Source: an uncultured Victivallis sp. (lineage in GTDB: Bacteria > Verrucomicrobiota > Lentisphaeria > Victivallales > Victivallaceae). From it: a stretch of DNA of 64,000 nucleotides. The stretch lies in assembly GCA_944389895.1 (NCBI GenBank), contig CALXOA010000078.1:1-64000 (forward strand). Direction: 5' to 3'. The notes under the pieces are model-generated. The model was not told the origin of the DNA. It saw only the letters and a program-made list of their open reading frames with translations, and did no database searches. Position 1 is the stretch's first letter; each line of letters begins with the position of its first letter. Shown one piece after another: positions 1 through 64,000 of the stretch. The translations under genes and the position numbers were made by a program.

Positions 1-1239
1 GTCCTGCAGGTAGGGCGGCACGCGGTCACCCTCAGTTCCGGTGCCAACTACTGGCTGCCGCGACGGGAAAGGCACTCCGGAAAAGAATATCTGGCTAACG
101 GATGGGTGGATGTCTCCAGCGGCAAGGTCATGCTCGGAGACGCCAACACCATGTGTGCAACGGTATTCTACGGGCAGTACCTTTACAGCAAATATTCCGG
201 CGACTGGAAGCTGGCAGAGAAGAACTTTCCCCGTCTGCTTGACTTGATGCGTTATCTGGAAATAGTGAACGACTGGGCCGTGCCCTCCACCTCCGCCCGG
301 GAAAATACCCGTTTCGGAGGAATCGATATGGACACCATAACCTATCTCGGTCTGTGTGGACTTGAAAAAATCGCCACGCAGCTCGGTCGGGAGAGTGACC
401 GGGGACGGATCATGTATCTGCGGATGAAGACCTGCTGGTCCGGATTTCTCCGCATGAATTTCGCCCGGTGGATCGATCCGCAGGGTACTTATCCCTGGAT
501 GACCATCCACGGGTTCGCGGAAAATGAACCGGGTATCTTCCGCATTCCCCCGCCGGAAAAACAGCAGGAGGGGATGTTCGGACACGCGGCAACCGTCTTC
601 AGCTGGATCGGCGATCAACCGGAGATGTTTCAGGCGCTCAACGACATCTATCCTGAAGCGTTTCTGGTGAATTATCAGACGGAGCTGATTGAAAAAAAAC
701 TTCCCGGGTGGCGCAAACAGGAATACTGGGTCGAGGCGCCCCATGTGTTCATCGCGGCACGCGCATGGCTGCCGGGCTGGCCCCAGCGGGAGGTCGCCAG
801 AGATTACGAACTCTGGTTGACCCATATCCGCAACCATTCGATCTGGGGAGAAGAGTGCCGCTGGAAAAACGGCGTGGACGGGGAGGTCCCACCACCATCC
901 TGGGCGGCGGGAATGCTCGCGGTTCTGCAGGGACGGGAGGACGGCATTTACCTGATCGACTGGGAACCTGCTGAACTCGGTTCGGCCACCTACGATCGTC
1001 GAAGCGGGGTGTTGCAAGTGGAATTGGATTCTGAAAAGCCGTTCTCTCTGCTTCTTCATTCTCCCCGGGAGATCATCTCGGCACCGGGAAAAATCACTCC
1101 GGAGCCGAACTCCTGCTACAAAATCGATATGCCAAAAGTTTCCGGCCTGGTGAAGATCGCTTTTCGCATCGGATCCGATGACGGAAATTCTTCCGGAAGC
1201 GTTGGGAGGAAACCTGGAAGTGTGTCCGGGAAGCGCTGA
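1..1239 (+). CDS. Unrecognised carbohydrate-related protein, 3' part only
   Basis: The frame is open from the first base, so the true start lies left of the window and 412 residues are visible. The protein is very rich in Trp, Tyr and Arg and looks mostly helical up to about residue 310, followed by about 80 residues of beta-strand character. That order (alpha barrel, then small beta domain) is common in (alpha/alpha)6 glycoside hydrolases, but I see no diagnostic catalytic motif, so a glycosidase role is only inferred. No transmembrane stretch is visible in this part. It is followed after 70 bases by a LacI-type regulator on the same strand. The last ~20 residues are Ser/Gly/Lys-rich and look disordered. 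Confidence 0.6.
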   Translation, partial: VLQVGRHAVTLSSGANYWLPRRERHSGKEYLANGWVDVSSGKVMLGDANTMCATVFYGQYLYSKYSGDWKLAEKNFPRLLDLMRYLEIVNDWAVPSTSARENTRFGGIDMDTITYLGLCGLEKIATQLGRESDRGRIMYLRMKTCWSGFLRMNFARWIDPQGTYPWMTIHGFAENEPGIFRIPPPEKQQEGMFGHAATVFSWIGDQPEMFQALNDIYPEAFLVNYQTELIEKKLPGWRKQEYWVEAPHVFIAARAWLPGWPQREVARDYELWLTHIRNHSIWGEECRWKNGVDGEVPPPSWAAGMLAVLQGREDGIYLIDWEPAELGSATYDRRSGVLQVELDSEKPFSLLLHSPREIISAPGKITPEPNSCYKIDMPKVSGLVKIAFRIGSDDGNSSGSVGRKPGSVSGKR

Positions 1240-1266
1240 TTTCTTTGAAAATCCCCGGCGGCATGC

Positions 1267-1295
1267 TTGTTTTTTTTCCTGTTTTATGTTATAAT
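1267..1295 (+). promoter_or_regulatory. Sigma-70-type promoter for the LacI-family gene
   Basis: TTGTTT (1267-1272) and a perfect TATAAT (1290-1295) are separated by 17 bases. The predicted transcript start is about 25-30 bases before the ATG at 1331, giving a short leader. Confidence 0.55.
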
Positions 1296-1330
1296 GCTGG
1301 CAATTCAAAATGAGACGGTATCAAAATTCC

Positions 1331-2398
1331 ATGACGAAAAGGGTTTCTCTGAATGATGTCGCAGCGCGCGCCGGAGTTTCGATTGGAACGGCGTCGCGGG
1401 TGCTGAACGGCAATCCCCGGGTTTCTCCGGAGGCATGTTCTTCGGTACAGGAGGCGATCATTGCATTGGGGTACCTGCCGGATCCGGCGGCCCGCTCCAT
1501 GCGCAAAAAAGAGGCGGACGGTCAGAACGGCGTCTGGTCGGGAAACATCGGTTTTGTAATGCCGGATACCGATGTTTCAATGCTGGAAGTGCCACAAGTC
1601 TCCGGTTTGATCAACACTACGCTGCGCGAGTTGACACCGGAGGGATTCCATCTGATGATCGCTTTTCCGCCGGAGAGTTCGATCGTACCTCATATGGTGA
1701 TCGACCGCAAGATCGAAGGTATGATCGTATTCGGCGAACTCTCCACCCTCCAGATCGAAAAGATCATGGCGGTGATGCCGATAGTGATGATCGGGGACGC
1801 GCCGGAGGAGTTTGCGGTATCCACCGTCGGCGTAGACAACCGTCTGTCGATTTTCAGTGCGGTTCAGCAACTTTACAAGGCCGGCCATCGACGAATTGCC
1901 TTTGTCAACAACGAGGCGAAACAACTCCAGTTCATGCAACGGCGCCAGGCGTTTCTGGAGGCAGTACAGAAGCTGGGGTTACCGGAATTAACCGCGGTCT
2001 CCAATGCGAAAGTACGGACTTTTCCGGTAAAGGCGGAACAAACATTCCCCTGCATGGATTCACTGGTTGCCCGGCTGTTCGATCAGGAAACGCCCCCCCC
2101 AACGGCTCTGCTGGTGGCAAACGACTGGCAGGCCGTCGGCGTTTATCGGGCGCTGGAAAAACGAGGAATACGCCCGGGAACCGACGTCGCGGTAATCGGC
2201 TTCGACAACGAAATCAGGATCTGTAACTTATTGTCTCCTCCGCTCTGTTCCATCGAGTATCCGGTCCAGGAAGTTGCCCATGATGCCGTGCAGTTACTGC
2301 TCTCGGCTTTGCGGGATCCGGCACATCGGGTCAGCCGGATTCTGACCCCGGGAACCTTGATCCGGCGGGAATCCTTCTGCCCGGCTCCGGTCAGGTGA
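1331..2398 (+). CDS. LacI/GalR-family transcriptional regulator
   Basis: DNA-binding repressor of the LacI family. Residues 1-55 hold the classical helix-turn-helix (SLNDVAARAGVSIGTASRVL) and hinge, followed by a periplasmic-binding-protein-like effector domain to the end (355 residues, normal for the family). An in-frame ATG also exists at 1310. I prefer 1331 because MTKRVSLNDVA matches the usual family N-terminus; neither start has a strong ribosome-binding site. It lies 174 bases upstream of the URO-D-like gene on the same strand and is the obvious candidate to control it. The effector is probably a sugar or sugar phosphate, but nothing in the sequence identifies it. Confidence 0.9.
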   Translation: MTKRVSLNDVAARAGVSIGTASRVLNGNPRVSPEACSSVQEAIIALGYLPDPAARSMRKKEADGQNGVWSGNIGFVMPDTDVSMLEVPQVSGLINTTLRELTPEGFHLMIAFPPESSIVPHMVIDRKIEGMIVFGELSTLQIEKIMAVMPIVMIGDAPEEFAVSTVGVDNRLSIFSAVQQLYKAGHRRIAFVNNEAKQLQFMQRRQAFLEAVQKLGLPELTAVSNAKVRTFPVKAEQTFPCMDSLVARLFDQETPPPTALLVANDWQAVGVYRALEKRGIRPGTDVAVIGFDNEIRICNLLSPPLCSIEYPVQEVAHDAVQLLLSALRDPAHRVSRILTPGTLIRRESFCPAPVR

Positions 2399-2484
2399 TT
2401 CCCCGGGCCGCTCCTTTCCGTACTCATTGCCGAGATCCGGAACCGAAGCAGCCGCAATGAGTGAAGTAACTTTTTTTCCGGGAC

Positions 2485-2512
2485 TTGCAAACCGGAATCC
2501 CCGGGATATAGT
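2485..2512 (+). promoter_or_regulatory. Promoter with inverted repeat before the URO-D-like gene
   Basis: TTGCAA (2485-2490), 16 bases, TATAGT (2507-2512). The -35 lies inside an inverted repeat, TTCCGG, 10 bases, CCGGAA (2476-2497), which could be the operator of the adjacent LacI-type regulator. TTCCGG is a frequent word in this genome, so the operator reading is weak. Confidence 0.4.
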
Positions 2513-2572
2513 AGTTCAAACGACCTTCCGTTTTCTCTGAAAACAGTTGCTCAACCCGAGGAGGCACATACC

Positions 2573-3724
2573 ATGGCGGATCAGTACGGCAAACGGATCC
2601 AGACGCTGCTGGATCGGATCGAGGAGAAATATACTCCGGCGCGAATCGCCGCCGCGGAGCAGAAATGGCGGAACCTGTGGGATTTCGACACACCGTTTCA
2701 GCAGCCGCCGATAACCCTGCACCGGGGGCGCCGCATTGACGGAGTCATACAGTATCCGATGGAGACGACGGAAGAGCGGCGCCGGCTGCTGGAGTTGAAA
2801 CTGAATGACATTCTGCAGCTCGCCGACATCGAGGACGACTTTCTGCCGGTTCTGCACCTGGATGCCGGAGCCTACATTCTGGCGGAGGTGTTCGGCGGTG
2901 AGCGTGTCCGGGAAAACAATCTCTACGTGATTTCTCCGTTCCTGATGTCGGAGGAGGAAATTGCCGCAATGCCGGAATTTGAGCCGGAACGGGAACACTG
3001 CTACGCACAGATGGTATTCGACACTCTCCACTTTTTCCGCGAGGAAACCGCCGGGCGCATTCCGATCAACCTCCACACACCGCAGGGTCCGCTGGAAACA
3101 TTCAGCTGCATGTGCGAAAGCAGCTGTTTCTTCATGGCGCTCCTGGATGATCCGGTCATGGTGACTGCGGCGCTTGACAAGGTCATTGACGCCTACATCT
3201 GGTATGTCCGGCGCCAGCAGGAAATTCTCGGCGACAATGCCCGGTTCAACTTCGCGATGAGTTACACACCACGCCCGCGGGGAACCGGAATCGGCGTCGG
3301 AGAAGACGTCATGGCCACCATCAGCCCGGAGTGCTTCCGGCTGACTCTGCCGCTTTACGAACGGATCGCCGGAACATTCGGTAAAATCCTCCTTCACTCC
3401 TGCGGTAATCCGGTGCACCAGCTGCCGCTGATCATGGAAACCGAGGCGATCAGCGGAATACACTTTTCGCAGGTGGAAGCGGAGGAGTTCATGCCGGGCA
3501 TCTCCCGCCCGATTGTCGTGCAGTCGCGAAATGACTGGACGGATTTCCGGCAGTTGACGCGTTACGCGCAGGTCGCGAAGGAGTGTAATATCCGCATCGC
3601 CTACCAGTTTCAGTCGCTGGAACAGTTCACGCAGGTCGGGGAAGACCGGACCCGTTACGATCCGGCACTGATGCGTGAACTGTTTCTGCGCGCCCGGGAG
3701 ATCATCGACGCCGCCCACTGCTGA
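2573..3724 (+). CDS. URO-D-superfamily protein (uroporphyrinogen decarboxylase-like)
   Basis: A 383-residue protein with the URO-D fold signature late in the chain: LLHSCGNPVHQLPLI followed by GIHFSQVEAEEF (about residues 278-308), as in MtaA/CmuA-type methyltransferases and distant URO-D homologues. It is longer than haem-pathway HemE, and I do not see the HemE N-terminal PVWxMRQAGR motif, so it is unlikely to be the haem enzyme. A strong GAGGAGG ribosome-binding site lies 8 bases before the ATG. There is no haem or corrinoid gene beside it; neighbours are a LacI regulator and glycosidase genes, suggesting a role in sugar or methoxyl-sugar metabolism. That role is inference. Confidence 0.75.
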   Translation: MADQYGKRIQTLLDRIEEKYTPARIAAAEQKWRNLWDFDTPFQQPPITLHRGRRIDGVIQYPMETTEERRRLLELKLNDILQLADIEDDFLPVLHLDAGAYILAEVFGGERVRENNLYVISPFLMSEEEIAAMPEFEPEREHCYAQMVFDTLHFFREETAGRIPINLHTPQGPLETFSCMCESSCFFMALLDDPVMVTAALDKVIDAYIWYVRRQQEILGDNARFNFAMSYTPRPRGTGIGVGEDVMATISPECFRLTLPLYERIAGTFGKILLHSCGNPVHQLPLIMETEAISGIHFSQVEAEEFMPGISRPIVVQSRNDWTDFRQLTRYAQVAKECNIRIAYQFQSLEQFTQVGEDRTRYDPALMRELFLRAREIIDAAHC

Positions 3725-3806
3725 CGCGGCGCTCCCGTACATCGCAGGGAGCAGAAGCCGTCCCGTCCGGAGAAGGCGGATAAGGCCGGCTTCCGTTCCG
3801 GCAGGC

Positions 3807-5009
3807 TCAGCCAAGTTTCAGGTCCGGATTTCCGGGGCCGAAATGTTTCAGCACCACCAGCGGTTCGACATCGGACCGGTTGACGATGGTGACCCCGGTC
3901 CGGGCTGCCTGTTCCGAAACGAAATATTCGTCACGGGTGAGCTCGCCATAGCGGATCAGCGCCGGAGTCTCCAGGGGCATATCGTTGATGGTGCCATGCC
4001 CTTGAAGCGCAATCATCCCGTAAGCTGCGGCATCGCGGATCAACGCACTGCGCCCCGGTTGAATCGTCAGTTCCTTTGCGGAAACCGCCCCGGATTTGTA
4101 GCAGATCCACCGGTCGTGGATTCCCGCCTCGGCCATCTCCTCGGCCGGAGCGGCGTCAACCGGGGGCATGAAACGGTGGCGGCGGAACTCCGGATCGGTG
4201 TTGAGTTCCCAGTCGATCACTTCGACCAGATAGTCGATATCGCCTCTGCGCTCGGGGGGACAATCCTTCCAGAGCAGCGATTCCGAAACCAGCTGATCAT
4301 CGGTGAGGCTCTGATACATTGCATAAACGTCGCTCGCGGCCTGCGGCTCGTAGGTGCAGAGACTCCCGGGTGCGTGGAGCACGCCCGGCGGCACATCCCA
4401 GCCGGTCCCGGGAACCAGCCGATAGGCTCTGGAGAGGTCGGTGATATGGTTGTCTCCCGCGGTGAAGCACTCAAGCGCCCGTCGGACCTGATCACGGGTG
4501 GTTCCCGGTTCCAGCCCGAAAAAGGTGAATGGAAAACGACCGCCGTAATTGTTCAGTTGAGGCGGGAAATAGTAACATTCCGGCTTCCCTTTCTGTCCGA
4601 CCAGCCTGGCATGGCACTCCCGATGATGGATATGAAGGGGCAGCGGCCCAAGATTGTCAAAGAATTTTGAAAAGACCGGCCATGCACCGCAGGTTTTCCA
4701 CAGCCGGTCACCGATCAGCTCGGCCCCCAGTTCCGCCACCGCCTCCGAGAGCGGAACCAGTTCCCCATCGGGGCAGACGACGTGACTGATCCCCTCATTC
4801 GGAGCGGTGAGCGGACCGTTGTCGGCGGCAGTGGCGCTGCCCAGCCACCGCTCGTCGAGACCGCCCCGGGCCGCACCGAGCGCATAGTAGTCATCAGGAT
4901 GAAGTTTGATCCGGCGCCCCGGAATACAGAAGGAACGCGGCACCCAGCAGGGAGCCAGGCGGAAGATGCCTTCACCGGAGGCGAAGGCCGATCGGATGGG
5001 GTTCGACAT
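3807..5009 (-). CDS. ManA-like cupin protein (putative sugar-phosphate isomerase)
   Basis: Cytoplasmic cupin-type protein of 400 residues from the chosen ATG. The segment LPLHIHHRECHARL...KPECYYFP carries the H-x-H and Glu typical of the metal site of type I mannose-6-phosphate isomerases, and WDVPPGVLHAPG supplies a further cupin His. I chose the ATG at 5009 (MSNPIRSAF) because AGGAG lies 10 bases upstream; the frame is open to 5063. It follows the 5029-7080 glycosidase gene by 19 bases and so forms a two-gene operon with it. A sugar-isomerase role fits that context; the exact substrate is unknown. It converges on the URO-D-like gene. Confidence 0.6.
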   Translation of the reverse strand: MSNPIRSAFASGEGIFRLAPCWVPRSFCIPGRRIKLHPDDYYALGAARGGLDERWLGSATAADNGPLTAPNEGISHVVCPDGELVPLSEAVAELGAELIGDRLWKTCGAWPVFSKFFDNLGPLPLHIHHRECHARLVGQKGKPECYYFPPQLNNYGGRFPFTFFGLEPGTTRDQVRRALECFTAGDNHITDLSRAYRLVPGTGWDVPPGVLHAPGSLCTYEPQAASDVYAMYQSLTDDQLVSESLLWKDCPPERRGDIDYLVEVIDWELNTDPEFRRHRFMPPVDAAPAEEMAEAGIHDRWICYKSGAVSAKELTIQPGRSALIRDAAAYGMIALQGHGTINDMPLETPALIRYGELTRDEYFVSEQAARTGVTIVNRSDVEPLVVLKHFGPGNPDLKLG

Positions 5010-5028
5010 GGTATGAATCTCCTGTTGG

Positions 5029-7080
5029 TCAAGGTTGCAACGTAAACAATTCCGCATTGTCAAATCGTTCCAGGCGGAGAGTCAGCCGCCCCTCCTGGAA
5101 GAGAGATCGTATCTCCCGGCCATCAGAGGCGCGGGTGATGCGCGCCGGGAGGAAGCCATCCGGTAATTTGACGGTCAACTCCAGATCGAAGAGCGGCAGA
5201 TTGGGCAGTTCCGCCTGAAAATTCACCATTCCAAGCAACAGCGCCTGATCAACGGTCGATTCCAGCACCGTCAGTTCCACCGCCGGCGGCAGATTGCGTG
5301 ACGACACCACAAATTCCGGCAGATGCTCCCGGAAGAGCGCACGGCCGAACTCCTGCTGGCTCCAGCATCGTTTCGCCAGTAGACGGCCATAGAGATAGAT
5401 GACTTCTCCGCGGCCGAACCGATGCCGGGTCAACCCGGCGGCTTTCGATACCGGGCCGGGTGGATTGGAGTGAATCGAAGCGTAATGGTCCGGATCGTCC
5501 GGCGGAAAGTCGGTCAGGGCAACTCGTCCCGATACCAGTGTACCGGCCCGGGGAACCACCAGCGGCGCCTTTCCTTCAGCCAGAAGCATCTCGTTGCCGT
5601 ACTGCAGATAGCTCACCTCGCCGGATGTTTCGCCGGAGGCGTCGACTCCGAAAAGTTCCGCCAGCTGGAAGTTACCGTCGGATATCCCCTCCGGAGTGCT
5701 GAATGAACTCCATCCGGTGGCGATCAGGGTACCGCCTTCAGAGACGAACCGGCGAATCCTCCGGCACTCTTCGCTGGAAAGATAACGTGCATCGGGCAGA
5801 ATCAACGCCTTGAGGTCATGGTCCAGTTCAGTCCGGTCGGTGATGACCCGGTAAGGCAGATGAAGCTGATTGAGCAGTTCCGCGCAACCGAGGGCCTCGT
5901 CGAGCAGGGGATTGCGGTTTTTATCCATATTGCCGTTGCGGGGCATCGTCAGTTCGGCCAGCGGGGTCCCGTCGAGCTGAGGCTCGATGCAACTCGCCAT
6001 GGAGAAGTAGAGCCCCACTTCTCCCCGGAGCCGGGGCCGGTGTCCGGCGATCTCCCGTCGGATGGGCTCCAGTTTCGCGCCGATCTTTCCGAGCCGGCGG
6101 TAGAAGGCGTCATAGAGGGTACCATCCGGATTGATCGCGTCGATGAAGAAATAGGCTCCGCCGTTCATCAACGTGGTGACAGCATGAAGATAGAGCTCCT
6201 CGTCGGATTTGCAGGTGGTATGATCCGCCAGAGAGACGCAGCGGGAGGTCATGAATTCAAACGGCGGCCTGCTGGTATAGGCGGAAAAGACTTTGACTCC
6301 GAACCGCTGCTGAAGCCTTCCGCCGTAGAAGTCCCCCGAGGCGTAATCCGCAGCAGCGGCAATGCCGGAACTCTGTCCAAGCCGCCAGCCGTGCAGAACC
6401 GGGGAAAACTGGTGGGTGACGGCAATCTCCGGAGCGACACCACGCACCAGATCGCTGAGCTGCCGGGCGAATGCGGCGATCGACTCTTCGCGCCAACGCT
6501 GAAACCGGACCCAGCGAAGATCGTTCCAGTCGAGTTTCTCCGGCAATTCCAGGCCCGAGGCGCGCCGGAACCCCTCCCGGCAGCAGGGACAGACGCAGAT
6601 ACGCGGCCAGAAGGTCATGTCGATGAAGAGTCCGGCAATATCATAATCCAGAATCTCGGTGATCTGCGCCCGGCAGAACGCCTGGTAGTCGGGGTGGTTG
6701 GGACAACACCAGTGATAGCGGCGGTCTCTGAAAACCCCGTCGGCACTCTTCAACCTCCAGTCGGGATGAGTAATGGCGGCATTGTTGTGATAGACCACGG
6801 TATAATAGGCCACCGGTACGATGCCGACGCGGGCAAGTTCAGTAACGGTCTCCCCGAAGAGATCCCGGCCGCACAGGTTGGCGTGCATATGTCCGACCCG
6901 GGTGGGATAGTAACAGTTCCCGTTGTGATCGCAGGCGTAAACCATGGCCGATTCAACGCCCGACTCCCGGACCTTCGCCGCATAGTCCACCGGATCAAAA
7001 CGACTCATGAAAAGCTTTTTCTGATCCGTGATATGGTTATCGATCAGAAGCCTTGAATAGCACATAAACAATGATTTCAT
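5029..7080 (-). CDS. Putative glycoside hydrolase, GH42/GHL6-like, with trimerisation-type domain
   Basis: A 683-residue protein without a signal peptide, so probably cytoplasmic. Residues ~20-360 look like a TIM-barrel glycosidase (ESAMVYACDHNGNCYYPT, GLFIDMTFWPRICVC). Residues ~400-470 (ALILPDARYLSSEECRRI...GGTLIATG) match the glutamine-amidotransferase-like trimerisation domain of GH42 beta-galactosidases, and a beta domain ends the chain. This arrangement is typical of the poorly characterised hypothetical glycosyl hydrolase 6 and fucosidase-like groups. GGAG precedes the ATG by 10 bases. It is first gene of an operon with the ManA-like cupin and is divergent from an AraC regulator, which likely controls it. 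Substrate unknown. Confidence 0.65.
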   Translation of the reverse strand: MKSLFMCYSRLLIDNHITDQKKLFMSRFDPVDYAAKVRESGVESAMVYACDHNGNCYYPTRVGHMHANLCGRDLFGETVTELARVGIVPVAYYTVVYHNNAAITHPDWRLKSADGVFRDRRYHWCCPNHPDYQAFCRAQITEILDYDIAGLFIDMTFWPRICVCPCCREGFRRASGLELPEKLDWNDLRWVRFQRWREESIAAFARQLSDLVRGVAPEIAVTHQFSPVLHGWRLGQSSGIAAAADYASGDFYGGRLQQRFGVKVFSAYTSRPPFEFMTSRCVSLADHTTCKSDEELYLHAVTTLMNGGAYFFIDAINPDGTLYDAFYRRLGKIGAKLEPIRREIAGHRPRLRGEVGLYFSMASCIEPQLDGTPLAELTMPRNGNMDKNRNPLLDEALGCAELLNQLHLPYRVITDRTELDHDLKALILPDARYLSSEECRRIRRFVSEGGTLIATGWSSFSTPEGISDGNFQLAELFGVDASGETSGEVSYLQYGNEMLLAEGKAPLVVPRAGTLVSGRVALTDFPPDDPDHYASIHSNPPGPVSKAAGLTRHRFGRGEVIYLYGRLLAKRCWSQQEFGRALFREHLPEFVVSSRNLPPAVELTVLESTVDQALLLGMVNFQAELPNLPLFDLELTVKLPDGFLPARITRASDGREIRSLFQEGRLTLRLERFDNAELFTLQP

Positions 7081-7133
7081 CAGAATGCTTCTCCGACAGA
7101 GCCGATTTTATGAAAAATATTTACTTCCTTGCC

Positions 7134-7161
7134 TTGTAGAAAATTCTGTTTATATTATAGT
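7134..7161 (+). promoter_or_regulatory. Candidate promoter of the AraC gene at 7200
   Basis: TTGTAG (7134-7139), 16 bases, TATAGT (7156-7161) in the 119-base divergent intergenic region. It matches the consensus only moderately. Confidence 0.35.
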
Positions 7162-7199
7162 TGAAAAACACCGTCAGAGCATAGAGGAGGAATCAATCA

Positions 7200-8120
7200 T
7201 TGTTAGCACAAAACGGGTATTTGGAGCGGGCATACGATTTGCGCATCACCCCGGGAGTCTGCTGGCATGGCCAATGGGTTCCCGGGCGGATTGAGCGCAA
7301 CCGGCGGATCTACGACTATGAACTGGTACTCTTCAGCCGGGGGCGCGGACGGGTGATCTCCGCCGACGAGGTTTATTACAACTGCGCCGGGACCGTGATG
7401 ATTCTGCCGCCGGACTGGATTCACTGCACCATCGCGGAGAGCGAAGTGGAGCGCTGGTGTGTCCATTTCGACTGGATGGGGGATTGTTCCGGCCACCGCG
7501 ACCGGAGTTCGCCGTTTGTCTATCTTGATGCACCGGAACCCTTCGATCGGCGGCAGTGCGCAGCGCCGCCGCCGGAGGAACTCGGAATCGTACTGCCGTT
7601 TCTGCGCCGCCTTTCCACCGGGGAAGCCGATCGTCTGCTGGAGCTCCTGCAACGCTATTTCACATCGTCGTCGGCCGACCTGCCGGGCTGGTTCCGGAGG
7701 CAGTCGCTGTTGCTGGAGATCCTGGCACTGACCCTGAGCGAGCCGCACGCCGGGGAAGAAACCATTCAGGCGAAGCGCGGCAACGCACGGTTTTTTCAGG
7801 CGAAAGGTATCTTTGACGCCCGTTTCACCGAATCGGAGTTGCGCGTCGGAACTGTGGCGGACCAGCTGCTGATCACCCCGAACCATCTTTCGAAGCTTTT
7901 CCGCCAGGAGGTGGGAATGTCGGCGCAGGACTATCTGCAGAGCCGCCGGCTGGAACTGGCACGTCGGCTGCTGGTTTCATCCCAGCTCACGGTGGCCGAA
8001 GTGGCACACGACGCCGGATTTGAATCCCCCAACTATTTCGCCCGGTTCTTCCGCCGCCGGCTGGGCCTCTCCCCATCGGAGTTCCGGCTGCATAAAACTG
8101 TGGAAAAGCAGGAATCGTGA
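7200..8120 (+). CDS. AraC-family transcriptional regulator
   Basis: A 306-residue AraC/XylS regulator with an N-terminal cupin sensor (residues ~15-110, including ADEVYYNCAGTVMILPPDWIH) and a C-terminal double helix-turn-helix (residues ~205-300, ending LTVAEVAHDAGFESPNYFARFFRRRLGLSPSEFR). The start is a TTG at 7200: GAGGAGG lies 10 bases upstream and no ATG fits. It is divergent from the glycoside hydrolase/cupin operon at 5009-7080, its likely target. Its last ~45 codons and the DNA after them are repeated, in degenerate form, at 12252-12401. Confidence 0.9.
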   Translation: MLAQNGYLERAYDLRITPGVCWHGQWVPGRIERNRRIYDYELVLFSRGRGRVISADEVYYNCAGTVMILPPDWIHCTIAESEVERWCVHFDWMGDCSGHRDRSSPFVYLDAPEPFDRRQCAAPPPEELGIVLPFLRRLSTGEADRLLELLQRYFTSSSADLPGWFRRQSLLLEILALTLSEPHAGEETIQAKRGNARFFQAKGIFDARFTESELRVGTVADQLLITPNHLSKLFRQEVGMSAQDYLQSRRLELARRLLVSSQLTVAEVAHDAGFESPNYFARFFRRRLGLSPSEFRLHKTVEKQES

Positions 8121-8312
8121 TGACATGCCGCAGCATTCGGGCCCCTTTTTTCCCAGTTCCGAAGCGCAGGGAAGTACCCTTTCTCCATCGATATTCTCTT
8201 TATTCCATACGGTTTTCGAAATCCCTTTCCGGAGATTGCAGTCGGTGGTTCCGGAACAGGGAGAAGTGCGGTAAAATGCCGGATTTGTGCTAACAATGAT
8301 CGATTTTACGTC

Positions 8313-8341
8313 TTCTCATTTCCCCGATCATCCTGTATAAT
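8313..8341 (+). promoter_or_regulatory. Promoter of pilin-like gene 1
   Basis: A perfect TATAAT at 8336-8341 with a weak -35 (TTCTCA, 8313-8318) at 17 bases. The same promoter is duplicated at 12588-12616. A weak -35 suggests that an activator may be needed; the AraC protein encoded just upstream is a candidate. Confidence 0.5.
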
Positions 8342-8387
8342 ATTCTCCAGAGAACGATCGATTTCACCTCGGAAGGAGAGCGCGACG

Positions 8388-9155
8388 ATGCTACATGGAA
8401 AGTTCTGCCGGAGAAAGTTGCCGCAAGAGCGGTTTCGGCATTTTACATTGATCGAACTTCTGATTGTGATTGCGATCATCGCAATTCTGGCCGCCATGTT
8501 GCTTCCGGCACTCGGCAAGGCGCGTGAGACGGCGAGGCGGAGCAACTGCACCTCGCAGCTCAAGCAGGTCATGTTCGGCCACCAGCTGTATTCCAACGAT
8601 TACGACGGATATATTTTCGGCTGGAAGAACGGCAACACATACAACGGAGAAAGCGCGGCAAGCTGGGGCCAGCTCCTCTCTCTGGGGAAATACCTTCCGG
8701 AAGCGGTAATGAACTGCCCGGGACAAAAGAAACTGGCAAGTTTCTCCGGTTCTGTTACTTACGGGATTTTTGCCCACCTGCTGGGTACCGGTTACATGAA
8801 TGACGGTACGGCCAATGCCCGATATAAGACATTCGGAAAATTCTACACGCCATGCGTGGATGGAGCGGACTTCACTCTGATTTACTCTACAAAACTCATG
8901 CGCAATGTCAGCCAACTGCATCTTTTTTCCGATACATGGCGGGATCTGACCCAGGTTCCGGCATACGAAGTGGGGTTGCCGGTCTATTGCTACTCCCCCT
9001 TGAAGAATGCATCTTTTTATACGGCAAGCATTCATCATGGTAACCGCGGCGTGATGGCCTACGCGGACGGCCATACCGATAATCCGGGAGAGCAGGAACT
9101 TCGGGAGAAGGGGTTCACATGTTTTATCGTCAACGGAGTACCTAAAACATACTGA
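8388..9155 (+). CDS. Type IV pilin-like (pseudopilin) protein 1, H-X9-DG type
   Basis: A 255-residue protein with a 19-residue basic leader, then the prepilin motif [20 protein letters not shown] and a helical spine (residues ~20-45), as in type II secretion pseudopilins. A C-terminal globular domain ends with [12 protein letters not shown], the H-X9-DG motif typical of the Planctomycetes/Lentisphaerae family. The residue before the cleavage-site Phe is His, not the usual Gly. It should be an inner-membrane/periplasmic protein assembled by a T2SS- or T4P-like machine (inference). It lies 12 bases upstream of the secreted hydrolase gene, so the two are co-transcribed. It is a close paralogue of 12663-13427. 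Confidence 0.85.
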
Positions 9156-9167
9156 AAAGGAGGTATG

Positions 9168-12059
9168 ATGAAAGAAAAGATGTTATCTGCCGTTCTCCTT
9201 GCAGCTTGTCTCTGTGGAGGAGCCGCGGAGGAAGCCGTTTCGCTGAATCAGGCGAAAAACTGGAAACCCATGGGGGCAGTTCCGGTGGAGATTGGTCGTG
9301 ATGACGCGGAACAGGCGATCCGGTTTTCTGCTGCGAGAGGCGAGGCGAAACGATGCGTAATCTGGCCGCTGTTCGCCCTGCCGGAAAAAGAGACGCTGAA
9401 AGGAACAACGGCAATCCGGTTCGAAATGAAATACCAGCCGGAAGGGGGAAACTGGGCTCCGGCGGGAATGATTGTCCTGCCCAAACGGTCGAATGGTTCC
9501 GGCGGAGCGATTCCCTTCCGTGTTCCGGCAGCCGGCGAGTGGAAAACCATTCAGGTGAAATTCGACCGCACCCCGGAGGAGATGGCCGCCGTCCACAACA
9601 TTCAGATACTCGTGGACAGTCCGGCGGACCGCCTGACGGTGTTGGTCCGCAACTTTGCACTGCTCACCACCGATGAAAAAGAGCCTGAACTCCCGGCGCC
9701 CTCGAAGAAGAGTCCGGATCCGAAGGAAGAGGCGCGTCACAAGCTTCGTCCGGTCGGGACACCGATCTCCTTCTCCGCCGAACCCGGGAAAAAGCATGTT
9801 TACCGCTTCCAGACCACACAGCTCGCCGACGGCAGCTCACACGCCTGGGAAATCTCCGGACTCGACGGCGGGAAAATCGGCCTCTCGGGGAACGCGACCG
9901 TTGAGAAAGGCGAACTCTCCGTCGAGCTGACCCTGCCGGCAGGATACTATGAGATCCATTTCCCGGCGCTCAAGCAGACATTCAGCCTCTCCGTCCTGCC
10001 GCCGAACACAGGCAAGCCAGACTCCTTTTTCGCCATCGAAGGTCTCCTGGAAATGCGCGATCCGGACGTTTACGACAGTTGCCTCGCATTCCTGGCGCGT
10101 CATGGCATTCTCCACAACCGGGAGTGGGCTGACTTCGCCGCAATTCATTTTCAGGAGGGAGCCTACGACGATCAGAATGCGCCCTTCTTTTCCGCCGCAG
10201 GAAAGAAGGGAGTTCGTTCCGTTTTTGTATTCAATGATTTTCCGCTCTGGACCGATGCAATCACGGACCACTGGGGACGAAAATCCCTGCCGTGGAAACT
10301 GGTCGGTCTGGATTCCGCCATTGAAAAAATGCTTGACAACCGCAAAGCCGGTGTGGAAGGATTTCATATTCTGAATGAATACGACGGAGCGACGAATTTT
10401 CCGGCCGAGGCCTGTCTGCCTCCCCTTAAAACCGCGGCCTGGAGTGTCCGTGACCGCGGGGAGATCACCCTGCTGGGTGCCGCTTTCTGCAAAGGATCCA
10501 CTCTATCCGAACGGGAAAGCATCTCCGGCGGTATGCTGGACTTCATCGACGTCTTCTGCATCCACAACTATACCGAACCGGAACGACTGATCTCCTATGT
10601 ACAGCAATATCGCAACGATATGAAAGATCACCCCAAGGGTCAAATGCCGATCTGGATCACCGAGACCGGAAAAGCGTGGTCCCGTGGATTGAAGGAGGCC
10701 CCCAAACAGGCCTATGGCAACACCATCAACAACCTTCGTCCCCGGCTCGAAGAAGATATGACCAGTGCTCTCTGGATTACCATGAAAGCCGTGGAGGCAA
10801 AGGCCTGTGGAATCAGCCGCTATTATCCTTTTGCCATGTTTTTCTTTCAGGAAAACAACAACAACTTCGGTATGCTGGACTATTACAGAACACCACTGCG
10901 GTCGATCCACTCCTACGCGTTTGCCGCAAACCTGCTTTCCAACCAGGAGTATCAGGGAGACTGGAAACATAATCCGGCCGGGCTGCATCCCACCCGTGTA
11001 TTCTCCGACGGCACGCAGGCGGTTGCCGTATTCTACGCCGGCAGGGACGGGACCGGAAAGCACACCGTCTCCATCGACGGTTTCCCCTCCGGAAAAGGAT
11101 ATGCCATCGACGGTTCTGAGCTGAAACCGGAAGCCAATCAGCTGACGTTCAACGGAGGCATGGCCTACTGGGTCTTCCCCGCGGAACAACTCACGCCGGA
11201 AAGTCTGAATACCGATACCGAATCGATGCGGATGCTCAAGGCCGCCGGGAGTTATCAGCCGGTCGCCCGCCGATACACCCCGTTGATCTACCGTTTCGAC
11301 TTCCGGAAGAGTGGTGACAAATACACTTCCGCGGGATATTATCTGCCGGAAGATGGTCAACTGCATTTCTCCATCACCAATCTTTCCGATCAGCCCGTGG
11401 TCACCAGGCCGCGCCTGACGGTCCCGCAGGGAACGACGGTCTCTCAGCAGCCGCCGGAGTCGCTGGAACTCCCGCCCCGCAGCGAAACGCACTTCACCGT
11501 CGGAATCACCTCTCTGGGGCAATATCGCGACACCATCAAACTGGGAGATGCTGAAGATGAGCTCTCTGCGACAACGGTTCCCCTGTTCGACAATTCGCAG
11601 CTGAAACCGGAAACCCATGACTTCATGAATCCTGCCCGCTGGCAGAAAAACTCGAATGGGGAACAGACCTTCCGTTTCAACTCTGAAGAACAGGCCATCG
11701 AAGTACATACCGACTTCAGCAACAAGCAGAAGCCGGAGGCGACCAACTGGTCGTTTCCGCAGTATTCCTTCAAGCCGGAAGAAAAAAAAGGTAAATTGGT
11801 TGCCGTCTCCTTCGACTTCCGATACGAAAACCGGAATGCGGAAAAATCTCCGCTTTTTCCGATGCTGATGCTCTCGTATGTCGATAAGATGTATGAATCC
11901 TATCCCATCAAGGATCCCCGGAAAGAGTGGAAACATTACATGATTCCGGTCCGTGAAGGCGACAACGGCAGACACTATGACCTTCTCCGTATCGGCATGG
12001 GTTCGGCCGATGATGATCTCAGGTTCTTCTTCCGGAATGTTCAACTCTGGTACGAATAA
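9168..12059 (+). CDS. Large secreted glycoside hydrolase, clan GH-A type
   Basis: A 963-residue exported protein with an N-terminal signal peptide (MKEKMLSAVLLAACLCGGAA). Residues ~25-165 form a carbohydrate-binding-like beta domain; residues ~285-640 form a TIM barrel with candidate acid/base Glu404 in HILNEYDG and nucleophile Glu499 in IWITETG, an arrangement as in GH39/GH5-like clan A enzymes; two or more beta domains follow (residues ~690-963). I favour ATG 9168 over the adjacent 9165 because AAGGAGG lies only one base before 9165. It is the second gene of an operon with pilin-like gene 1 and is closed by a strong terminator. Family assignment and substrate are uncertain. Confidence 0.7.
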   Translation: MKEKMLSAVLLAACLCGGAAEEAVSLNQAKNWKPMGAVPVEIGRDDAEQAIRFSAARGEAKRCVIWPLFALPEKETLKGTTAIRFEMKYQPEGGNWAPAGMIVLPKRSNGSGGAIPFRVPAAGEWKTIQVKFDRTPEEMAAVHNIQILVDSPADRLTVLVRNFALLTTDEKEPELPAPSKKSPDPKEEARHKLRPVGTPISFSAEPGKKHVYRFQTTQLADGSSHAWEISGLDGGKIGLSGNATVEKGELSVELTLPAGYYEIHFPALKQTFSLSVLPPNTGKPDSFFAIEGLLEMRDPDVYDSCLAFLARHGILHNREWADFAAIHFQEGAYDDQNAPFFSAAGKKGVRSVFVFNDFPLWTDAITDHWGRKSLPWKLVGLDSAIEKMLDNRKAGVEGFHILNEYDGATNFPAEACLPPLKTAAWSVRDRGEITLLGAAFCKGSTLSERESISGGMLDFIDVFCIHNYTEPERLISYVQQYRNDMKDHPKGQMPIWITETGKAWSRGLKEAPKQAYGNTINNLRPRLEEDMTSALWITMKAVEAKACGISRYYPFAMFFFQENNNNFGMLDYYRTPLRSIHSYAFAANLLSNQEYQGDWKHNPAGLHPTRVFSDGTQAVAVFYAGRDGTGKHTVSIDGFPSGKGYAIDGSELKPEANQLTFNGGMAYWVFPAEQLTPESLNTDTESMRMLKAAGSYQPVARRYTPLIYRFDFRKSGDKYTSAGYYLPEDGQLHFSITNLSDQPVVTRPRLTVPQGTTVSQQPPESLELPPRSETHFTVGITSLGQYRDTIKLGDAEDELSATTVPLFDNSQLKPETHDFMNPARWQKNSNGEQTFRFNSEEQAIEVHTDFSNKQKPEATNWSFPQYSFKPEEKKGKLVAVSFDFRYENRNAEKSPLFPMLMLSYVDKMYESYPIKDPRKEWKHYMIPVREGDNGRHYDLLRIGMGSADDDLRFFFRNVQLWYE

Positions 12060-12077
12060 CTTTTCCGGCTTTCTCTT

Positions 12078-12102
12078 CCCCCGCATCCGCGGGGGTTTTT
12101 TT
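12078..12102 (+). terminator. Rho-independent terminator of the pilin 1/hydrolase operon
   Basis: Perfect 7-bp stem CCCCCGC/GCGGGGG with an ATCC loop (12078-12095), followed by seven T (12096-12102). It begins 19 bases after the hydrolase stop codon. Confidence 0.9.
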
Positions 12103-12251
12103 GTCTCCGAAAGCAGGTGTTCCGCGTCGAAGCCGGGCATCCGACCGAAATGATTCTGTCGGATGGAAGGCCGTTCCCGTCACCGGCGTCCACTTCGAAA
12201 TTCCCCCCGGAGTCAGAGGGGGTTCGACAGGCATTCCTCCCCGGTCTATTT

Positions 12252-12396
12252 TTCATCCCGGCTTACGGTGGCCGAAGTGGCGCACAATGCCGGATTTGAA
12301 TCCCCCCAACCAGCTCGCACGTATCTTCCGCCGCCGGCTGGGCCTCTCCCCTTCGGAATCCCGGCTGCAAAAGGTGGAGAAAAGCAGGAATCGTGA
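12252..12396 (+). pseudogene. Degenerate copy of the AraC C-terminal helix-turn-helix
   Basis: This stretch matches the last ~45 codons of the AraC gene 7200-8120. SSRLTVAEVAHNAGFESP is readable in one frame; an extra C in a C-run (about 12301-12306) shifts the frame, RRRLGLSPSESRLQK continues in another, and a one-base loss near 12367 restores the original frame and stop. No N-terminal half is present, so it cannot be functional. It belongs to copy B of the duplication. The rest of 12103-12251 shows no gene. Confidence 0.85.
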
Positions 12397-12587
12397 TGAC
12401 ATTTTGCAATATCCGGCACACGTTCTCCGGTACCGGAGCATCAACCCCCCCCCCTTCCTCCATCGAGATTCTCTCTGTTCCATACGGTTTTTGAAATCCC
12501 TTTCCGGAGAGTGCAAACAGGAATGCCCGGATTGGAGGAAGTGGTGTAAAATGCCGGATTTGTGCTAACAATGATCGATTTTACGTC

Positions 12588-12616
12588 TTCTCATTTCCCC
12601 GATCATCCTGTATAAT
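12588..12616 (+). promoter_or_regulatory. Promoter of pilin-like gene 2 (duplicated)
   Basis: TTCTCA (12588-12593), 17 bases, TATAAT (12611-12616). The surrounding sequence is almost identical to that before pilin-like gene 1. Confidence 0.5.
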
Positions 12617-12662
12617 ATTTTCCAGAGAACAATCGATTTCACCTCGGAAGGAGAGCGCGACG

Positions 12663-13427
12663 ATGCTACATGGAAAGTTCTGCCGGAGAAAGTTGCCGCA
12701 AGAGCGGTTTCGGCATTTTACACTGATCGAACTTCTGATTGTAATTGCGATCATCGCAATTCTGGCCGCCATGTTGCTTCCGGCGCTCGGCAAGGCGCGT
12801 GAGACGGCGAGGCGGAGCAACTGCACCTCGCAACTCAAGCAGGTCATGTTCGGCCACCAGCTGTATTCCAACGATTACGACGGATATATTTTCGGCTGGA
12901 AGAACGGCAACAAGTACAACGGAGAAAGCGCGGCGAGCTGGGGGCTGCTCCTTACTCTTGGGCAATACCTTCCGCAAACCGTACTGAACTGCCCGGGACA
13001 AAAGAAGCTGGCAAGTTTTTCCGGAGACATTATTTACGGCATTTTCAACCACCTGCTGAGTACCGGTTACATGAACGACGGTACGGCCAATGCCCGATAT
13101 AAGACATTCGGAAAATTCTACACGCCATGCGTGGAAGGGTCGGAATACACGGTGATTTATTCCGTAAAAGCCATGCGCAGCGTCAGTCAACTGCATCTTT
13201 TTTCCGATACCTGGTGCGACCGGACCAAAGTTCCGGCGTATCAGGCCGATCTGGCAATCTGGAGTTACTCCCCTCTGGATGTCTCCTTTTATACGGCAAG
13301 CATTCATCACGGTAATCGCGGCGCGATGGCCTATGCGGACGGTCACACCGACAACCCCGGAGAACAGGAGTTGCGTGAAAAGGGATTCTCCTGCCTTATG
13401 GTCAACGGGATTCGTAAAACATATTGA
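12663..13427 (+). CDS. Type IV pilin-like (pseudopilin) protein 2, H-X9-DG type
   Basis: A 254-residue paralogue of 8388-9155. The first ~85 residues (leader, [20 protein letters not shown] spine and first part of the head) are identical or nearly so, while the head domain has scattered substitutions, mostly between residues ~95 and 220. The [12 protein letters not shown] motif is kept. The open frame and conserved ends argue that it is a functional gene. Unlike copy 1, it is not followed directly by a hydrolase: a terminator comes first, then a separate promoter and the 13839 lipoprotein gene. Confidence 0.85.
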
Positions 13428-13543
13428 AAACGCAAAGGGAAGCAACGACAATCCGGTTGGAGAGAAATAAACGATCGTTCTCCTCAAACGGACAAATGGG
13501 TTCCCTGTGGAACAATCCCCCGGTACGAACACTCCTTCCTCTG

Positions 13544-13565
13544 CCCCGCAAATGCGGGGTTTTCT
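13544..13565 (+). terminator. Terminator after pilin-like gene 2
   Basis: CCCCGC/AAAT/GCGGGG hairpin (13544-13559) followed by TTTTCT. It lies 117 bases after the stop codon. Confidence 0.75.
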
Positions 13566-13703
13566 CTTTGAAAAACAGGCGGGAAGAAGCAAATGCAGGC
13601 CTCTGCCCCGGGGACGCGGAAGATCCTTCCGCATGAGGGCAGATCTCCGCCGCCCCCCCTGCCTCAAAATCCGGTTGGGATCACAACCGGAACCAGAGCG
13701 GAT

Positions 13704-13732
13704 TTGACAGGAACCGTTCTCCGTTGTATCTT
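13704..13732 (+). promoter_or_regulatory. Strong promoter of the lipoprotein gene at 13839
   Basis: Consensus TTGACA (13704-13709), 17 bases, TATCTT (13727-13732). The leader would be about 100 bases. The remainder of the 13428-13838 gap holds only the terminator above and no gene that I can see. Confidence 0.65.
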
Positions 13733-13838
13733 CTATCCCGGACCCCTGCCCATGGACAGGTGATTTCACCGCCGTGGAGAGAAAGGGTGCCTTCTTTTTT
13801 TCGATATTTTCAAGTTATGCTATGGGAGACACGGCAAA

Positions 13839-15116
13839 ATGAAAAAACAGGCCTTCTGCGGAGGAACCGCACTCTGCCTGCTGGGAGTCATCGTTACGTC
13901 GGGAGGGTGTTTCCATCCCGGAGCCGCTGATGAGGGAGTCGCTTTCGAGAATCCCCCGGGTGTCATCATCAACGGCAACCGACGGGTCAATGAATTTGGG
14001 AAAAGATTTTTCCGGCCGCGGATGGCCGGCCGCCGAATGCCGGACGGCTCCCTGCAGCTCATGTGGCTGATCGAAGGCTGGCCGGACAAAATGATGGGAG
14101 TCCTGGTCAAGCGTCAGGTGGACGGCGAATGGACACCACTGGCAGGAGAAAACGCAGTCATCCTTCCGGGAACCTATCTGGAGCGCGATTGGAAGGCGCA
14201 GGGGTTCAATGCCGAACAAAGTGCATTTTATTCCGATGAATTGAAGCGCTGCCTTGATGAGAAAAAGATCCGGTTGATTTCTCCGCAGGAGCAGCTGGAG
14301 CTGGCCCGGAAATACGGTTTCGGTCCTCATGACGGGTTGATGTTCATGCGCAACAATCTGTACGCATTTCTGAACGGATTCGGGGCCATAGACAACCAGC
14401 CGGTCGAAGGCGCCCTGTACGGTCTGTTCGGCGTGGGAGAATCCGGCAACGTCGACCGGAAACCATTCGTCACGTGGCGCAATCTGCCACTGGAGAAACA
14501 GGTGGTTCCACTGCGCAATTTTACTTTTACGGTGAATGCCGGCACCCGTTTTCTCTGTTGGGAAATTCCGGAAGAGCTGGTCAACGCCTACGCCATTGCC
14601 CGGTTCGAGGTATACCGGAAGGAGAACAACGAATGGAAGCATTTTGCCCCGGCCCACCGTAATCCCTTTGAAGCCGGAGCCCGATACCAGCTCTGGAATC
14701 CTCTTGACAGCGACCACCCGGATCCGGAATTCAAGTTCGTTCCGAAAAACATCTTCTACGATCCCCTGCCAAGTACGGAAATGAAATTTCCCTCTTCCCG
14801 GTACGGTAATCTCTCGGAACTGGAACTGACCTCTTCCCGTAACGAAACGGATGGAGCAATTACGCTCTCCTGGCGGATCGATACGAAGGACTCCGGAAAA
14901 ATCGCTCACTTCAAACTGGAGCGGAGTGAAGATTGGGGAGAGTTCATCGTCCTTGCGGAGACTCTTGATCCGGCGGAAACCTCTTTCACCGACAGAACCG
15001 TTCAGAAAAACGGTGTGAAATACACCTACAAACTTACCGCCGGCCTGAACAACGGCGCAAGGAAGGTGGAGGAGCTCGAAATCTCCCTTCCGGATGCGCA
15101 ACAGGGCGGGCTGTAG
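13839..15116 (+). CDS. Unrecognised lipoprotein with fibronectin-III-like segment
   Basis: A 425-residue protein with a lipoprotein signal: Lys-rich start, hydrophobic stretch and TSGGC ending at Cys24, so it should be lipid-anchored in the envelope. Residues ~315-415 (LELTSSRNETDGAITLSWRI...VKYTYKLTAGLNNG) look like a fibronectin type III domain. The central part (residues 50-300) has many aromatic residues but no family I recognise. It has its own strong promoter and lies between pilin-like gene 2 and the tRNA-Cys. A role in surface carbohydrate binding is possible but only inferred from the neighbourhood. Confidence 0.65.
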   Translation: MKKQAFCGGTALCLLGVIVTSGGCFHPGAADEGVAFENPPGVIINGNRRVNEFGKRFFRPRMAGRRMPDGSLQLMWLIEGWPDKMMGVLVKRQVDGEWTPLAGENAVILPGTYLERDWKAQGFNAEQSAFYSDELKRCLDEKKIRLISPQEQLELARKYGFGPHDGLMFMRNNLYAFLNGFGAIDNQPVEGALYGLFGVGESGNVDRKPFVTWRNLPLEKQVVPLRNFTFTVNAGTRFLCWEIPEELVNAYAIARFEVYRKENNEWKHFAPAHRNPFEAGARYQLWNPLDSDHPDPEFKFVPKNIFYDPLPSTEMKFPSSRYGNLSELELTSSRNETDGAITLSWRIDTKDSGKIAHFKLERSEDWGEFIVLAETLDPAETSFTDRTVQKNGVKYTYKLTAGLNNGARKVEELEISLPDAQQGGL

Positions 15117-15176
15117 CTTCCCACTGCGAAGAAAGCAACTTTCAAGGTGCCGGCCGGGATCTGAGGGCAAAAAAAA

Positions 15177-15250
15177 TGGAGGCGTGGACCGGAGTCGAAC
15201 CGGTCTAAACGATTTTGCAGACCGTTGCCTAACCGATTGGCTACCACGCC
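15177..15250 (-). tRNA. tRNA-Cys (anticodon GCA)
   Basis: Read on the minus strand: acceptor GGCGTGG pairs with CCACGCC, discriminator T, and an encoded CCA end (15177-15179). The anticodon loop CTGCAAA contains GCA, and the T-arm is GACCGGTTCGACTCCGGTC-like. The D-arm (GCC...GGC) is normal. Confidence 0.95.
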
Positions 15251-15267
15251 TCGTAACGAGATAACCT

Positions 15268-15296
15268 AACATAACCCCGGTTTCGGGAAATGTCAA
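15268..15296 (-). promoter_or_regulatory. Promoter of tRNA-Cys
   Basis: On the minus strand: consensus TTGACA (15291-15296), 17 bases, TATGTT (15268-15273), ending 17 bases before the first tRNA base. Confidence 0.6.
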
Positions 15297-15391
15297 ATCC
15301 GAATCTGCGGAAACAGGGGAAAAAAACAGCCTCGCAGGGATCCCCCCTTGCCCCGGTCGCACCGGAGACACATGCCGGGGTGTGATCCGGA

Positions 15392-15420
15392 TTGCAAAAC
15401 CGGCGCGAAAATGCTATATT
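15392..15420 (+). promoter_or_regulatory. Promoter of ttcA
   Basis: TTGCAA (15392-15397), 17 bases, TATATT (15415-15420), about 40 bases before the ATG. Confidence 0.5.
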
Positions 15421-15458
15421 GAGCCACCGTCCGGCAGTCAGGAAACCTGAAAGGCGTC

Positions 15459-16271
15459 ATGGATCCGTTTCGCGAACTCTGTAAACTCACCACACAGGCG
15501 ATCGTCAAATACCAAATGATCGCCGCGGGTGATCGTATCCTGGTCGGGTTGTCCGGCGGAAAGGATAGTTTCGCCCTGCTCCATGTGCTCCATGAACTGG
15601 CCCGGCGCTCTCCGGTCAAATTTGAGCTGATCGCCGCCACTTTCGATCCCGGTTATCCCGGATTCAACGCTTCCGGCATCGCCGCCTATTGCCGCGCCCG
15701 CAACTGGCCCCATGAGCAGATTGCCCTTCCCATCGCACCGATCCTCGCGGAAAAGAAATTCACAGACGCCCCCTGTGTACTCTGTTCCCGGTTACGACGC
15801 GGAAAATTGTACGGTCTCGCCGCGCAACTGGGGTGCCGGAAGCTGGCGCTCGGCCAGCATTTTGATGATATCGCCGCCTCTTTTCTGATGAGCCTCTGCC
15901 GGGGGCAGGGCCTGACCACCATGGGACCGAATGTGCCGACAAATTCGACGGAAAAGCTCCGGATCATCCGTCCTTTTGCAATGGTCCCCGAATCACTGAT
16001 CGTCGAATGCACCGGAAGATGGGAGTTGCCCGAAGCCGGGAAATGCCACTATGAAAACCGGCTTGCCGCGGGCGACCGGGCCGCCTTCCGGCGGCTGATC
16101 GACGACCTCGCCGAACGCATCCCGAACCTTCGCAGTCAGATGCTCCGCTCTCTGAGCAACCTTCAACCCGGTTATCTGCTCGACCCCCGTTACCTCGTCC
16201 CGGATGATTTTGACGGAAAAGTGACGGATAATCCGTCATTTGAGCCTCAGACCGGCGAAGATCCAAGCTGA
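15459..16271 (+). CDS. ttcA: TtcA-like tRNA 2-thiocytidine(32) synthetase
   Basis: A 270-residue PP-loop ATPase of the TtcA/TtuA family, which inserts sulfur into a tRNA base using ATP and an Fe-S cluster. The PP-loop SGGKDS is at residues 32-37. Three candidate cluster cysteines are Cys106 and Cys109 in APCVLCSRLRRG plus Cys196 in AGKCHYE, the same two-plus-one pattern as in TtcA of Escherichia coli. The GQHFDDIA motif follows the TtcA pattern. The protein is slightly shorter than the E. coli enzyme. It is divergent from tRNA-Cys. Substrate position C32 is taken from the family. Confidence 0.8.
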   Translation: MDPFRELCKLTTQAIVKYQMIAAGDRILVGLSGGKDSFALLHVLHELARRSPVKFELIAATFDPGYPGFNASGIAAYCRARNWPHEQIALPIAPILAEKKFTDAPCVLCSRLRRGKLYGLAAQLGCRKLALGQHFDDIAASFLMSLCRGQGLTTMGPNVPTNSTEKLRIIRPFAMVPESLIVECTGRWELPEAGKCHYENRLAAGDRAAFRRLIDDLAERIPNLRSQMLRSLSNLQPGYLLDPRYLVPDDFDGKVTDNPSFEPQTGEDPS

Positions 16272-16281
16272 TCCCCTTCCG

Positions 16282-17748
16282 CTATTTCGCGGCGTCGAGC
16301 CGGACCAGCGGCAGGCGCAAATCCTCGCTGCGGTCATGGGCGATCCGATAGCGGTTCATCACCCGCGGCGTCGCTTCGCGGACCTTTGCGATATCAAGAA
16401 CAATCCGGCCACGGTTCTTCAGACGGATATCGAGAAATCCCTCCTGCTGACGATCGACAAGATCGGCGAGCTGGCGCAGGCCAGTGATCTTCACACCGTT
16501 GACCTCATCGACCAGCACCGCGCCGATGCGCTGGTAACCGAGGTTGATTTCGTCGGCGAGAATCATTGAAATCACAACCAGCTCATCGACTCCGGGCTTG
16601 CGGCTCTCCCCGAGGTTGACGGCAAGCTGAACGGGAATATTGTTGAAGTTATCCCAGGTGTCAAGATAGTTCATCGAAAGCGGTGTGAAAACAATCCCCC
16701 CCGCCATGTAATAGGTTGGATTCACGTCGAAGACCTGATTCGGAATCCGGTAGGGGAATTTAACGGTCCGGGTGGATATTTCAATCTCGCTGCCGTCACG
16801 CCAGACCGTCAGGCTGCACGGCGCACCAAGCTGCTTCTCCCAGAAGAGGCAACCGAAAAAGAGCACTTTCCCGCGGCCGAGATCGATGGTGGCGTCGTTG
16901 GCGATCCGCCGGCCGTCGACCGCCATCACGATGTCATCCACCTGGAGCGGCACCTTCTCCTTCAACAGTTCGGGCAGCTCGATCACCAGCACGCCGGAGC
17001 GGTCGGCGGGAAGCTTGAACGAGGCGCGCAACTCCGAATTTTCCATCGACTGAAACCGGAACGGCACATCGGGAAAACCTTCCAGTTTGCCGTCGTCGAG
17101 GTCCGTCAGAAAATGTCGCAGCACGGAACACGGAATGATGTAGCCGATGTTCTGCGCAGAAGTACGCCCCTGAAAGGCGACACCGACCACCTTGCCGTCG
17201 TGAAGCGCGGGCCCTCCGGAGTTGCCCGGATTGATCGCCGCATCGACCTGGGCGGCCAGCAACACCTTGCCGCTGTGACTGTAGCGCAGCGGTTCGATCC
17301 GAGAGAGCACCCCGCTGGTCACGGAGAGGTTGTCTCCGCCGACCGGATACCCGAGAACGGTCACGGAACTCTGCAACGGCGGCAGGTCTGCCAGTTCCAG
17401 AGGTTTGATATCGTCGAAAAATCCCGGAGCTTCAACTTCCAGAATCGCAAGGTCGCACTCATGGTTCACCGAAACAACCCGCGCCGGATAACGCGTCTGG
17501 TCGCCGATTTTGCGGACGGTGATGAAGGTCGGGTAGGAGACGGCGTGGGCATTGGTGATGATCCGGTTGCCCGGAATCACAAAGCCGGAGGCACTGGAAT
17601 CCTGCTGCGGATAGTTCTGCCAGGGCATATCGTAGTTGGGCCGGCTCGAAACGGCAAACACCTTGACGACCGCACTCCAATTGGTCTCTTCTCCGGAAAG
17701 CACCATCGCGGCCGCCAGCAGCACCAGCAGAAGAAGGTTTTTTTTCAT
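16282..17748 (-). CDS. Secreted trypsin-like serine protease, Deg/HtrA type with PDZ
   Basis: A 488-residue periplasmic protease candidate. A signal peptide (MKKNLLLLVLLAAAMVLSG) is followed by a chymotrypsin-fold domain with the complete triad: His68 in TNAHAV, Asp99 in CDLAIL and Ser177 in GNSGGP. Residues ~245-300 (LPADRSGVLVIELPE...VDDIVMAVDGRRI) form a PDZ domain and the C-terminal part looks like a second, degenerate one (residues ~385-440), resembling the plant-type Deg9/Deg7 arrangement rather than classical DegP. GAGGAG lies 9 bases before the ATG. It is 63 bases downstream of ilvN on the same strand. Confidence 0.85.
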   Translation of the reverse strand: MKKNLLLLVLLAAAMVLSGEETNWSAVVKVFAVSSRPNYDMPWQNYPQQDSSASGFVIPGNRIITNAHAVSYPTFITVRKIGDQTRYPARVVSVNHECDLAILEVEAPGFFDDIKPLELADLPPLQSSVTVLGYPVGGDNLSVTSGVLSRIEPLRYSHSGKVLLAAQVDAAINPGNSGGPALHDGKVVGVAFQGRTSAQNIGYIIPCSVLRHFLTDLDDGKLEGFPDVPFRFQSMENSELRASFKLPADRSGVLVIELPELLKEKVPLQVDDIVMAVDGRRIANDATIDLGRGKVLFFGCLFWEKQLGAPCSLTVWRDGSEIEISTRTVKFPYRIPNQVFDVNPTYYMAGGIVFTPLSMNYLDTWDNFNNIPVQLAVNLGESRKPGVDELVVISMILADEINLGYQRIGAVLVDEVNGVKITGLRQLADLVDRQQEGFLDIRLKNRGRIVLDIAKVREATPRVMNRYRIAHDRSEDLRLPLVRLDAAK

Positions 17749-17811
17749 CGGCGGATTCTCCTCAACATTATTTCCGGCACCCCCGGGGCGTTATTCCTCA
17801 CGGGCACGGCA

Positions 17812-18306
17812 TCACTTCGTGCAGCGGGCGATGGCAACACGGCCGGAGCGGGCCATTTCAACAATGCCGAAATCGCGGACCAGTTCAATGAAATTGTCAA
17901 TGCGGTCGGATTTTCCGGCCACCTCAACCGCGATTTCCCCCCGGCTGACCGAGACGATCGTGCCGTTGAAGATCTCGACGAGCTGGATCAGCTGCGACTG
18001 TTCCTCCCGGCTGGCGGTTTTCAACTTGATCAAAGCCATTTCCCGCTCGATGAAACGGCTTCCGGTCAGGTCATCCACCCGGATCACATCGATCAGTTTG
18101 CGCAGCTGCTTATCGATCTGCTCGAGAATCGCCGAATCACCGGAAGTGACGATGGTCATCTTCGAATAGTGCGGATCCTCGGTTTCATGAACGGTCAACG
18201 ACGAGATGTTGTAGCCGCGGCCGCTGAAAAGCCCGGCCACACGGGCCAGGACGCCGAATCGATTCTCCACCAGCACGGAGATGGTATGCTTTTCCTGATT
18301 GTCCAT
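17812..18306 (-). CDS. ilvN: Acetolactate synthase small (regulatory) subunit
   Basis: A 164-residue regulatory subunit of acetohydroxyacid synthase, the first common step of valine, leucine and isoleucine synthesis. The N-terminal ACT domain is recognisable (HTISVLVENRFGVLARVAGLFSGRGYNI), then the conserved TIVTSGD and QLRKLIDVIRVDDL segments and a C-terminal domain, all with standard length. The catalytic large subunit ilvB is not in the window, so the gene stands alone here. The name ilvH would serve equally. It may be co-transcribed with the downstream protease. Confidence 0.93.
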   Translation of the reverse strand: MDNQEKHTISVLVENRFGVLARVAGLFSGRGYNISSLTVHETEDPHYSKMTIVTSGDSAILEQIDKQLRKLIDVIRVDDLTGSRFIEREMALIKLKTASREEQSQLIQLVEIFNGTIVSVSRGEIAVEVAGKSDRIDNFIELVRDFGIVEMARSGRVAIARCTK

Positions 18307-18465
18307 AACAGTACCTCTAATTGAAAATTGCTTCTCTTATACAATGATGTCCCATTCCGGAAAATGCAACCGGCGGGGAAGTTTTCCCATCTCCGCGGAG
18401 AAGGGACAGCGCCGCATTTTCCGCCGGAATCGCCACACTCCGGCGGCCCGGAAAAGGCAGACCTG

Positions 18466-19167
18466 CTACTTCGTCTTCCTGCCGACGAGATCGATGACAT
18501 CCACCCATTCGACATCCGGGTCGGCACTCAGCAGCGCGATCTTCTCCTCGGTTCTCGCCCACAGCGGAGCATACTCAAACATCTCGTAACTGTGCCCCCA
18601 GAAATAAAACACGCCGCCGGAACGTTTCGCTTCCTCGAAAATCTGCCAGAACCGCCAATCCTGAAAATGGCAGGAAGGCGCCAGCAACAACGGCTCCTCG
18701 CAGGGAAGAACCGTCGCACTGTTCGCAGTGGTGCGCCCATAGGCAAATCCCGCTTCACGGAGCGCCATCACCGCCTCCGGCGTATGGGCGCCGCACGGCC
18801 AGGCAAACCCTCTGCACTCCTGCTGAAACAGGTCTTCGAGGAACTTCCGGGCGTCAACCGCACCGCGGACGAATTTCTCCAGCGGCTCCGCGGTGGCAAC
18901 CTCATGGGCCATGCAATGGGAGGCAACCTGAAAACCTCCGTAGACTTCGGTGAGCTCATCAAGCCCGATCCTGCCGCCTAGAAACCCCTTGTGGCTCCAC
19001 CCCGGCATGTCTCCGGTCTGCCAGCTCGGGCGGACCCTTCCCGGTCGAAAGATTCCCGGGCAGAGGTTGAAGGTGGCTTTCGCTTTGTATCTGCGCAGAA
19101 TTTCAACCAGACGGGCATCGGTGGCGACGCCGTCGTCCCAGCATTGAGCCACTCTGACTTTCGGCAT
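18466..19167 (-). CDS. Polysaccharide deacetylase-family protein (NodB-like)
   Basis: A 233-residue protein of the carbohydrate esterase 4 fold. QCWDDGVATDARLVEIL resembles the NodB motif 1 catalytic Asp-Asp pair, SHCMAHE gives the H-x3-H-like metal site, and WPCGAHTPEAV replaces the RxPxG motif, so the metal and catalytic residues partly deviate from the standard. No signal peptide is present. I chose the ATG at 19167 (MPKVRVAQ) because AGGAG lies 11 bases upstream and would be too close to the alternative at 19176. Function as a true deacetylase is uncertain. The gap to phoU (19177-19299) shows nothing. Confidence 0.75.
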   Translation of the reverse strand: MPKVRVAQCWDDGVATDARLVEILRRYKAKATFNLCPGIFRPGRVRPSWQTGDMPGWSHKGFLGGRIGLDELTEVYGGFQVASHCMAHEVATAEPLEKFVRGAVDARKFLEDLFQQECRGFAWPCGAHTPEAVMALREAGFAYGRTTANSATVLPCEEPLLLAPSCHFQDWRFWQIFEEAKRSGGVFYFWGHSYEMFEYAPLWARTEEKIALLSADPDVEWVDVIDLVGRKTK

Positions 19168-19299
19168 GGCAGACATCTCTCCTTTTTCCGCTGAACTTTT
19201 CCGGATTCATCCTGATTAATTTACAGCGGAAAGCGTCTTTTTGCCACTCGCTTCCAGTAAAATCAGACGTAAAAATCGCGCGGGAAGGAGCCGGACATT

Positions 19300-19971
19300 T
19301 CAGGCGCCGGCAGTCTGTCCGCCGTGCCGGACGATCTTCCCCAGTTCAAGATAGACCACATCTTCACAGATATTGGTGGTGCAGTCGCCGATCCGTTCAA
19401 GGTGTTTTGAGATGAACATCGCATCGATGTATGTCGCGGCAAACCCGGGATATTTTGCGATCAATGCCAGTGCCCGCCTGAAATTCTCGCTGTTCATGCG
19501 ATCCACTTCCACATCGAGTTGAATCGCTTCGTTCGCCTCGAGGCAGTTGCGCGCCACCAGCGCGTCGAGCGCCTGTTTCAGCATCCGGCGGACCAGCGTC
19601 ACCTGGGGTCCGAAATCAATCAACTCCCCGGGGACCTCGTCGCGTTCCGCCATCTCCACCGCCCGTCTGGCGATATTGACCGCCAGATCGCCGATTCTCT
19701 CGAGCTCTCCGTTGACTTTCAAAAAGGTGATGATGTAACGCAAATCTCCGGCGACCGGCTGATGAAGTGCGAGAATCTTCAGACACTCCTCCTCGATCGT
19801 GATCTCCTCGCGATCGAGTACGCCGTCATTTTCAATCACGGCAAGAGCAAGTTCGGCGTCTCTCTGCATCGCAGCCTCGACCGCCTGCCGGACGGCGGTT
19901 TCCGCCCCGGTGGCAAGCGTTCCGATCATCCGTTTCAGGCGGTTGATTTCCCGGGCAAGATGTTCTCTCAT
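19300..19971 (-). CDS. phoU: Phosphate signalling protein PhoU
   Basis: A 223-residue all-helical protein with the two PhoU repeats. Typical features are the repeated acidic metal-binding motifs ERIGDLAVNIARRAVE (residues ~92-107) and ERIGDCTTNICEDVVY (residues ~193-208). PhoU links the Pst transporter to the PhoR sensor kinase and represses the Pho response when phosphate is sufficient. It is the last gene of the pst operon, separated from pstB by 101 bases containing a stem-loop. phoB and phoR are not in the window. Confidence 0.95.
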   Translation of the reverse strand: MREHLAREINRLKRMIGTLATGAETAVRQAVEAAMQRDAELALAVIENDGVLDREEITIEEECLKILALHQPVAGDLRYIITFLKVNGELERIGDLAVNIARRAVEMAERDEVPGELIDFGPQVTLVRRMLKQALDALVARNCLEANEAIQLDVEVDRMNSENFRRALALIAKYPGFAATYIDAMFISKHLERIGDCTTNICEDVVYLELGKIVRHGGQTAGA

Positions 19972-20028
19972 GATATATATCTTCCTATCCGTTCATGATG
20001 AGTGATTTCAATTCAAGCAGCGAATCAG

Positions 20029-20062
20029 AAACGACGGCATGTCCGTCATTTCTCCGTCGTTT
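20029..20062 (-). other. Intercistronic stem-loop between pstB and phoU
   Basis: A perfect 9-bp inverted repeat, AAACGACGG (20029-20037) and CCGTCGTTT (20054-20062), with a 16-base loop. On the minus-strand transcript it is not followed by a T-run, so it is more likely an mRNA-processing or attenuation element than a full terminator. Confidence 0.55.
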
Positions 20063-20072
20063 TTCCGCCGGA

Positions 20073-20858
20073 TCATCCGAAACGACCGGTGATGTACTCC
20101 TCGGTTTTTTTATGGGACGGATTGGTGAAGATCCGGTCGGTCGTATCGTATTCGATGATCTCTCCCTTATAGAAAAACGCCGTGTAGTCGCTGATGCGGG
20201 ACGCCTGCTGCATGTTGTGAGTGACGATCACCACGGTGAACTTCTCGCGCAATTCCAGAACCAGATCCTCGATCTTCAAAGTTGCAACCGGATCGACGGC
20301 GCTGGTCGGTTCATCCATCAACAGAATTTCCGGCTCGGCGGCGATGGCGCGGGCGATGCAGAGCCGTTGCTGCTGACCGCCGGAGAGGGCGAGACCGCTC
20401 TTCTTCAATTTATCCTTGACCTCATCCCAGAGGGAAGCGCCGCGGAGTGCGTTTTCGACCCGGTCGGCGATCTCCGAGCGCGAAAGCTTGAAGTGGAGCC
20501 GCATCGGATAGGCGATGTTGTCGAATACCGACATCGGAAACGGAGTCGGTTTCTGAAAAATCATGCCGACCTTGCGGCGCAATTCAAGCACATCCACGTC
20601 AGGAGAGAGAATATTCCGGCCGTCGATCAGCACCTCCCCCTCGGCACGCTGGCCGCGATAAAGTTCATAGATGCGGTTGTATACCCGCAGGTGGGTCGAC
20701 TTGCCGCATCCGGAGGGGCCGATCACCGCGGTAATCCGGTTCGCCCGGATGTCGAGGCAGTTGTCGAACAGGGCCTGATGGCCGCCGGTATAGAAAAAGT
20801 TGAGGTTGCGAACCGAAATTTTGACCGGCGCATCCCCGGTCTTCGCTTCAGCGTTCAT
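20073..20858 (-). CDS. pstB: Phosphate ABC transporter ATP-binding protein PstB
   Basis: A 261-residue cytoplasmic ATPase. Walker [10 protein letters not shown], signature [14 protein letters not shown], Walker [13 protein letters not shown] and switch VIVTHNMQQ are all present, and the EVLIDGRNI region is typical of PstB. It powers phosphate import through PstCA. The start overlaps the end of pstA by 11 bases, indicating translational coupling. Confidence 0.97.
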
Positions 20859-21729
20859 GATGTTTCTCCTTGAAGATGATCCGGGTTGCGATGTTGAGCA
20901 GCAGAACCATCATCGTCACGATCAGCGCCGCGCCCCAGCCGGCGGCGTGCTGCTCCTCGAACGGCGAATTGGTCGAATATTCGGTGATCAATACCGGCAG
21001 ATTGGCGGTCGGGCCGGTGAAATAGTTGCGAGGCCAGCCGTCACTCCAGAGCGCGGTGAAAAGCAGAGGAGCCGTCTCGCCGCTCACCCGGGCGATGGCA
21101 AGCAGGATCCCGGTTACCAAACCTCCCCGGGCGCTGCGACAGATGATCCGCACCGCCGCCCTGGCCCGGGTGGTTCCAAGGGCCAGGGCCGATTCGCGCA
21201 GGGAATCCGGTACCATCAGAAGCATATCCTCTGTGGTTCGCAATACGACCGGAAACATCAGAATCGCCAGGGCAATCGATCCGGCAAGTCCGGAGAAACC
21301 GCCGGTGGCCACCACCACCAGCGCGTAAACGAAAAGGCCTACCACGACGGAAGGCATTCCCATCATCACATTTGCCGAAAAGCGAATGGCATCGCCGAGC
21401 CGGGTCCCTTTCCCGAACTCAGCCAGATAGATGCCCCCGAGCAGTGCCGGCGGGATTCCCATCACCGCCGCGCCAAGCGTAATCAGAAGGGTACCGAGAA
21501 GGGCGTTGGCAATACCGGGATCCGGCGCGCCCCACGGTTTTGACGGTTCGGTCAGAAACGTCCAGTCGATCACCCGGGCTCCCCGGGAAACAACCGTCCA
21601 GAGGATCCAGATCATACTGGCGACCGCGACTGCCAGAGCAAGAAGAGACAGTATCCTGACAATCCGATCCACGAGTTTGCGCCGGAAAAGGCCGCGCCGT
21701 TTATCTGCCGCAATCGAAGTCATTCTCAT
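20848..21729 (-). CDS. pstA: Phosphate ABC transporter permease PstA
   Basis: A 293-residue inner-membrane permease with about six hydrophobic segments and the coupling loop [18 protein letters not shown] (residues ~185-205) characteristic of binding-protein-dependent permeases. [20 protein letters not shown] and [16 protein letters not shown] match PstA. It overlaps pstC by 4 bases upstream and pstB by 11 bases downstream. Confidence 0.96.
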
Positions 21730-22661
21730 TTCTCCCCCCGGCCGGCGCCGGACATTTTCAGATAGTATTGCGCAAAGATCTGCACCCCGAGCGACATCAG
21801 CAACAGAAGCAACCCGAGGGCGAAAAGGACCGCCCGCATGATTCCATCGGCCTCCGCGAAGTTGTTCGCGAGCGTCGCGGCGATGGTGGTGCCGCTGGCG
21901 TAAAGCGACCCCGGCAGCTCGACCACGTTGCCGATTACGAAAAGGACCGCCATCGTCTCTCCGAGAGCCCGTCCCAACCCGATGAAAATGCCGCCGAGCA
22001 ATCCGCGGATCCCGTAACGCATCACAATGTCCCGGGCGGTCTCCCAGCGGGTGCAGCCGATCCCGTACGCGGACTCCCGGAGCATCCCCGGAGTCATTTT
22101 GAATACGTTGCGCATCACGGCCGACATGTAGGGCAGAATCATCAATGCCAGAATCAGTGAAGAGGTCAGCATGCCGAAACCGTTACCGTCGGTTCCGAAG
22201 AAAACGACCTGTCCCAATCCGAGTGTTTCGGAGAGAAAGGGCTGCACATGGTCCTGCATCAAAGGCACCAGCACAAAAAGTCCCCACATGCCGTAAATCA
22301 CGCTCGGAATTGCCGCGAGCAGATCAAGCGCCTGACTGAGTACCTCACCGATTCCGGCCGGAGCATCCACCAGGTAGAGCGCGGTCACGAAAGCCGGCGG
22401 AATTGCAAGCAGCAACGCAAGCGCTGTGGTCAGAAGAGTACCGACAATCGCCGGCAGAGCCCCATAGTGGTTGGAAACCGGGTCCCAGTCGGTACCGATG
22501 ATGAATCCGGTTCCGAACTCCCGCCAGGCCGGCGCCGATCCCCAGCCGAGCTGAATCAGGAAAGCCGCCAGCACGGCCGGGATCAACAGCGCGCTGCCGA
22601 TCGCAAGGTACCGGAACAACCGGTCGGTGCGGGCCGGCGACAGGGTCAATCTCTGTAACAT
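21726..22661 (-). CDS. pstC: Phosphate ABC transporter permease PstC
   Basis: A 311-residue inner-membrane permease partner of PstA. PstC hallmarks are AIPSVIYGMWGLFVLVP and the coupling loop ESAYGIGCTRWETARDIV. I place the start at the ATG at 22661 (MLQRLTLSPAR) because GGAG lies 6 bases upstream; the frame is open further to 22715, but that extension has no membrane or family features. It follows pstS after 58 bases. Confidence 0.95.
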   Translation of the reverse strand: MLQRLTLSPARTDRLFRYLAIGSALLIPAVLAAFLIQLGWGSAPAWREFGTGFIIGTDWDPVSNHYGALPAIVGTLLTTALALLLAIPPAFVTALYLVDAPAGIGEVLSQALDLLAAIPSVIYGMWGLFVLVPLMQDHVQPFLSETLGLGQVVFFGTDGNGFGMLTSSLILALMILPYMSAVMRNVFKMTPGMLRESAYGIGCTRWETARDIVMRYGIRGLLGGIFIGLGRALGETMAVLFVIGNVVELPGSLYASGTTIAATLANNFAEADGIMRAVLFALGLLLLLMSLGVQIFAQYYLKMSGAGRGEK

Positions 22662-22719
22662 TTCATGCTCCGAATCATGGAAGAAAACAGCCGAGCAAGG
22701 ACACGACGCCGACACTCGA

Positions 22720-23760
22720 TCAATCGTTCACCGGACGACCGTCGACCCGGATCTGGTCTGCCCAGGCGGCCCGAACCAGTTCCACGACGTTTTCCGCCAG
22801 CGGCACATAATTGAGTTTCGAAGCGGAAACCGCTCCGGCGGTGTAGCACCAGTCGAAGTAACGCAGCAGAGCTGCGGCCTTCGCGGCATCAGGCTGGTTG
22901 CGCTGCACCAGAATGTAGGTCAATCCGGTGATCGGCCAGCTTTCCTCACCGGGCTGGTCGGTCAGCACCATGTAGAACCCTGGGGCGTTTTTCCAGTCGG
23001 CATTGGCTCCGGAGGCGGCGAAGGCTTCCGCCGTCGGCGCAACAAACCGTCCCGCCCGATTTTTCAGAATCGCCATGGACAGCCTCGCTTCAACCGCGTA
23101 GGTGTATTCGGTGTAACCGATCGCGCCGTTGATCCTGGCGACGTTGTTGCAGACCCCCGGATTTTTCTGCCCGCCGATGCCGACCGGCCAGTTGACCGCG
23201 GCCCCGGCACCGACCTTCTCCCGCCATTCGGGGGAGATTTTCGAGAGGTAGTTGGTGAAGATGAAGGTGGTACCCGAACTGTCGGAACGGCGGACCACCG
23301 AGATCTTCAGCCGCGGCAGTTTCAGCTCCGGATTCAATGCGGCGATCCGCGGATCGTTCCAGAAGGTGATTTTGCCGAGGAAGATGTCGGCGAGGGTCTG
23401 CTGGTCGAGCCGGAGGGTGTTCGGCTTCACGCCGCGGATATTGGTTATCACGACCACGCCGCCGGTCAGCATCGGAAACTGACAGAGACCGGCGGCATCG
23501 AGTTCTTCCCGGGTCAGCGGATTGTCGGTTCCGCCGAAATCAATTGTTTTGTCCTTGATCTGATTGATGCCGGCGCCGGAACCGGAACTCTGGTAATTGA
23601 CTTCGATTTCCCCATCGGTACTCCGGCTGAAGTTGTAGGTCCAGACGCGGTAGACGGGCGCGGGAAACGAGGCGCCGGCACCATTGAGCGAAAGATCGGC
23701 GGCGATGGATCCGGCGAGCGGCAACACGGCCGCAAGTGCGATTTTCTGCAGCAGTTTCAT
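22720..23760 (-). CDS. pstS: Phosphate-binding periplasmic protein PstS
   Basis: A 346-residue periplasmic phosphate receptor. A signal peptide (MKLLQKIALAAVLPLAGSIAA) precedes the mature protein, which begins with LSLNGAGASFPAPVY; phosphate-binding loops YQSSGSGAGI, FGGTDNPL and RSDSSGTTF are visible at the expected places. It is the first gene of pstSCAB-phoU and is preceded by a well-formed Pho box, so it should be induced by phosphate starvation. Confidence 0.97.
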   Translation of the reverse strand: MKLLQKIALAAVLPLAGSIAADLSLNGAGASFPAPVYRVWTYNFSRSTDGEIEVNYQSSGSGAGINQIKDKTIDFGGTDNPLTREELDAAGLCQFPMLTGGVVVITNIRGVKPNTLRLDQQTLADIFLGKITFWNDPRIAALNPELKLPRLKISVVRRSDSSGTTFIFTNYLSKISPEWREKVGAGAAVNWPVGIGGQKNPGVCNNVARINGAIGYTEYTYAVEARLSMAILKNRAGRFVAPTAEAFAASGANADWKNAPGFYMVLTDQPGEESWPITGLTYILVQRNQPDAAKAAALLRYFDWCYTAGAVSASKLNYVPLAENVVELVRAAWADQIRVDGRPVND

Positions 23761-23828
23761 GGTTTTACGGACTCCTGATTTGGTTTGCCCGGCGGTATAT
23801 GAGATTCCTTTCCGGGGGTTCGGCAGAT

Positions 23829-23873
23829 AAGATACGTCCCGATTGTTAGAGTCCGGTTAAGGCCGTGTGAGAG
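23829..23873 (-). promoter_or_regulatory. Pho box with three direct repeats and -10 element upstream of pstS
   Basis: On the minus strand, CTCTCAC (23867-23873), CCTTAAC (23856-23862) and CTCTAAC (23845-23851) repeat at exactly 11-base intervals. The -10 element TATCTT (23829-23834) follows after 10 bases and there is no separate -35. This matches the known PhoB-dependent promoter plan, where 7-bp repeats with 4-bp spacers replace the -35. Confidence 0.8.
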
Positions 23874-23897
23874 TCGGATGAATCTTGTCCGCGCCGG

Positions 23898-24725
23898 TCA
23901 GCGCTCGCGAAACCGGGTCGGACTGACACCGATGCTGCGTCGGATCACCCGGCAGAAGTAGCTGGTGTCGGAGAATCCGGAACGGCTCGCAACCTCCGCC
24001 AGCGGCAGAAATGTCTGCTGCAACAGAGTCAGTGCGTGCTGAATCCGCAGTTTCGACAGGTACTCCGAAGGGGCTAGACACATTTTCGCCTTGAAGATCC
24101 TGCGCAACGTCGAACGATCCAATCCCAGCTCCTCGGCGAGGTGGTTCACATTGAGGTCAGGATCGGAGAATCGTTCCCGGCAGATACGGATCGCCGCCCC
24201 GATGATACGCCCTTCGCGGGTGGAATCGTCATTGCGCCCTCCGGCCCGCGCCAGAAGCGAAGCGATCACCGCAACCATCTGCCGCCAGCCGTAGGGACTC
24301 ATCTCAAGCATCAGTGTTTCCAGCTCGGAAAACAGATCATGCGGACAGGGACCGGCGTGAAACCCGGTCCGCGGGTAACGGTAGCTTTCGAAGAACGGCT
24401 GCGCACCCTCGCCGTCAAACACCACCCAGCGATATTCCCACGGAGCGGAAACCACCCGATGAAGATGCGGCTCGAGCGGAAGGTGGACAATTACATCATC
24501 CGCCCCGAACAATACGGGCCTGCCGTCTATCAGAAACTCGCCGCTTCCGGCGATTCCCCAGAAAAGCTGAACAAAGTTCTTCTCCCCGGCCGGTATTGTT
24601 TCACTCCAGCCATCCGGCAGGGTGAAATGACCGATCGAACGGGGATAAAACGGCAGGGGAATATTCGGCAGCGTATTCGGATCAGGACGATGTACCACCC
24701 GGGTTTCGGCATACGACCGGACCAT
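23898..24725 (-). CDS. AraC-family transcriptional regulator (GH4 locus)
   Basis: A 275-residue AraC regulator with an N-terminal cupin sensor (residues ~15-150, including GEFLIDGRPVLFGADDVIVHLP) and a C-terminal double helix-turn-helix (residues ~175-275, LNVNHLAEELGLDRSTLRRI and LAEVASRSGFSDTSYFCRV). I chose ATG 24725 since GGAG lies 5 bases upstream; a GTG two codons earlier is less likely. It is divergent from the GH4 gene, its presumed target, and the shared region holds a 15-bp direct repeat. Confidence 0.9.
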   Translation of the reverse strand: MVRSYAETRVVHRPDPNTLPNIPLPFYPRSIGHFTLPDGWSETIPAGEKNFVQLFWGIAGSGEFLIDGRPVLFGADDVIVHLPLEPHLHRVVSAPWEYRWVVFDGEGAQPFFESYRYPRTGFHAGPCPHDLFSELETLMLEMSPYGWRQMVAVIASLLARAGGRNDDSTREGRIIGAAIRICRERFSDPDLNVNHLAEELGLDRSTLRRIFKAKMCLAPSEYLSKLRIQHALTLLQQTFLPLAEVASRSGFSDTSYFCRVIRRSIGVSPTRFRER

Positions 24726-24761
24726 TTCCACTCCATTGCCCCCAAAATGCTATTATTGAAT

Positions 24762-24831
24762 CAAAAATACGATTGCAGTTCCGTTCTCCCGCATGATATA
24801 GTATAACAGCACACCGCAAAAATACAATTAC
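24762..24831 (+). promoter_or_regulatory. GH4 promoter with AraC-type direct repeats
   Basis: CAAAAATACGATTGC (24762-24776) and CAAAAATACAATTAC (24817-24831) match at 13 of 15 positions and start 55 bases apart. The first overlaps the -35 TTGCAG (24773-24778); the -10 TATAGT is at 24797-24802 (18-base spacer); the second lies between the transcript start and the GH4 ATG. Direct repeats are typical AraC-family half-sites. Confidence 0.5.
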
Positions 24832-24855
24832 TCCAAAGGAACGAGAGGACGGAAA

Positions 24856-26211
24856 ATGTCGAAAATCGCGATTATCGGCGCCGGCGGCGTCATCTTCTCC
24901 CAGAACTTCATGAGGGACATTCTGCTCGATGAGGAGTTGCGCACCCGGGAGGTGATGCTGATGGACATCGATGCGGAACGGCTCGGGCACGCCGCCACCT
25001 TCGGACAATTGATTGCCGGGAAACTGAAGGTTGAAGCAAGATTCCGCACCACCACGGATCTGCATGAAGCGGTTCGCGGAGCGAAATATGTGATCACGAT
25101 CTTCCGCTCCGGAACCATCCGCCATCAGGAGCTGGAATATGCAATCCCGATGAAGTACGGGGTCGATCAGGTGGTTTCAGACACCCTCGGGCCGGGCGGG
25201 GTTTTTCGCGGATTGCGCACCTTGAAACATCTCTTTGAAGTGCTTGACGCGATGGAGGAGGAGTGTCCGGGCGCCTGGCTCTTCAATTACGTCAATCCGA
25301 TGTCGATGAATACGATCGCGTTGTCGCGCCGGGCAAAGACCGTTCACGTGATCGGACTCTGTCACAGCGTTCAACACACCTCCCGCCAGATTGCCGAATG
25401 GCTTGAGATTCCCTATGAGAAGCTCCATTTTGTCGCGGCAGGGGTCAACCACCAGGCGTTTCTGCTGAAACTTGAGGCGGATGGGCGCGACCTCTATCCG
25501 GAGATGCGGAAACTTCTCGCCGTCCCCGAAATCTACCAACGGGAAAAGGTGCGGTTCGAAATCATGCGCCACTTCGGTTACTTTCCGACCGAAGGCAGCG
25601 GCCACGCTTCGGAGTACATTGCCTACATCCGCAAACGGCAGGATCTGATCGACCGATTCTGTTCCAACGACTTCCCGAAGATCGATGCGGACGGCATCGA
25701 CTGGGGGACGATGGGGTCCGGCGTCACCGGCGCGTCGGTTGAAATCTGCAGACGGCTTCAGCTCCGGAACGAACGTGACCTTCGAGAGTACCTGGCCGGA
25801 ACCCGGGAGATCGAGATCAAGCCGAGTGCGGAGTACGGTGTCCAGCTGATCGCCGCGATGGAGAAAAACTACTGTTTCGCGGCTAATCTCAACGTGATGA
25901 ATCACGGACTGATTCCGTCACTGCCGCCGGAGTGCTGCGTTGAAGTTCCCTGCCTCGTCAACGGTGCGGGTATCCTGCCGACCCGGATGGAACACTATCC
26001 GGAGCAGCTCGCAGCGCTCAACCGCGGCATGATCAACGTACAGCTGCTGGGCGCGCAGGGCGCACTCGACGGCGACCGCCGCGCAGTGTTTCACGCGATC
26101 GCCGCCGATCCGCTGACCGCCGCAAAACTCGGACTCGATGAGATCCAGGCAATGACGGACGAACTTTTCGAAGCGCTCCGCAGCGAGATCGATCCACGGT
26201 TTTTCCGCTGA
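24856..26211 (+). CDS. GH4-family NAD-dependent glycosidase (alpha-galactosidase/alpha-glucuronidase type)
   Basis: A 451-residue cytoplasmic enzyme of glycoside hydrolase family 4, which cleaves glycosides by an NAD+- and Mn2+-dependent oxidation-elimination mechanism. The N-terminal Rossmann motif is GAGGVIFSQNF. The metal-binding Cys and His are in VIGLCHSVQ (about residue 174) and GVNHQAF (about residue 203). NPMSMNTIAL is the usual substrate/NAD segment. GLCHSVQ resembles MelA-type alpha-galactosidases and alpha-glucuronidases more than phospho-beta-glucosidases. It is monocistronic, opposite an AraC regulator. Confidence 0.9.
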   Translation: MSKIAIIGAGGVIFSQNFMRDILLDEELRTREVMLMDIDAERLGHAATFGQLIAGKLKVEARFRTTTDLHEAVRGAKYVITIFRSGTIRHQELEYAIPMKYGVDQVVSDTLGPGGVFRGLRTLKHLFEVLDAMEEECPGAWLFNYVNPMSMNTIALSRRAKTVHVIGLCHSVQHTSRQIAEWLEIPYEKLHFVAAGVNHQAFLLKLEADGRDLYPEMRKLLAVPEIYQREKVRFEIMRHFGYFPTEGSGHASEYIAYIRKRQDLIDRFCSNDFPKIDADGIDWGTMGSGVTGASVEICRRLQLRNERDLREYLAGTREIEIKPSAEYGVQLIAAMEKNYCFAANLNVMNHGLIPSLPPECCVEVPCLVNGAGILPTRMEHYPEQLAALNRGMINVQLLGAQGALDGDRRAVFHAIAADPLTAAKLGLDEIQAMTDELFEALRSEIDPRFFR

Positions 26212-26227
26212 ACCGGCCTCCGGAATC

Positions 26228-27235
26228 TCAGAACCCGGGGAACCCGCATGATGCCAGATGGCACCGCAGCCGGGCGGCGGAAACCGCGCCGCCGCTGGCG
26301 GTGGGAGAAAGTAAATTGAAATAGCTTGAAGCGCTGCCGAGAGCCAGCGTCTGCTCCAGGGGGAGACGGCGGCAGAGCCCGTAGAGCACTCCGGCGCCGA
26401 AGGCATCCCCGGCGCCGTTGGCACCGACGATTTCTCCGGGCGAAATCTCACAGGAGGGAACCGTCAGAAACAAGCCATCCCTCTGCAACGCGGCCGCCCC
26501 CTCCGGATAGTGGATCACGACAAGCTTCCGGACGCCGCACTCGAGAAGAGATTCCGCAGCCGGGCGCAGCGCCGCCTCGACCAGTCGACCGTCATCACTT
26601 CGGAGTTGCCGGCCGGAACAGGCGGACGCCTCGACTTCGTTGAGGAGCAGTACATCGACATGCGGCAGTGCGGCTTCCGCCGCGGCGCGAAATTTCTCCG
26701 GAGCTTCCGAAACGAAATCGACCACGGTCTCGTAACCTTTGCCGCGCATTGTATGGAGCAACCGGGCGGCCACGGTACCGAAATCGGGGTCGGTGGCGTC
26801 GAGCCGGTCGAGCAGCAGCAGATAACCGAGGTAGAAGAAGCGGGCCGGAACTTCGATTCCCGCAAGATCGGCACAGGAGAGTTCGGCATTGACGCCTCGC
26901 CGGTGGAAGAAGGTTCGGCGGCCGCAACCGGACATCACATCGGTGTAGCTGGTGGAACCGCCGGCGGAACGAATCATTCCGGCGGCATCGATGCCGCGGC
27001 TCCGCAGCTCCCCAAGCAGGTAATCGCCCTCCTCATCGCAACCGACCCGGCCGGCGGCGTAAAGCGGCAGTTCGGGATCAATCGCGGCGAGATCAAAGAG
27101 GATGTTGCAGGGACCGCCGCCGCAGGAACGGGTTTCCGCAAGAATGTTGCAGAGATTCCCCTCTCCCGGCCAGCGATCGATCTCCTTGACCTTGTCGAGA
27201 ATCCAGTTTCCGGCGGCAATCACCCCCTCACGCAT
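26228..27235 (-). CDS. PfkB-family sugar kinase
   Basis: A 335-residue ribokinase/PfkB-type kinase. The N-terminal GGGPCNILFDLAAI is the sugar-binding Gly-Gly region, and the C-terminal GANGAGDAFGAGVLYG is signature 2 with the catalytic Asp; the normal DTxGAGD reads GANGAGD here. I chose ATG 27235 because it overlaps the stop of the isomerase gene by 8 bases (coupled translation) and begins MREGVIAAGNWI, the expected first strand. It would phosphorylate the ketose made by the upstream isomerase (fructose, xylulose) or L-ribulose from AraA nearby; the substrate is not readable from the sequence. Confidence 0.85.
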   Translation of the reverse strand: MREGVIAAGNWILDKVKEIDRWPGEGNLCNILAETRSCGGGPCNILFDLAAIDPELPLYAAGRVGCDEEGDYLLGELRSRGIDAAGMIRSAGGSTSYTDVMSGCGRRTFFHRRGVNAELSCADLAGIEVPARFFYLGYLLLLDRLDATDPDFGTVAARLLHTMRGKGYETVVDFVSEAPEKFRAAAEAALPHVDVLLLNEVEASACSGRQLRSDDGRLVEAALRPAAESLLECGVRKLVVIHYPEGAAALQRDGLFLTVPSCEISPGEIVGANGAGDAFGAGVLYGLCRRLPLEQTLALGSASSYFNLLSPTASGGAVSAARLRCHLASCGFPGF

Positions 27236-27929
27236 GGCGAACCTCCGCGAAATGCTGCCGGTATTCGGCGGCAAGCAGATGTTCCGGCTCTTCATCCTCC
27301 TCGACGGGATCGAAACGCGGGACTCCGTCGATGAAGCAGTTGTCCGTAGTGTCGTCATTCACCATTGAAACTTCTCCGACCAATACATTGCCGGAACCCG
27401 GCTCGCCGTAGAAACGGTGAGCGTGGATCGGCTCGAGAGCGACGCTGTCGCCCGGAGTGAGGATGATTCGGTCCCCCGGGGAGAGTTCGCGCCGCAAACC
27501 ATTGACCGCGATCCGGAACTTCCCGGGAACAAGAACGTTGCGTTCCGGGTCGGCATGAAAGAGTTCAATGATCAGGTTACCGCCGCCGCGATTGATGATG
27601 TCTTCGCGCTTGTACCAGTGAAAATGACGGGGGGTGACCTGGTTTTCACGAACCATCATGATCTTTTCGGCGTAGGGTTTCGGGTAAAGGGTCGAACCGG
27701 GCAGGCCGTTGCGCAGCGTGAAAAGCAGCAGTCCGGTATGGAGGAAATCCTCCGAACCGAAAGCGGTTACATCCCATCCGAGCTGCAATTCGAAAATTTC
27801 GGCGGCATCGGCGACGACTTTCCGCCAGTCGGCGGGCGAAAAGAGTGCCCAGGGAGGCAGTTTGAAGTTCATCTGATCGAAAAACTCAATTCCTTCACGG
27901 ATGCGGCGGTTGATTTCAGAGCGTTTCAT
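27228..27929 (-). CDS. D-lyxose/D-mannose ketol-isomerase (cupin type)
   Basis: A 233-residue cupin enzyme of the D-lyxose isomerase family, which interconverts D-lyxose and D-xylulose and, in characterised members, D-mannose and D-fructose. Diagnostic metal-site region: EKIMMVRENQVTPRHFHWYK, then EDIINRGGGNLIIEL, with a later His in LEPIHAHRFYG. Start ATG 27929 (MKRSEINRR) has AAAGGA 8 bases upstream; the frame is open to 27962. It is the first gene of an operon with the PfkB kinase and is divergent from the AraC gene at 28041. Confidence 0.9.
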   Translation of the reverse strand: MKRSEINRRIREGIEFFDQMNFKLPPWALFSPADWRKVVADAAEIFELQLGWDVTAFGSEDFLHTGLLLFTLRNGLPGSTLYPKPYAEKIMMVRENQVTPRHFHWYKREDIINRGGGNLIIELFHADPERNVLVPGKFRIAVNGLRRELSPGDRIILTPGDSVALEPIHAHRFYGEPGSGNVLVGEVSMVNDDTTDNCFIDGVPRFDPVEEDEEPEHLLAAEYRQHFAEVRHA

Positions 27930-27956
27930 CCCGGGCGTCCTTTCGCATTTGACCGG

Positions 27957-27985
27957 TTGCAATTATATTCAACGTATAGTATACC
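27957..27985 (+). promoter_or_regulatory. Promoter of the AraC gene at 28041
   Basis: TTGCAA (27957-27962), 17 bases, TATACC (27980-27985). TATACT on the opposite strand at about the same place may serve the isomerase operon, so the two promoters would overlap. Confidence 0.5.
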
Positions 27986-28006
27986 GGAAAAAGATCCGGA
28001 AATCTC

Positions 28007-28039
28007 TTGTTTTTTTATCGACTGGTGATACTTTTTTAA
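28007..28039 (-). promoter_or_regulatory. A-tract double site upstream of the AraC gene (candidate operator)
   Basis: Read on the minus strand: TTAAAAAAGTA (28029-28039) and TAAAAAAACAA (28007-28017), 21-22 bases apart. The same pair, in the opposite orientation, lies before the aldolase gene (28922-28954). Here it lies between the predicted transcript start and the ATG, where binding would block the AraC gene itself. Confidence 0.55.
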
Positions 28040-28040
28040 T

Positions 28041-28910
28041 ATGAAATACCATTTTGAAAAAGTACTCGCTGCACCGGATGAATCGTTCCGGGCGGTGATC
28101 GAGGATGGCCCGGTTATCGATTGCGTGTTTCACGTCCACCCGGAGATTGAATTGACCTGGGTGGAATCGAGTTTCGGTTGTCGCTTCATCGGGGAGTCGA
28201 TAGAGCCTTTTTTCGAAAATGACCTCGTGCTGATCGGCGGCATGGTGCCGCACCACTTCTTCAACCGTGCGGATGACGGTTCCGGACCACAGTGGAGCAG
28301 GTTGCGCGTGATGAAATTCCGCCGGGAGTTCTGCGGTACCGGTTTTCTGGAACTGCCGGAGACCGCGGGGATCCGGGCGCTGCTCGACGAGACTCCCGCC
28401 GGACTGGCATTTCCGCCGGAAACGGCAACCCGGGCGGCGGAATTGATTCGCCGCCTCTTCACACAGAAGGGCTTGGCGCGTCTGCTGACCTTTCTCGAAC
28501 TGCTCGAACTGCTCGCGGCTTCACCACGCCGGAAACTCAATCCCGGTCCCGCGGTCGCGGAGGGACAGGAGCCGGATGCACGGCTCAACCGGATCCTCGG
28601 TTACATTCACCGCCGCCTCGAAAGCGGGCACGAGGTCACGCTCGGGGAAGCCGCCGCAACCGCGTGTCTGACCGCCCCGGCTTTCAGCAGTTACTTCCGG
28701 CGCGCAACCCGGAAACGGTTCATCGATTATGTAACGGAATTTAAATTGAACCGGGCGGCGCTGTTGCTGGTACGCAGCGACCGGGCGGTAGTTGACATTG
28801 CACTGGCATCCGGTTTCGGGAACCTCTCCAATTTCAACCGCCGTTTTCTCGCCAGCAAGGGGATGACTCCACGCGAATACCGCCGCCGCTTTCGGATCCC
28901 AGCACTCTGA
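28041..28910 (+). CDS. AraC-family transcriptional regulator (pentose locus)
   Basis: A 289-residue AraC regulator with an N-terminal cupin (residues ~25-80, CVFHVHPEIELTWVESSFG, then NDLVLIGGMVPHHF) and a C-terminal double helix-turn-helix (residues ~190-287, VTLGEAAATACLTAPAFSSYF and VVDIALASGFGNLSNFNRRF). No ribosome-binding site is obvious before the ATG; instead, an A/T-tract half-site ends one base before it. It sits between the isomerase/kinase operon (divergent) and the aldolase/araA genes (same strand), and the shared double sites suggest it controls both. Confidence 0.9.
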   Translation: MKYHFEKVLAAPDESFRAVIEDGPVIDCVFHVHPEIELTWVESSFGCRFIGESIEPFFENDLVLIGGMVPHHFFNRADDGSGPQWSRLRVMKFRREFCGTGFLELPETAGIRALLDETPAGLAFPPETATRAAELIRRLFTQKGLARLLTFLELLELLAASPRRKLNPGPAVAEGQEPDARLNRILGYIHRRLESGHEVTLGEAAATACLTAPAFSSYFRRATRKRFIDYVTEFKLNRAALLLVRSDRAVVDIALASGFGNLSNFNRRFLASKGMTPREYRRRFRIPAL

Positions 28911-28921
28911 CCGCCCATTTT

Positions 28922-28954
28922 CTTAAAAAAGTACCGGTTCCGCTTAAAAAACAA
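28922..28954 (+). promoter_or_regulatory. A-tract double site upstream of the aldolase gene (candidate AraC operator)
   Basis: CTTAAAAAAGTA (28922-28933) and CTTAAAAAACAA (28943-28954) start exactly 21 bases apart, two helical turns, the spacing of classical AraC half-sites. The flanks GTA and CAA match those of the inverted copy at 28007-28039. I see no convincing -35 here, which fits an activator-dependent promoter. Confidence 0.6.
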
Positions 28955-29036
28955 TGGGACGACTGTTTGAAGACGGAGTATGGTATATGGTCGTAGACAA
29001 GGATTTTCTCTTCATAATCGAAAGGGGGGCTGTCGC

Positions 29037-29909
29037 ATGTCGCTTGTTTCACTTCGGGAATTGTTGGTGGAGGCGCGTCGTGCCCGCTATGCCGTGCCGA
29101 TGTTTGATGTTTCCAATGCCGCGATGATGCGTGCCGCGGTGGAAGTGGCCGAAGAGGAAAACTCCCCGGTCATTCTCGCGGGAATTGAACCGGATCTCGA
29201 AGGTTCCATGATCGAATACTGGAGTTCAGCCGCCCGGCTCGCGGCTTTCCGGGCGAAGGTTCCCGTTGCGGTGATGCTCGATCACGCGGCGACGCCGGAA
29301 CTCTGCCGCCGTGCCGCGGATGCCGGTTTTTCCGGCGTGATGATCGATGCTTCCAGCGAGCCTTTTGAACGCAACGTCGAATTGACGCGGCTCGTTGCAA
29401 CGGAGATGCACCGCCGCGGCGTCAGTGTCGAGGCCGAACTCGGACACGTCGGAGACGGCAGCGCAGGCGCAGGAGAAGCAGTCCTGACCGGTTCGGAAGG
29501 TACGCACAGTGTCTACACCGATCCCGCTTCGGTTGCGGAGTTCGTCGCCCGCTCGCAATGTGATGCGCTGGCGGTTTCGATCGGAACGGCCCACGGCGTC
29601 TATGCAACCGCGCCTCAATTGAAGATCGACCTGCTGGCCGAGATCAATGCGATCTCTCCGGTGCCGCTGGTGCTGCACGGGGGTTCGGGAACGCCCGAGG
29701 AGCAGTTGCGTGCTGCAATTGCCAACGGCATTGCCAAGATCAACATCTGCTCCGAGGTGATGTACGCGTGGCATAAAACGCTGCTGGACGAACTCTCCTC
29801 CGCACCAAATCTCTCATACTGGGATGTAACCGCCTGCATGAAACCGGAGCGGGCAATCCGCGAGGTGATGCGTGCGAAAATCCGGTTGTTCGGCAGCAAC
29901 CGCGCCTGA
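29037..29909 (+). CDS. Class II ketose-bisphosphate aldolase family protein
   Basis: A 290-residue zinc aldolase of the Fba/GatY/KbaY family, cleaving a ketose phosphate to DHAP and an aldehyde. Catalytic Asp and zinc His are in VMLDHAAT (about residue 82), other zinc ligands are in SIGTAHGVY and VLHGGSGTP, and AKINICSEV is the DHAP phosphate loop. The ATG at 29037 follows a GGGGGG-containing ribosome-binding site; the frame is open to 28980. The context with AraA, a PfkB kinase and lyxose isomerase suggests a pentulose or hexulose phosphate substrate, which the sequence alone cannot settle. Confidence 0.88.
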   Translation: MSLVSLRELLVEARRARYAVPMFDVSNAAMMRAAVEVAEEENSPVILAGIEPDLEGSMIEYWSSAARLAAFRAKVPVAVMLDHAATPELCRRAADAGFSGVMIDASSEPFERNVELTRLVATEMHRRGVSVEAELGHVGDGSAGAGEAVLTGSEGTHSVYTDPASVAEFVARSQCDALAVSIGTAHGVYATAPQLKIDLLAEINAISPVPLVLHGGSGTPEEQLRAAIANGIAKINICSEVMYAWHKTLLDELSSAPNLSYWDVTACMKPERAIREVMRAKIRLFGSNRA

Positions 29910-30085
29910 CCGCAGTTGTGATTTTCAATTCCGACGGAACGGGTCGCGGTTTAAGAAATTATGCCTTCCCGGCAACGTCGGCATCAGCACGGACACGAGT
30001 GCGACTCTCCGCCGGCAGTTCCCAGGCCGGCGCTAGATGTCGATCAGGGGATTGTTCAACCGCAAATACGGGAAGGATGTACATC

Positions 30086-31513
30086 ATGGATGGAAATCAT
30101 CTGAAGAAGTATCAGATCTGGTTCATCACCGGCAGCCAGTCCCTGTACGGGGAAGAGACGCTGCGTCGCGTGGAGGAACATTCGCGGCGGATCGTCGACG
30201 CCCTGAACCGTTCCGGAGAAATCGCCCTCGACCTTGTCTGGAAACCCACCGTCAAAACCCAGGCGGAGATCACGGCAACCCTTCAGGCCGCCAACCTGGA
30301 TTCCTCCTGTGCCGGAGTGGTCTGCTGGATGCACACCTTCAGTCCTGCCAAAATGTGGATCAACGGGTTGAAATTACTCCAGAAGCCGATGCTGCATTTG
30401 AACACCCAGGCCAACCGCGATATCCCCTGGGCCGCGATCGACATGGATTTCATGAATCTGAACCAGGCTGCCCACGGCGATCGCGAATTCGGTTACCTCT
30501 GCACACGTCTCGGCCTCCGTCGCAAGGTGGTCAACGGCTATTATGATACTCCCCGGGTACGCGCCGCAATCGATGTCTGGGGGCGCGTCGCCGCCGCCTG
30601 GCTGGATTCACAGACGATGAAGGTCGCCCGCATCGGAGACAATATGCGCGAAGTCGCCGTGACCGAAGGCAACAAGGTTGATGCTCAGATACAGTTCGGT
30701 TACGCAGTCGACGGTTACGGGGTTGGTGATGTGTTGAAATTCATCTCGGCGGTCTCCGATCAACAGGTCGGGGAGCTGGTGGAGGAGTATTTCGATCTTT
30801 ATACGGTGCCTGAACGATCGGAAGCGACGATGAAATCGATTCGCGCCGCCGCCCGTCAGGAGATCGGCATCCGTGACTTTCTGGAAACCGGCGGTTACAC
30901 CGCATTCACCACCACGTTTGAAAATCTGTATGGCTTTGATCAGCTTCCGGGGCTGGCGGCCCAGCGGCTGATGGCCGACGGGTACGGTTTCGGAGCAGAG
31001 GGAGATTGGAAGACCGCCGCGCTGCTCCGTACCATGAAGTTGATGGCTGCAGGCAGGCGCGGTGGAGTCAGTTTCATGGAGGATTATACCTACCACTTCG
31101 AGCCGGGACGGGAACGGGTGCTGGGAGCGCACATGCTTGAGGTCTGCCCCTCCATTGCCTCCGGACGGCCAAGCCTTGAAGTGCATCCGCTGGGGATCGG
31201 CGGCAAGGCGGATCCGGCCCGCCTGGTGTTCTCCACGCCGCCGGGAGAGGCGATCAATGCGACGATGGTGGAGTTCGGTTCGAACTTCCGGCTCGTGGTC
31301 AATGAGCTGGAAATCGTCGCGCCGGATGCGCCGCTCCCGCAACTTCCGGTCGCAAGGACGGTCTGGATTCCGAAGCCGGATCTCGCCGAAGGCGCAAGGC
31401 GGTGGATTGAAGCCGGCGGTGCGCATCACAGCGTGAATGCCCCGGCGTTGACGACGGAATTTATGGAGGATTACGCCCGCATGGCCGGCGTCGAGCTTAT
31501 TTTGATTCGCTGA
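30086..31513 (+). CDS. araA: L-arabinose isomerase
   Basis: A 475-residue enzyme converting L-arabinose to L-ribulose in the cytoplasm. Family features are the N-terminal WFITGSQSLYGEE, LNTQANRDIPW, and the active-site region SFMEDYTYHF...HMLEVCPSIA, which contains the metal-binding Glu and His. Start: GGAAGG lies 9 bases before the ATG at 30086 (MDGNHLKKYQIW), so I prefer it to the ATG at 30077. It follows the aldolase gene by 176 bases on the same strand. No araB or araD is in the window; the kinase and aldolase steps may be done by the neighbouring PfkB and class II aldolase. Confidence 0.96.
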   Translation: MDGNHLKKYQIWFITGSQSLYGEETLRRVEEHSRRIVDALNRSGEIALDLVWKPTVKTQAEITATLQAANLDSSCAGVVCWMHTFSPAKMWINGLKLLQKPMLHLNTQANRDIPWAAIDMDFMNLNQAAHGDREFGYLCTRLGLRRKVVNGYYDTPRVRAAIDVWGRVAAAWLDSQTMKVARIGDNMREVAVTEGNKVDAQIQFGYAVDGYGVGDVLKFISAVSDQQVGELVEEYFDLYTVPERSEATMKSIRAAARQEIGIRDFLETGGYTAFTTTFENLYGFDQLPGLAAQRLMADGYGFGAEGDWKTAALLRTMKLMAAGRRGGVSFMEDYTYHFEPGRERVLGAHMLEVCPSIASGRPSLEVHPLGIGGKADPARLVFSTPPGEAINATMVEFGSNFRLVVNELEIVAPDAPLPQLPVARTVWIPKPDLAEGARRWIEAGGAHHSVNAPALTTEFMEDYARMAGVELILIR

Positions 31514-31607
31514 ATCAAAAATCACCGCGTCCTCTTTCCGGAATCTCCCCTCCCGATCACCCGGCGGGCAACCCGGGATGATCAGGAACTTCGCGGCAGG
31601 AATCCGG

Positions 31608-33176
31608 TCACGCCTCCGGACGGCACAAAAGCAGAGTGACGCTGCGGGCCGGAAGCCGGATCTCCTTCGTCTCCTGCTCCGTCGCCTTCCGGTAATGGAT
31701 GGCGATCGGCTTGTCCACGGCGGTATTGACCTCGGAGACGGAGGGGGCGGTCAGGGTGTAGATGTGCTCCACCGTTCCCCCGGCGAGGTCGAGTGTGACA
31801 TCCCGGTCGGTGTCCGGCAGACGGTTGGTCAACATGACGTAACGCCTTTTGTCTCCTTGAACGGCAACCGCGGAGAGAGAGAGCTTCCCGTCGAACGCGG
31901 TTCCTTCTCCCTGCAACTCATGGCCGATCACCCGTCCGCCGAAGGGAATGAGTTTGTAGAATTTGAAGAGTTCGGCAAGTCCGGTCGCATAAACCTTTCC
32001 GCTGTAGGGATCCGGATAGAACATCCCCCAGGGACCGCTTGAGCACGCATGCATGGTCATGGCGGCTATTTCCGGGCGTGCCAGCATCCGGTTGAACCAC
32101 TCACTGACGGCCAGACATCCCTGCAACGCATGGGTCTTGTACCATGAATTTTCCCAGCGGCCCGGTTCACCGTCGGGCCAGAGACCATGCTCGGAGACAA
32201 AGATCCGGATTTCCGGATTGGGACCGGCGGCAATGTCGTCGCGCAGTACATTCAGGTATTCCTCGATGATGGAAATCGGATATCCGTGATAGTAGGGATG
32301 AAATGCGAAATAGTCGATTGGGTCCGCAAGCTCGGCAAGCAGTGCGCGATGCCACTCTTTCCAGTGTTTCGTCTGTGTCTCATGCCACGGCGCAGTGGCG
32401 GCATGCGGAGCGAATTTCGCATCGGGAACCACCGATCGGATCGCAGCCATGACCTCCCGGCAGGTACGAACATAGGCTTCAGGAGTAAGTTTCTGCGAAC
32501 TCCAGTCGGTTTCGTTTCCAAGTTCCCAGATGGCAACCCGTACCGGTTCCGGCAATCCCCATTCGATCCGCTTCTTTCCCCATTCGGTCGAGGCATCTCC
32601 GGTCATGAACTCCGCGATTTCACGCGCCTGTTTCACGCACTCTTCGTCGCCGACGCTGACCATGATGTCGAACTGCGCCGCAGGATCGACCGCGAGAACG
32701 GCGCGGATGGTTTCAACCGGTCCCGTCACCTGAATCCGTTCCGGCGACCACGAGGCTTGTTTGTGCTTGACCCGGGCGTCCAGCGGCCCGGTGGAGTATT
32801 TCCAGTTGTCCTTCAGAATCCAGAGACGGTTCAACGGCAGGGGGACACCGCGGGCAACCCCGGGGAAGTCCGGCAGAATCTCCGGATATGGTTTGCCGGG
32901 CACTGCAGCGGCCATGCTGATCTTATCCTGGTCGGCGAAATCATAGGAGAGCCCGAACATGCTTCCGTCATACGAACGGAGCTGCCGGTCAGGATACAGC
33001 CGCAATCCGGCCGGAAGCTCCTTCGCGGAATGCCCGATGTTCTCCTCAAGATGGATGTTGTCGTATTCGTGTCCGGCTCCGATTTCCTCTCCGGACCAGA
33101 GCGTCGGCATCAAGCCGAGAAGGAATGTAATCCACCATGCGGCCGTTTTCCGTAGAAAAAATTCAGTTCTTGTCAT
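31608..33176 (-). CDS. Secreted GH51-like alpha-L-arabinofuranosidase candidate
   Basis: A 522-residue exported glycosidase of clan GH-A. A signal peptide ([19 protein letters not shown]) precedes a TIM barrel with acid/base Glu222 in WELGNETDW and nucleophile Glu329 in IFVSEHGLW; the C-terminal ~100 residues ([21 protein letters not shown]...[11 protein letters not shown]) form the beta domain seen in GH51 arabinofuranosidases. The ATG at 33176 overlaps the end of pilin-like gene 3 by 14 bases; AAGGA lies 11 bases upstream. It is the last gene of the LacI-hypothetical-pilin-GH operon. The substrate is inferred from family likeness and the nearby araA. Confidence 0.75.
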
Positions 33177-33831
33177 AATACCAGTCATCCTTGTTCTGAG
33201 TCGAATCGGGCCGTTCATTGCGTTTCACGTGGCCGACATGACCGTCTACATAGGCGGTGTTGGCGCCGTTGGCGTGTTTGGCCGCAATGTTGTTGCTCGT
33301 GCCGTTGTACCAGTTCCACAGCGCCCAGTCAGCGGCATCATAGTAGGCGTCGTTGCAGATCGAGTCGATGAGGAAAATCAACCGCGAAGGACGACGTTTG
33401 GCCTGTTTGAACGAAGTGAAGTTGGCCGTCACACCATCCAGCGTATAACCGTACTGAGAGTGGTTCATCGCATAGGATTCATTGTTTTGCTTGAGGGAAC
33501 TCGGGCATCTGGCGATGCCGTAACCGAACCACTCCCACAACGAATCCGAAGTGGGGCGCGGCAGAAAGCCGGTCCCGGCAAGCACCAGCCAGTGCGGAGT
33601 GTTCACCCGGTTGGCCCCATCGTAAATCATGGTCAGTTTATTGCGGGCGAAATTCTCGAAACTCTGCTCATACATGATATGAGCCGTCATGAGCTGCTTG
33701 AGGTTGTTGGTACAGGCTGTGGCTCTTGCCCGCTCACGCGCCTGGTTCAGCGCCGGCAACAGCATGGCTGCGAGAATTGCGATGATCGCAATCACGACCA
33801 GGAGCTCGATGAGTGTGAATTTGCTTTTCAT
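33163..33831 (-). CDS. Type IV pilin-like (pseudopilin) protein 3, H-X9-DG type
   Basis: A 222-residue protein with a short leader (MKSK), prepilin motif [20 protein letters not shown] directly at the N-terminus and a globular domain ending with [12 protein letters not shown]. The residue before Phe is Lys rather than Gly. ATG 33831 has AGGAG 8 bases upstream; a TTG two codons earlier is not needed. It sits between a secreted protein of unknown function and the GH51-like enzyme in one operon, overlapping the latter. Confidence 0.88.
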
Positions 33832-33849
33832 AAACAAATCTCCTTCTGT

Positions 33850-34737
33850 TTACTTCAACAAAAACGTATCGTTGACGATGGTCAGAGAATTTTCCTTGAG
33901 AGTATGCCGGATCACCCGGCCGCCGCGCCACCCCTCCGGCAGTTTCCAGACCAGCTGAGAAGCATGCGGAGCGATGTGAACGATGGCGAACTCGGTTGCA
34001 TGTTCCGGAACCGGATTGCTGAAGGGAACCGGATTGCCGGCTTTGTCGAGAAACGTAAATTCAAGTACCCGGCTTCCGGGCGACAGCTTGACCCGGGTGG
34101 CGGGAAGAACGGCAATATAGGCGATCTTGCCGGTACCGTAGCTCTGAAGCAGGGTGTTGGCGTGATTCCAGCTCTGCCCCCGATACCCGCGCCAGATACC
34201 ATCTCCGGCAAGATTGAGAGCGCCGAGGGGAAGTTCCCGAACCTCTTCCGACCATTCCCCTTTCTTTCCGACGGTGATGTTCCTGTATCCGGAGCCGTTC
34301 GGATGCAGCGTAAACGTCATGCCCCCGTGGAGTTTGCAGGCGAGCCACGCCCCGCGCGGTACCGGAACGGGAAGAGAGATACCGCCGTTTTCCGTCGGAA
34401 CGGTCAGAAGCGGCTGGTAATTTTCCGTGATTTCCGCGACCGGGACACCATCCTGAACACCGGCTTTCGGAGCATTCCAGACGCCGTCTTTCCGGTGGTT
34501 GCCGGGCAGAAGGCCGGGCGAGCAGTGTGCCGGCTCCCCGAATACGCGAATCGCGACGTTCTGCATTCGGAGGAGATCGGCGCTTTTTCCGGTCTCGGCT
34601 CCGCCGATGGCCAGATCGGAGGTGCCTGCGGCTTCATCGCGCAATTTTGCGCCATCGATCGACTCCCAGGGCACCGGCGCGGCAGACAGCACCGCCCCCA
34701 GCAGAAAAGCTGTCGAAATGGAGATGAGCTTATGCAT
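33850..34737 (-). CDS. Unrecognised secreted protein
   Basis: A 295-residue exported protein. A signal peptide (MHKLISISTAFLLGAVLSA) is followed by a mainly beta-strand protein with many Gly, Pro and aromatic residues; it resembles a carbohydrate-binding or jelly-roll module, but I recognise no family. ATG 34737 has AAAGGAAG upstream and overlaps the end of the LacI gene by 8 bases, so translation is probably coupled. It is the second gene of the LacI-pilin 3-GH51-like operon. Confidence 0.7.
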   Translation of the reverse strand: MHKLISISTAFLLGAVLSAAPVPWESIDGAKLRDEAAGTSDLAIGGAETGKSADLLRMQNVAIRVFGEPAHCSPGLLPGNHRKDGVWNAPKAGVQDGVPVAEITENYQPLLTVPTENGGISLPVPVPRGAWLACKLHGGMTFTLHPNGSGYRNITVGKKGEWSEEVRELPLGALNLAGDGIWRGYRGQSWNHANTLLQSYGTGKIAYIAVLPATRVKLSPGSRVLEFTFLDKAGNPVPFSNPVPEHATEFAIVHIAPHASQLVWKLPEGWRGGRVIRHTLKENSLTIVNDTFLLK

Positions 34738-35758
34738 ATTTCTCTTCCTTTCTGATATCTGAATTTTTTTTCCCGCAGGAAACAACGCTTGAACGCGGAA
34801 TGAGAGAGGTCGGTATTGTCCGGTGCCCGCCGGGATCGGGATGGCCGGCGATTCTCGCGAGCAGGCGTTCAAAGACAATTCGGGCCAGCATCCTGCGGTC
34901 GAGGGAAATCGAACTGAGCTGCACCATTCCGATCCGGCTGAGCAGCGTGTTGTCGATTGCGATCATCGAGAGATCCCGCGGGACGCGGATTCCCCGGTCG
35001 GCAAATCCCTGCAGCACGAGCATCGCATCATAGTCGGAAGCGACGATGATTGCGTCAAGCTCCTTCCGGGCCGCCGCCACTTCATGCCCGCAACTGATCA
35101 CCGCATCTTCTCCTCCCGCCGTGGGAGAGAGGTAACGAAACTCGCGAAACGGAACCGCGTATTTCCGGCAGCATGCCCGGTAGGCGTCATACTTGCTCTG
35201 CTGGATCGGGTCGTGAACGAAAGCAAGGCGCCGATGTCCGTGCTCGAGCAGGAGGCGGAACGCCTCATCCATGCCCGGCAGATAATCGAAGCCGACGCTG
35301 TTGTAACCGTTGTCGACATCATCGATCTGAATCAACGGATACTCCGGTGGAATCTTCGCCTGCTCGATCATCCGGCGGGAAACTCCCCCGATGAAAATGA
35401 TGCCGTCGACAGGCGTGGAGTAGAGCTGGAAGATGTTTTCGAATGTCCGCGAATCGGTCCAGTCGGACTGCATCAGGATCGTCTGCAACCCGGCTTGATC
35501 CGCCGCCCTCTGGAGTTCCCAGGTGAGATCCGCGAAATAGGGCGAGCGGATATCCTGAATCACAATTCCCACCATCCCGCTCTTCCCGGAAACCAGACTG
35601 CGCGCGGAACGGTTCGGTCGATAGTTCAATTTCGCCGCAGCAAGATAAATCCGTTCCCGCGTCAATGGCGCCGCCTTTGAAAGGTTGCCGTTCAACACGG
35701 CGGAAACCGCCTGATAGGAAACTCCCGCGAGCTTCGCAACATCCTTGATTGTCGCCAT
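34730..35758 (-). CDS. LacI/GalR-family transcriptional regulator (arabinan/GH5 locus)
   Basis: A 342-residue LacI-family repressor: helix-turn-helix at residues 1-25 (MATIKDVAKLAGVSYQAVSAVL), hinge YRPNRSARSLVSGKSGMVG, then the effector domain with GYNSVGFDYLPGMDEA and IAIDNTLLSRIG. It heads the operon ending in the GH51-like enzyme and is divergent from the pilin 4-GH5-GH5 operon. A perfect 14-bp palindrome in its own promoter region and a related site before the divergent promoter suggest it represses both arms. Confidence 0.92.
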   Translation of the reverse strand: MATIKDVAKLAGVSYQAVSAVLNGNLSKAAPLTRERIYLAAAKLNYRPNRSARSLVSGKSGMVGIVIQDIRSPYFADLTWELQRAADQAGLQTILMQSDWTDSRTFENIFQLYSTPVDGIIFIGGVSRRMIEQAKIPPEYPLIQIDDVDNGYNSVGFDYLPGMDEAFRLLLEHGHRRLAFVHDPIQQSKYDAYRACCRKYAVPFREFRYLSPTAGGEDAVISCGHEVAAARKELDAIIVASDYDAMLVLQGFADRGIRVPRDLSMIAIDNTLLSRIGMVQLSSISLDRRMLARIVFERLLARIAGHPDPGGHRTIPTSLIPRSSVVSCGKKNSDIRKEEKYA

Positions 35759-35782
35759 GATCTGCCGTAACTGTTTTATCTG

Positions 35783-35837
35783 GTAGAACGTTCTACTAAC
35801 TTCCTATAATTATGATCTATTTTTCCGTAAAAAGCAA
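35783..35837 (-). promoter_or_regulatory. Promoter and palindromic operator of the LacI operon
   Basis: On the minus strand: TTGCTT (35832-35837), 17 bases, CATAAT (35809-35814). The perfect palindrome GTAGAACGTTCTAC (35783-35796) begins 12 bases after the -10, covering the likely transcript start, where a LacI-type repressor would block transcription. The central CG is typical for LacI-family operators. Confidence 0.7.
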
Positions 35838-36057
35838 GTCTTTTTTTGAAAAAAAACACTTTTTGCCGGTCGTTCCCGTTTTCCGCGTGAAAAAATCGAA
35901 TCCTGCAGAAACTGGAGGAGGATCCGGTAATTCAAAACCCGCCCCCCCACCACCGGTGATTTTGTTTCTTTCCACAAGATTGTATTCGGCATCTCTTTCC
36001 TTCACGAATCCGTTCCGCAACGGAAAACGCCGTGAATCCGCATTTCTGACGGGGGAA

Positions 36058-36066
36058 AGAACGTTC
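36058..36066. promoter_or_regulatory. Second LacI-type operator candidate
   Basis: AGAACGTTC repeats the core of the 35783-35796 palindrome. It lies 54 bases before the -35 of the pilin 4 promoter; the two centres are 273 bases apart. The rest of 35838-36057 shows no gene. Confidence 0.4.
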
Positions 36067-36120
36067 AGAAAAAAAGAACACTTTTTTTCAGGAGAGTTAT
36101 GATTCTTTCCGTCGTGACAC

Positions 36121-36149
36121 TTGACAACCGTGTTTCATCTCGGTATAAT
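36121..36149 (+). promoter_or_regulatory. Perfect consensus sigma-70 promoter of the pilin 4/GH5 operon
   Basis: TTGACA (36121-36126), exactly 17 bases, TATAAT (36144-36149). This is the only fully consensus promoter I found in the window. Confidence 0.85.
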
Positions 36150-36156
36150 ATTTCCG

Positions 36157-36350
36157 GCTGACGGAGTTTTTTTTGCGGGCTGTTGACCTGAGCCGTTCAA
36201 AAAAATCATTTTTTTTACGATGGCTCCTTGCAGATGATCCTCTTCTGCATCATAATTTGATACATCATCAAGATCGGAAAGATTTCGCAGAAAAGCCTGT
36301 GATGATCGGGCGGAAACAACATCCGGCAAAGAAAGGAGCGCAAAAAAAAC
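36157..36350 (+). other. Long 5' leader of the pilin 4/GH5 operon
   Basis: About 195 untranslated bases separate the promoter from the ATG at 36351. It contains a TGCAGA/TCTGCA hairpin (36231-36251) and overlapping ATGAT/ATCAT repeats that could form alternative stems. I recognise no known riboswitch class and no small ORF. Confidence 0.4.
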
Positions 36351-37088
36351 ATGAAAAAACGTGGTTTTACTCTGATTGAGTTGCTCATCGTGATCGCGAT
36401 CATCGCCATCCTGGCGGCCATGTTGCTGCCGGCGCTGAACAAGGCCCGCGACAAGGCCCGGGGAATCAGCTGCCTCAGCAATCTGAAACAACTCGGTGCT
36501 GCAAATAACCTCTACAGTGTCGATTACAATGATCATGTGGTGATTCCCGGCTATGCTTCCACCGAGGTACTCTATCCACGGGACAATAATATCTGGGATG
36601 TGATGCTGAGCCGCTACATGAACTTCACAGGTACTTCCAACAACCAGAGTTTCCGATGCCCGCTGGATCCCAATGATCTTTACTACGGAGCTTCCCCTCG
36701 TTCCTACTGGATCAACGGATGGTGTCAAGATAACGGTGGGATGAAGGCCACGGAAACCGACAACTGTCGGACCAGCTATGCCCCGGGAGGGAAAAAACTC
36801 TCTTCGATCCGTAACGCTTCGCAACTGATTCTGTTTCTCTGCAAGGCTCTGCCGTCGAACGCCGATGCGGGAAGCCATTTTTCGCGCGCGGTGCGTTATG
36901 CAACCTTCTGGGAACAGCGTCACTGGTACTGCAGTCTGGTCAACGGTATCAGAGGGCAGGTCCAACATGGCGCGCTCGCATCGAACTACTGCTTCACCGA
37001 CGGTCACGCCGGTCTGCTCAGCGTCGGCGAAGAAATCGGCAACGTGAGAGTTCCGGTCGAGCGCCACTGGAAAGTCAACAAATTCTGA
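36351..37088 (+). CDS. Type IV pilin-like (pseudopilin) protein 4, H-X10-DG variant
   Basis: A 245-residue protein with leader MKKRG, classical cleavage site [21 protein letters not shown] and a globular domain ending [14 protein letters not shown], one residue longer than the usual H-X9-DG spacing. It is the only pilin-like protein here with the canonical Gly before Phe. AAGGAG lies 12 bases before the ATG. It is followed after 92 bases, with a stem-loop, by two GH5 genes and shares their strong promoter. Confidence 0.88.
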
Positions 37089-37135
37089 TTTTTCTACGGG
37101 GAATATACGTTCACCCCCGGCATGTAACAACAGAA

Positions 37136-37158
37136 GTCCGGTGGAACTCTGACCGGAC
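37136..37158 (+). other. Intercistronic stem-loop between pilin 4 and GH5 gene
   Basis: Perfect 7-bp stem GTCCGGT/ACCGGAC with a 9-base loop and no T-run. It could stabilise the upstream pilin message or partly attenuate the GH5 genes. Confidence 0.45.
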
Positions 37159-37180
37159 AGGAATTAAAAAAGGAGAGACG

Positions 37181-39106
37181 ATGATGCATTCCGCAGGGAT
37201 TCGGCATCTTTGTGCCGCCATGTTGCTGGCGGGTGGATTCGCAGTTGCGGCGGCGGACCGGGAACCCTCCGAGTACGCGGAAGATGTCGGCAAAGTTGCC
37301 GCCCGTTTCGAAGCACTGAAAGCGAAGGGCGGCGAATCCAAAGCTCCCGCCGGAATACTTGAGACGGCCCAGGATCGCGCCGCAGATAACGCGGTATATC
37401 CTCTGCTTTACTCCGCGAAAAAAAGGATGACCGGTGTGCTTGAGGACTGGAATGACATTCCTTTCGCCGGAAGAATCTCCTTTCTGAACACCAGCCACGC
37501 CACTTTGCCGGAAGGCCTCGAAGCGTATTTCAAAGCGTCTGTTTCCGACGATACGCTCTATCTTCTCGCCGTAGTCAAAGACAAGGTGCTGAATTTCGGC
37601 TTTCGCCCCGCTTACAACAGCGACTGTTTCGAGTTTTTCCTCGACCCGTTCTTTGCCCGGCGTACCACACCCGACGATTCGCATATCCAGGTTTTCGTGA
37701 CCGCAGCGGACCGGGAAGGAACGAAGTTCGCCGCAGAAGGAAAGATTCCGGTTGCGGTGAAACCGGTCCCCGTGCCCGGCGGGTGGGGTGTCGAAATGGC
37801 GATTCCGCTCGAGAACGACTACTTCAAGGCATCGGTTTACGACGGTCTGGCAATCGGATTCAATATCTGTTACAACAACAATGACAACGGTACCGCGCGA
37901 CAGCAGAAGATCGGCTGGAGCGGAATCGACCGGGACGACGGCTCCTGGAACAATCCCTCCCTGTTCGGCGTTCTTGAAGTGGTCCGGTCCGACGCCCGAT
38001 CGGTCATTCCGGTCAGGGAGGGCAAAGCGATCGAGCAGAACCGGCAGCGGCGCCGTGCCGGAGAGACCATTGCAGACCAGTCGATTCTCGCGAAATACCG
38101 TCCTTCTCCGGCAGTTGTACGCGGTTTTCAGTCGGGAAATCTCCGCGACGGGCAATCTTTCCGGGATATGGTGAATGACTGGGGAGCCAACGCGGTCCGA
38201 CTCCAACTTCACGGCGTCGGCCCACGGCCGACCTGGACCCCGGAGAATTTCCCGGTCTTTCTCGATCGCCTTGAGAAGATTGTACAGCAGGCCCGCGCAG
38301 CGGGGATCAAGGTGATTCCGGTCGCCTTCGAAGTTCCGTGTGAACTCGGCGGTCGGGAGATGTGGGAAGTCCCCGGTGTTGAGGAAGGTTTCCGGAAATA
38401 CTGGGTGGAAATTGCGCGGCGGCTCGCACCTTACCGGGATACGATCTGGGCCTATGACCTCTATAATGAACCTCTTGCCCGCGCCCAGCTGCCCTATGCG
38501 CCCGTCGAATGGCGACAGATGGCGCTCAACATCATCCGGGCGATCCGCGAAGTCGATCAGGAGTGCTGGATCGTCTACGAAGTCGGTCCCGGTGGAGGCT
38601 GGCGCGGCTTTGAAGACCTGACACCGCTGCCGGACCCGCGGATCATCTACAGTCTGCACTTCTACGAGCCGGGAGCGTTCACCCATCAGGGAATCGCCGC
38701 CACCCAGCTGCAGGATCCCGGGCTGCTTGCGAAAGCGCAGGAGGCAACCGGAGTGCGTTATCCGGGAGTGATCGGCGGAATCCGCTGGGACCGCGATCAT
38801 CTCGAAAAATCTCTTCAGCCGGTGATCGACTTCCAGAAGAAATACAATGTTCCGATTTTCGTGGGAGAGTTCAGCGTGATCGCCTGGGCTCCGGTCGAGT
38901 GTTCGACCCAATATCTGAAGGATGTCACCGGTATTTTCGACAAATACGGCTGGAGTTGGACTTATCATGCGTTCCGCGAATATCAGGGGTGGAGCCTTGA
39001 ACATGAGGATGGGGTGGTCCGCGCCAACGCAATGTTGAAAATCGTTCCGGAAAGCGCCCGCGGCAAAGTGATGAAGGAAGTTTTCAAACGCAATGTGAAA
39101 CAGTAG
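37181..39106 (+). CDS. Secreted GH5-type glycoside hydrolase with CBM9-like N-terminal domain
   Basis: A 641-residue exported endo-glycanase candidate. The signal peptide ends near residue 25 (AMLLAGGFAVAAA). Residues ~85-270 resemble a family 9 carbohydrate-binding/DOMON-type beta module (DSDCFEFFLDP-like YNSDCFEFFLDP). Residues ~310-620 are a GH5 TIM barrel with acid/base Glu430 in DLYNEP and nucleophile Glu563 in FVGEFSV. AAAGGAG precedes two adjacent ATGs (37181, 37184). Its catalytic domain is clearly paralogous to that of the next gene, which starts 16 bases downstream. Likely substrate: a beta-glucan, mannan or similar; family level only. Confidence 0.88.
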   Translation: MMHSAGIRHLCAAMLLAGGFAVAAADREPSEYAEDVGKVAARFEALKAKGGESKAPAGILETAQDRAADNAVYPLLYSAKKRMTGVLEDWNDIPFAGRISFLNTSHATLPEGLEAYFKASVSDDTLYLLAVVKDKVLNFGFRPAYNSDCFEFFLDPFFARRTTPDDSHIQVFVTAADREGTKFAAEGKIPVAVKPVPVPGGWGVEMAIPLENDYFKASVYDGLAIGFNICYNNNDNGTARQQKIGWSGIDRDDGSWNNPSLFGVLEVVRSDARSVIPVREGKAIEQNRQRRRAGETIADQSILAKYRPSPAVVRGFQSGNLRDGQSFRDMVNDWGANAVRLQLHGVGPRPTWTPENFPVFLDRLEKIVQQARAAGIKVIPVAFEVPCELGGREMWEVPGVEEGFRKYWVEIARRLAPYRDTIWAYDLYNEPLARAQLPYAPVEWRQMALNIIRAIREVDQECWIVYEVGPGGGWRGFEDLTPLPDPRIIYSLHFYEPGAFTHQGIAATQLQDPGLLAKAQEATGVRYPGVIGGIRWDRDHLEKSLQPVIDFQKKYNVPIFVGEFSVIAWAPVECSTQYLKDVTGIFDKYGWSWTYHAFREYQGWSLEHEDGVVRANAMLKIVPESARGKVMKEVFKRNVKQ

Positions 39107-39122
39107 GAAAGGAGTTTCCGTG

Positions 39123-41012
39123 ATGAAAAAACAACTGATCTGCCTGCTGGCGACGGCAGCGGCACTCCTGTGCGCCGCCGGAGAGCCTCTGGCCCCCGAA
39201 ATCGATGTCGCGTCGACGGCGAACTGGAGCAAAACCCGTGGAGCAACGTTCAAAGTAGAGGATGGCGCGGTCGTGATCGACGGTTCCGACTGGGACAGCA
39301 AGATTCTGCGCAACGTCATTCTGACGCCGGAAACCTTCTACACGCTGCGCGGCAGCGGTCGCGGCAAGACGATGGTACGACTGCAGACCGGCTGGGGAAC
39401 CGGCGATACGGTGGCTGGTTTGAATCTCTCCGGCGATGCATGGCGCGACGAAGAAATCAGGTTCCGGACCCCTGCCGGCAACGGCAGGTTCTCGTTGTCG
39501 ATCCAGGTCAACGCTGAGAAGGGAAGGGCGGAAGTGCGATCCCTCGAGTTGAGTCCGGTCATCGGGGATCAGGCGAAACTTTCCGTAACCTTCTCTCAGC
39601 AGAACATCTCTCTCTGGCAGAAAACCCGGGGGGTCACCTTCACGGTCGAAAATGATGCCGCCGTACTCGACGGGCGCGACTGGGACAGTAAGATCTACCG
39701 GAGCATCACTCTGCTGCCGGATACGCTCTACCGGGCCTCCGGAGTCGGTCGGGGTCAGGTGATCGCCCGGGTGTACAGCGACAACAAGCCGATCTGTCAG
39801 TTGAACCTGTCGGGAAAGGAGTGGTTCGACAACAACGTGAAGTTCCGGACCCCTGCGGGACAGGAAAAATTCTCACTGGTCATTCAGGTCAACGCTCCGA
39901 AAGGACGGGGTGAAGTCCGGATGCTGGAATTCATGCCGCTTGCCGGGGATCCCGACAAGGTGGAACTCGATCCCGCCCGTCTGCGCGCCAACCGGCCGGA
40001 GCCGGAAATCGTTCGCGGATTCATGGTCGGCGGTTTTGACACGGCAGCAGCGGAAGCAATCCGCAAATGGGGCGGCAATGTGATCCGCCTGCAGATTTCC
40101 CCGATCGGATTCGCCAGAGGACGCGGAACCGACTGGGAGAGCGCCTGGCCCGCCTATCTTGACGACATTGAGAAGAAGGTCGGGATCGCCCGCGACCATG
40201 GCCTCAAAGTCGTGATCGACCTGCACGGTGCGCCGATGCCGGGAGTGCGCGGTGACTACACGGAAATGTGGGTTCACCCGGACCTCGAAAAAAATTTCCT
40301 GAAGGTATGGCGCGATCTCGCAACCCGCTTGAAACCCTATTCCGATACGATCTGGGGATACGACCTCTATAACGAACCGCTGGACCGGAACCAGCTTCCG
40401 GCCGCGCCGAAGGAGTGGCGTCCGCTGGCGCTCAAACTCCTGAAGGCGATCCGTGAAATCGATCCGGAAGTCTGGATTATCTTCGAACCGGGGCCGGGAG
40501 GCGGCTCCGGCGGGTTGCGCGGAATGTATCCCCTGCCCGACTACCGGGTGATTTACAGCACCCACTTCTACACGCCCCATGAGTTCACGCATCAGGGCAT
40601 CCTGAACATCGCCGGGACCGATCTGGCCCGGGCGCTTGAAAAGATCAATGTCAAATATCCGGGCGAAATCAACGGCCGGATGTATGACAAGGCTGCCCTC
40701 GAACGGAGTTTGAAGGAGGTTGATGATTTCCTTGCAAAATATCCGGTTCCCTATTATATCGGGGAATTCAGCGTGGTGCGCTGGGCGCCGGAGGGTTCCG
40801 GCGAGCAGTATCTCAAAGATGTGATCGAGCTCTTCGAGGAGCGCAACTGGAGCTGGAGCTACCATGCGTTCCGCGAGTTCCATGGCTGGAGCCTCGAACA
40901 TGACGGTCAATACTGGATGCCCGGCATGCCGGAACCGAAACGTGTCGGAGATTCTCCCCGCGGCGCCGTGGTACGGGAGTTCCTGAAACGGAATCCGCAG
41001 CCGGAAAACTGA
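39123..41012 (+). CDS. Secreted GH5-type glycoside hydrolase with two tandem CBM-like domains
   Basis: A 629-residue exported enzyme. Signal peptide MKKQLICLLATAAALLCAAG; then two homologous beta modules of about 115 residues each (residues ~30-140 and ~155-270), marked by KTRGATFKVEDG / KTRGVTFTVEND and DWDSKI in both; then a GH5 barrel with acid/base Glu418 in DLYNEP and nucleophile Glu548 in YIGEFSV. ATG 39123 has AAAGGAG 9 bases upstream; the GTG just before it is a worse start. Catalytic domain paralogous to the preceding gene, with which it forms an operon. Confidence 0.9.
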   Translation: MKKQLICLLATAAALLCAAGEPLAPEIDVASTANWSKTRGATFKVEDGAVVIDGSDWDSKILRNVILTPETFYTLRGSGRGKTMVRLQTGWGTGDTVAGLNLSGDAWRDEEIRFRTPAGNGRFSLSIQVNAEKGRAEVRSLELSPVIGDQAKLSVTFSQQNISLWQKTRGVTFTVENDAAVLDGRDWDSKIYRSITLLPDTLYRASGVGRGQVIARVYSDNKPICQLNLSGKEWFDNNVKFRTPAGQEKFSLVIQVNAPKGRGEVRMLEFMPLAGDPDKVELDPARLRANRPEPEIVRGFMVGGFDTAAAEAIRKWGGNVIRLQISPIGFARGRGTDWESAWPAYLDDIEKKVGIARDHGLKVVIDLHGAPMPGVRGDYTEMWVHPDLEKNFLKVWRDLATRLKPYSDTIWGYDLYNEPLDRNQLPAAPKEWRPLALKLLKAIREIDPEVWIIFEPGPGGGSGGLRGMYPLPDYRVIYSTHFYTPHEFTHQGILNIAGTDLARALEKINVKYPGEINGRMYDKAALERSLKEVDDFLAKYPVPYYIGEFSVVRWAPEGSGEQYLKDVIELFEERNWSWSYHAFREFHGWSLEHDGQYWMPGMPEPKRVGDSPRGAVVREFLKRNPQPEN

Positions 41013-41039
41013 CCATTTTCTGCTGATTTTGCTCTGTGG

Positions 41040-41071
41040 TTTCCGGCGGAAAGGTTGCATTCCGCCGGAAA
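41040..41071 (+). other. Perfect 12-bp hairpin between GH5 and PPK2 genes
   Basis: TTTCCGGCGGAA (41040-41051), loop AGGTTGCA, TTCCGCCGGAAA (41060-41071). No T-run follows, so it is not a textbook terminator, but its position 27 bases after the GH5 stop suggests 3'-end formation or mRNA stabilisation. Confidence 0.55.
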
Positions 41072-41148
41072 TGGTGATACGTTGGCTTCGTACTCCGCCG
41101 CCGCGGGGCATGAGGTTTTGCGATCCGGCGGGGGAGAGGAGGCAGAAC

Positions 41149-41994
41149 ATGAATTTCAGAAAGAAGTTCGCAGTCCGAACCGGTGATCGAATCAAACTCT
41201 CGGAGTTCGATCCTGACGAGAATTTCGACCTGTCGAAGAACGAGGACACCGCCGAGCTGATCCGTAAGTACACGAAGCAGTTGACGGAGTACCAGTTCCG
41301 ACTCTATGCCGAAAACCGGCGATCCCTGCTGATCGTCCTGCAGGGAATGGATGCCGCCGGCAAAGACGGGGTGATCAACCATGTCCTCGCCCCGATGAAT
41401 CCGCTGGGATGCCGTTGCCAGTCGTTCAAGACCCCGACCGAGCTGGAGCTTGCCCACGATTTCCTCTGGCGGATCCACGCAGCGGCGCCGCGCCGCGGAG
41501 AAGTCGTGATCTTCAACCGTTCCCACTACGAGGATGTGCTGATCCAGCGGGTTCACGGCATCGTTCCGGAAAAAGTCTGGCGGGAACGCTATGATTTCAT
41601 CAACGATTTCGAGCGGCTTCTCGCCCGTAACAACGTTACGATCGTCAAGTTCTTTCTTCATATCAGCAGGGAGGAGCAACTCAAACGGTTCAAGCAGCGG
41701 CTCGAGGATCCGGGGCGCAACTGGAAGATCAGCGAAAGCGACTACTCCGAACGGAAATACTGGGACGATTACCAGCAGGCGTTCGAGGATGCGATCAACC
41801 ACTGCAGTTTCGATCATGCGCCGTGGTATGTGATCCCCTCGAACCACAAGTTCTTCCGGAATCTCGCGGTATCGGAGATTCTCGTCGACACCTTGGGGGA
41901 GATGGATCTTGAAATGCCTCCCTGCAAAGTAGATCTGGCGGAAATCCGTGAAGAGTATAGGAAGGCGAAAGAGGAAGAAGAAAAAAAGCGATGA
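41149..41994 (+). CDS. Polyphosphate kinase 2 (PPK2) family protein
   Basis: A 281-residue cytoplasmic kinase using polyphosphate to phosphorylate nucleotides. Walker A region QGMDAAGKDGVINHV and Walker B/lid region FNRSHYEDVLIQRVH are classic PPK2 motifs, and KFFLHISREEQLKRFKQRLEDPGRNWKI is the following conserved segment. ATG 41149 (MNFRKKF) has GAGAGGAGG upstream. Length fits single-domain PPK2 enzymes acting on NMP or NDP; which one cannot be read here. The Lys/Glu-rich tail is charged. It appears to be a single-gene unit. Confidence 0.93.
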   Translation: MNFRKKFAVRTGDRIKLSEFDPDENFDLSKNEDTAELIRKYTKQLTEYQFRLYAENRRSLLIVLQGMDAAGKDGVINHVLAPMNPLGCRCQSFKTPTELELAHDFLWRIHAAAPRRGEVVIFNRSHYEDVLIQRVHGIVPEKVWRERYDFINDFERLLARNNVTIVKFFLHISREEQLKRFKQRLEDPGRNWKISESDYSERKYWDDYQQAFEDAINHCSFDHAPWYVIPSNHKFFRNLAVSEILVDTLGEMDLEMPPCKVDLAEIREEYRKAKEEEEKKR

Positions 41995-42168
41995 TTTCCG
42001 TTGCGGGAATGGTTTTTTCCGTGATTTTGTGAAAAAAATATGGTAAAAAGCATAATTATGATTTGATTTTTTCATTTCCGGGCATAAAATAACACAAGGG
42101 TTTGCGGGAGCTTCAACGAAAACAAGGCTTCCGTCATGATTAATTCAAACAAGGGGAATGGATAGAAA

Positions 42169-42918
42169 ATGGAAATTGTATATGGCGCAATAATGGTGCT
42201 GGCCTTGATCGGAATGATTATCTGCAGCAAGAAGCAGAAGACCAATCCGGCGATGCAGCCGGTTGCCTTTGTGCTCTTCATCGTCATCGTGATCGGCGCG
42301 ATCATGCTGCTCAAGACGATGGGAATCTTCGGCGGCCAGAGCTCTCTGCTCAGCAACGAGCTTGCGTTCTATACCTCTCAGGGCAACAAGGTCGGTAAGT
42401 TCTTCGCCCAGCAGAATCCCGGCAAGAAAATTCTGCTGTTGACTGATCCCGGTTTTGAAAACAACGACAACGTCAAGAGCCTGATCGATGCGATCAAGGC
42501 CGGTTACGGTTCGGACAATGTGGTCGCCGACACCATCACGCTGGCCAATCAGGAAGAGACTCCGATGCCGCTTTACATGTTGATGAAGGCGAAGGATTTC
42601 GATGCGGCTCTCGAGAAGCACTCCGATGTCCAGATCGTGATCTCCACCATCGGTCTGCCGACTGATGTGCGCAACCTGAAGTATTGGAAGACTCCTGCGG
42701 AACAGCGTCCGCTCCTCTTCCTGCTCGGTCTTCCCTCGGGTCGGATTGAAGGGCTCGCCGATGTCATCAAGAAGGGTGATATCGCCGGTGTCGTGATTTC
42801 GAATCCGGAAGCCAAGTACGATGTCCCGGCTCCGCGGGATCCGGAAGAAGCGTTCGCGATTCGTTACATTCTCGTCAGTAAAGAGAATGTCGACGCCAAC
42901 AAGGAAAACCTGAACTGA
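42169..42918 (+). CDS. Unrecognised membrane protein with soluble alpha/beta domain
   Basis: A 249-residue protein with two N-terminal hydrophobic segments (residues ~3-20 and ~30-50), then a soluble domain with alternating strands and helices (KKILLLTDPGF, VQIVISTIGLP, RPLLFLLGLP, IAGVVISNP), resembling a Rossmann-like or periplasmic-binding fold. I recognise no family. AAGGGG lies shortly before the ATG. A strong terminator follows at once, so it is transcribed alone. Unusually regular codon use suggests good expression. Confidence 0.75.
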   Translation: MEIVYGAIMVLALIGMIICSKKQKTNPAMQPVAFVLFIVIVIGAIMLLKTMGIFGGQSSLLSNELAFYTSQGNKVGKFFAQQNPGKKILLLTDPGFENNDNVKSLIDAIKAGYGSDNVVADTITLANQEETPMPLYMLMKAKDFDAALEKHSDVQIVISTIGLPTDVRNLKYWKTPAEQRPLLFLLGLPSGRIEGLADVIKKGDIAGVVISNPEAKYDVPAPRDPEEAFAIRYILVSKENVDANKENLN

Positions 42919-42940
42919 GTTTTCGATCGATTGATTCCCA

Positions 42941-42974
42941 ATCCGGAAGGCAATAATGCCTCCCGGATTTTTTT
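42941..42974 (+). terminator. Terminator of the 42169 membrane-protein gene
   Basis: ATCCGGAAGGCA/ATAA/TGCCTCCCGGAT forms a 12-bp stem with one mismatch, followed by a T-run ending at 42974. Confidence 0.9.
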
Positions 42975-43058
42975 GTCTTCCTCCACCCCCTCTCTCGCGA
43001 GGGTCCGGAAGAGAAGAAGAATATTTCTGGTTTCCCCAAAAACGGCTCTGCAGGAAAC

Positions 43059-43904
43059 TTACGATGGATTTTGCTGCCGCCGGATCATGTTTTTCGGGGA
43101 ACAGCCGTAGAATCGCTTGAAGATCTTCGAATAATAAAATTCGTTGGAAAATCCGACTTCAGGGGCTATATTCTTCAGACGCTTTCCGTTTCGCAGCAGA
43201 GGAAGTGATTGTTCCACACGAATGCGCAGCAGCGTATCAAACACTGTTTCTCCGGTCTCCTGCCGATAACGGTGTGAGAGACCGGATTCGCTGACACCAA
43301 GTTTCAGTGCAACCCCCTTCATCGTAATCCGCTGCCGGAAATTCTGTTCCAGGTACTCTCTGACCCGCCTGCTCAGAGATCCCCCGGCAACCGAAGATTC
43401 TCCAAGGTCGTAGAGATAATCGGGAGATCCGGGCGGCGGCAGATGTTCCAGCAGATCGAGCAGTTCGCAAAAGAAGGCGGAACTTTCCCGGTAACCGCGG
43501 CTTCCCCTCGCGGCGGCAGCGGCGGCATTCTGAAGCAGTTTCTGGATTTTTCGCTCCGGATCGAGAATACGCGCAAACCCACCGGAGTTTTCAGTTGCTT
43601 TCCGCAGAAGAGGATTTTCTCCGGCGAAAAGAAGATAAGCGGAGTGATATTTCAACAACTTTCCCCGAAGATCCTCCTCATATTTCCGCCCCGGCGGATA
43701 GAGATGTCCGATCCCCCCCGGCCGCGGCAACCAGGGGGTCAATTCGGTTCTGGTCGGCATGCAATCGGTAACGGAATAATCCAGCACCCATAACTCCGGA
43801 TGTCGGCAATGGTTGACATAAGGAGTACAGATCCGGGTCTCCTCATCCATCACCGAAACGAGGGTCATCGATGGAGGAATCTGTGTGAAATGAAATCCGG
43901 GCAT
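43059..43904 (-). CDS. AraC-family transcriptional regulator (glycyl radical enzyme locus)
   Basis: A 281-residue AraC-family protein. The N-terminal ~170 residues form an unusual sensor region without a clear cupin motif; the C-terminal double helix-turn-helix is clear (residues ~185-278, RITMKGVALKLGVSESGLSHRYRQ and RLKNIAPEVGFSNEFYYSKIF). GGAG lies just upstream of the ATG. It is divergent from the dehydrogenase-hydrolase-glycyl radical enzyme operon, and three TTTTGCAG repeats occupy the shared region. It is presumably the substrate sensor of that operon. Confidence 0.9.
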   Translation of the reverse strand: MPGFHFTQIPPSMTLVSVMDEETRICTPYVNHCRHPELWVLDYSVTDCMPTRTELTPWLPRPGGIGHLYPPGRKYEEDLRGKLLKYHSAYLLFAGENPLLRKATENSGGFARILDPERKIQKLLQNAAAAAARGSRGYRESSAFFCELLDLLEHLPPPGSPDYLYDLGESSVAGGSLSRRVREYLEQNFRQRITMKGVALKLGVSESGLSHRYRQETGETVFDTLLRIRVEQSLPLLRNGKRLKNIAPEVGFSNEFYYSKIFKRFYGCSPKNMIRRQQNPS

Positions 43905-43918
43905 TGCATTCTCCGGTT

Positions 43919-43984
43919 TTTTGCAGAATCGTATATGTTTTTGCAGTTTTGCAGATTCACAATGGAGCTGTTTTCACATATAAT
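43919..43984 (+). promoter_or_regulatory. Promoter with TTTTGCAG repeats for the glycyl radical enzyme operon
   Basis: TTTTGCAG occurs at 43919-43926, 43939-43946 and 43947-43954; the first and third extend to TTTTGCAG(A/A)(A/T)TC, 28 bases apart. Directly after them come TTCACA (43956-43961), 17 bases, and TATAAT (43979-43984). Repeats abutting the -35 suit activation by the divergent AraC protein. Confidence 0.6.
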
Positions 43985-44035
43985 ATATCATGTTCCCTGT
44001 AAAATCAAGGTAAGAACGGAACCGGGAGGCTGGTG

Positions 44036-45142
44036 ATGAAAAAGAGATGTGCGGTGTTCCACGGAGCAGGCAGAGAGTTTGAAATCCGGGAGTTCGAGGT
44101 TGCAAAACCGGCGGGAGACGCCGTCGGTCTGAAACTCGTATCCAGCGGAATCTGCGGAACAGATGTCCACATTCATCAGGGATTCCTCAAAATGCCGGAT
44201 TTTCCACTGATCATCGGCCATGAATTTATCGGCGAGATCGACGCTGTGGGGCCTGAAGCGGCGACCGATGCGCTCGGACGGCAGTTGCATATCGGAGACA
44301 GGGTCGTGGCGTGTGTCGCCATACCCTGTGGGAAATGCTTCAACTGCCTGCGTGGAGAAACCGCGAGCTGCCTCGCTTTCGGCGTAACATACGCGCGTAA
44401 CGTAGAAGAAGAACCTCACTTCCACGGCGGTTTTTCGGAATACCTCTTTTCTCCTGCGAAAAACCTTGTCCGGATTCCGGAAGGAGTGGATCCCTTCGCC
44501 GCTGCGGCGTTTCCCTGCGGCGGTCCGACGGTGATCCGTTCCTGTGCCTATGGCGGAGGATTGGAAAAAGAGGAGATCGTCGTCGTTCAGGGAAACGGCT
44601 CTCTCGGGTTATTCGCCCTCGCCTGGGCGAAATCGCAGGGATGCCGTGTGATCATGATCGGATCCGCCGCAAATCCGCAACGCATGGAGTTGACCCGTCT
44701 GCTGAATCCGGATCTTTTCTTCGATTACCGCGGAAACACTCCGGAGGAAATCCGGGAAAAAATCATGACGTATGCCACCGACCTGAAGCGGGGTGACGGC
44801 GCGGATGTCGTAATGGAGACAAGCGGGTCGGCGGATGCGTTTCCATTCGGGTTGACGCTTCTGCGGACCCGGGGACGTTATTTCGTGCCGGGACAATATT
44901 CCGACCGCGGCCCGGTATCCATTCCGCCTCATATGATCACCTTCCGCGCACTTCGGATCCTCGGAAGCGGACAATATACGATGGCGGATATCGGAACCTA
45001 TCTCGGCTTCCTGGCCGAACACCCTGATTTACAGACGATTTTCCGCAAGCTGGTCGGCAAATACCGTGTGGATGAGGCCAACCGCGCCATGGCGGACGCC
45101 GCTGCCGGAAATGTCGTCAAAGCGGTTTTTGCGGATTTTTGA
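44036..45142 (+). CDS. Zinc-dependent alcohol dehydrogenase, MDR family
   Basis: A 368-residue medium-chain dehydrogenase. Catalytic zinc ligands are in SSGICGTDVHIH and PLIIGHEFIGEI, the structural zinc cluster in CGKCFNCLRGETASC, and the NAD(P) loop in VVVQGNGSLGLFAL (GxGxxG). It oxidises or reduces an alcohol/aldehyde pair in the cytoplasm. ATG 44036 has GGGAGG 6 bases upstream; the preceding GTG is less likely. First gene of the operon with the hydrolase-glycyl radical enzyme, it may reduce an aldehyde released by that enzyme or prepare its substrate (inference). Confidence 0.92.
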   Translation: MKKRCAVFHGAGREFEIREFEVAKPAGDAVGLKLVSSGICGTDVHIHQGFLKMPDFPLIIGHEFIGEIDAVGPEAATDALGRQLHIGDRVVACVAIPCGKCFNCLRGETASCLAFGVTYARNVEEEPHFHGGFSEYLFSPAKNLVRIPEGVDPFAAAAFPCGGPTVIRSCAYGGGLEKEEIVVVQGNGSLGLFALAWAKSQGCRVIMIGSAANPQRMELTRLLNPDLFFDYRGNTPEEIREKIMTYATDLKRGDGADVVMETSGSADAFPFGLTLLRTRGRYFVPGQYSDRGPVSIPPHMITFRALRILGSGQYTMADIGTYLGFLAEHPDLQTIFRKLVGKYRVDEANRAMADAAAGNVVKAVFADF

Positions 45143-45163
45143 TCCGGGGGGAGAGCTCTTTCC

Positions 45164-47998
45164 GTGAAATTGCGACGTTTCGAATATCGGAGTGCTGTCG
45201 ACGGGAAGTCGGACTGGTATCTCCTTCATGACGCTGGACCGGGCAGAGATTGCGTCGTGGTTCTGCACGGTCATGGTTCCCATGGTGATCAGCTTCTGAC
45301 CCGGCCTGACCTTGCACCCTGGCTCGCGTGTCTGGAGCGACTCGACGTCAGCGTCGTATCTCCGAATCTCAGGGACAACGCCTGGATGTCTCCGGCCGCG
45401 GCTGCGGATCTGACCCATCTGCTTGAAGAAGGAAAAAAACGGTATTCCTGGCGGCGGATTCTCCATGCCGCCGGTTCGATGGGGGGGACATCCGCGTTGA
45501 TTTTCTCAATCCTTCATCCGGAACTTTCTGACGGTCTGGTGGTACTTGGAGCGGCAACCGATATCGGACGTTACTGCGACTGGTGTGAAACACAGCAGCA
45601 GCCGATTCTGCGTGAAATCCACGATGCGATCCGTTCCTCCTATCGGGAGGAGGATTATCCGCTCCACAATGTCTGCCTTCATGCTGAAAAACTCACAATG
45701 CCGATCCGGTTCTATCACGGCGGAGCGGATCGGACTATTCCCGTTTCCGAGGCCCGGAGCCTGGCGGAGCTCCTGACCGGGAAAAAAAGATTTCACTACC
45801 GCGAACTGGAAGGAGGAAACCATGACTCACCGTTGCCGTTTTTCCAGGAGGGAATGGAACTTCTGCTGGCCGACCTTTCACGGGAGGAGCGAAAAATGAG
45901 TGCCAACCAGCAAAATGCCACTCTTTCCGTCACCGGGAAGAGACCGTGGCGGAATATTCTGAAACTGGAGCGGAAGACCGCGCAGCCCGACGATCCTTTT
46001 GCGCGACCGCGCCGTTACAATCTCTGCCAGTACCACCAGGGGTGTTATTATGAACAGCACCCCTCCACGGAGCCGGAATGCATTCAGCATGCGAAAGCTC
46101 TCAGCTGGGCTCTGGATCATCTCCCGTTGACGTTTTATCCAGAACAGGAATTTTTCGGTGGAGCGGAGACCTTCCGCCTCGATGAACTTCCGCCGGAAAT
46201 CCGGCAGGAAGATTATGACCGGGCCCTGTCGGCATTTGAAGCCCACGGGGTTCGTCATTTCGGAGTGGGGTGGTCACATACCATTCCCGATTACAATGAA
46301 CTCATGTCCCATGGTCTCGGCTCTTTCATCCGTCGCGCGGAAGAGTCCTGCCGACAAAATGAGAACCCCGTCTGCGAAGCGATGTTGATCGCCCTCCGGG
46401 GTGTTTCCGCCTTCTTTCTGCGCGCCGCGGATTCCTGTCGGGACTCCCACCCCGAAGCATCGATCCGGTTGCGTCGGTGTGCTTCTGAAAAACCCGGATC
46501 CTTTGCCGAAGCCCTGCAGCTGATGTGGCTGATTTTCGTGGTTCTCGAATCGGAAGGCCGTTTTCACAATGCGCTGGGCCGCGTGGATCAGTATCTCTAC
46601 GAAAGTTTCCGGAAAAGCGCTCCGGATCACGACACCGCTTTGAATCTGTTGTGCCACATCTGGGTAAAAGTGGAAGGATTCCACGAAGTGACCAACATCT
46701 GCATCGGCGGCGTGACGCCGGAAGGAGCCGACGGGACCAACGAATTGAGTTATCTGGTCCTGGAAGCGACAAAACTGGTACATTCCGCCTCGACCAATCT
46801 TTCCGCGCGGCTGCATCAAAATTCATCGGATCGTTTCCTGCTGGCCTGTATTGACCTGATCCGGACCGGAATCGGTTTCCCGGCAGTATTCAACGATGAG
46901 GTCAATATCCCGATGTTGACCCGCCTCGGGATTCCACTTGAAGCTGCGCGGGATTACGCCATGGTCGGGTGCGTCGAGACATTTCTGCCGGGAAGACAGC
47001 CGGCGTGGAGTGACGGGCGTTTCAACATGCCGGAAATCTTCACGGATACAATGCGTCACCTGGCGGAGTTTGATTCCTTCGATGCCCTCCGGGATGCCTT
47101 TGCCGAAGGTATGCGCGAAGGGCTGGCGCGTTACCGGGATGAATACAACCGCGAATTGAGCAAGTATCCGGCTGATCGTTTCCCCGACCCGCTGCTTTCG
47201 GCTTTGACCCGCGAATGTATCGCGCGGGGTCGTGACGTCAACGACGGCGGCGCTGAATTTTTCCGTCTGCACGGAATCGGCATGATGGGGTTGGCAACGT
47301 TGACGGACAGTCTGGCTGCAGTGAAAAAACTTGTATTCGAAGAGAAAAGAATCCCTCCGCAGCGGCTGGTCAAAGCGTTGGAGAATGATTTCAGGGACGA
47401 TGAGGAACTGCGGCTCACTTTGATCAATTGCGCGCCGAAATATGGAAACGACGTCGATTTCTGCGATGAGATCGCCGCAGACATTGTGAAACTTTGCGGC
47501 GACCTCACCGAGTCGTTCCGGACGATGGATGGCGGATTTCTGCAAAGTTGCATGGCGTCGAACATTCAGAGTATTTCCGCGGGAAAGACCGTCATGGCAA
47601 CACCGGACGGCAGACATGCCTGGACTCCCCTCTCCGATGCGGCCTCTCCGGATGGGGGATGCGACCGGAACGGGCCGACCGCTTTTGTAAACTCAATTAT
47701 CCGGCCCGATTACACAGCTCAGAACTGCACTGTGGTCAACATGCGTTTTCTTCCTGAAATGTTCACTTCAGAAGAGGGATGCCGTCGCATGTTGGCATTG
47801 TTGCGCCGTTTCATCGCCGGCGGAGGACAGGAGATGCAATTCAACGTGACGAATGACGCCGTGTTGCGGGAAGCTGTCGCAAAACCGGAAAAATACGCCG
47901 ATCTGATTGTTCGGGTCAGTGGTTTTTCCGCATTCTTCACCAAGCTTTCTCCGGAAGTTCAGCAGGATATCCTGCGGAGGCACGCTCATGGAGCATGA
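45164..47998 (+). CDS. Alpha/beta-hydrolase joined in frame to a glycyl radical enzyme
   Basis: One uninterrupted frame of 944 residues. Residues ~1-235 are an alpha/beta-hydrolase with a plausible triad: Ser105 in GSMGG, Asp189 in HGGADRT and His220 in GGNHDSP. From Met245 it is a glycyl radical enzyme of the PFL2/dehydratase-lyase type: catalytic Cys603 and Glu605 in VGCVET, radical Gly920 in RVSGFSAFF. The enzyme part is ~700 residues, shorter than typical diol dehydratases. The frame starts with GTG (45164) after GGGGGAGAG. A strong ribosome-binding site precedes Met245, so a free enzyme may also be made. Followed by its activase with an 11-base overlap. Substrate unknown; no microcompartment genes are nearby. 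Confidence 0.88.
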   Translation: MKLRRFEYRSAVDGKSDWYLLHDAGPGRDCVVVLHGHGSHGDQLLTRPDLAPWLACLERLDVSVVSPNLRDNAWMSPAAAADLTHLLEEGKKRYSWRRILHAAGSMGGTSALIFSILHPELSDGLVVLGAATDIGRYCDWCETQQQPILREIHDAIRSSYREEDYPLHNVCLHAEKLTMPIRFYHGGADRTIPVSEARSLAELLTGKKRFHYRELEGGNHDSPLPFFQEGMELLLADLSREERKMSANQQNATLSVTGKRPWRNILKLERKTAQPDDPFARPRRYNLCQYHQGCYYEQHPSTEPECIQHAKALSWALDHLPLTFYPEQEFFGGAETFRLDELPPEIRQEDYDRALSAFEAHGVRHFGVGWSHTIPDYNELMSHGLGSFIRRAEESCRQNENPVCEAMLIALRGVSAFFLRAADSCRDSHPEASIRLRRCASEKPGSFAEALQLMWLIFVVLESEGRFHNALGRVDQYLYESFRKSAPDHDTALNLLCHIWVKVEGFHEVTNICIGGVTPEGADGTNELSYLVLEATKLVHSASTNLSARLHQNSSDRFLLACIDLIRTGIGFPAVFNDEVNIPMLTRLGIPLEAARDYAMVGCVETFLPGRQPAWSDGRFNMPEIFTDTMRHLAEFDSFDALRDAFAEGMREGLARYRDEYNRELSKYPADRFPDPLLSALTRECIARGRDVNDGGAEFFRLHGIGMMGLATLTDSLAAVKKLVFEEKRIPPQRLVKALENDFRDDEELRLTLINCAPKYGNDVDFCDEIAADIVKLCGDLTESFRTMDGGFLQSCMASNIQSISAGKTVMATPDGRHAWTPLSDAASPDGGCDRNGPTAFVNSIIRPDYTAQNCTVVNMRFLPEMFTSEEGCRRMLALLRRFIAGGGQEMQFNVTNDAVLREAVAKPEKYADLIVRVSGFSAFFTKLSPEVQQDILRRHAHGA
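45882..45898 (+). promoter_or_regulatory. Internal ribosome-binding site and start of the glycyl radical enzyme
   Basis: GGGAGGAG (45882-45889) lies 6 bases before an in-frame ATG (45896-45898), exactly at the junction between hydrolase and glycyl radical enzyme. There is no stop codon between the two parts. Confidence 0.6.
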
Positions 47999-48875
47999 AC
48001 CCGGGGGTCGCATTTTCAACATTCAGCGGTATTGTACCGGGGATGGACCGGGAATCCGGACAACTGTTTTTTTTCAGGGGTGTCCACTGCGTTGCGTATG
48101 GTGCCACAATCCGGAATCGCGTTCCTTCACTCCCCGGGTGTCGTTCCGGCGAAGCGCGTGTATCGCCTGCGGCCGTTGCCGGGAATTTTTTCCCGGGGAA
48201 AACTGCCGTCGCCATCCGGAAAGAAAATGTACTGGTTGCGGGATCTGTGAAAAAGAGTGCCCGGCGGCAGCACTGACTTTGCTCGGACGGAGCGTTGAAG
48301 TGGAAGATGTGATGCAGGTGGTTCGGCGTGACAACTTCTATTACGCCGAAACCGGTGGCGGCTTGACGCTTTCCGGGGGAGAACCGCTCGTACAGATGGA
48401 GTTCGTACTCGCTCTTCTGGCACGAGCCCGGGCGGAGAAGATTCACACCGCTCTGGAAACCTCGGGAGCTATTCCGCGGAAAATATTTGCACGTGCGGTT
48501 GGAAAATGCGACCTCTATCTTTTTGACATCAAGGCCGCACCGGCGCGTTATCCGGATTTGACGGGAGCTGATTTCCCGTTGGTTCACGCCAATCTGCGCA
48601 CACTTTCCGACTCCGGTTGCCGGACGATCCTGCGCGTTCCGCTGGTTTCCGGGAAAAATGTCGAAGATGGGCTGCTGGAGCTGCTGGTGGAACTTTCCGA
48701 ATTGCCGCATATCGAATCGGTGGAACTGCTTCCATACCACGACATGGGACGTGGAAAAGCTGAAATGGCCGGAGAGAGTGAACCGGACTGGAAAACAATG
48801 TCCGCTCCTTCTGAAGAACTGATTCAGGCATGGAGTGCGCGACTGGGGCCGAAAATCCTCCGGAAAAGTCTGTAA
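47988..48875 (+). CDS. Glycyl radical enzyme activase (radical SAM)
   Basis: A 295-residue radical SAM enzyme that installs the glycyl radical in the enzyme encoded just upstream. The SAM cluster motif is Cys32-x3-Cys36-x2-Cys39 (GCPLRCVWCHNPE), and an inserted ferredoxin-like region carries CIACGRC and CTGCGICEKECP, as in activases of diol dehydratase-type enzymes. GGGLTLSGGEPLVQ is the SAM-binding GGE motif. Start ATG 47988 (MEHEPGGRIFNIQRYCTGDG) overlaps the end of the preceding gene by 11 bases, with GGAGG upstream. Third gene of the operon; no terminator is obvious after it. Confidence 0.95.
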   Translation: MEHEPGGRIFNIQRYCTGDGPGIRTTVFFQGCPLRCVWCHNPESRSFTPRVSFRRSACIACGRCREFFPGENCRRHPERKCTGCGICEKECPAAALTLLGRSVEVEDVMQVVRRDNFYYAETGGGLTLSGGEPLVQMEFVLALLARARAEKIHTALETSGAIPRKIFARAVGKCDLYLFDIKAAPARYPDLTGADFPLVHANLRTLSDSGCRTILRVPLVSGKNVEDGLLELLVELSELPHIESVELLPYHDMGRGKAEMAGESEPDWKTMSAPSEELIQAWSARLGPKILRKSL

Positions 48876-48955
48876 AATGTTTTCTTTCTCCTCGGACAAT
48901 GCCGGAAACGGAGTCGAAGGAGTCCGGTTTTCCTGAAAAAATTTTTTCCGAATGC

Positions 48956-48984
48956 TTGAAAACCGGCATCTGAACCCATATAAT
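48956..48984 (+). promoter_or_regulatory. Promoter of the NifU-like gene
   Basis: TTGAAA (48956-48961), 17 bases, perfect TATAAT (48979-48984), about 50 bases before the ATG at 49033. Confidence 0.75.
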
Positions 48985-49032
48985 AACGGGGAGTCCGTTT
49001 TTATGACAATCAATCAGCAGGAGGATGGAAAT

Positions 49033-49263
49033 ATGGATGACCTGACCAAAAAAATTACCGATCGGCTGGAATCCCTCCGGGTGCATCTCCAGGCGGATGG
49101 TGGAGATCTTGAGATCGTTTCGATCGAAGGAAAACTTGTAAAGCTCAAACTGCGCGGCGCGTGCGGTGGTTGCCCTCATGCGGCAATGACCATCAAAGGC
49201 GGCCTTGAACGTATTCTCCGCGAAGAGATCGATCCTGAGATCGAAATTGAGCGCGTAATCTGA
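49033..49263 (+). CDS. NifU-like C-terminal domain protein (Fe-S cluster scaffold/carrier)
   Basis: A 76-residue Nfu-type protein. The RVHLQADGGDLEIVSIEG segment and the cluster-binding CGGC in GACGGCPHAAMTIKGGLE (Cys-x2-Cys) are diagnostic. It assembles or delivers [4Fe-4S] clusters. ATG 49033 has AGGAGG 9 bases upstream. It is a stand-alone domain without NifU N-terminal or ferredoxin parts. Its product could serve the radical SAM activase upstream, but it has its own promoter, so the link is only proximity. Confidence 0.93.
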   Translation: MDDLTKKITDRLESLRVHLQADGGDLEIVSIEGKLVKLKLRGACGGCPHAAMTIKGGLERILREEIDPEIEIERVI

Positions 49264-49280
49264 AAAATTTTCTTTCAGTC

Positions 49281-49326
49281 AAAAAGGGCTGTCGCATACC
49301 TTATGAGGTTTTGCAACAGCCCCTTT
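49281..49326. terminator. Bidirectional terminator between nifU-like and sigma factor genes
   Basis: AAAAAGGGCTGT pairs with ACAGCCCCTTTTT; inside are further pairs GCA/TGC and ACCT/AGGT around a TATG loop. A-run on the left and T-run on the right serve both converging genes. Confidence 0.9.
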
Positions 49327-49346
49327 TTCATTCCTTCCGCACCGGA

Positions 49347-50624
49347 TCAATCTGCCGCAAAACCGGCTTCGTCGATCAGCAACTGCTTCAATTTCGACAA
49401 TGCCTGGTTCTGAATCTGGCGCACCCTTTCACGGGTACGGCCGATTTCCTGGCTGACTTCCTCCAACGTCAACGGCCGGTTGCCACGCAGCCCGAACCGC
49501 ATTTCGAGGATCCTGCGCTCCCGCTCTTCGAGCTTTTCCAGCAGATCCATCAACCGGAACACCGACTCTACATCGCCGAGGATCTGATCGGGCGTCATCG
49601 CATGACGGTCCGGAATAATATCCTGAAACTCCCCCTCTTCCCCCTGTTGAATCGGATCATGGAGCGAAAAGGTGCGAAGATCAGCCAGCCGGAGCCCCGC
49701 AACGGTCCGCTCACTGAAGTCGAGGTGCTCGGCTATTTCGGCATCGGTGGGTTCGCGGCCGAGCTCCTCGGCGAGTTTCATGCGTACCGATTTGATTTTA
49801 TTGATCTTTCCGGCCGATTGAACGGGAATCCGGATCGTGCGGCTCTGATTTGCCAGTGCCCGGCGCATCGACTGTTTGATCCACCACGCGGCATAACTGG
49901 AAAATTTCGCTCCCTTGGCCGGATCGAACTTCTCCACAGCGCGCATCAATCCGATGTTACCCTCGCTGATCAGATCGAGCAGGGGCAACCCCAGTCCCTT
50001 GAAGTCATGGGCTATTTTCACCACAAGCCGGAGGTTCGCCTTGATCAACGTGGAACGGGCGTCCTCATGCCGTTCCTCATCGCCGCCGTGAATCGCATCG
50101 GCCAGCTCGGCCTCCTCCTTTTTGTTGACCAGTGGAATCCGGGCAATCTCGCCCATGTACACTTTCATTGTATCGTTCTTGGTCCCGGCGACCACCTTGG
50201 AATCAAGAGCGATTTTCCGGGCGGAATCCTTCTCCTGTTTGGTCCGCGGCCGGGCAACCGCGTCGGTTTCGGTTCCTCTGCGGCGGCGCGGCCTGCTCAA
50301 TTCCTCGGCTGAAGAGTCCTCACTCTTTTCAGAAGCAGCCGTTTTCGAAACATTCTTCGGAGCAAACTTGGTGGGGGGCGCCTCTACCTTCTTGATCACC
50401 AGCTTGCGCGGTAATTTGAGGTCGGCCAGCGGTTCCGGCGAAGGGCCGTTGTCATCGTCGTCCAGTTCCGGCAACGGGGCCAGTTTCACGGGAACTGGCT
50501 CGACTGTGTCGGTTACTTCGGCTTTCACGGCGGACTTTTTCGGAAGCGGAGATTTTTTCTTTGCAGGTTTTTCCTCGATCACTTCAGTTCCGGATTTGGC
50601 GCAGGAAGATTTTTTTTCTGCCAT
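49347..50624 (-). CDS. RpoD/SigA-like sigma-70 factor
   Basis: A 425-residue group 1/2 sigma factor. The first ~140 residues are Lys/Pro/Glu/Ser-rich low-complexity sequence without a recognisable region 1.1. Region 1.2/2 is intact ([14 protein letters not shown]...RLVVKIA...[19 protein letters not shown], then [17 protein letters not shown]), region 3 follows and region 4.2 ends the protein ([20 protein letters not shown]). AGGAG lies 7 bases before ATG 50624. The regions fit a factor recognising TTGACA/TATAAT promoters, which are common in this window. Whether it is the sole primary sigma factor is not decidable here. Confidence 0.9.
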
Positions 50625-50734
50625 TGAATTGCTCCTGCCCGCCGGACACGGCACTCCCCCTGATTCAGGAAACCGTTTCAGCACGGGACTTTTTCTCTTA
50701 TTTAAAATTTATCTTCAAAAACAATGGAACCGGA

Positions 50735-50764
50735 TTGTAAAAACACGGTTTGACAACGTATAAT
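50735..50764 (+). promoter_or_regulatory. Candidate promoter of mfd
   Basis: TTGTAA (50735-50740), 18 bases, TATAAT (50759-50764). A TTGACA at 50750-50755 is too close to this -10 to pair with it. The leader to the ATG at 50848 is about 75 bases. Confidence 0.5.
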
Positions 50765-50847
50765 ATGAAAAAGGATCATTTCCGGCGGCCGGTCATCATC
50801 GTTCCGTCGCGAATGCCGTTTTCATAAATTAAACAACATATTGCAAA

Positions 50848-53800
50848 ATGTCGAAAACTCAAGCCGCTTCTTCAGGAAATTGGCGGATTTTATTAAAAAA
50901 CTTTCTGGAACAGCCGGAAAAGGCTTTTTTATCCCGCTCCGGGGTGGAACCCGGAGCGGTTTCTCTTCCGATTCTGCGTGCCGCTGTTTCTTCCAGGCGA
51001 CCTCTGATTGCCGCGTTACCGGAACTCAATCTGGTTGATCGCGCCGTCGCCGAAATGGAAACGGTCGCGGAACTGCTCGACATCAAACTTGAATTTCTGG
51101 TGATTCCGGAGGCAGGTCGCGGAAAATTACTTTTTCCAGGCGGGGAAAGCCGCCGGGCCAGAGCGTTGAATGCGGCTCTGTCAAACCGGTTCGATCTGGT
51201 GATCGGAAGTGTCCACGCATTGCTCGCTCCGGCTCCCCTTCCGGAAGAGACGCAGGCGGCACAACTTACCATCCGTCCCGGCGACGAACTGCCGATGGGC
51301 GATCTTCTTGAACGCCTGGTTAAACTTGACTATGACGATGAATATGAATCGACGGTGGCGGGAGAATTTGCACGAAGGGGCGGTATCATCGACATTTTCA
51401 GCCCGGCACATGATTTTCCATGCCGGATTGAATTTTTCGGAGACACCGTCGATTTCATGCGTCGCTTCGACCCGGCCACCCAGCGTTCCACTGGAACGAT
51501 TGACTCTTACCGGGTGATTGGACGCGCCGGAATCACTGCCGGAGGAGCAGCCCGTGGCGATCTTTTCAACTATTTTGAAAAGAAGGAATTTCAACTTCTG
51601 ACACTCTATCCTGAGCTCTGTACCGAACGGCTTGAAAAATATTCCGGATTCGAAGCGGCACAACGTTTCGACCGGATTGTCACCGATCGAAAAACTGCCG
51701 GTTTTTTCACCGCATTTTACGATGCCGCCACCGGTGTACTTCATCCGGAAACGGTTCCGGCCGACGCAGCTCCGCCGCTGACTGAACTGGCCGGAGAAGT
51801 GGAAAGTGCGGCAAAGGAGAGCGCGCTGGAATTACGGCGCCGATTACTCTGCGGCCGGATCGAAGAAGCGCTGTCCGCCGGAAAAAAAGTGGTTATTCTT
51901 GCTCCTCATCCGGAAAATCTGCCTGCTCTGGAAACATGGTGCCGACGCAATGGATTTTCCGACAAGCGGCTGATTTTTGATTCCGCAGCACTGACCGGTG
52001 GTTTCACGCTCGAAGAGACCGGTCTGATCCTGATTACGGAACGAGAACTGGTCAATGCCGGTTTTTCCCGCGAGGGAAGGGCCGCCGAAACGACGGAACC
52101 GCCGCCAGTCAGTGCAGATCCGGTTCCGATCCGGGTACCGGAATTTTCGCTTGCGGATCTTGACGAGGGTGATTATGCCGTCCACATCGACCACGGTATC
52201 GGTATTTTCCGCGGTTTCAAAACTCTTGAAAGCCGCGGCATCGGCCGCGAAGTCCTGGTGCTGGAGTATCAGGACGGACAGCTCCTTTATGTGCCGCTGC
52301 TGCAGGCAAACAAGGTGAGTCGTTATCTCGGCAGTCCGGGAAAAATTACGCTTCATCGTCTCGGTGGAGCGCGCTGGAACCGCGATAAGGAAACCGCCCG
52401 GCGCGGAGTTCACACCTATGCCGCCGATATGCTTCGCCTTCAGGCAATGCGGCAGGCAGTACCCGGTATCGTCTTTCCTCCGGACGATGCCGAGACCCGG
52501 GCTTTTTTACGCGCTTTCCCATTCACGGACACCCCCGATCAGCTCCGGTCAACCGAGGAAGTACGCCGCGATATGGAATCTTCCCGTCCGATGGATCGTC
52601 TGCTCTGCGGCGACGTCGGTTACGGAAAAACCGAGATTGCAATGCGGGCGGTTTTCAAAGCGGTTTCCGCCGGTTATCAGGCGGCAATCCTTGCGCCGAC
52701 CACGGTGCTCGCCCAACAACATTACTACAGCTTCCGGGAACGCTTCGCCGAATATCCCTATACCATTGAAGTACTGAGTCGATTTCGCACCGCTTCGGAG
52801 CAGAATGAGATTCTGCGGCGATTGCAATCCGGCGGTATCGATATCATCATCGGCACACATCGTCTCTGCAATCCCGATCTCAAGTTTCACAATCTCGGGC
52901 TGGTGGTGATCGACGAAGAACAGCGATTCGGCGTGAAACACAAGGAACGGTTGCGCCGGTTTCGTGCAGAGGTCGATGTGCTGACCATGTCGGCGACGCC
53001 GATTCCGCGCACACTCTATCTCGCGATGGCCGGTGCGCGCGACCTGAGTACTCTGATGACCGCTCCGAAACTCCGGTTGCCGGTCAAGACGGTGATCGCT
53101 CCGGAGGAAGATCTTCTCGTGGTAAACGCCATCAAAGCCGAACTTGAACGGGGAGGACAGGTCTATTATCTTCACAACCGGGTCAAAACCATTGAGGACA
53201 AACTTCAGAAACTCCGCCTTCTGGTTCCGGAAGCCCGCTTCGCGGTCGCCCACGGGCAGATGCATGAGAATGAACTCGAAGTGGTGATGAACGCATTTCT
53301 CGAAGGAAAGATTGATTGCCTTGTCTGCAGTACCATCGTCGAATCCGGCCTGGATGTGCCGAATGCAAACACCATCATCATCGAACGGGCCGATCGTTTC
53401 GGACTGGCAGAACTCTACCAGCTCCGCGGTCGGGTCGGACGCTGGAAACATCAGGCGTATGCTTATCTTCTGCTGCCGCGCAGTCAGCTGGTCAGCGGTG
53501 ACGCACGCAAGCGACTCGCGGCGATCCGGCGCTGTTCGAATCTCGGAGCGGGATTTCAACTTGCGCTGCACGATCTGGAAATCCGCGGGTCCGGCAATCT
53601 TCTCGGTTCCGAACAATCCGGCCATCTCAACAGCATCGGTTTTGATCTTTATTGCCAGCTTCTGAAACAGGAAGTGGCAAAACTTTCCGGGCAGAACGTC
53701 GAATTTCATCCGGAAGTGGAGATGACCATCGATTTTCTGAACTATACCTGGAAGGCTCCGAAGGGAATCCTCCCCGCCGCATTGCCGCCTGATTACATCG

Positions 53801-54144
53801 GTGGCGAAAGGCTCCGGCTGGCGGCTTACCGGAAACTCAGTTCTCTTGAAAAGGAGACGGAACTGGATGATTTCGCCAACGAACTGCGCGACCGTTACGG
53901 GAAACTTCCAGTCTGCGCCGAAAATCTGCTATCCGCCATCCGATTGAAGATTCTTGCCGCCCGGGCCGGTTATGAACTCTTCACCGTTGCTGACGGACGG
54001 GTCACGCTTCGCAATCCCGGAGGTACCGTCTATCGTAAGAACGGTCTGGTACCGACCATCGATTACCGCAATCCGCCGGAACTGCGTATGGTACAACTGC
54101 TGGCTATTCTCCGTGAAGCGGCTGAAAATACAAAAAGACAATGA
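50848..54144 (+). CDS. mfd: Transcription-repair coupling factor Mfd
   Basis: An 1098-residue DNA translocase that removes stalled RNA polymerase and recruits UvrA. N-terminal UvrB-like region (residues ~1-330), RNA-polymerase-binding CarD-like domain (residues ~420-500, GDYAVHIDHGIGIFRGF), RecG-like helicase motors with Walker A GDVGYGKTEIA (about residue 591) and DEEQ box VVIDEEQRFGV, then SATPIPRTLY, and a C-terminal TRCF domain. Length is close to the usual ~1150. No good ribosome-binding site is seen before the ATG. Confidence 0.97.
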   Translation: MSKTQAASSGNWRILLKNFLEQPEKAFLSRSGVEPGAVSLPILRAAVSSRRPLIAALPELNLVDRAVAEMETVAELLDIKLEFLVIPEAGRGKLLFPGGESRRARALNAALSNRFDLVIGSVHALLAPAPLPEETQAAQLTIRPGDELPMGDLLERLVKLDYDDEYESTVAGEFARRGGIIDIFSPAHDFPCRIEFFGDTVDFMRRFDPATQRSTGTIDSYRVIGRAGITAGGAARGDLFNYFEKKEFQLLTLYPELCTERLEKYSGFEAAQRFDRIVTDRKTAGFFTAFYDAATGVLHPETVPADAAPPLTELAGEVESAAKESALELRRRLLCGRIEEALSAGKKVVILAPHPENLPALETWCRRNGFSDKRLIFDSAALTGGFTLEETGLILITERELVNAGFSREGRAAETTEPPPVSADPVPIRVPEFSLADLDEGDYAVHIDHGIGIFRGFKTLESRGIGREVLVLEYQDGQLLYVPLLQANKVSRYLGSPGKITLHRLGGARWNRDKETARRGVHTYAADMLRLQAMRQAVPGIVFPPDDAETRAFLRAFPFTDTPDQLRSTEEVRRDMESSRPMDRLLCGDVGYGKTEIAMRAVFKAVSAGYQAAILAPTTVLAQQHYYSFRERFAEYPYTIEVLSRFRTASEQNEILRRLQSGGIDIIIGTHRLCNPDLKFHNLGLVVIDEEQRFGVKHKERLRRFRAEVDVLTMSATPIPRTLYLAMAGARDLSTLMTAPKLRLPVKTVIAPEEDLLVVNAIKAELERGGQVYYLHNRVKTIEDKLQKLRLLVPEARFAVAHGQMHENELEVVMNAFLEGKIDCLVCSTIVESGLDVPNANTIIIERADRFGLAELYQLRGRVGRWKHQAYAYLLLPRSQLVSGDARKRLAAIRRCSNLGAGFQLALHDLEIRGSGNLLGSEQSGHLNSIGFDLYCQLLKQEVAKLSGQNVEFHPEVEMTIDFLNYTWKAPKGILPAALPPDYIGGERLRLAAYRKLSSLEKETELDDFANELRDRYGKLPVCAENLLSAIRLKILAARAGYELFTVADGRVTLRNPGGTVYRKNGLVPTIDYRNPPELRMVQLLAILREAAENTKRQ

Positions 54145-54254
54145 TTTTATGACGATTTTCCGCCATTTTTTCCTGAAAAAAAGAAAAATAACGGAAAGAT
54201 AACGGAAATATGTCGGTTCAAATCCGGTTACGTTGAAAACAGCTTCCGATAAAA

Positions 54255-55220
54255 TCACCGACGTGCAGAAGGAGTTGCACTGTAAAAAATACCCCTTGGT
54301 TGTCTCTCGATTTCCACCAGGCCGAATTTAAACAGCGAATCGATCAGAATCCCGATTTTTTCCTCCTCCATGCCGAGTGCCACGGCAAGATCCGCTCTCG
54401 TGGCCGGACGGCGGCTCACAAGATCCAGAATCCGCCTTTCCGCATCCGTGCAGAGTTCCGGAGCATGTCCGAAAACCCGACTGCGATACCGGAAAGGACC
54501 GACCGCTTCAACCGGAACCAGCGGTTCGAGAGCTGCAATAAAACGTCGGGTATTCTCCGGCGCGGACGGACGGAGCCAGTCCACAACGCCGGGCCGGTCG
54601 AGCGTATTAAGCTGCACCATCTTCACCTTGAGCCGTGAAATGATCTCCCGGAACCGGGCAATGGAAGCATCGGAATCGTTGACTCCCGGAACGATGAAAA
54701 GTTCCAGGAAAATTTCCTGCGGCGCACTTCGGCAGAAATCAGTCAGATCAGCGATGAAACGGTCAAAATCCAACCCCTGTACCGGCCGGTTGATCACTTC
54801 AAACTCTTCCCGGTTCGACGCATCAAGCGAAGGTACCACACGATCGATTCGGACGATCTCCCGCCGCAGTTCGGGATCTCCGAGCGTACACCCGTTGGTC
54901 AGCAGACAGATTGGATATTGCGGATAACGTTCCTTCAGGAAATCAACCACCCGCCCGATACCGGAATTGAGCGTCGGTTCACCGGAGCCGGAAAAGGTGA
55001 TGAAATCAAGTTCCGGTTTCTCCGACAATACCAGATCCAGTTCCCGGATCACCGCGTCGACCGGCACATATTCCCGGCGTTCCAACGTATGCAGCGTCGT
55101 CGCCTTTGCCTCACAATAAACACAATCAAGCGAACAGGTTTTCGGAGGGACCAGATCCACACCGAGCGAAACTCCAAGCCGCCGTGAAGCGACCGGCCCG
55201 AAAACATAATGCCGCACCAT
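54255..55220 (-). CDS. Radical SAM protein with C-terminal winged-helix domain
   Basis: A 321-residue radical SAM protein. SAM cluster motif CSLDCVYCE (about residues 29-37) and ITFSGSGEPTLN as the SAM-contacting segment. The start VFGPVASRRLGVSLGVDLVP is typical of the conserved but uncharacterised MoaA-related family often annotated only as radical SAM. The last ~80 residues (LCTDAERRILDLVSRRPATRADLAVALG) form a winged-helix domain. It lies 11 bases after recF on the same strand, so it may be the last gene of a dnaN-recF operon. Substrate unknown. Confidence 0.88.
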   Translation of the reverse strand: MVRHYVFGPVASRRLGVSLGVDLVPPKTCSLDCVYCEAKATTLHTLERREYVPVDAVIRELDLVLSEKPELDFITFSGSGEPTLNSGIGRVVDFLKERYPQYPICLLTNGCTLGDPELRREIVRIDRVVPSLDASNREEFEVINRPVQGLDFDRFIADLTDFCRSAPQEIFLELFIVPGVNDSDASIARFREIISRLKVKMVQLNTLDRPGVVDWLRPSAPENTRRFIAALEPLVPVEAVGPFRYRSRVFGHAPELCTDAERRILDLVSRRPATRADLAVALGMEEEKIGILIDSLFKFGLVEIERQPRGIFYSATPSARR

Positions 55221-55231
55221 CTATTCTCTCC

Positions 55232-56293
55232 TTATGAATCCATGGATCCGGCCCGGATCTCTTCCGCATCGCGGAAGAATGCCGAATCCGGCATTGACGT
55301 AAAAGTGAAAAACTGCTGATCGGCCCCGGAAACAGTCTCAAAAAACTGTTCCCTGTTGTATTCATCCAACTCCCCGGTTACGTCATCCGCCAGCACCGCG
55401 ACCCGCTCCCGCGCCGACCGGCGCACCAGATTGAACTCCGCGAGCCGGAGCAACAGCGATACAATCCGGATCTGACCGGTTGATCCGTAATGACGCAACA
55501 GACGACCATTGAGCAGAAAATCAAATTCATCGAGCTGCGGACCGCTGATCGTACAGTTGCGTACCATTTCACGCTCACGGTTCCTGGCAAGCAATGCCAG
55601 ACATTCGTCACTCTCTTCCGGATAATCAAACCGGTAGTTGATCCGAAATTCCAGACCGCTTCCAGGCTTCAGAAGCCGGTTCACCTCCTGCTCGACCAAT
55701 CCGGCATACAGCCGGCGCCGCGCGGCAATCAACGGTGCGTGGAGCGCCAATTCCGGTTCAAACGCAGCGACGAGATCAGCCCGGTTCCGCAATTTCAGAG
55801 CCCGGTTCCGCTGTACCAGCGCCCGTTGATAATTTGAAAGAGCGATCAGGTACCCGGAGTCCAGCGTCGAAATCATCATATCAAAAAAACGACGCCGAAA
55901 AGATGAACTGCCGCCTGCTATATTGCGATCCTCCGGTACGAAAACCACCGCACGGAACTCACGAATGAACTCACTGGATCTCCGGATGCGATTGCCGTCT
56001 ATGAAAGTTTCCCGACCACCGGAGGCGCTCTGTACGACCCGCAGCTCCTCCTCGAACGCCCCCCGGTTCAACCGTCCGGACAATTCAAAACCGCGTTCTC
56101 CGAATCGGATAATCTCCCGGATCGCTCCAGTCCGGAAAGAACGCAGAATACTCAAAAAACAGATACTTTCGAGCAGATTGGTCTTTCCGGAACCATTTGG
56201 ACCGGTAAAAACCACCCGTTTTCCGGAAAACAAAAACTCGCGTTCCCGATAGTTACGGAAATTCGCGAGTTTCAGTTTTCGAATCAATCCCAC
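55232..56293 (-). CDS. recF: DNA replication/repair protein RecF
   Basis: A 353-residue SMC-like ATPase acting in recombinational gap repair. N-terminal LKLANFRNYRE, Walker A GPNGSGKTN (residues 31-39), the RRRFFDMMIS region, signature TGQIRIVSLLLRLAEF and Walker B VAVLADDVTGELD are as expected; the usual final Walker B Asp-Asp/Glu pattern is slightly altered (DDVTGELD). It starts 2 bases after the dnaN stop, a tight operon. Confidence 0.95.
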   Translation of the reverse strand: MGLIRKLKLANFRNYREREFLFSGKRVVFTGPNGSGKTNLLESICFLSILRSFRTGAIREIIRFGERGFELSGRLNRGAFEEELRVVQSASGGRETFIDGNRIRRSSEFIREFRAVVFVPEDRNIAGGSSSFRRRFFDMMISTLDSGYLIALSNYQRALVQRNRALKLRNRADLVAAFEPELALHAPLIAARRRLYAGLVEQEVNRLLKPGSGLEFRINYRFDYPEESDECLALLARNREREMVRNCTISGPQLDEFDFLLNGRLLRHYGSTGQIRIVSLLLRLAEFNLVRRSARERVAVLADDVTGELDEYNREQFFETVSGADQQFFTFTSMPDSAFFRDAEEIRAGSMDS

Positions 56294-56295
56294 AA

Positions 56296-57390
56296 TTACT
56301 TTTTGCGGATCGGCATGATGACATAGAGGAACCCTTCATTCCCCTCCATCGCCACCGGGTTCAAAGGATCATTGATCTTTAAAAGAATCTTGTCGGCGTC
56401 GCAATTGCGCAGCGGATCGGCAAGATAAGCCGGATTGAACGACACCTCGAAAGGTTCTCCGTCAAACGCAATCTCAACCACATCGCTGCCTTCCCCGACT
56501 TCCGCACTTGAAGCCTGCAACTTCAACTGATTGTCGCCAAACTTCAGAATGATGAACGAACTCGAATCCGACAATACCAGCGAAACCGTCTCGATCTTGC
56601 CGAGAAAAACCGAAACCGGAACCTCGATCGTCCGGGCGAAACTGGTCGGAACCACCTGCCTGTAATTGGGGTAATTCCCCTCAATCAACTTGGTCGTCAA
56701 TTCGAAACCGCCCGCGGCAAACGTACACTGTTTGTCACCGAGACGGATCGACATCACCGCATCACCGTCAAGCAAACGGCGGACTTCAGCGGCCGCTTTC
56801 AACGGAATGATCGCATCACCGTCCCCTCCGGTAATCGACTCCGGATTTTTCTCCTGCATCGCAAGCCGCTTGCCGTCGGTCGCCACCAGCGTCATCGAAG
56901 CATCGCGCACACTCAAAAGCACCCCGGTCAAAACCTTGCGTGAATCGTCCGCACTGACCGCATACGAAATGGCGCCGATCATCCGTTTGAAATCACACTC
57001 CTTGATCTTGATCTCACGGCTGGTTTCAAAAGCGGCGCCAGCGGGAAAATCAGCGGCCGGCAACCCCAGCAACGTAAACTGGCTGGTGCCACATTTGATC
57101 TTGATGTGGTCCTTGTCGTTGATGTCAAACACCACGTCGGTACCGACAAAGCAACCGACCAGAGAGGCGAGCTTGCGCGCTGGAGCGGTGGTGACACCGG
57201 CCTCCTCGACAATCGCGTCGATCGAAGTGGTAATCCGAATCTCAAGATCCGTTGTGGTCAACGACAACCGGTTCTCCTCGGCCTGAATCATCACATTGCC
57301 GAGCACCGGCAGCATTGAACGTGAGCCGATGATACTGCCGACCCGCTGCAATGCTTTCTGCAATTTCTCACGGTTGACGGTAAATTTCAT
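56296..57390 (-). CDS. dnaN: DNA polymerase III sliding clamp (beta subunit)
   Basis: A 364-residue processivity clamp with the expected three domains; recognisable are the N-terminus MKFTVNREKLQKALQRVGSII, LVATDGKRLAMQ in domain 2 and the C-terminal DPLNPVAMEGNEGFLYVIMPIR. It encircles DNA as a dimer and tethers polymerase III. Followed immediately by recF, but dnaA, usually upstream, is absent; the neighbour is a divergent SIS isomerase gene. Confidence 0.97.
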   Translation of the reverse strand: MKFTVNREKLQKALQRVGSIIGSRSMLPVLGNVMIQAEENRLSLTTTDLEIRITTSIDAIVEEAGVTTAPARKLASLVGCFVGTDVVFDINDKDHIKIKCGTSQFTLLGLPAADFPAGAAFETSREIKIKECDFKRMIGAISYAVSADDSRKVLTGVLLSVRDASMTLVATDGKRLAMQEKNPESITGGDGDAIIPLKAAAEVRRLLDGDAVMSIRLGDKQCTFAAGGFELTTKLIEGNYPNYRQVVPTSFARTIEVPVSVFLGKIETVSLVLSDSSSFIILKFGDNQLKLQASSAEVGEGSDVVEIAFDGEPFEVSFNPAYLADPLRNCDADKILLKINDPLNPVAMEGNEGFLYVIMPIRKK

Positions 57391-57715
57391 TTCCCTGTGC
57401 CTCCACTCTATCTCAAAAGATTGTTCTGTGATTCACTCAGCGATTCGCCGCAGTTTCCCTCTATTCTGCTTCTTTCTTCCTAAAAAATAAAGATTAATCA
57501 GCAGCAGCAGAGCGGGCCCGTTTCGGTTAATAACTTTGAAAAGCTGCCTGTCTTCAGCAGGTTGCAACTTGAAATCAGTGTTGACAACTCTGATGATGAA
57601 GCGTAGACCACTGTGCATGCTGTTTTTCATGCACTGCTCTTTCACCAATTATTAACAACATTTTCACCGTTTTGTCATCAGACGCAAAAGAGCGCGATTT
57701 CCTTGTCGGCGACGA
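57391..57715. other. Gene-free region upstream of dnaN
   Basis: This ~325-base stretch is AT-richer than its surroundings. It holds a 7-bp hairpin GTGCATG/CATGCAC (57613-57634) and TTATTAACA (57651-57659), which differs from the DnaA box TTATCCACA at two positions. I find no cluster of exact DnaA boxes and no convincing gene or dnaN promoter. Confidence 0.4.
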
Positions 57716-57758
57716 TTGAAAAAGGCCGTTCAAACGGCTATCTTATTGTAATAAGATA
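57716..57758 (+). promoter_or_regulatory. Promoter with two adjacent perfect palindromes before the SIS isomerase gene
   Basis: TTGAAA (57716-57721), 17 bases, TATCTT (57739-57744). The spacer holds GCCGTTCAAACGGC (57725-57738) and the -10 lies inside TATCTTATTGTAATAAGATA (57739-57758); both are perfect inverted repeats with two-base centres. Confidence 0.65.
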
Positions 57759-57789
57759 TCTCTTTATCGTCCAAATGCAAATTTGAGTT

Positions 57790-58428
57790 ATGAAAAATCA
57801 AACTGAAAAACTGGTACGGCGCTATCCAGAACTTGCACCGTGTCGTGAGGCGATCGATGCAGCCGTCGCGAAAATAATCGCATTGTTCCGCGACGGCGGA
57901 ACTCTTTTCTGCTGCGGCAATGGCGGCAGCGCGGCGGATTCGGATCATATCTGCGGGGAGTTTCTGAAGGGATTTCTTTCGAAGCGGCCGCTTTCGATGG
58001 TGGAACAGGAGCGTTTTTCCGAGCTTTTCGGAGAAGCGGGGAGAACAATGGCGGCTCAACTTCAGTCCGGATTACGCTCGATTTCTCTGTTGTCCCATCC
58101 GGGATTTGTCAGCGCCTTCTGTAACGATGTGAATCCGGATCTGATCTATGCGCAGCAGCTTTATGCGCTGGGGCGGCAGGGAGATCTGTTGCTCGGCATT
58201 TCAACCGGTGGTGGAGCGGTCAACGTTCGATACGCTTTGATGGCGGCCCGGGCGAAGGGAATCGGCAGTATTCTGTTGACCGGAAATCGTCATGGTGCCT
58301 GCGAAGCGTTTGCCGATCTCGTGATTGCGGTTCCGGAGTCCGAGACCTACAAAATTCAGGAGTTGCACCTGCCGGTTTATCATACCATCTGCATGGCAGT
58401 GGAAGCGGCGTTATTCGGGGAGGAGTGA
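57790..58428 (+). CDS. SIS-domain sugar isomerase, GmhA-like (sedoheptulose 7-phosphate isomerase)
   Basis: A 212-residue SIS-domain protein of the GmhA/phosphoheptose isomerase family, which makes heptose for lipopolysaccharide cores. LFCCGNGGSAADSDHICGEFLKGF and the C-terminal ELHLPVYHTICMAVE with the catalytic His are present. The phosphate loop reads GISTGGGAVNV, whereas typical GmhA has GISTSGNS, so the specificity may differ. It overlaps uppS by one base (TGATG) and is preceded by a palindromic promoter. Confidence 0.82.
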   Translation: MKNQTEKLVRRYPELAPCREAIDAAVAKIIALFRDGGTLFCCGNGGSAADSDHICGEFLKGFLSKRPLSMVEQERFSELFGEAGRTMAAQLQSGLRSISLLSHPGFVSAFCNDVNPDLIYAQQLYALGRQGDLLLGISTGGGAVNVRYALMAARAKGIGSILLTGNRHGACEAFADLVIAVPESETYKIQELHLPVYHTICMAVEAALFGEE

Positions 58429-59123
58429 TGGAACGGCTGAAACAACCTGTGCATGTCGCGATCATCATGGACGGCAACGGGCGCTGGGCTGAACAACGCG
58501 GTCTGCCGAAGGTGGAGGGGCATCGTCAGGGTGCGCGTCAGGTTTCGCGGGTTCTGGAAGCGGCCCGCGAACACGACATCCGGTATCTGACACTGTATGC
58601 GTTCAGTACTGAGAACTGGAAACGGCCGGCGGCCGAAGTTTCGGCATTGATGGGACTTCTGGAGGAGTTTCTCGATGAAAAATTGCCGGAGTTGATGAAG
58701 CAGAATATCCGGTTGCGGACGATTGGAAGGACTTCCGGTCTTTTTCCCGGCCCCCAGAAAAAGTTGATAGAGGCGGTTGAAAAAACCGCAGCCAACGATG
58801 CCGGTACGTTGAATCTGGCCCTGAATTACGGTGGCAGGGCTGAAATTGTTGACGCGGTCAACCGGATGATTGCTGAAAAAAAATCGGGAATCACTGAGGA
58901 GAACTTTCGGGATTATCTGTATGCTCCGGACATTCCGGATCCGGATCTTCTGATCCGGACCAGTGGTGAGTTTCGGTTGAGTAATTTTCTGTTGTGGGAA
59001 CTTTCTTATACGGAGATTTATGTAACTGATACCCTGTGGCCGGATTTTGAAAAGGCGGATTTCGAGAAGGCTCTGGAGGCTTTCCGGAAACGTGATCGTC
59101 GATTTGGCGGCAGAAAGCAGTAA
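58428..59123 (+). CDS. uppS: Isoprenyl (undecaprenyl) diphosphate synthase
   Basis: A 231-residue cis-prenyltransferase making the C55 lipid carrier for peptidoglycan and O-antigen. Conserved IIMDGNGRWAEQRGL with the catalytic Asp, HRQGA, YLTLYAFSTENWKRP, LNLALNYGGRAEI and DPDLLIRTSGEFRLSNFLLWE are all present. The ATG at 58428 overlaps the previous stop; GGGGAGGAG lies just upstream. Second gene of the SIS isomerase-uppS-cdsA group. Confidence 0.96.
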   Translation: MERLKQPVHVAIIMDGNGRWAEQRGLPKVEGHRQGARQVSRVLEAAREHDIRYLTLYAFSTENWKRPAAEVSALMGLLEEFLDEKLPELMKQNIRLRTIGRTSGLFPGPQKKLIEAVEKTAANDAGTLNLALNYGGRAEIVDAVNRMIAEKKSGITEENFRDYLYAPDIPDPDLLIRTSGEFRLSNFLLWELSYTEIYVTDTLWPDFEKADFEKALEAFRKRDRRFGGRKQ

Positions 59124-59244
59124 AGTGACGATGAAATAACGAAAAAGTGCCGGAAGAAACGGGTCTGGTACGACAGGAAAAAGATCCAGGGATTGAACCG
59201 GAATAAACGATTTTTGAAGAGAACAGAAGGAAAGGTTTCGAAAA

Positions 59245-60177
59245 GTGTTCAAACATCGCGCAATCAGTTTTCCGCTTCTGTTGTTGCTGCTCGCTCTGAT
59301 CATCTATTGGCCGGCGGGCGGGCCATATTTATTTGCTGTGGCGGCGGCGGCGGTGTTTGGAATGACTGTTTACGAAGTTTCCAAGATGGTTGGAAAAATC
59401 GGCATGGAAAATTATGGCCGTTCAACCGCTGTTGCCGGAGGAGTGCTGTTTCTCTGTTTTCTTCTGGCGCTGTCTCTGCGCGCAGATGGGTGTAAGGATG
59501 TGGCGGAGTGCCTGTTTTTCATGGCGACGGCGCTGTTTTTTCTGATCTTCTTCAGTGTCTGGCTTCGATTGCTGTTCGCATCGTCAGGGAATCGTTCGCA
59601 GGTACTTCAGCGGGGAATGACGTCGGCGGGAATTTTCTGTTTGATCTGCTTTGCCCTTGTTCCGGCAATTCTGGTTTATCTGCAGGATTCACAATTTCCG
59701 GCGGGCCCGGTCCCGTTGCGGCTCGGATCCCGGCAGTTTCTGTTTTTGATCCTGGTTACCAAGGCAATGGATACCGGCGGCTACATTTTCGGAAAGCTCT
59801 CTTCCATCTGGCTGCCCGGAGGCAACCATAAGATCTGGCCTTCAGTCAGTCCGAAAAAGTCATGGGAAGGAACGATCGGCGGAATTCTGTTTTCGGTCGG
59901 TGTCAGCCTGATTTTCTGGGGAATTTATGCTGATGCCCCTTTCAGCGGCCGTTTCGGTTCCATGATGGGGACTACTTTAGTGTGGTATCTGGTTGCCGGG
60001 ATCGTACTCGGCATCGGCAGCCTGGCCGGAGATCTCACGGAATCGGCTCTGAAACGTGCGTGTGGCGTCAAGGATTCCGGAGCGCTGATTCCGGGAATGG
60101 GGGGAATTTTCGATGTGGTCGACAGTTTCATCTACAATGGCTTTCTGTTTTTCCTGCTGGCGGCATTTGTACGTTGA
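59245..60177 (+). CDS. cdsA: Phosphatidate cytidylyltransferase (CDP-diglyceride synthase)
   Basis: A 310-residue integral membrane enzyme making CDP-diacylglycerol for phospholipid synthesis. About eight hydrophobic segments; the C-terminal signature SLAGDLTESALKRACGVKDSG...GGIFDVVDS and the preceding VSPKKSWEGTIGG are characteristic. Start is GTG at 59245, with AAGGAAAGG 9 bases upstream. It follows uppS after 121 bases, the common uppS-cdsA order, but dxr is missing after it. Confidence 0.95.
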   Translation: MFKHRAISFPLLLLLLALIIYWPAGGPYLFAVAAAAVFGMTVYEVSKMVGKIGMENYGRSTAVAGGVLFLCFLLALSLRADGCKDVAECLFFMATALFFLIFFSVWLRLLFASSGNRSQVLQRGMTSAGIFCLICFALVPAILVYLQDSQFPAGPVPLRLGSRQFLFLILVTKAMDTGGYIFGKLSSIWLPGGNHKIWPSVSPKKSWEGTIGGILFSVGVSLIFWGIYADAPFSGRFGSMMGTTLVWYLVAGIVLGIGSLAGDLTESALKRACGVKDSGALIPGMGGIFDVVDSFIYNGFLFFLLAAFVR

Positions 60178-60254
60178 AATTGTCGGTGTCAGCAACTATA
60201 TTGATAGGAATGCGTTGACGGATTGTCTCAAATGGCGGAGGAGATGATACGAGA

Positions 60255-60740
60255 ATGAAAGAAGAAAAAATCCTGCAGTTACTCAACGAAAACGCCCGAA
60301 TGAGCCTCGCCGAAATGGCGCTTCGGGCCGAAATGGCGGAAAACGAGGCGGAAGCCGCCATTCAGTCATTGGAGAAAAGCGGCGTTATCCGCGGTTACAA
60401 GCCGATTCTGAATGAGGCGGAACTGGGTGAAAACAAAGTAAAAGCGTTGATTGAGGTTCGGGTGACTCCCCGCCGAGAGGGCGGTTTCGATCAGGTGGCG
60501 CAGCGGATTGCCCGCTACCCGGAGGTCACGGATCTTTTCCTGGTCTCCGGGAGCTTCGATCTTTTATTGACGGTGGAGGGAAATTCTCTGAATGAGGTTG
60601 CGTCATTCGTCTCGGCGAAACTTTCGACCATCGAAGGCGTGCTTTCCACTTCCACGGCGTTTTTGTTGAAGAAATATAAAGAATCCGGCAGGATCATGCA
60701 GAACGATGAAGAATATAAACGACTCAAAATCTGTCCGTAG
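60255..60740 (+). CDS. Lrp/AsnC-family transcriptional regulator
   Basis: A 161-residue regulator with an N-terminal helix-turn-helix (ILQLLNENARMSLAEMALRA) and a C-terminal RAM (ACT-like) domain from residue ~65 (KVKALIEVRVTPRREGGFDQVAQRI, DLFLVSGSFDLLLTVEG). GGAGGAG precedes the ATG. It overlaps the downstream aminotransferase gene by 35 bases, so the pair is co-transcribed and it probably senses an amino acid linked to that enzyme. Confidence 0.92.
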   Translation: MKEEKILQLLNENARMSLAEMALRAEMAENEAEAAIQSLEKSGVIRGYKPILNEAELGENKVKALIEVRVTPRREGGFDQVAQRIARYPEVTDLFLVSGSFDLLLTVEGNSLNEVASFVSAKLSTIEGVLSTSTAFLLKKYKESGRIMQNDEEYKRLKICP

Positions 60741-61899
60741 ACCACTGGTTGCGGACCATATCAAATCACTTCCCAAAAGTGGAATCCGGGCGTTTTTTGA
60801 TCTGGTCAACACCATGGATGACGTGATCTCCCTCGGAGTGGGAGAACCTGATTTCACAACTCCCTGGACCATCCGGGAAACGGGTATCTTTTCCCTGGAA
60901 AAGGGGCATACCAGTTACACTTCCAATCTCGGAACCATCGCGTTGCGGCGCGAGGTCTGTCGTTATGTCCGGCAGAACTACAACGTAGAGTACTCCCCGG
61001 AAAACGAGTGCATCATCACCATCGGCGTCAGTGAAGCACTCGATATCGCAATGCGGGCGTTATTGAATCCGGGCGATGAGGTGATCTATACGGAGCCGTG
61101 TTTCGTCTCCTATCCGGCCGAGGTACGAATGGCGCATGGAGTTCCGGTTCCGGTGGAAACTTATGTGGATGATGCATTCGCGCTCGATCCGGCCCGGTTG
61201 CGTGAGAAAATCACGCCGCGGAGCCGGGTGTTGCTTTTGAATTTTCCATGCAATCCGACCGGCGCCGTGATGTCGCGCGAAAAACTTCTGGAAGTAGCGG
61301 AAATTGCAATTGAAAATGATCTTGTCGTAATCACCGACGAGATCTATTCCGAACTGCTTTACGAGGGAGAACATGTCTCGATAGCCTCTCTACCGGGAAT
61401 GCGGGAGAGGACGATCTTTCTGCATGGCTTTTCAAAGGCATTCGCGATGACCGGCTGGCGGGTCGGTTATGCCTGCGGACCCCATGAGATCATTGATGCG
61501 ATGATGAAAGTTCATCAGTATGCGATCATGTGTGCTTCGACCACCTCGCAGGAGGCTGCGCTTGAAGCGCTGCGCAACGGTGAAAAATCAATGCTTGAAA
61601 TGCGCGAAAGTTACCGTGAACGGCGGAATCTGATGGTTTCCGGTTTCAATCGGATCGGTCTGGATTGTCTGTTGCCGAAGGGGGCTTTTTATACTTTTCC
61701 GTCAATTCGTTCAACCGGATTGAGTTCCACTGAATTTGCCGAAAAACTGTTGAAAGCTGAAAGGGTCGCGGTAGTTCCGGGTCCGGCTTTCGGTGCCTGC
61801 GGCGAGGGATTTGTGCGCTGCTGCTATGCTTCGAGCGTGGAAGATATCCTTGAAGCAATTGAGCGGATCGACCGCTTTGTAAAATCCCTGAAAAAATAA
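60706..61899 (+). CDS. PLP-dependent class I/II aminotransferase
   Basis: A 397-residue fold-type I aminotransferase. SLGVGEPDFTTP, the YTSNLGTIALRREV region, NFPCNPTGAVM, VVITDEIYSELLY and the PLP-binding Lys in LHGFSKAFAMTGWRVGY are present, followed by the Arg in FVRCCYA that binds the substrate carboxylate. It resembles AspC/PatA-type enzymes; the preferred amino acid is not evident. Overlaps the Lrp gene at its start, and its 3' end is overlapped on the other strand by 61824-63083. Confidence 0.93.
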   Translation: MKNINDSKSVRRPLVADHIKSLPKSGIRAFFDLVNTMDDVISLGVGEPDFTTPWTIRETGIFSLEKGHTSYTSNLGTIALRREVCRYVRQNYNVEYSPENECIITIGVSEALDIAMRALLNPGDEVIYTEPCFVSYPAEVRMAHGVPVPVETYVDDAFALDPARLREKITPRSRVLLLNFPCNPTGAVMSREKLLEVAEIAIENDLVVITDEIYSELLYEGEHVSIASLPGMRERTIFLHGFSKAFAMTGWRVGYACGPHEIIDAMMKVHQYAIMCASTTSQEAALEALRNGEKSMLEMRESYRERRNLMVSGFNRIGLDCLLPKGAFYTFPSIRSTGLSSTEFAEKLLKAERVAVVPGPAFGACGEGFVRCCYASSVEDILEAIERIDRFVKSLKK

Positions 61900-63083
61900 T
61901 TTTTGTTTCGGATTCGTGACCACGAAGATGTGAGATGGTCTTCGTGGTCGTGTTGTCTCGTCACTTTTTCAAGGAGGCGGAACAAAGTTTCCGAAGCCGG
62001 AGTCGGACCGCAATCGATCGGAGCCGGGAAATCCGGCAGTTCCTCCGTCATCTGCAGCCCGCCGAGGTCGATCAACAGCCGATACCAGGCGATTCGCCAC
62101 TCCCGCAACGCTTCAATCTTTCGGCGGGCGGCGGAACGATCGGCGGAATCGAGGCGGAGTTTGAGATCAGCCAGATTCCACGCTTCACCCGCCCGCTGCA
62201 ATGCTGTGAGATCGAGGTCGATCTGGGAAGCGACGGCAGCTGCATTGGCCAGAGCGGCGGTTCCACGTATATCGGCACTGGTTCCTTCGAGTTCTTCAAG
62301 TGCCAGACGACGGGGAAGTCGCAACAGAAATTCGGCAATCTGAAATTCCCCGTTGCGATAGAATGCTCCCTTCCTCCGAAATTCAGTGATGAAGCCGGCC
62401 GGAAGCGGTACATGACCCGCTTCGGAACGGTGGATTGCCGCCCAGGCGTGGAGATGCTCCGCGGGAACGGCAATCGGGCAAACTGCAGCAAGGGAACTAG
62501 AATCGAAACGGGAGAGTTCTTCTGAAGAAAGTCCGGTATCCACCCGCAACTCCAGCTCCAGTTCCTCAATCCGGTTCCGGAGGACATTCCCTTCTGACTG
62601 TTCTTCCGCCAATTCGAGCAGTTCCCGGGCGGCCGTCAATTCAGTCACTCTTGCAGCGATGTCGAAGTCGAGGAGTTCGGCGGAGCGTTGTCGGCGCTCT
62701 TCAACCATTTTTTCCTTGTTGCCGATGCTCAGCAGATGATTATAGGCGATGGCATCATCCAGAATACGCAGTCGAATATCGTTTGAGGAAGAAAAATCCT
62801 TCTGTTCCGGATCTACGGCCAGACTCGGAATTTCCAGCAACAGCCGATTTTCAGCATACTCCCCGGCCAGATTCTGAAGAGAATCGATAATCCGGATCTC
62901 CAGCAGGTTCCGGCGTGCGGCGTCAAGGACATTGTTCAGCCGTACTTTTTCAGAAGAAGGTTGCGGCGATTCAGACTCGGCCGGATGATTCTCGGGCGCC
63001 GCCGGCGTCGAGGTCTGTACAATGGTGAAGCATCCGGTGAGGAACAGGGAAAGCAGAACCGGAAAAAATTGCGGAATTTTCAT
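61824..63083 (-). CDS. TolC-like outer-membrane efflux lipoprotein
   Basis: A 419-residue lipoprotein: lipobox LFLTGC with Cys18, a Pro/Ser/Glu-rich linker, then long amphipathic helices (DFDIAARVTELTAARELLELAEEQSEGN) that resemble one half of a TolC-family channel. Conserved TolC beta-barrel segments are not obvious and the length is on the short side, so the assignment is moderate. It is followed by an ABC ATPase and permease gene upstream on the same strand, fitting a tripartite exporter. The last ~45 residues read through a hairpin and 76 bases into the antisense of the aminotransferase gene, so the true end may have been lost. Confidence 0.6.
   Translation of the reverse strand: MKIPQFFPVLLSLFLTGCFTIVQTSTPAAPENHPAESESPQPSSEKVRLNNVLDAARRNLLEIRIIDSLQNLAGEYAENRLLLEIPSLAVDPEQKDFSSSNDIRLRILDDAIAYNHLLSIGNKEKMVEERRQRSAELLDFDIAARVTELTAARELLELAEEQSEGNVLRNRIEELELELRVDTGLSSEELSRFDSSSLAAVCPIAVPAEHLHAWAAIHRSEAGHVPLPAGFITEFRRKGAFYRNGEFQIAEFLLRLPRRLALEELEGTSADIRGTAALANAAAVASQIDLDLTALQRAGEAWNLADLKLRLDSADRSAARRKIEALREWRIAWYRLLIDLGGLQMTEELPDFPAPIDCGPTPASETLFRLLEKVTRQHDHEDHLTSSWSRIRNKNYFFRDFTKRSIRSIASRISSTLEA
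61918..61949 (+). other. Stem-loop at the end of the aminotransferase gene
   Basis: GACCACGAAGA/TCTTCGTGGTC, perfect 11-bp stem, 10-base loop, 19 bases after the aminotransferase stop. There is no immediate T-run. It lies inside the reading frame of the opposite lipoprotein gene. Confidence 0.6.
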
Positions 63084-63103
63084 TGTTCCGCCCTCATGGT
63101 CGA

Positions 63104-63796
63104 TTACTCCTGCACCGTCAGACGGCCGTCGGCCAGCTCCGCGACCTGGTCCGCCAGTTGAGCGATTTCCCGGTTGTGGGTGATCATCACGATCGATCTG
63201 GTCGGATGCGATTCCCGCAGCGCTGTGAAAAGATCGAGGATCCCCTGCCCGGAACGGGCGTCCAGATTGCCGGTAGGTTCGTCGGCCAGCAGAAGTTCAG
63301 GGCCGTTGATCAGCGCACGCGCGATGGCGGCCCGCTGCTGTTCGCCGCCGGAGAGTTCCGTCGGGCGATGACGCAGTCGCTCTGCAAGCCCCACGGTAAC
63401 CAGCAACGCTTCAGCCCTGAGCCGGATATCGGCTTTTCCGCCCCCGGCCAGCCGGGCCGGCAGCATCACATTCTCAAGAATCGTCAATTCCGGCAGCAGG
63501 TGATACGCTTGAAAAACGAAACCGAGTTTGCGGTTGCGGAACTCCGCTGCTGCCCGGCGGCTCAGCTTTCCGAGATCGACTCCGGCCACTTCAAGAAGGC
63601 CGGAATCCGGTTTTTCCAATGCTCCGATCAGATTGAGCAGAGTTGTTTTTCCGCTGCCGGAGGCGCCGAGCAGACAGGACCATGAACCGCGCCGAACCTG
63701 CCAGTCGATACCCCGCAGAACCTCAAGCCGGGAATCTCCGATCCGGTAGCTCCGGGTGACACCCGCGATGTTGACGATGAACTGGTTTTCACTCAT
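63104..63796 (-). CDS. ABC transporter ATP-binding protein, LolD/MacB type
   Basis: A 230-residue ATPase with Walker [10 protein letters not shown], signature [15 protein letters not shown], Walker [13 protein letters not shown] and [11 protein letters not shown]. The motif set with [18 protein letters not shown] is typical for the LolD/MacB/FtsE subfamily, which works with FtsX-like permeases on lipoproteins or envelope substrates rather than on import. ATG 63796 (MSENQF) overlaps the permease stop by 8 bases. The TolC-like lipoprotein gene follows after 20 bases. Confidence 0.93.
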
Positions 63797-64000
63797 AACG
63801 CAATGCCTTTGCCGGGTCGAGCCGGGCCGCCCGCAGAGCCGGCAGCAGGGCGCCGAGCGTGCAGAGGACCACGGAAGCTGAAACGATGATGGCGACATCC
63901 GCCGGAATCACATGGGCCGGCAGTTCGTTGAAAAAATAGAGCTCTTTCGGAAAAAGTTCCGTATGGGTCAACTCCGAAACCAGTTTCATGATGTCGTTCC
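63789..64000 (-). CDS. FtsX/LolC-type ABC permease, C-terminal end only
   Basis: The frame is open to the right edge, so the gene starts beyond the window and ~69 residues are visible. The end [21 protein letters not shown] is the hallmark C-terminus of LolC/MacB-type FtsX permeases, preceded by a hydrophobic segment (DVAIIVSASVVLCTL). The preceding residues with aromatic PKELYFFNELP resemble LolC/E periplasmic parts. Coupled by overlap to the ATPase gene. Confidence 0.88.
   Translation of the reverse strand, partial: NDIMKLVSELTHTELFPKELYFFNELPAHVIPADVAIIVSASVVLCTLGALLPALRAARLDPAKALRYE

Follow-up and report, generated by a model that had tools for sequence, protein, structure and literature searches.

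The two A-rich double sites that flank the gene of an AraC-family regulator in an uncultured Victivallis species are, with high probability, operators of that regulator, from which it would activate, in class II fashion, a sugar regulon of four transcription units. Judged from sequence, each A-rich double site is very probably a docking site of the regulator encoded next to it at 28041–28910 of the window, i.e. the whole 64,000-nucleotide stretch of contig that was analysed (Table 1). Under the proposed mechanism, a dimer of this protein would bind two direct-repeat half-sites lying 21 bp, or two helical turns, apart. Once a sugar ligand was bound, the nature of which is guessed from gene content, it would most likely replace recognition of a -35 element and drive lyxI-pfkB, ald, a GH42 glycosidase gene and a GH38 alpha-mannosidase gene. 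This reading draws on the conservation of the site, its genome-wide specificity, the geometry of the promoters and its co-occurrence with the regulator.

The resulting 36-bp putative operator, set in a constant promoter geometry, connects two distant glycosidase genes with the isomerase-kinase-aldolase set. A literature search found no AraC-family regulon in Lentisphaerota and nothing directly relevant on this regulon or pathway, so this may be one of the first regulons in Lentisphaerota whose operator has been delineated by comparative footprinting.

Table 1. Features of the putative regulon in the window, and matches of the leave-window-out profile (model R2) in the whole genome
Feature	Position	Strand	Remarks
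PfkB-family sugar kinase, second operon gene	26228..27238	-	PF00294 2.2e-26; ketohexokinase and YdjH among solved relatives
lyxI, D-lyxose/D-mannose isomerase family, first operon gene	27228..27929	-	PF07385 6.8e-87; nearest solved 3kmh
-10 hexamer TATACT	27978..27983	-	starts 56 nt from start of site 1
Double site 1, toward isomerase/kinase operon	28004..28039	-	full sequence TTAAAAAAGTATCACCAGTCGATAAAAAAACAAGAG, read 28039 down to 28004
Double site 1, proximal half	28018-28004	-	ATAAAAAAACAAGAG
Double site 1, distal half	28039-28026	-	TTAAAAAAGTATCA
AraC-family regulator, 289 aa	28041..28910	+	N-terminal cupin-like domain, C-terminal double HTH; PF12833 1.5e-17, PF00165
Double site 2, toward ald	28923..28958	+	TTAAAAAAGTACCGGTTCCGCTTAAAAAACAATGGG
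-10 hexamer TATGGT	28979..28984	+	starts 56 nt from start of site 2
ald, class II ketose-(bis)phosphate aldolase	29037..29909	+	PF01116 1.1e-81; TIGR00167 above cut-off; YdjI and AgaY among solved relatives
araD 3'-end fragment, just before araA	30037..30084	+	LFNRKYGKDVHHGWK against HYFRKHGKNAYYGQK of intact araD
araA, L-arabinose isomerase, regulon membership doubtful	30086..31513	+	NF002795 745 bits, cut-off 622
R2 match 1	site 1, before lyxI		26.1 bits
R2 match 2	C31:13819, just upstream of GH42 gene		25.0 bits; GH42 gene MNLGVQYYRAPFPEQ..., PF02449 1.6e-37
R2 match 3	C99:15333, just upstream of GH38 alpha-mannosidase gene		21.9 bits
R2 match 4	site 2, before ald		19.9 bits

The double site and its genome-wide distribution

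It had been predicted that both intergenic regions beside the regulator gene carry the same A-rich double site, and this was found to be the case far beyond chance. A scan of the window with a 32-base composite at up to three mismatches recovered exactly sites 1 and 2 and nothing more; shuffled windows gave a mean of 0.01 matches, and none of 100 shuffles reached two. At the same tolerance the 3.76-Mb genome had four composite matches, against zero for a reversed control pattern. Frequent occurrence in unrelated intergenic regions, which would have counted against the reading, was not seen.

The halves that the dimer would contact, distal AAAAAAGTATC and proximal AAAAAAnCA...G running into the -35 region, form a direct repeat in a 21-bp register. 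Self-similarity of the site peaks at direct-repeat offset 21, and a half-site spacing of 21 is seen in nearly all sites of the comparative set, which bears out the predicted likeness to an AraC double site. The spacing had been given as 21–22 bases; the apparent 22 in site 1 arises from one extra A, the conserved A6 blocks lying 21 bp apart in the orthologue alignment. The motif as first written captured the A-tracts and omitted the best conserved letters, namely GTATC after the first A-tract and C-A...G after the second, of which GTATC and the final G hardly vary. Beyond its A-tract the proximal half is under weaker constraint, and C-A is displaced by one base in both ald sites. The two copies, described originally as oppositely oriented, are so on the chromosome; relative to the units they would drive (site 1 the isomerase/kinase operon, site 2 the aldolase gene), their orientation is identical.

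To avoid circularity, the ten sites used to build a profile (model R2) were all taken from other species. In the source genome it found four sites at 19.9–26.1 bits, the next match scoring 11.8, and all four precede functionally related genes (lyxI and the PfkB kinase, the class II aldolase, GH42 and GH38). The original prediction of a single regulon is supported as regards the regulator and its two neighbouring units, lyxI-pfkB and ald; it was incomplete, since the GH42 and GH38 units elsewhere in the genome also carry the site, and it is not supported for araA, as set out below. Two further matches were set aside as chance: C54:18233 (two mismatches; not recovered by the profile models), which has a GntR-type gene on one side and an unrelated ORF on the other, and C99:23391, with a tRNA and a topoisomerase-like gene nearby, which scored 11.8 bits with the leave-out model. 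A loose pattern gave no information in A+T-rich relatives, its reversed controls being as frequent there. No Rfam elements were found in the 23–36 kb part of the window.

The regulator and promoter geometry

The 28041 protein has an AraC-type double HTH, with both PF12833 and PF00165 above cut-off and seven helices in the modelled C domain. Its N-terminal domain gave no Pfam call. The AlphaFold model (mean pLDDT 82.3, pTM 0.60) combines a helical C domain with a beta-barrel N domain, as in a cupin-like sensing domain, and among the structures it resembles in fold are full-length members of the AraC family, the regulatory domains of RhaR and AraC, and DNA-binding domains of AraC type. Of the sugar-type N domains matched by fold, that of RhaR is the nearest. 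RhaS/RhaR and MelR-type regulators likewise belong to the AraC family and act in sugar catabolism, but all equivalog scores of the 28041 protein are far below cut-offs, that for the arabinose AraC equivalog NF007860 (NCBIfam) being 36.1 against a cut-off of 208 bits.

Direct-repeat sites overlapping the -35 region are the usual layout of AraC-type activated promoters. At the E. coli araBAD promoter, the direct-repeat half-sites araI1 and araI2 lie about 21 bp apart and the promoter-proximal half reaches the -35 region. E. coli AraC shares with the present regulator its family, a sugar-binding-type N domain and a double HTH, but the half-sites here are A-tract based and the targets are isomerase, kinase, aldolase and glycosidase genes. 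In E. coli, araI1 and araI2 are occupied on induction (PMC6018408).

A -10 hexamer begins at position 55 or 56 from the site start in 18 of 18 sites (at least four of six matches to TATAAT with A2 and T6 fixed; background 0.0105 per position), and TATATT was counted by hand at 55 in a nineteenth, that of G071. Sites of different species are not independent; the source genome's four promoters count as separate loci, and with two positions allowed at each the chance expectation is about 0.021 to the fourth power, or 2e-7. A -35 consensus, sought in the 18 sites, was present at background level (two of six matches in ten sites, three in three and four in five), and the proximal half-site extends into the -35 position. 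The lack of a recognisable -35 combined with a -10 at invariant distance makes a class II activator most likely. The direct-repeat half-sites about two helical turns apart, with the proximal one over a poor -35 and a fixed -10, conform to a class II AraC-type promoter, and by analogy an AraC-type activator would here lie over the -35 position.

A repressor could also use a site overlapping -35, the bound dimer blocking RNA polymerase there until sugar releases it. We consider such repression at the four units unlikely: promoters whose -35 hexamers match no better than background would be poor unaided, and direct-repeat sites placed over -35 are typical of activators in this family.

Since site 1 abuts the araC start codon, ending 1 bp from the ATG, the regulator probably controls its own gene in addition to the four units; repression would be the simplest form of such control. 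In Victivallis this arrangement (window 28026–28041) also affords no space for a Shine-Dalgarno sequence, so that the araC mRNA may be leaderless; at least 16 bases separate the distal half-site from the araC start in relatives from genera g3 and g18.

Conservation of the site and co-occurrence with the regulator

The source genome (3.76 Mb in 131 contigs, here G000, the window lying on contig C78) has near relatives labelled Victivallis. Orthologues of the regulator (E below 1e-60) were found in 11 of 78 genomes of the same family, its own included, with one more on a Victivallales contig (L021); their identity is 40–62%. All 11 of these genomes, as well as the L021 contig, have the composite. 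It stands upstream of nearly all the orthologues, the closest having TTAAAAAAGTATCAT-N8-AAAAAATCAAGAG, and always points away from araC toward a divergent operon. This operon is lyxI-pfkB, ald-lyxI-pfkB or, in genera g3, g12 and g18, a group of genes that includes one for a NagB-like and one for a PIG-L-type protein; in G071 the regulator and the site are on separate contigs. G075, a sister species, has the same gene set as the source genome, with sites before lyxI, ald and GH42, the second copy lying between araC and ald as the counterpart of site 2. Its GH42 orthologue is 69% identical and carries the site, and its GH38 orthologue (71%) lies directly behind ald, so that the gene set is common to two species. 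A weaker site precedes another GH38 protein in G072.

In the same-genus genomes that have no regulator (G069, G070 and G073), the site was not found at E<=0.05. Eleven genomes without an AraC orthologue encode LyxI homologues of 47–70% identity (G062, G043, G053, G038, G010, G016, G013, G015, G048, G041 and G069), and the best composite in the 400 bp upstream of these scores 15–17 of 29, compared with 26–27 where the regulator is present (22 in G071). The family-wide profile tally is partly circular, most strong sites having trained R2; the second sites (GH42, GH38, ald and G072:C60) and the absences are free of this. Genomes with an AraC orthologue account for the matches of at least 20 bits, apart from one short match in G064, where the homologue is more distant (35%). 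Weak matches at E 0.003–0.01 occur in genomes without the regulator too and are probably noise. The neighbourhoods of distant homologues (28–35%) in Rhizobium, Pseudovibrio, Comamonadaceae and others contained no lyxI, kinase or aldolase, and the regulon is accordingly not traced outside Lentisphaerota.

These distributions bear on two further explanations, each of which we regard as very unlikely. The first is that the A-tracts act as an UP element or by intrinsic curvature, boosting promoters that have only a -10 element without any specific regulator. The tracts are in phase, and the proximal one lies near -45 to -40, where UP subsites are located; the distal tract, however, lies beyond the region usual for UP elements, at about -66 to -61, and the conserved letters include the near-invariant GTATC and last G as well as A. 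Moreover, only four promoters in the genome have the site, and it is missing where the AraC orthologue is missing.

The second assigns the site to another regulator, such as the AraC-type protein at 23898 or the LacI-type protein at 34730, both nearby and of sugar type. Against this, in relatives the site accompanies the 28041 orthologue and lies immediately beside the gene for it. In tblastn searches with the 23898 and 34730 proteins, neither was found beside a Victivallis or Victivallales site, and weak matches appeared only at two distant loci (L087 and L088) with no recognised site. A paralogue of the 28041 regulator in G068:C12 also has its own diverged site in the same place. Chance similarity of A-tracts, a simple sequence, in an otherwise G+C-rich window can be set aside as scarcely credible given the shuffle and reversed-pattern controls, the independent recovery of the sites by the leave-window-out profile and the fixed -10 geometry.

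Two side observations concern related regulators. The G068 paralogue is 37% identical, its diverged site lies at L085 6159–6196, and the gene that follows encodes a 270-aa protein without a Pfam match. In the window, a second AraC-family gene is divergent from a GH4 alpha-galactosidase-like gene (23898–26211), where no copy of the double site is found.

Predicted pathway and the position of araA

The combination of a LyxI-family isomerase, a PfkB kinase and a class II aldolase with GH38 and GH42 glycosidases suggests conversion of an aldose to a ketose, phosphorylation and cleavage, and the regulon looks like one of mannoside/ketose rather than arabinose catabolism. The nearest solved relative of LyxI is the E. 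coli O157 D-lyxose isomerase (3kmh, E 6.7e-67), but LyxI, which has the family domain PF07385, scores 291.5 bits against the NCBIfam D-lyxose/D-mannose isomerase equivalog NF051472, below the cut-off of 350. E. coli YdjH and YdjI show the same pairing of PfkB kinase and class II aldolase; in the window the pair is preceded by a D-lyxose/D-mannose isomerase.

The regulon is most readily interpreted as serving a catabolism of mannosides or related sugars that does not depend on uptake: the glycosidases would release an aldose of the mannose or lyxose type, the isomerase would yield the ketose, the kinase its phosphate and the aldolase would cleave this. The single kinase, together with YdjH and YdjI among the solved relatives of kinase and aldolase, makes a ketose-1-phosphate intermediate plausible, and the kinase resembles ketohexokinases in part. 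Prokaryotic formation of fructose-1-phosphate in vivo has been published for a haloarchaeal ketohexokinase, where a second kinase follows (PMC11519228). The regulon makes this possible ketose-1-phosphate pathway testable.

In genera g3, g12 and g18 (L080 7409–9092, L082 8161–9986 and L084 1364–4942), the regulator and site accompany a NagB-like protein, a PIG-L-type deacetylase and a PfkB kinase with no lyxI, and the aldolase is also present in the L080 and L084 sets; these may be an amino-sugar version of the pathway, and this variation counts against the main reading with its ligand guessed from gene content. A joint scheme can be offered tentatively, in which mannose freed by GH38/GH42 would be isomerized to fructose, from which the PfkB kinase would make the 1-phosphate for the class II aldolase to split into DHAP and glyceraldehyde, amino sugars in the related genera entering the same kinase and aldolase through the PIG-L deacetylase and NagB-like deaminase. 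If the ketose-1-phosphate reading is true, the conserved regulator-site pair would have retained the later steps of the pathway through an exchange of the entry enzyme.

The inclusion of araA, which had pointed to arabinose, was not supported. Four other Victivallis genomes (G075, G068, G074 and G073) have araA directly after araD and without such a site, G073 possessing araD-araA without any AraC orthologue. In the source genome araA, the only AraA there, lies 176 bp behind ald and beside an araD 3'-end fragment. Its placement is therefore probably a rearrangement, apparently a recent one, and araA was probably not an original member of the regulon. Intact araB and araD were found on the same contig (C78, 78599–80882, minus strand; L209), 48 kb from araA and in opposite orientation; elsewhere araA belongs to araBDA. 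This led to rejection of the view that araA stands in for a missing araBAD set. The simplest reading, and a probable one, is that araBDA was split by an inversion of about 48 kb, which moved araA to its place behind ald, with misassembly as a possible alternative. Transcription from the ald promoter may continue into araA, although the gene is not conserved as part of the regulon.
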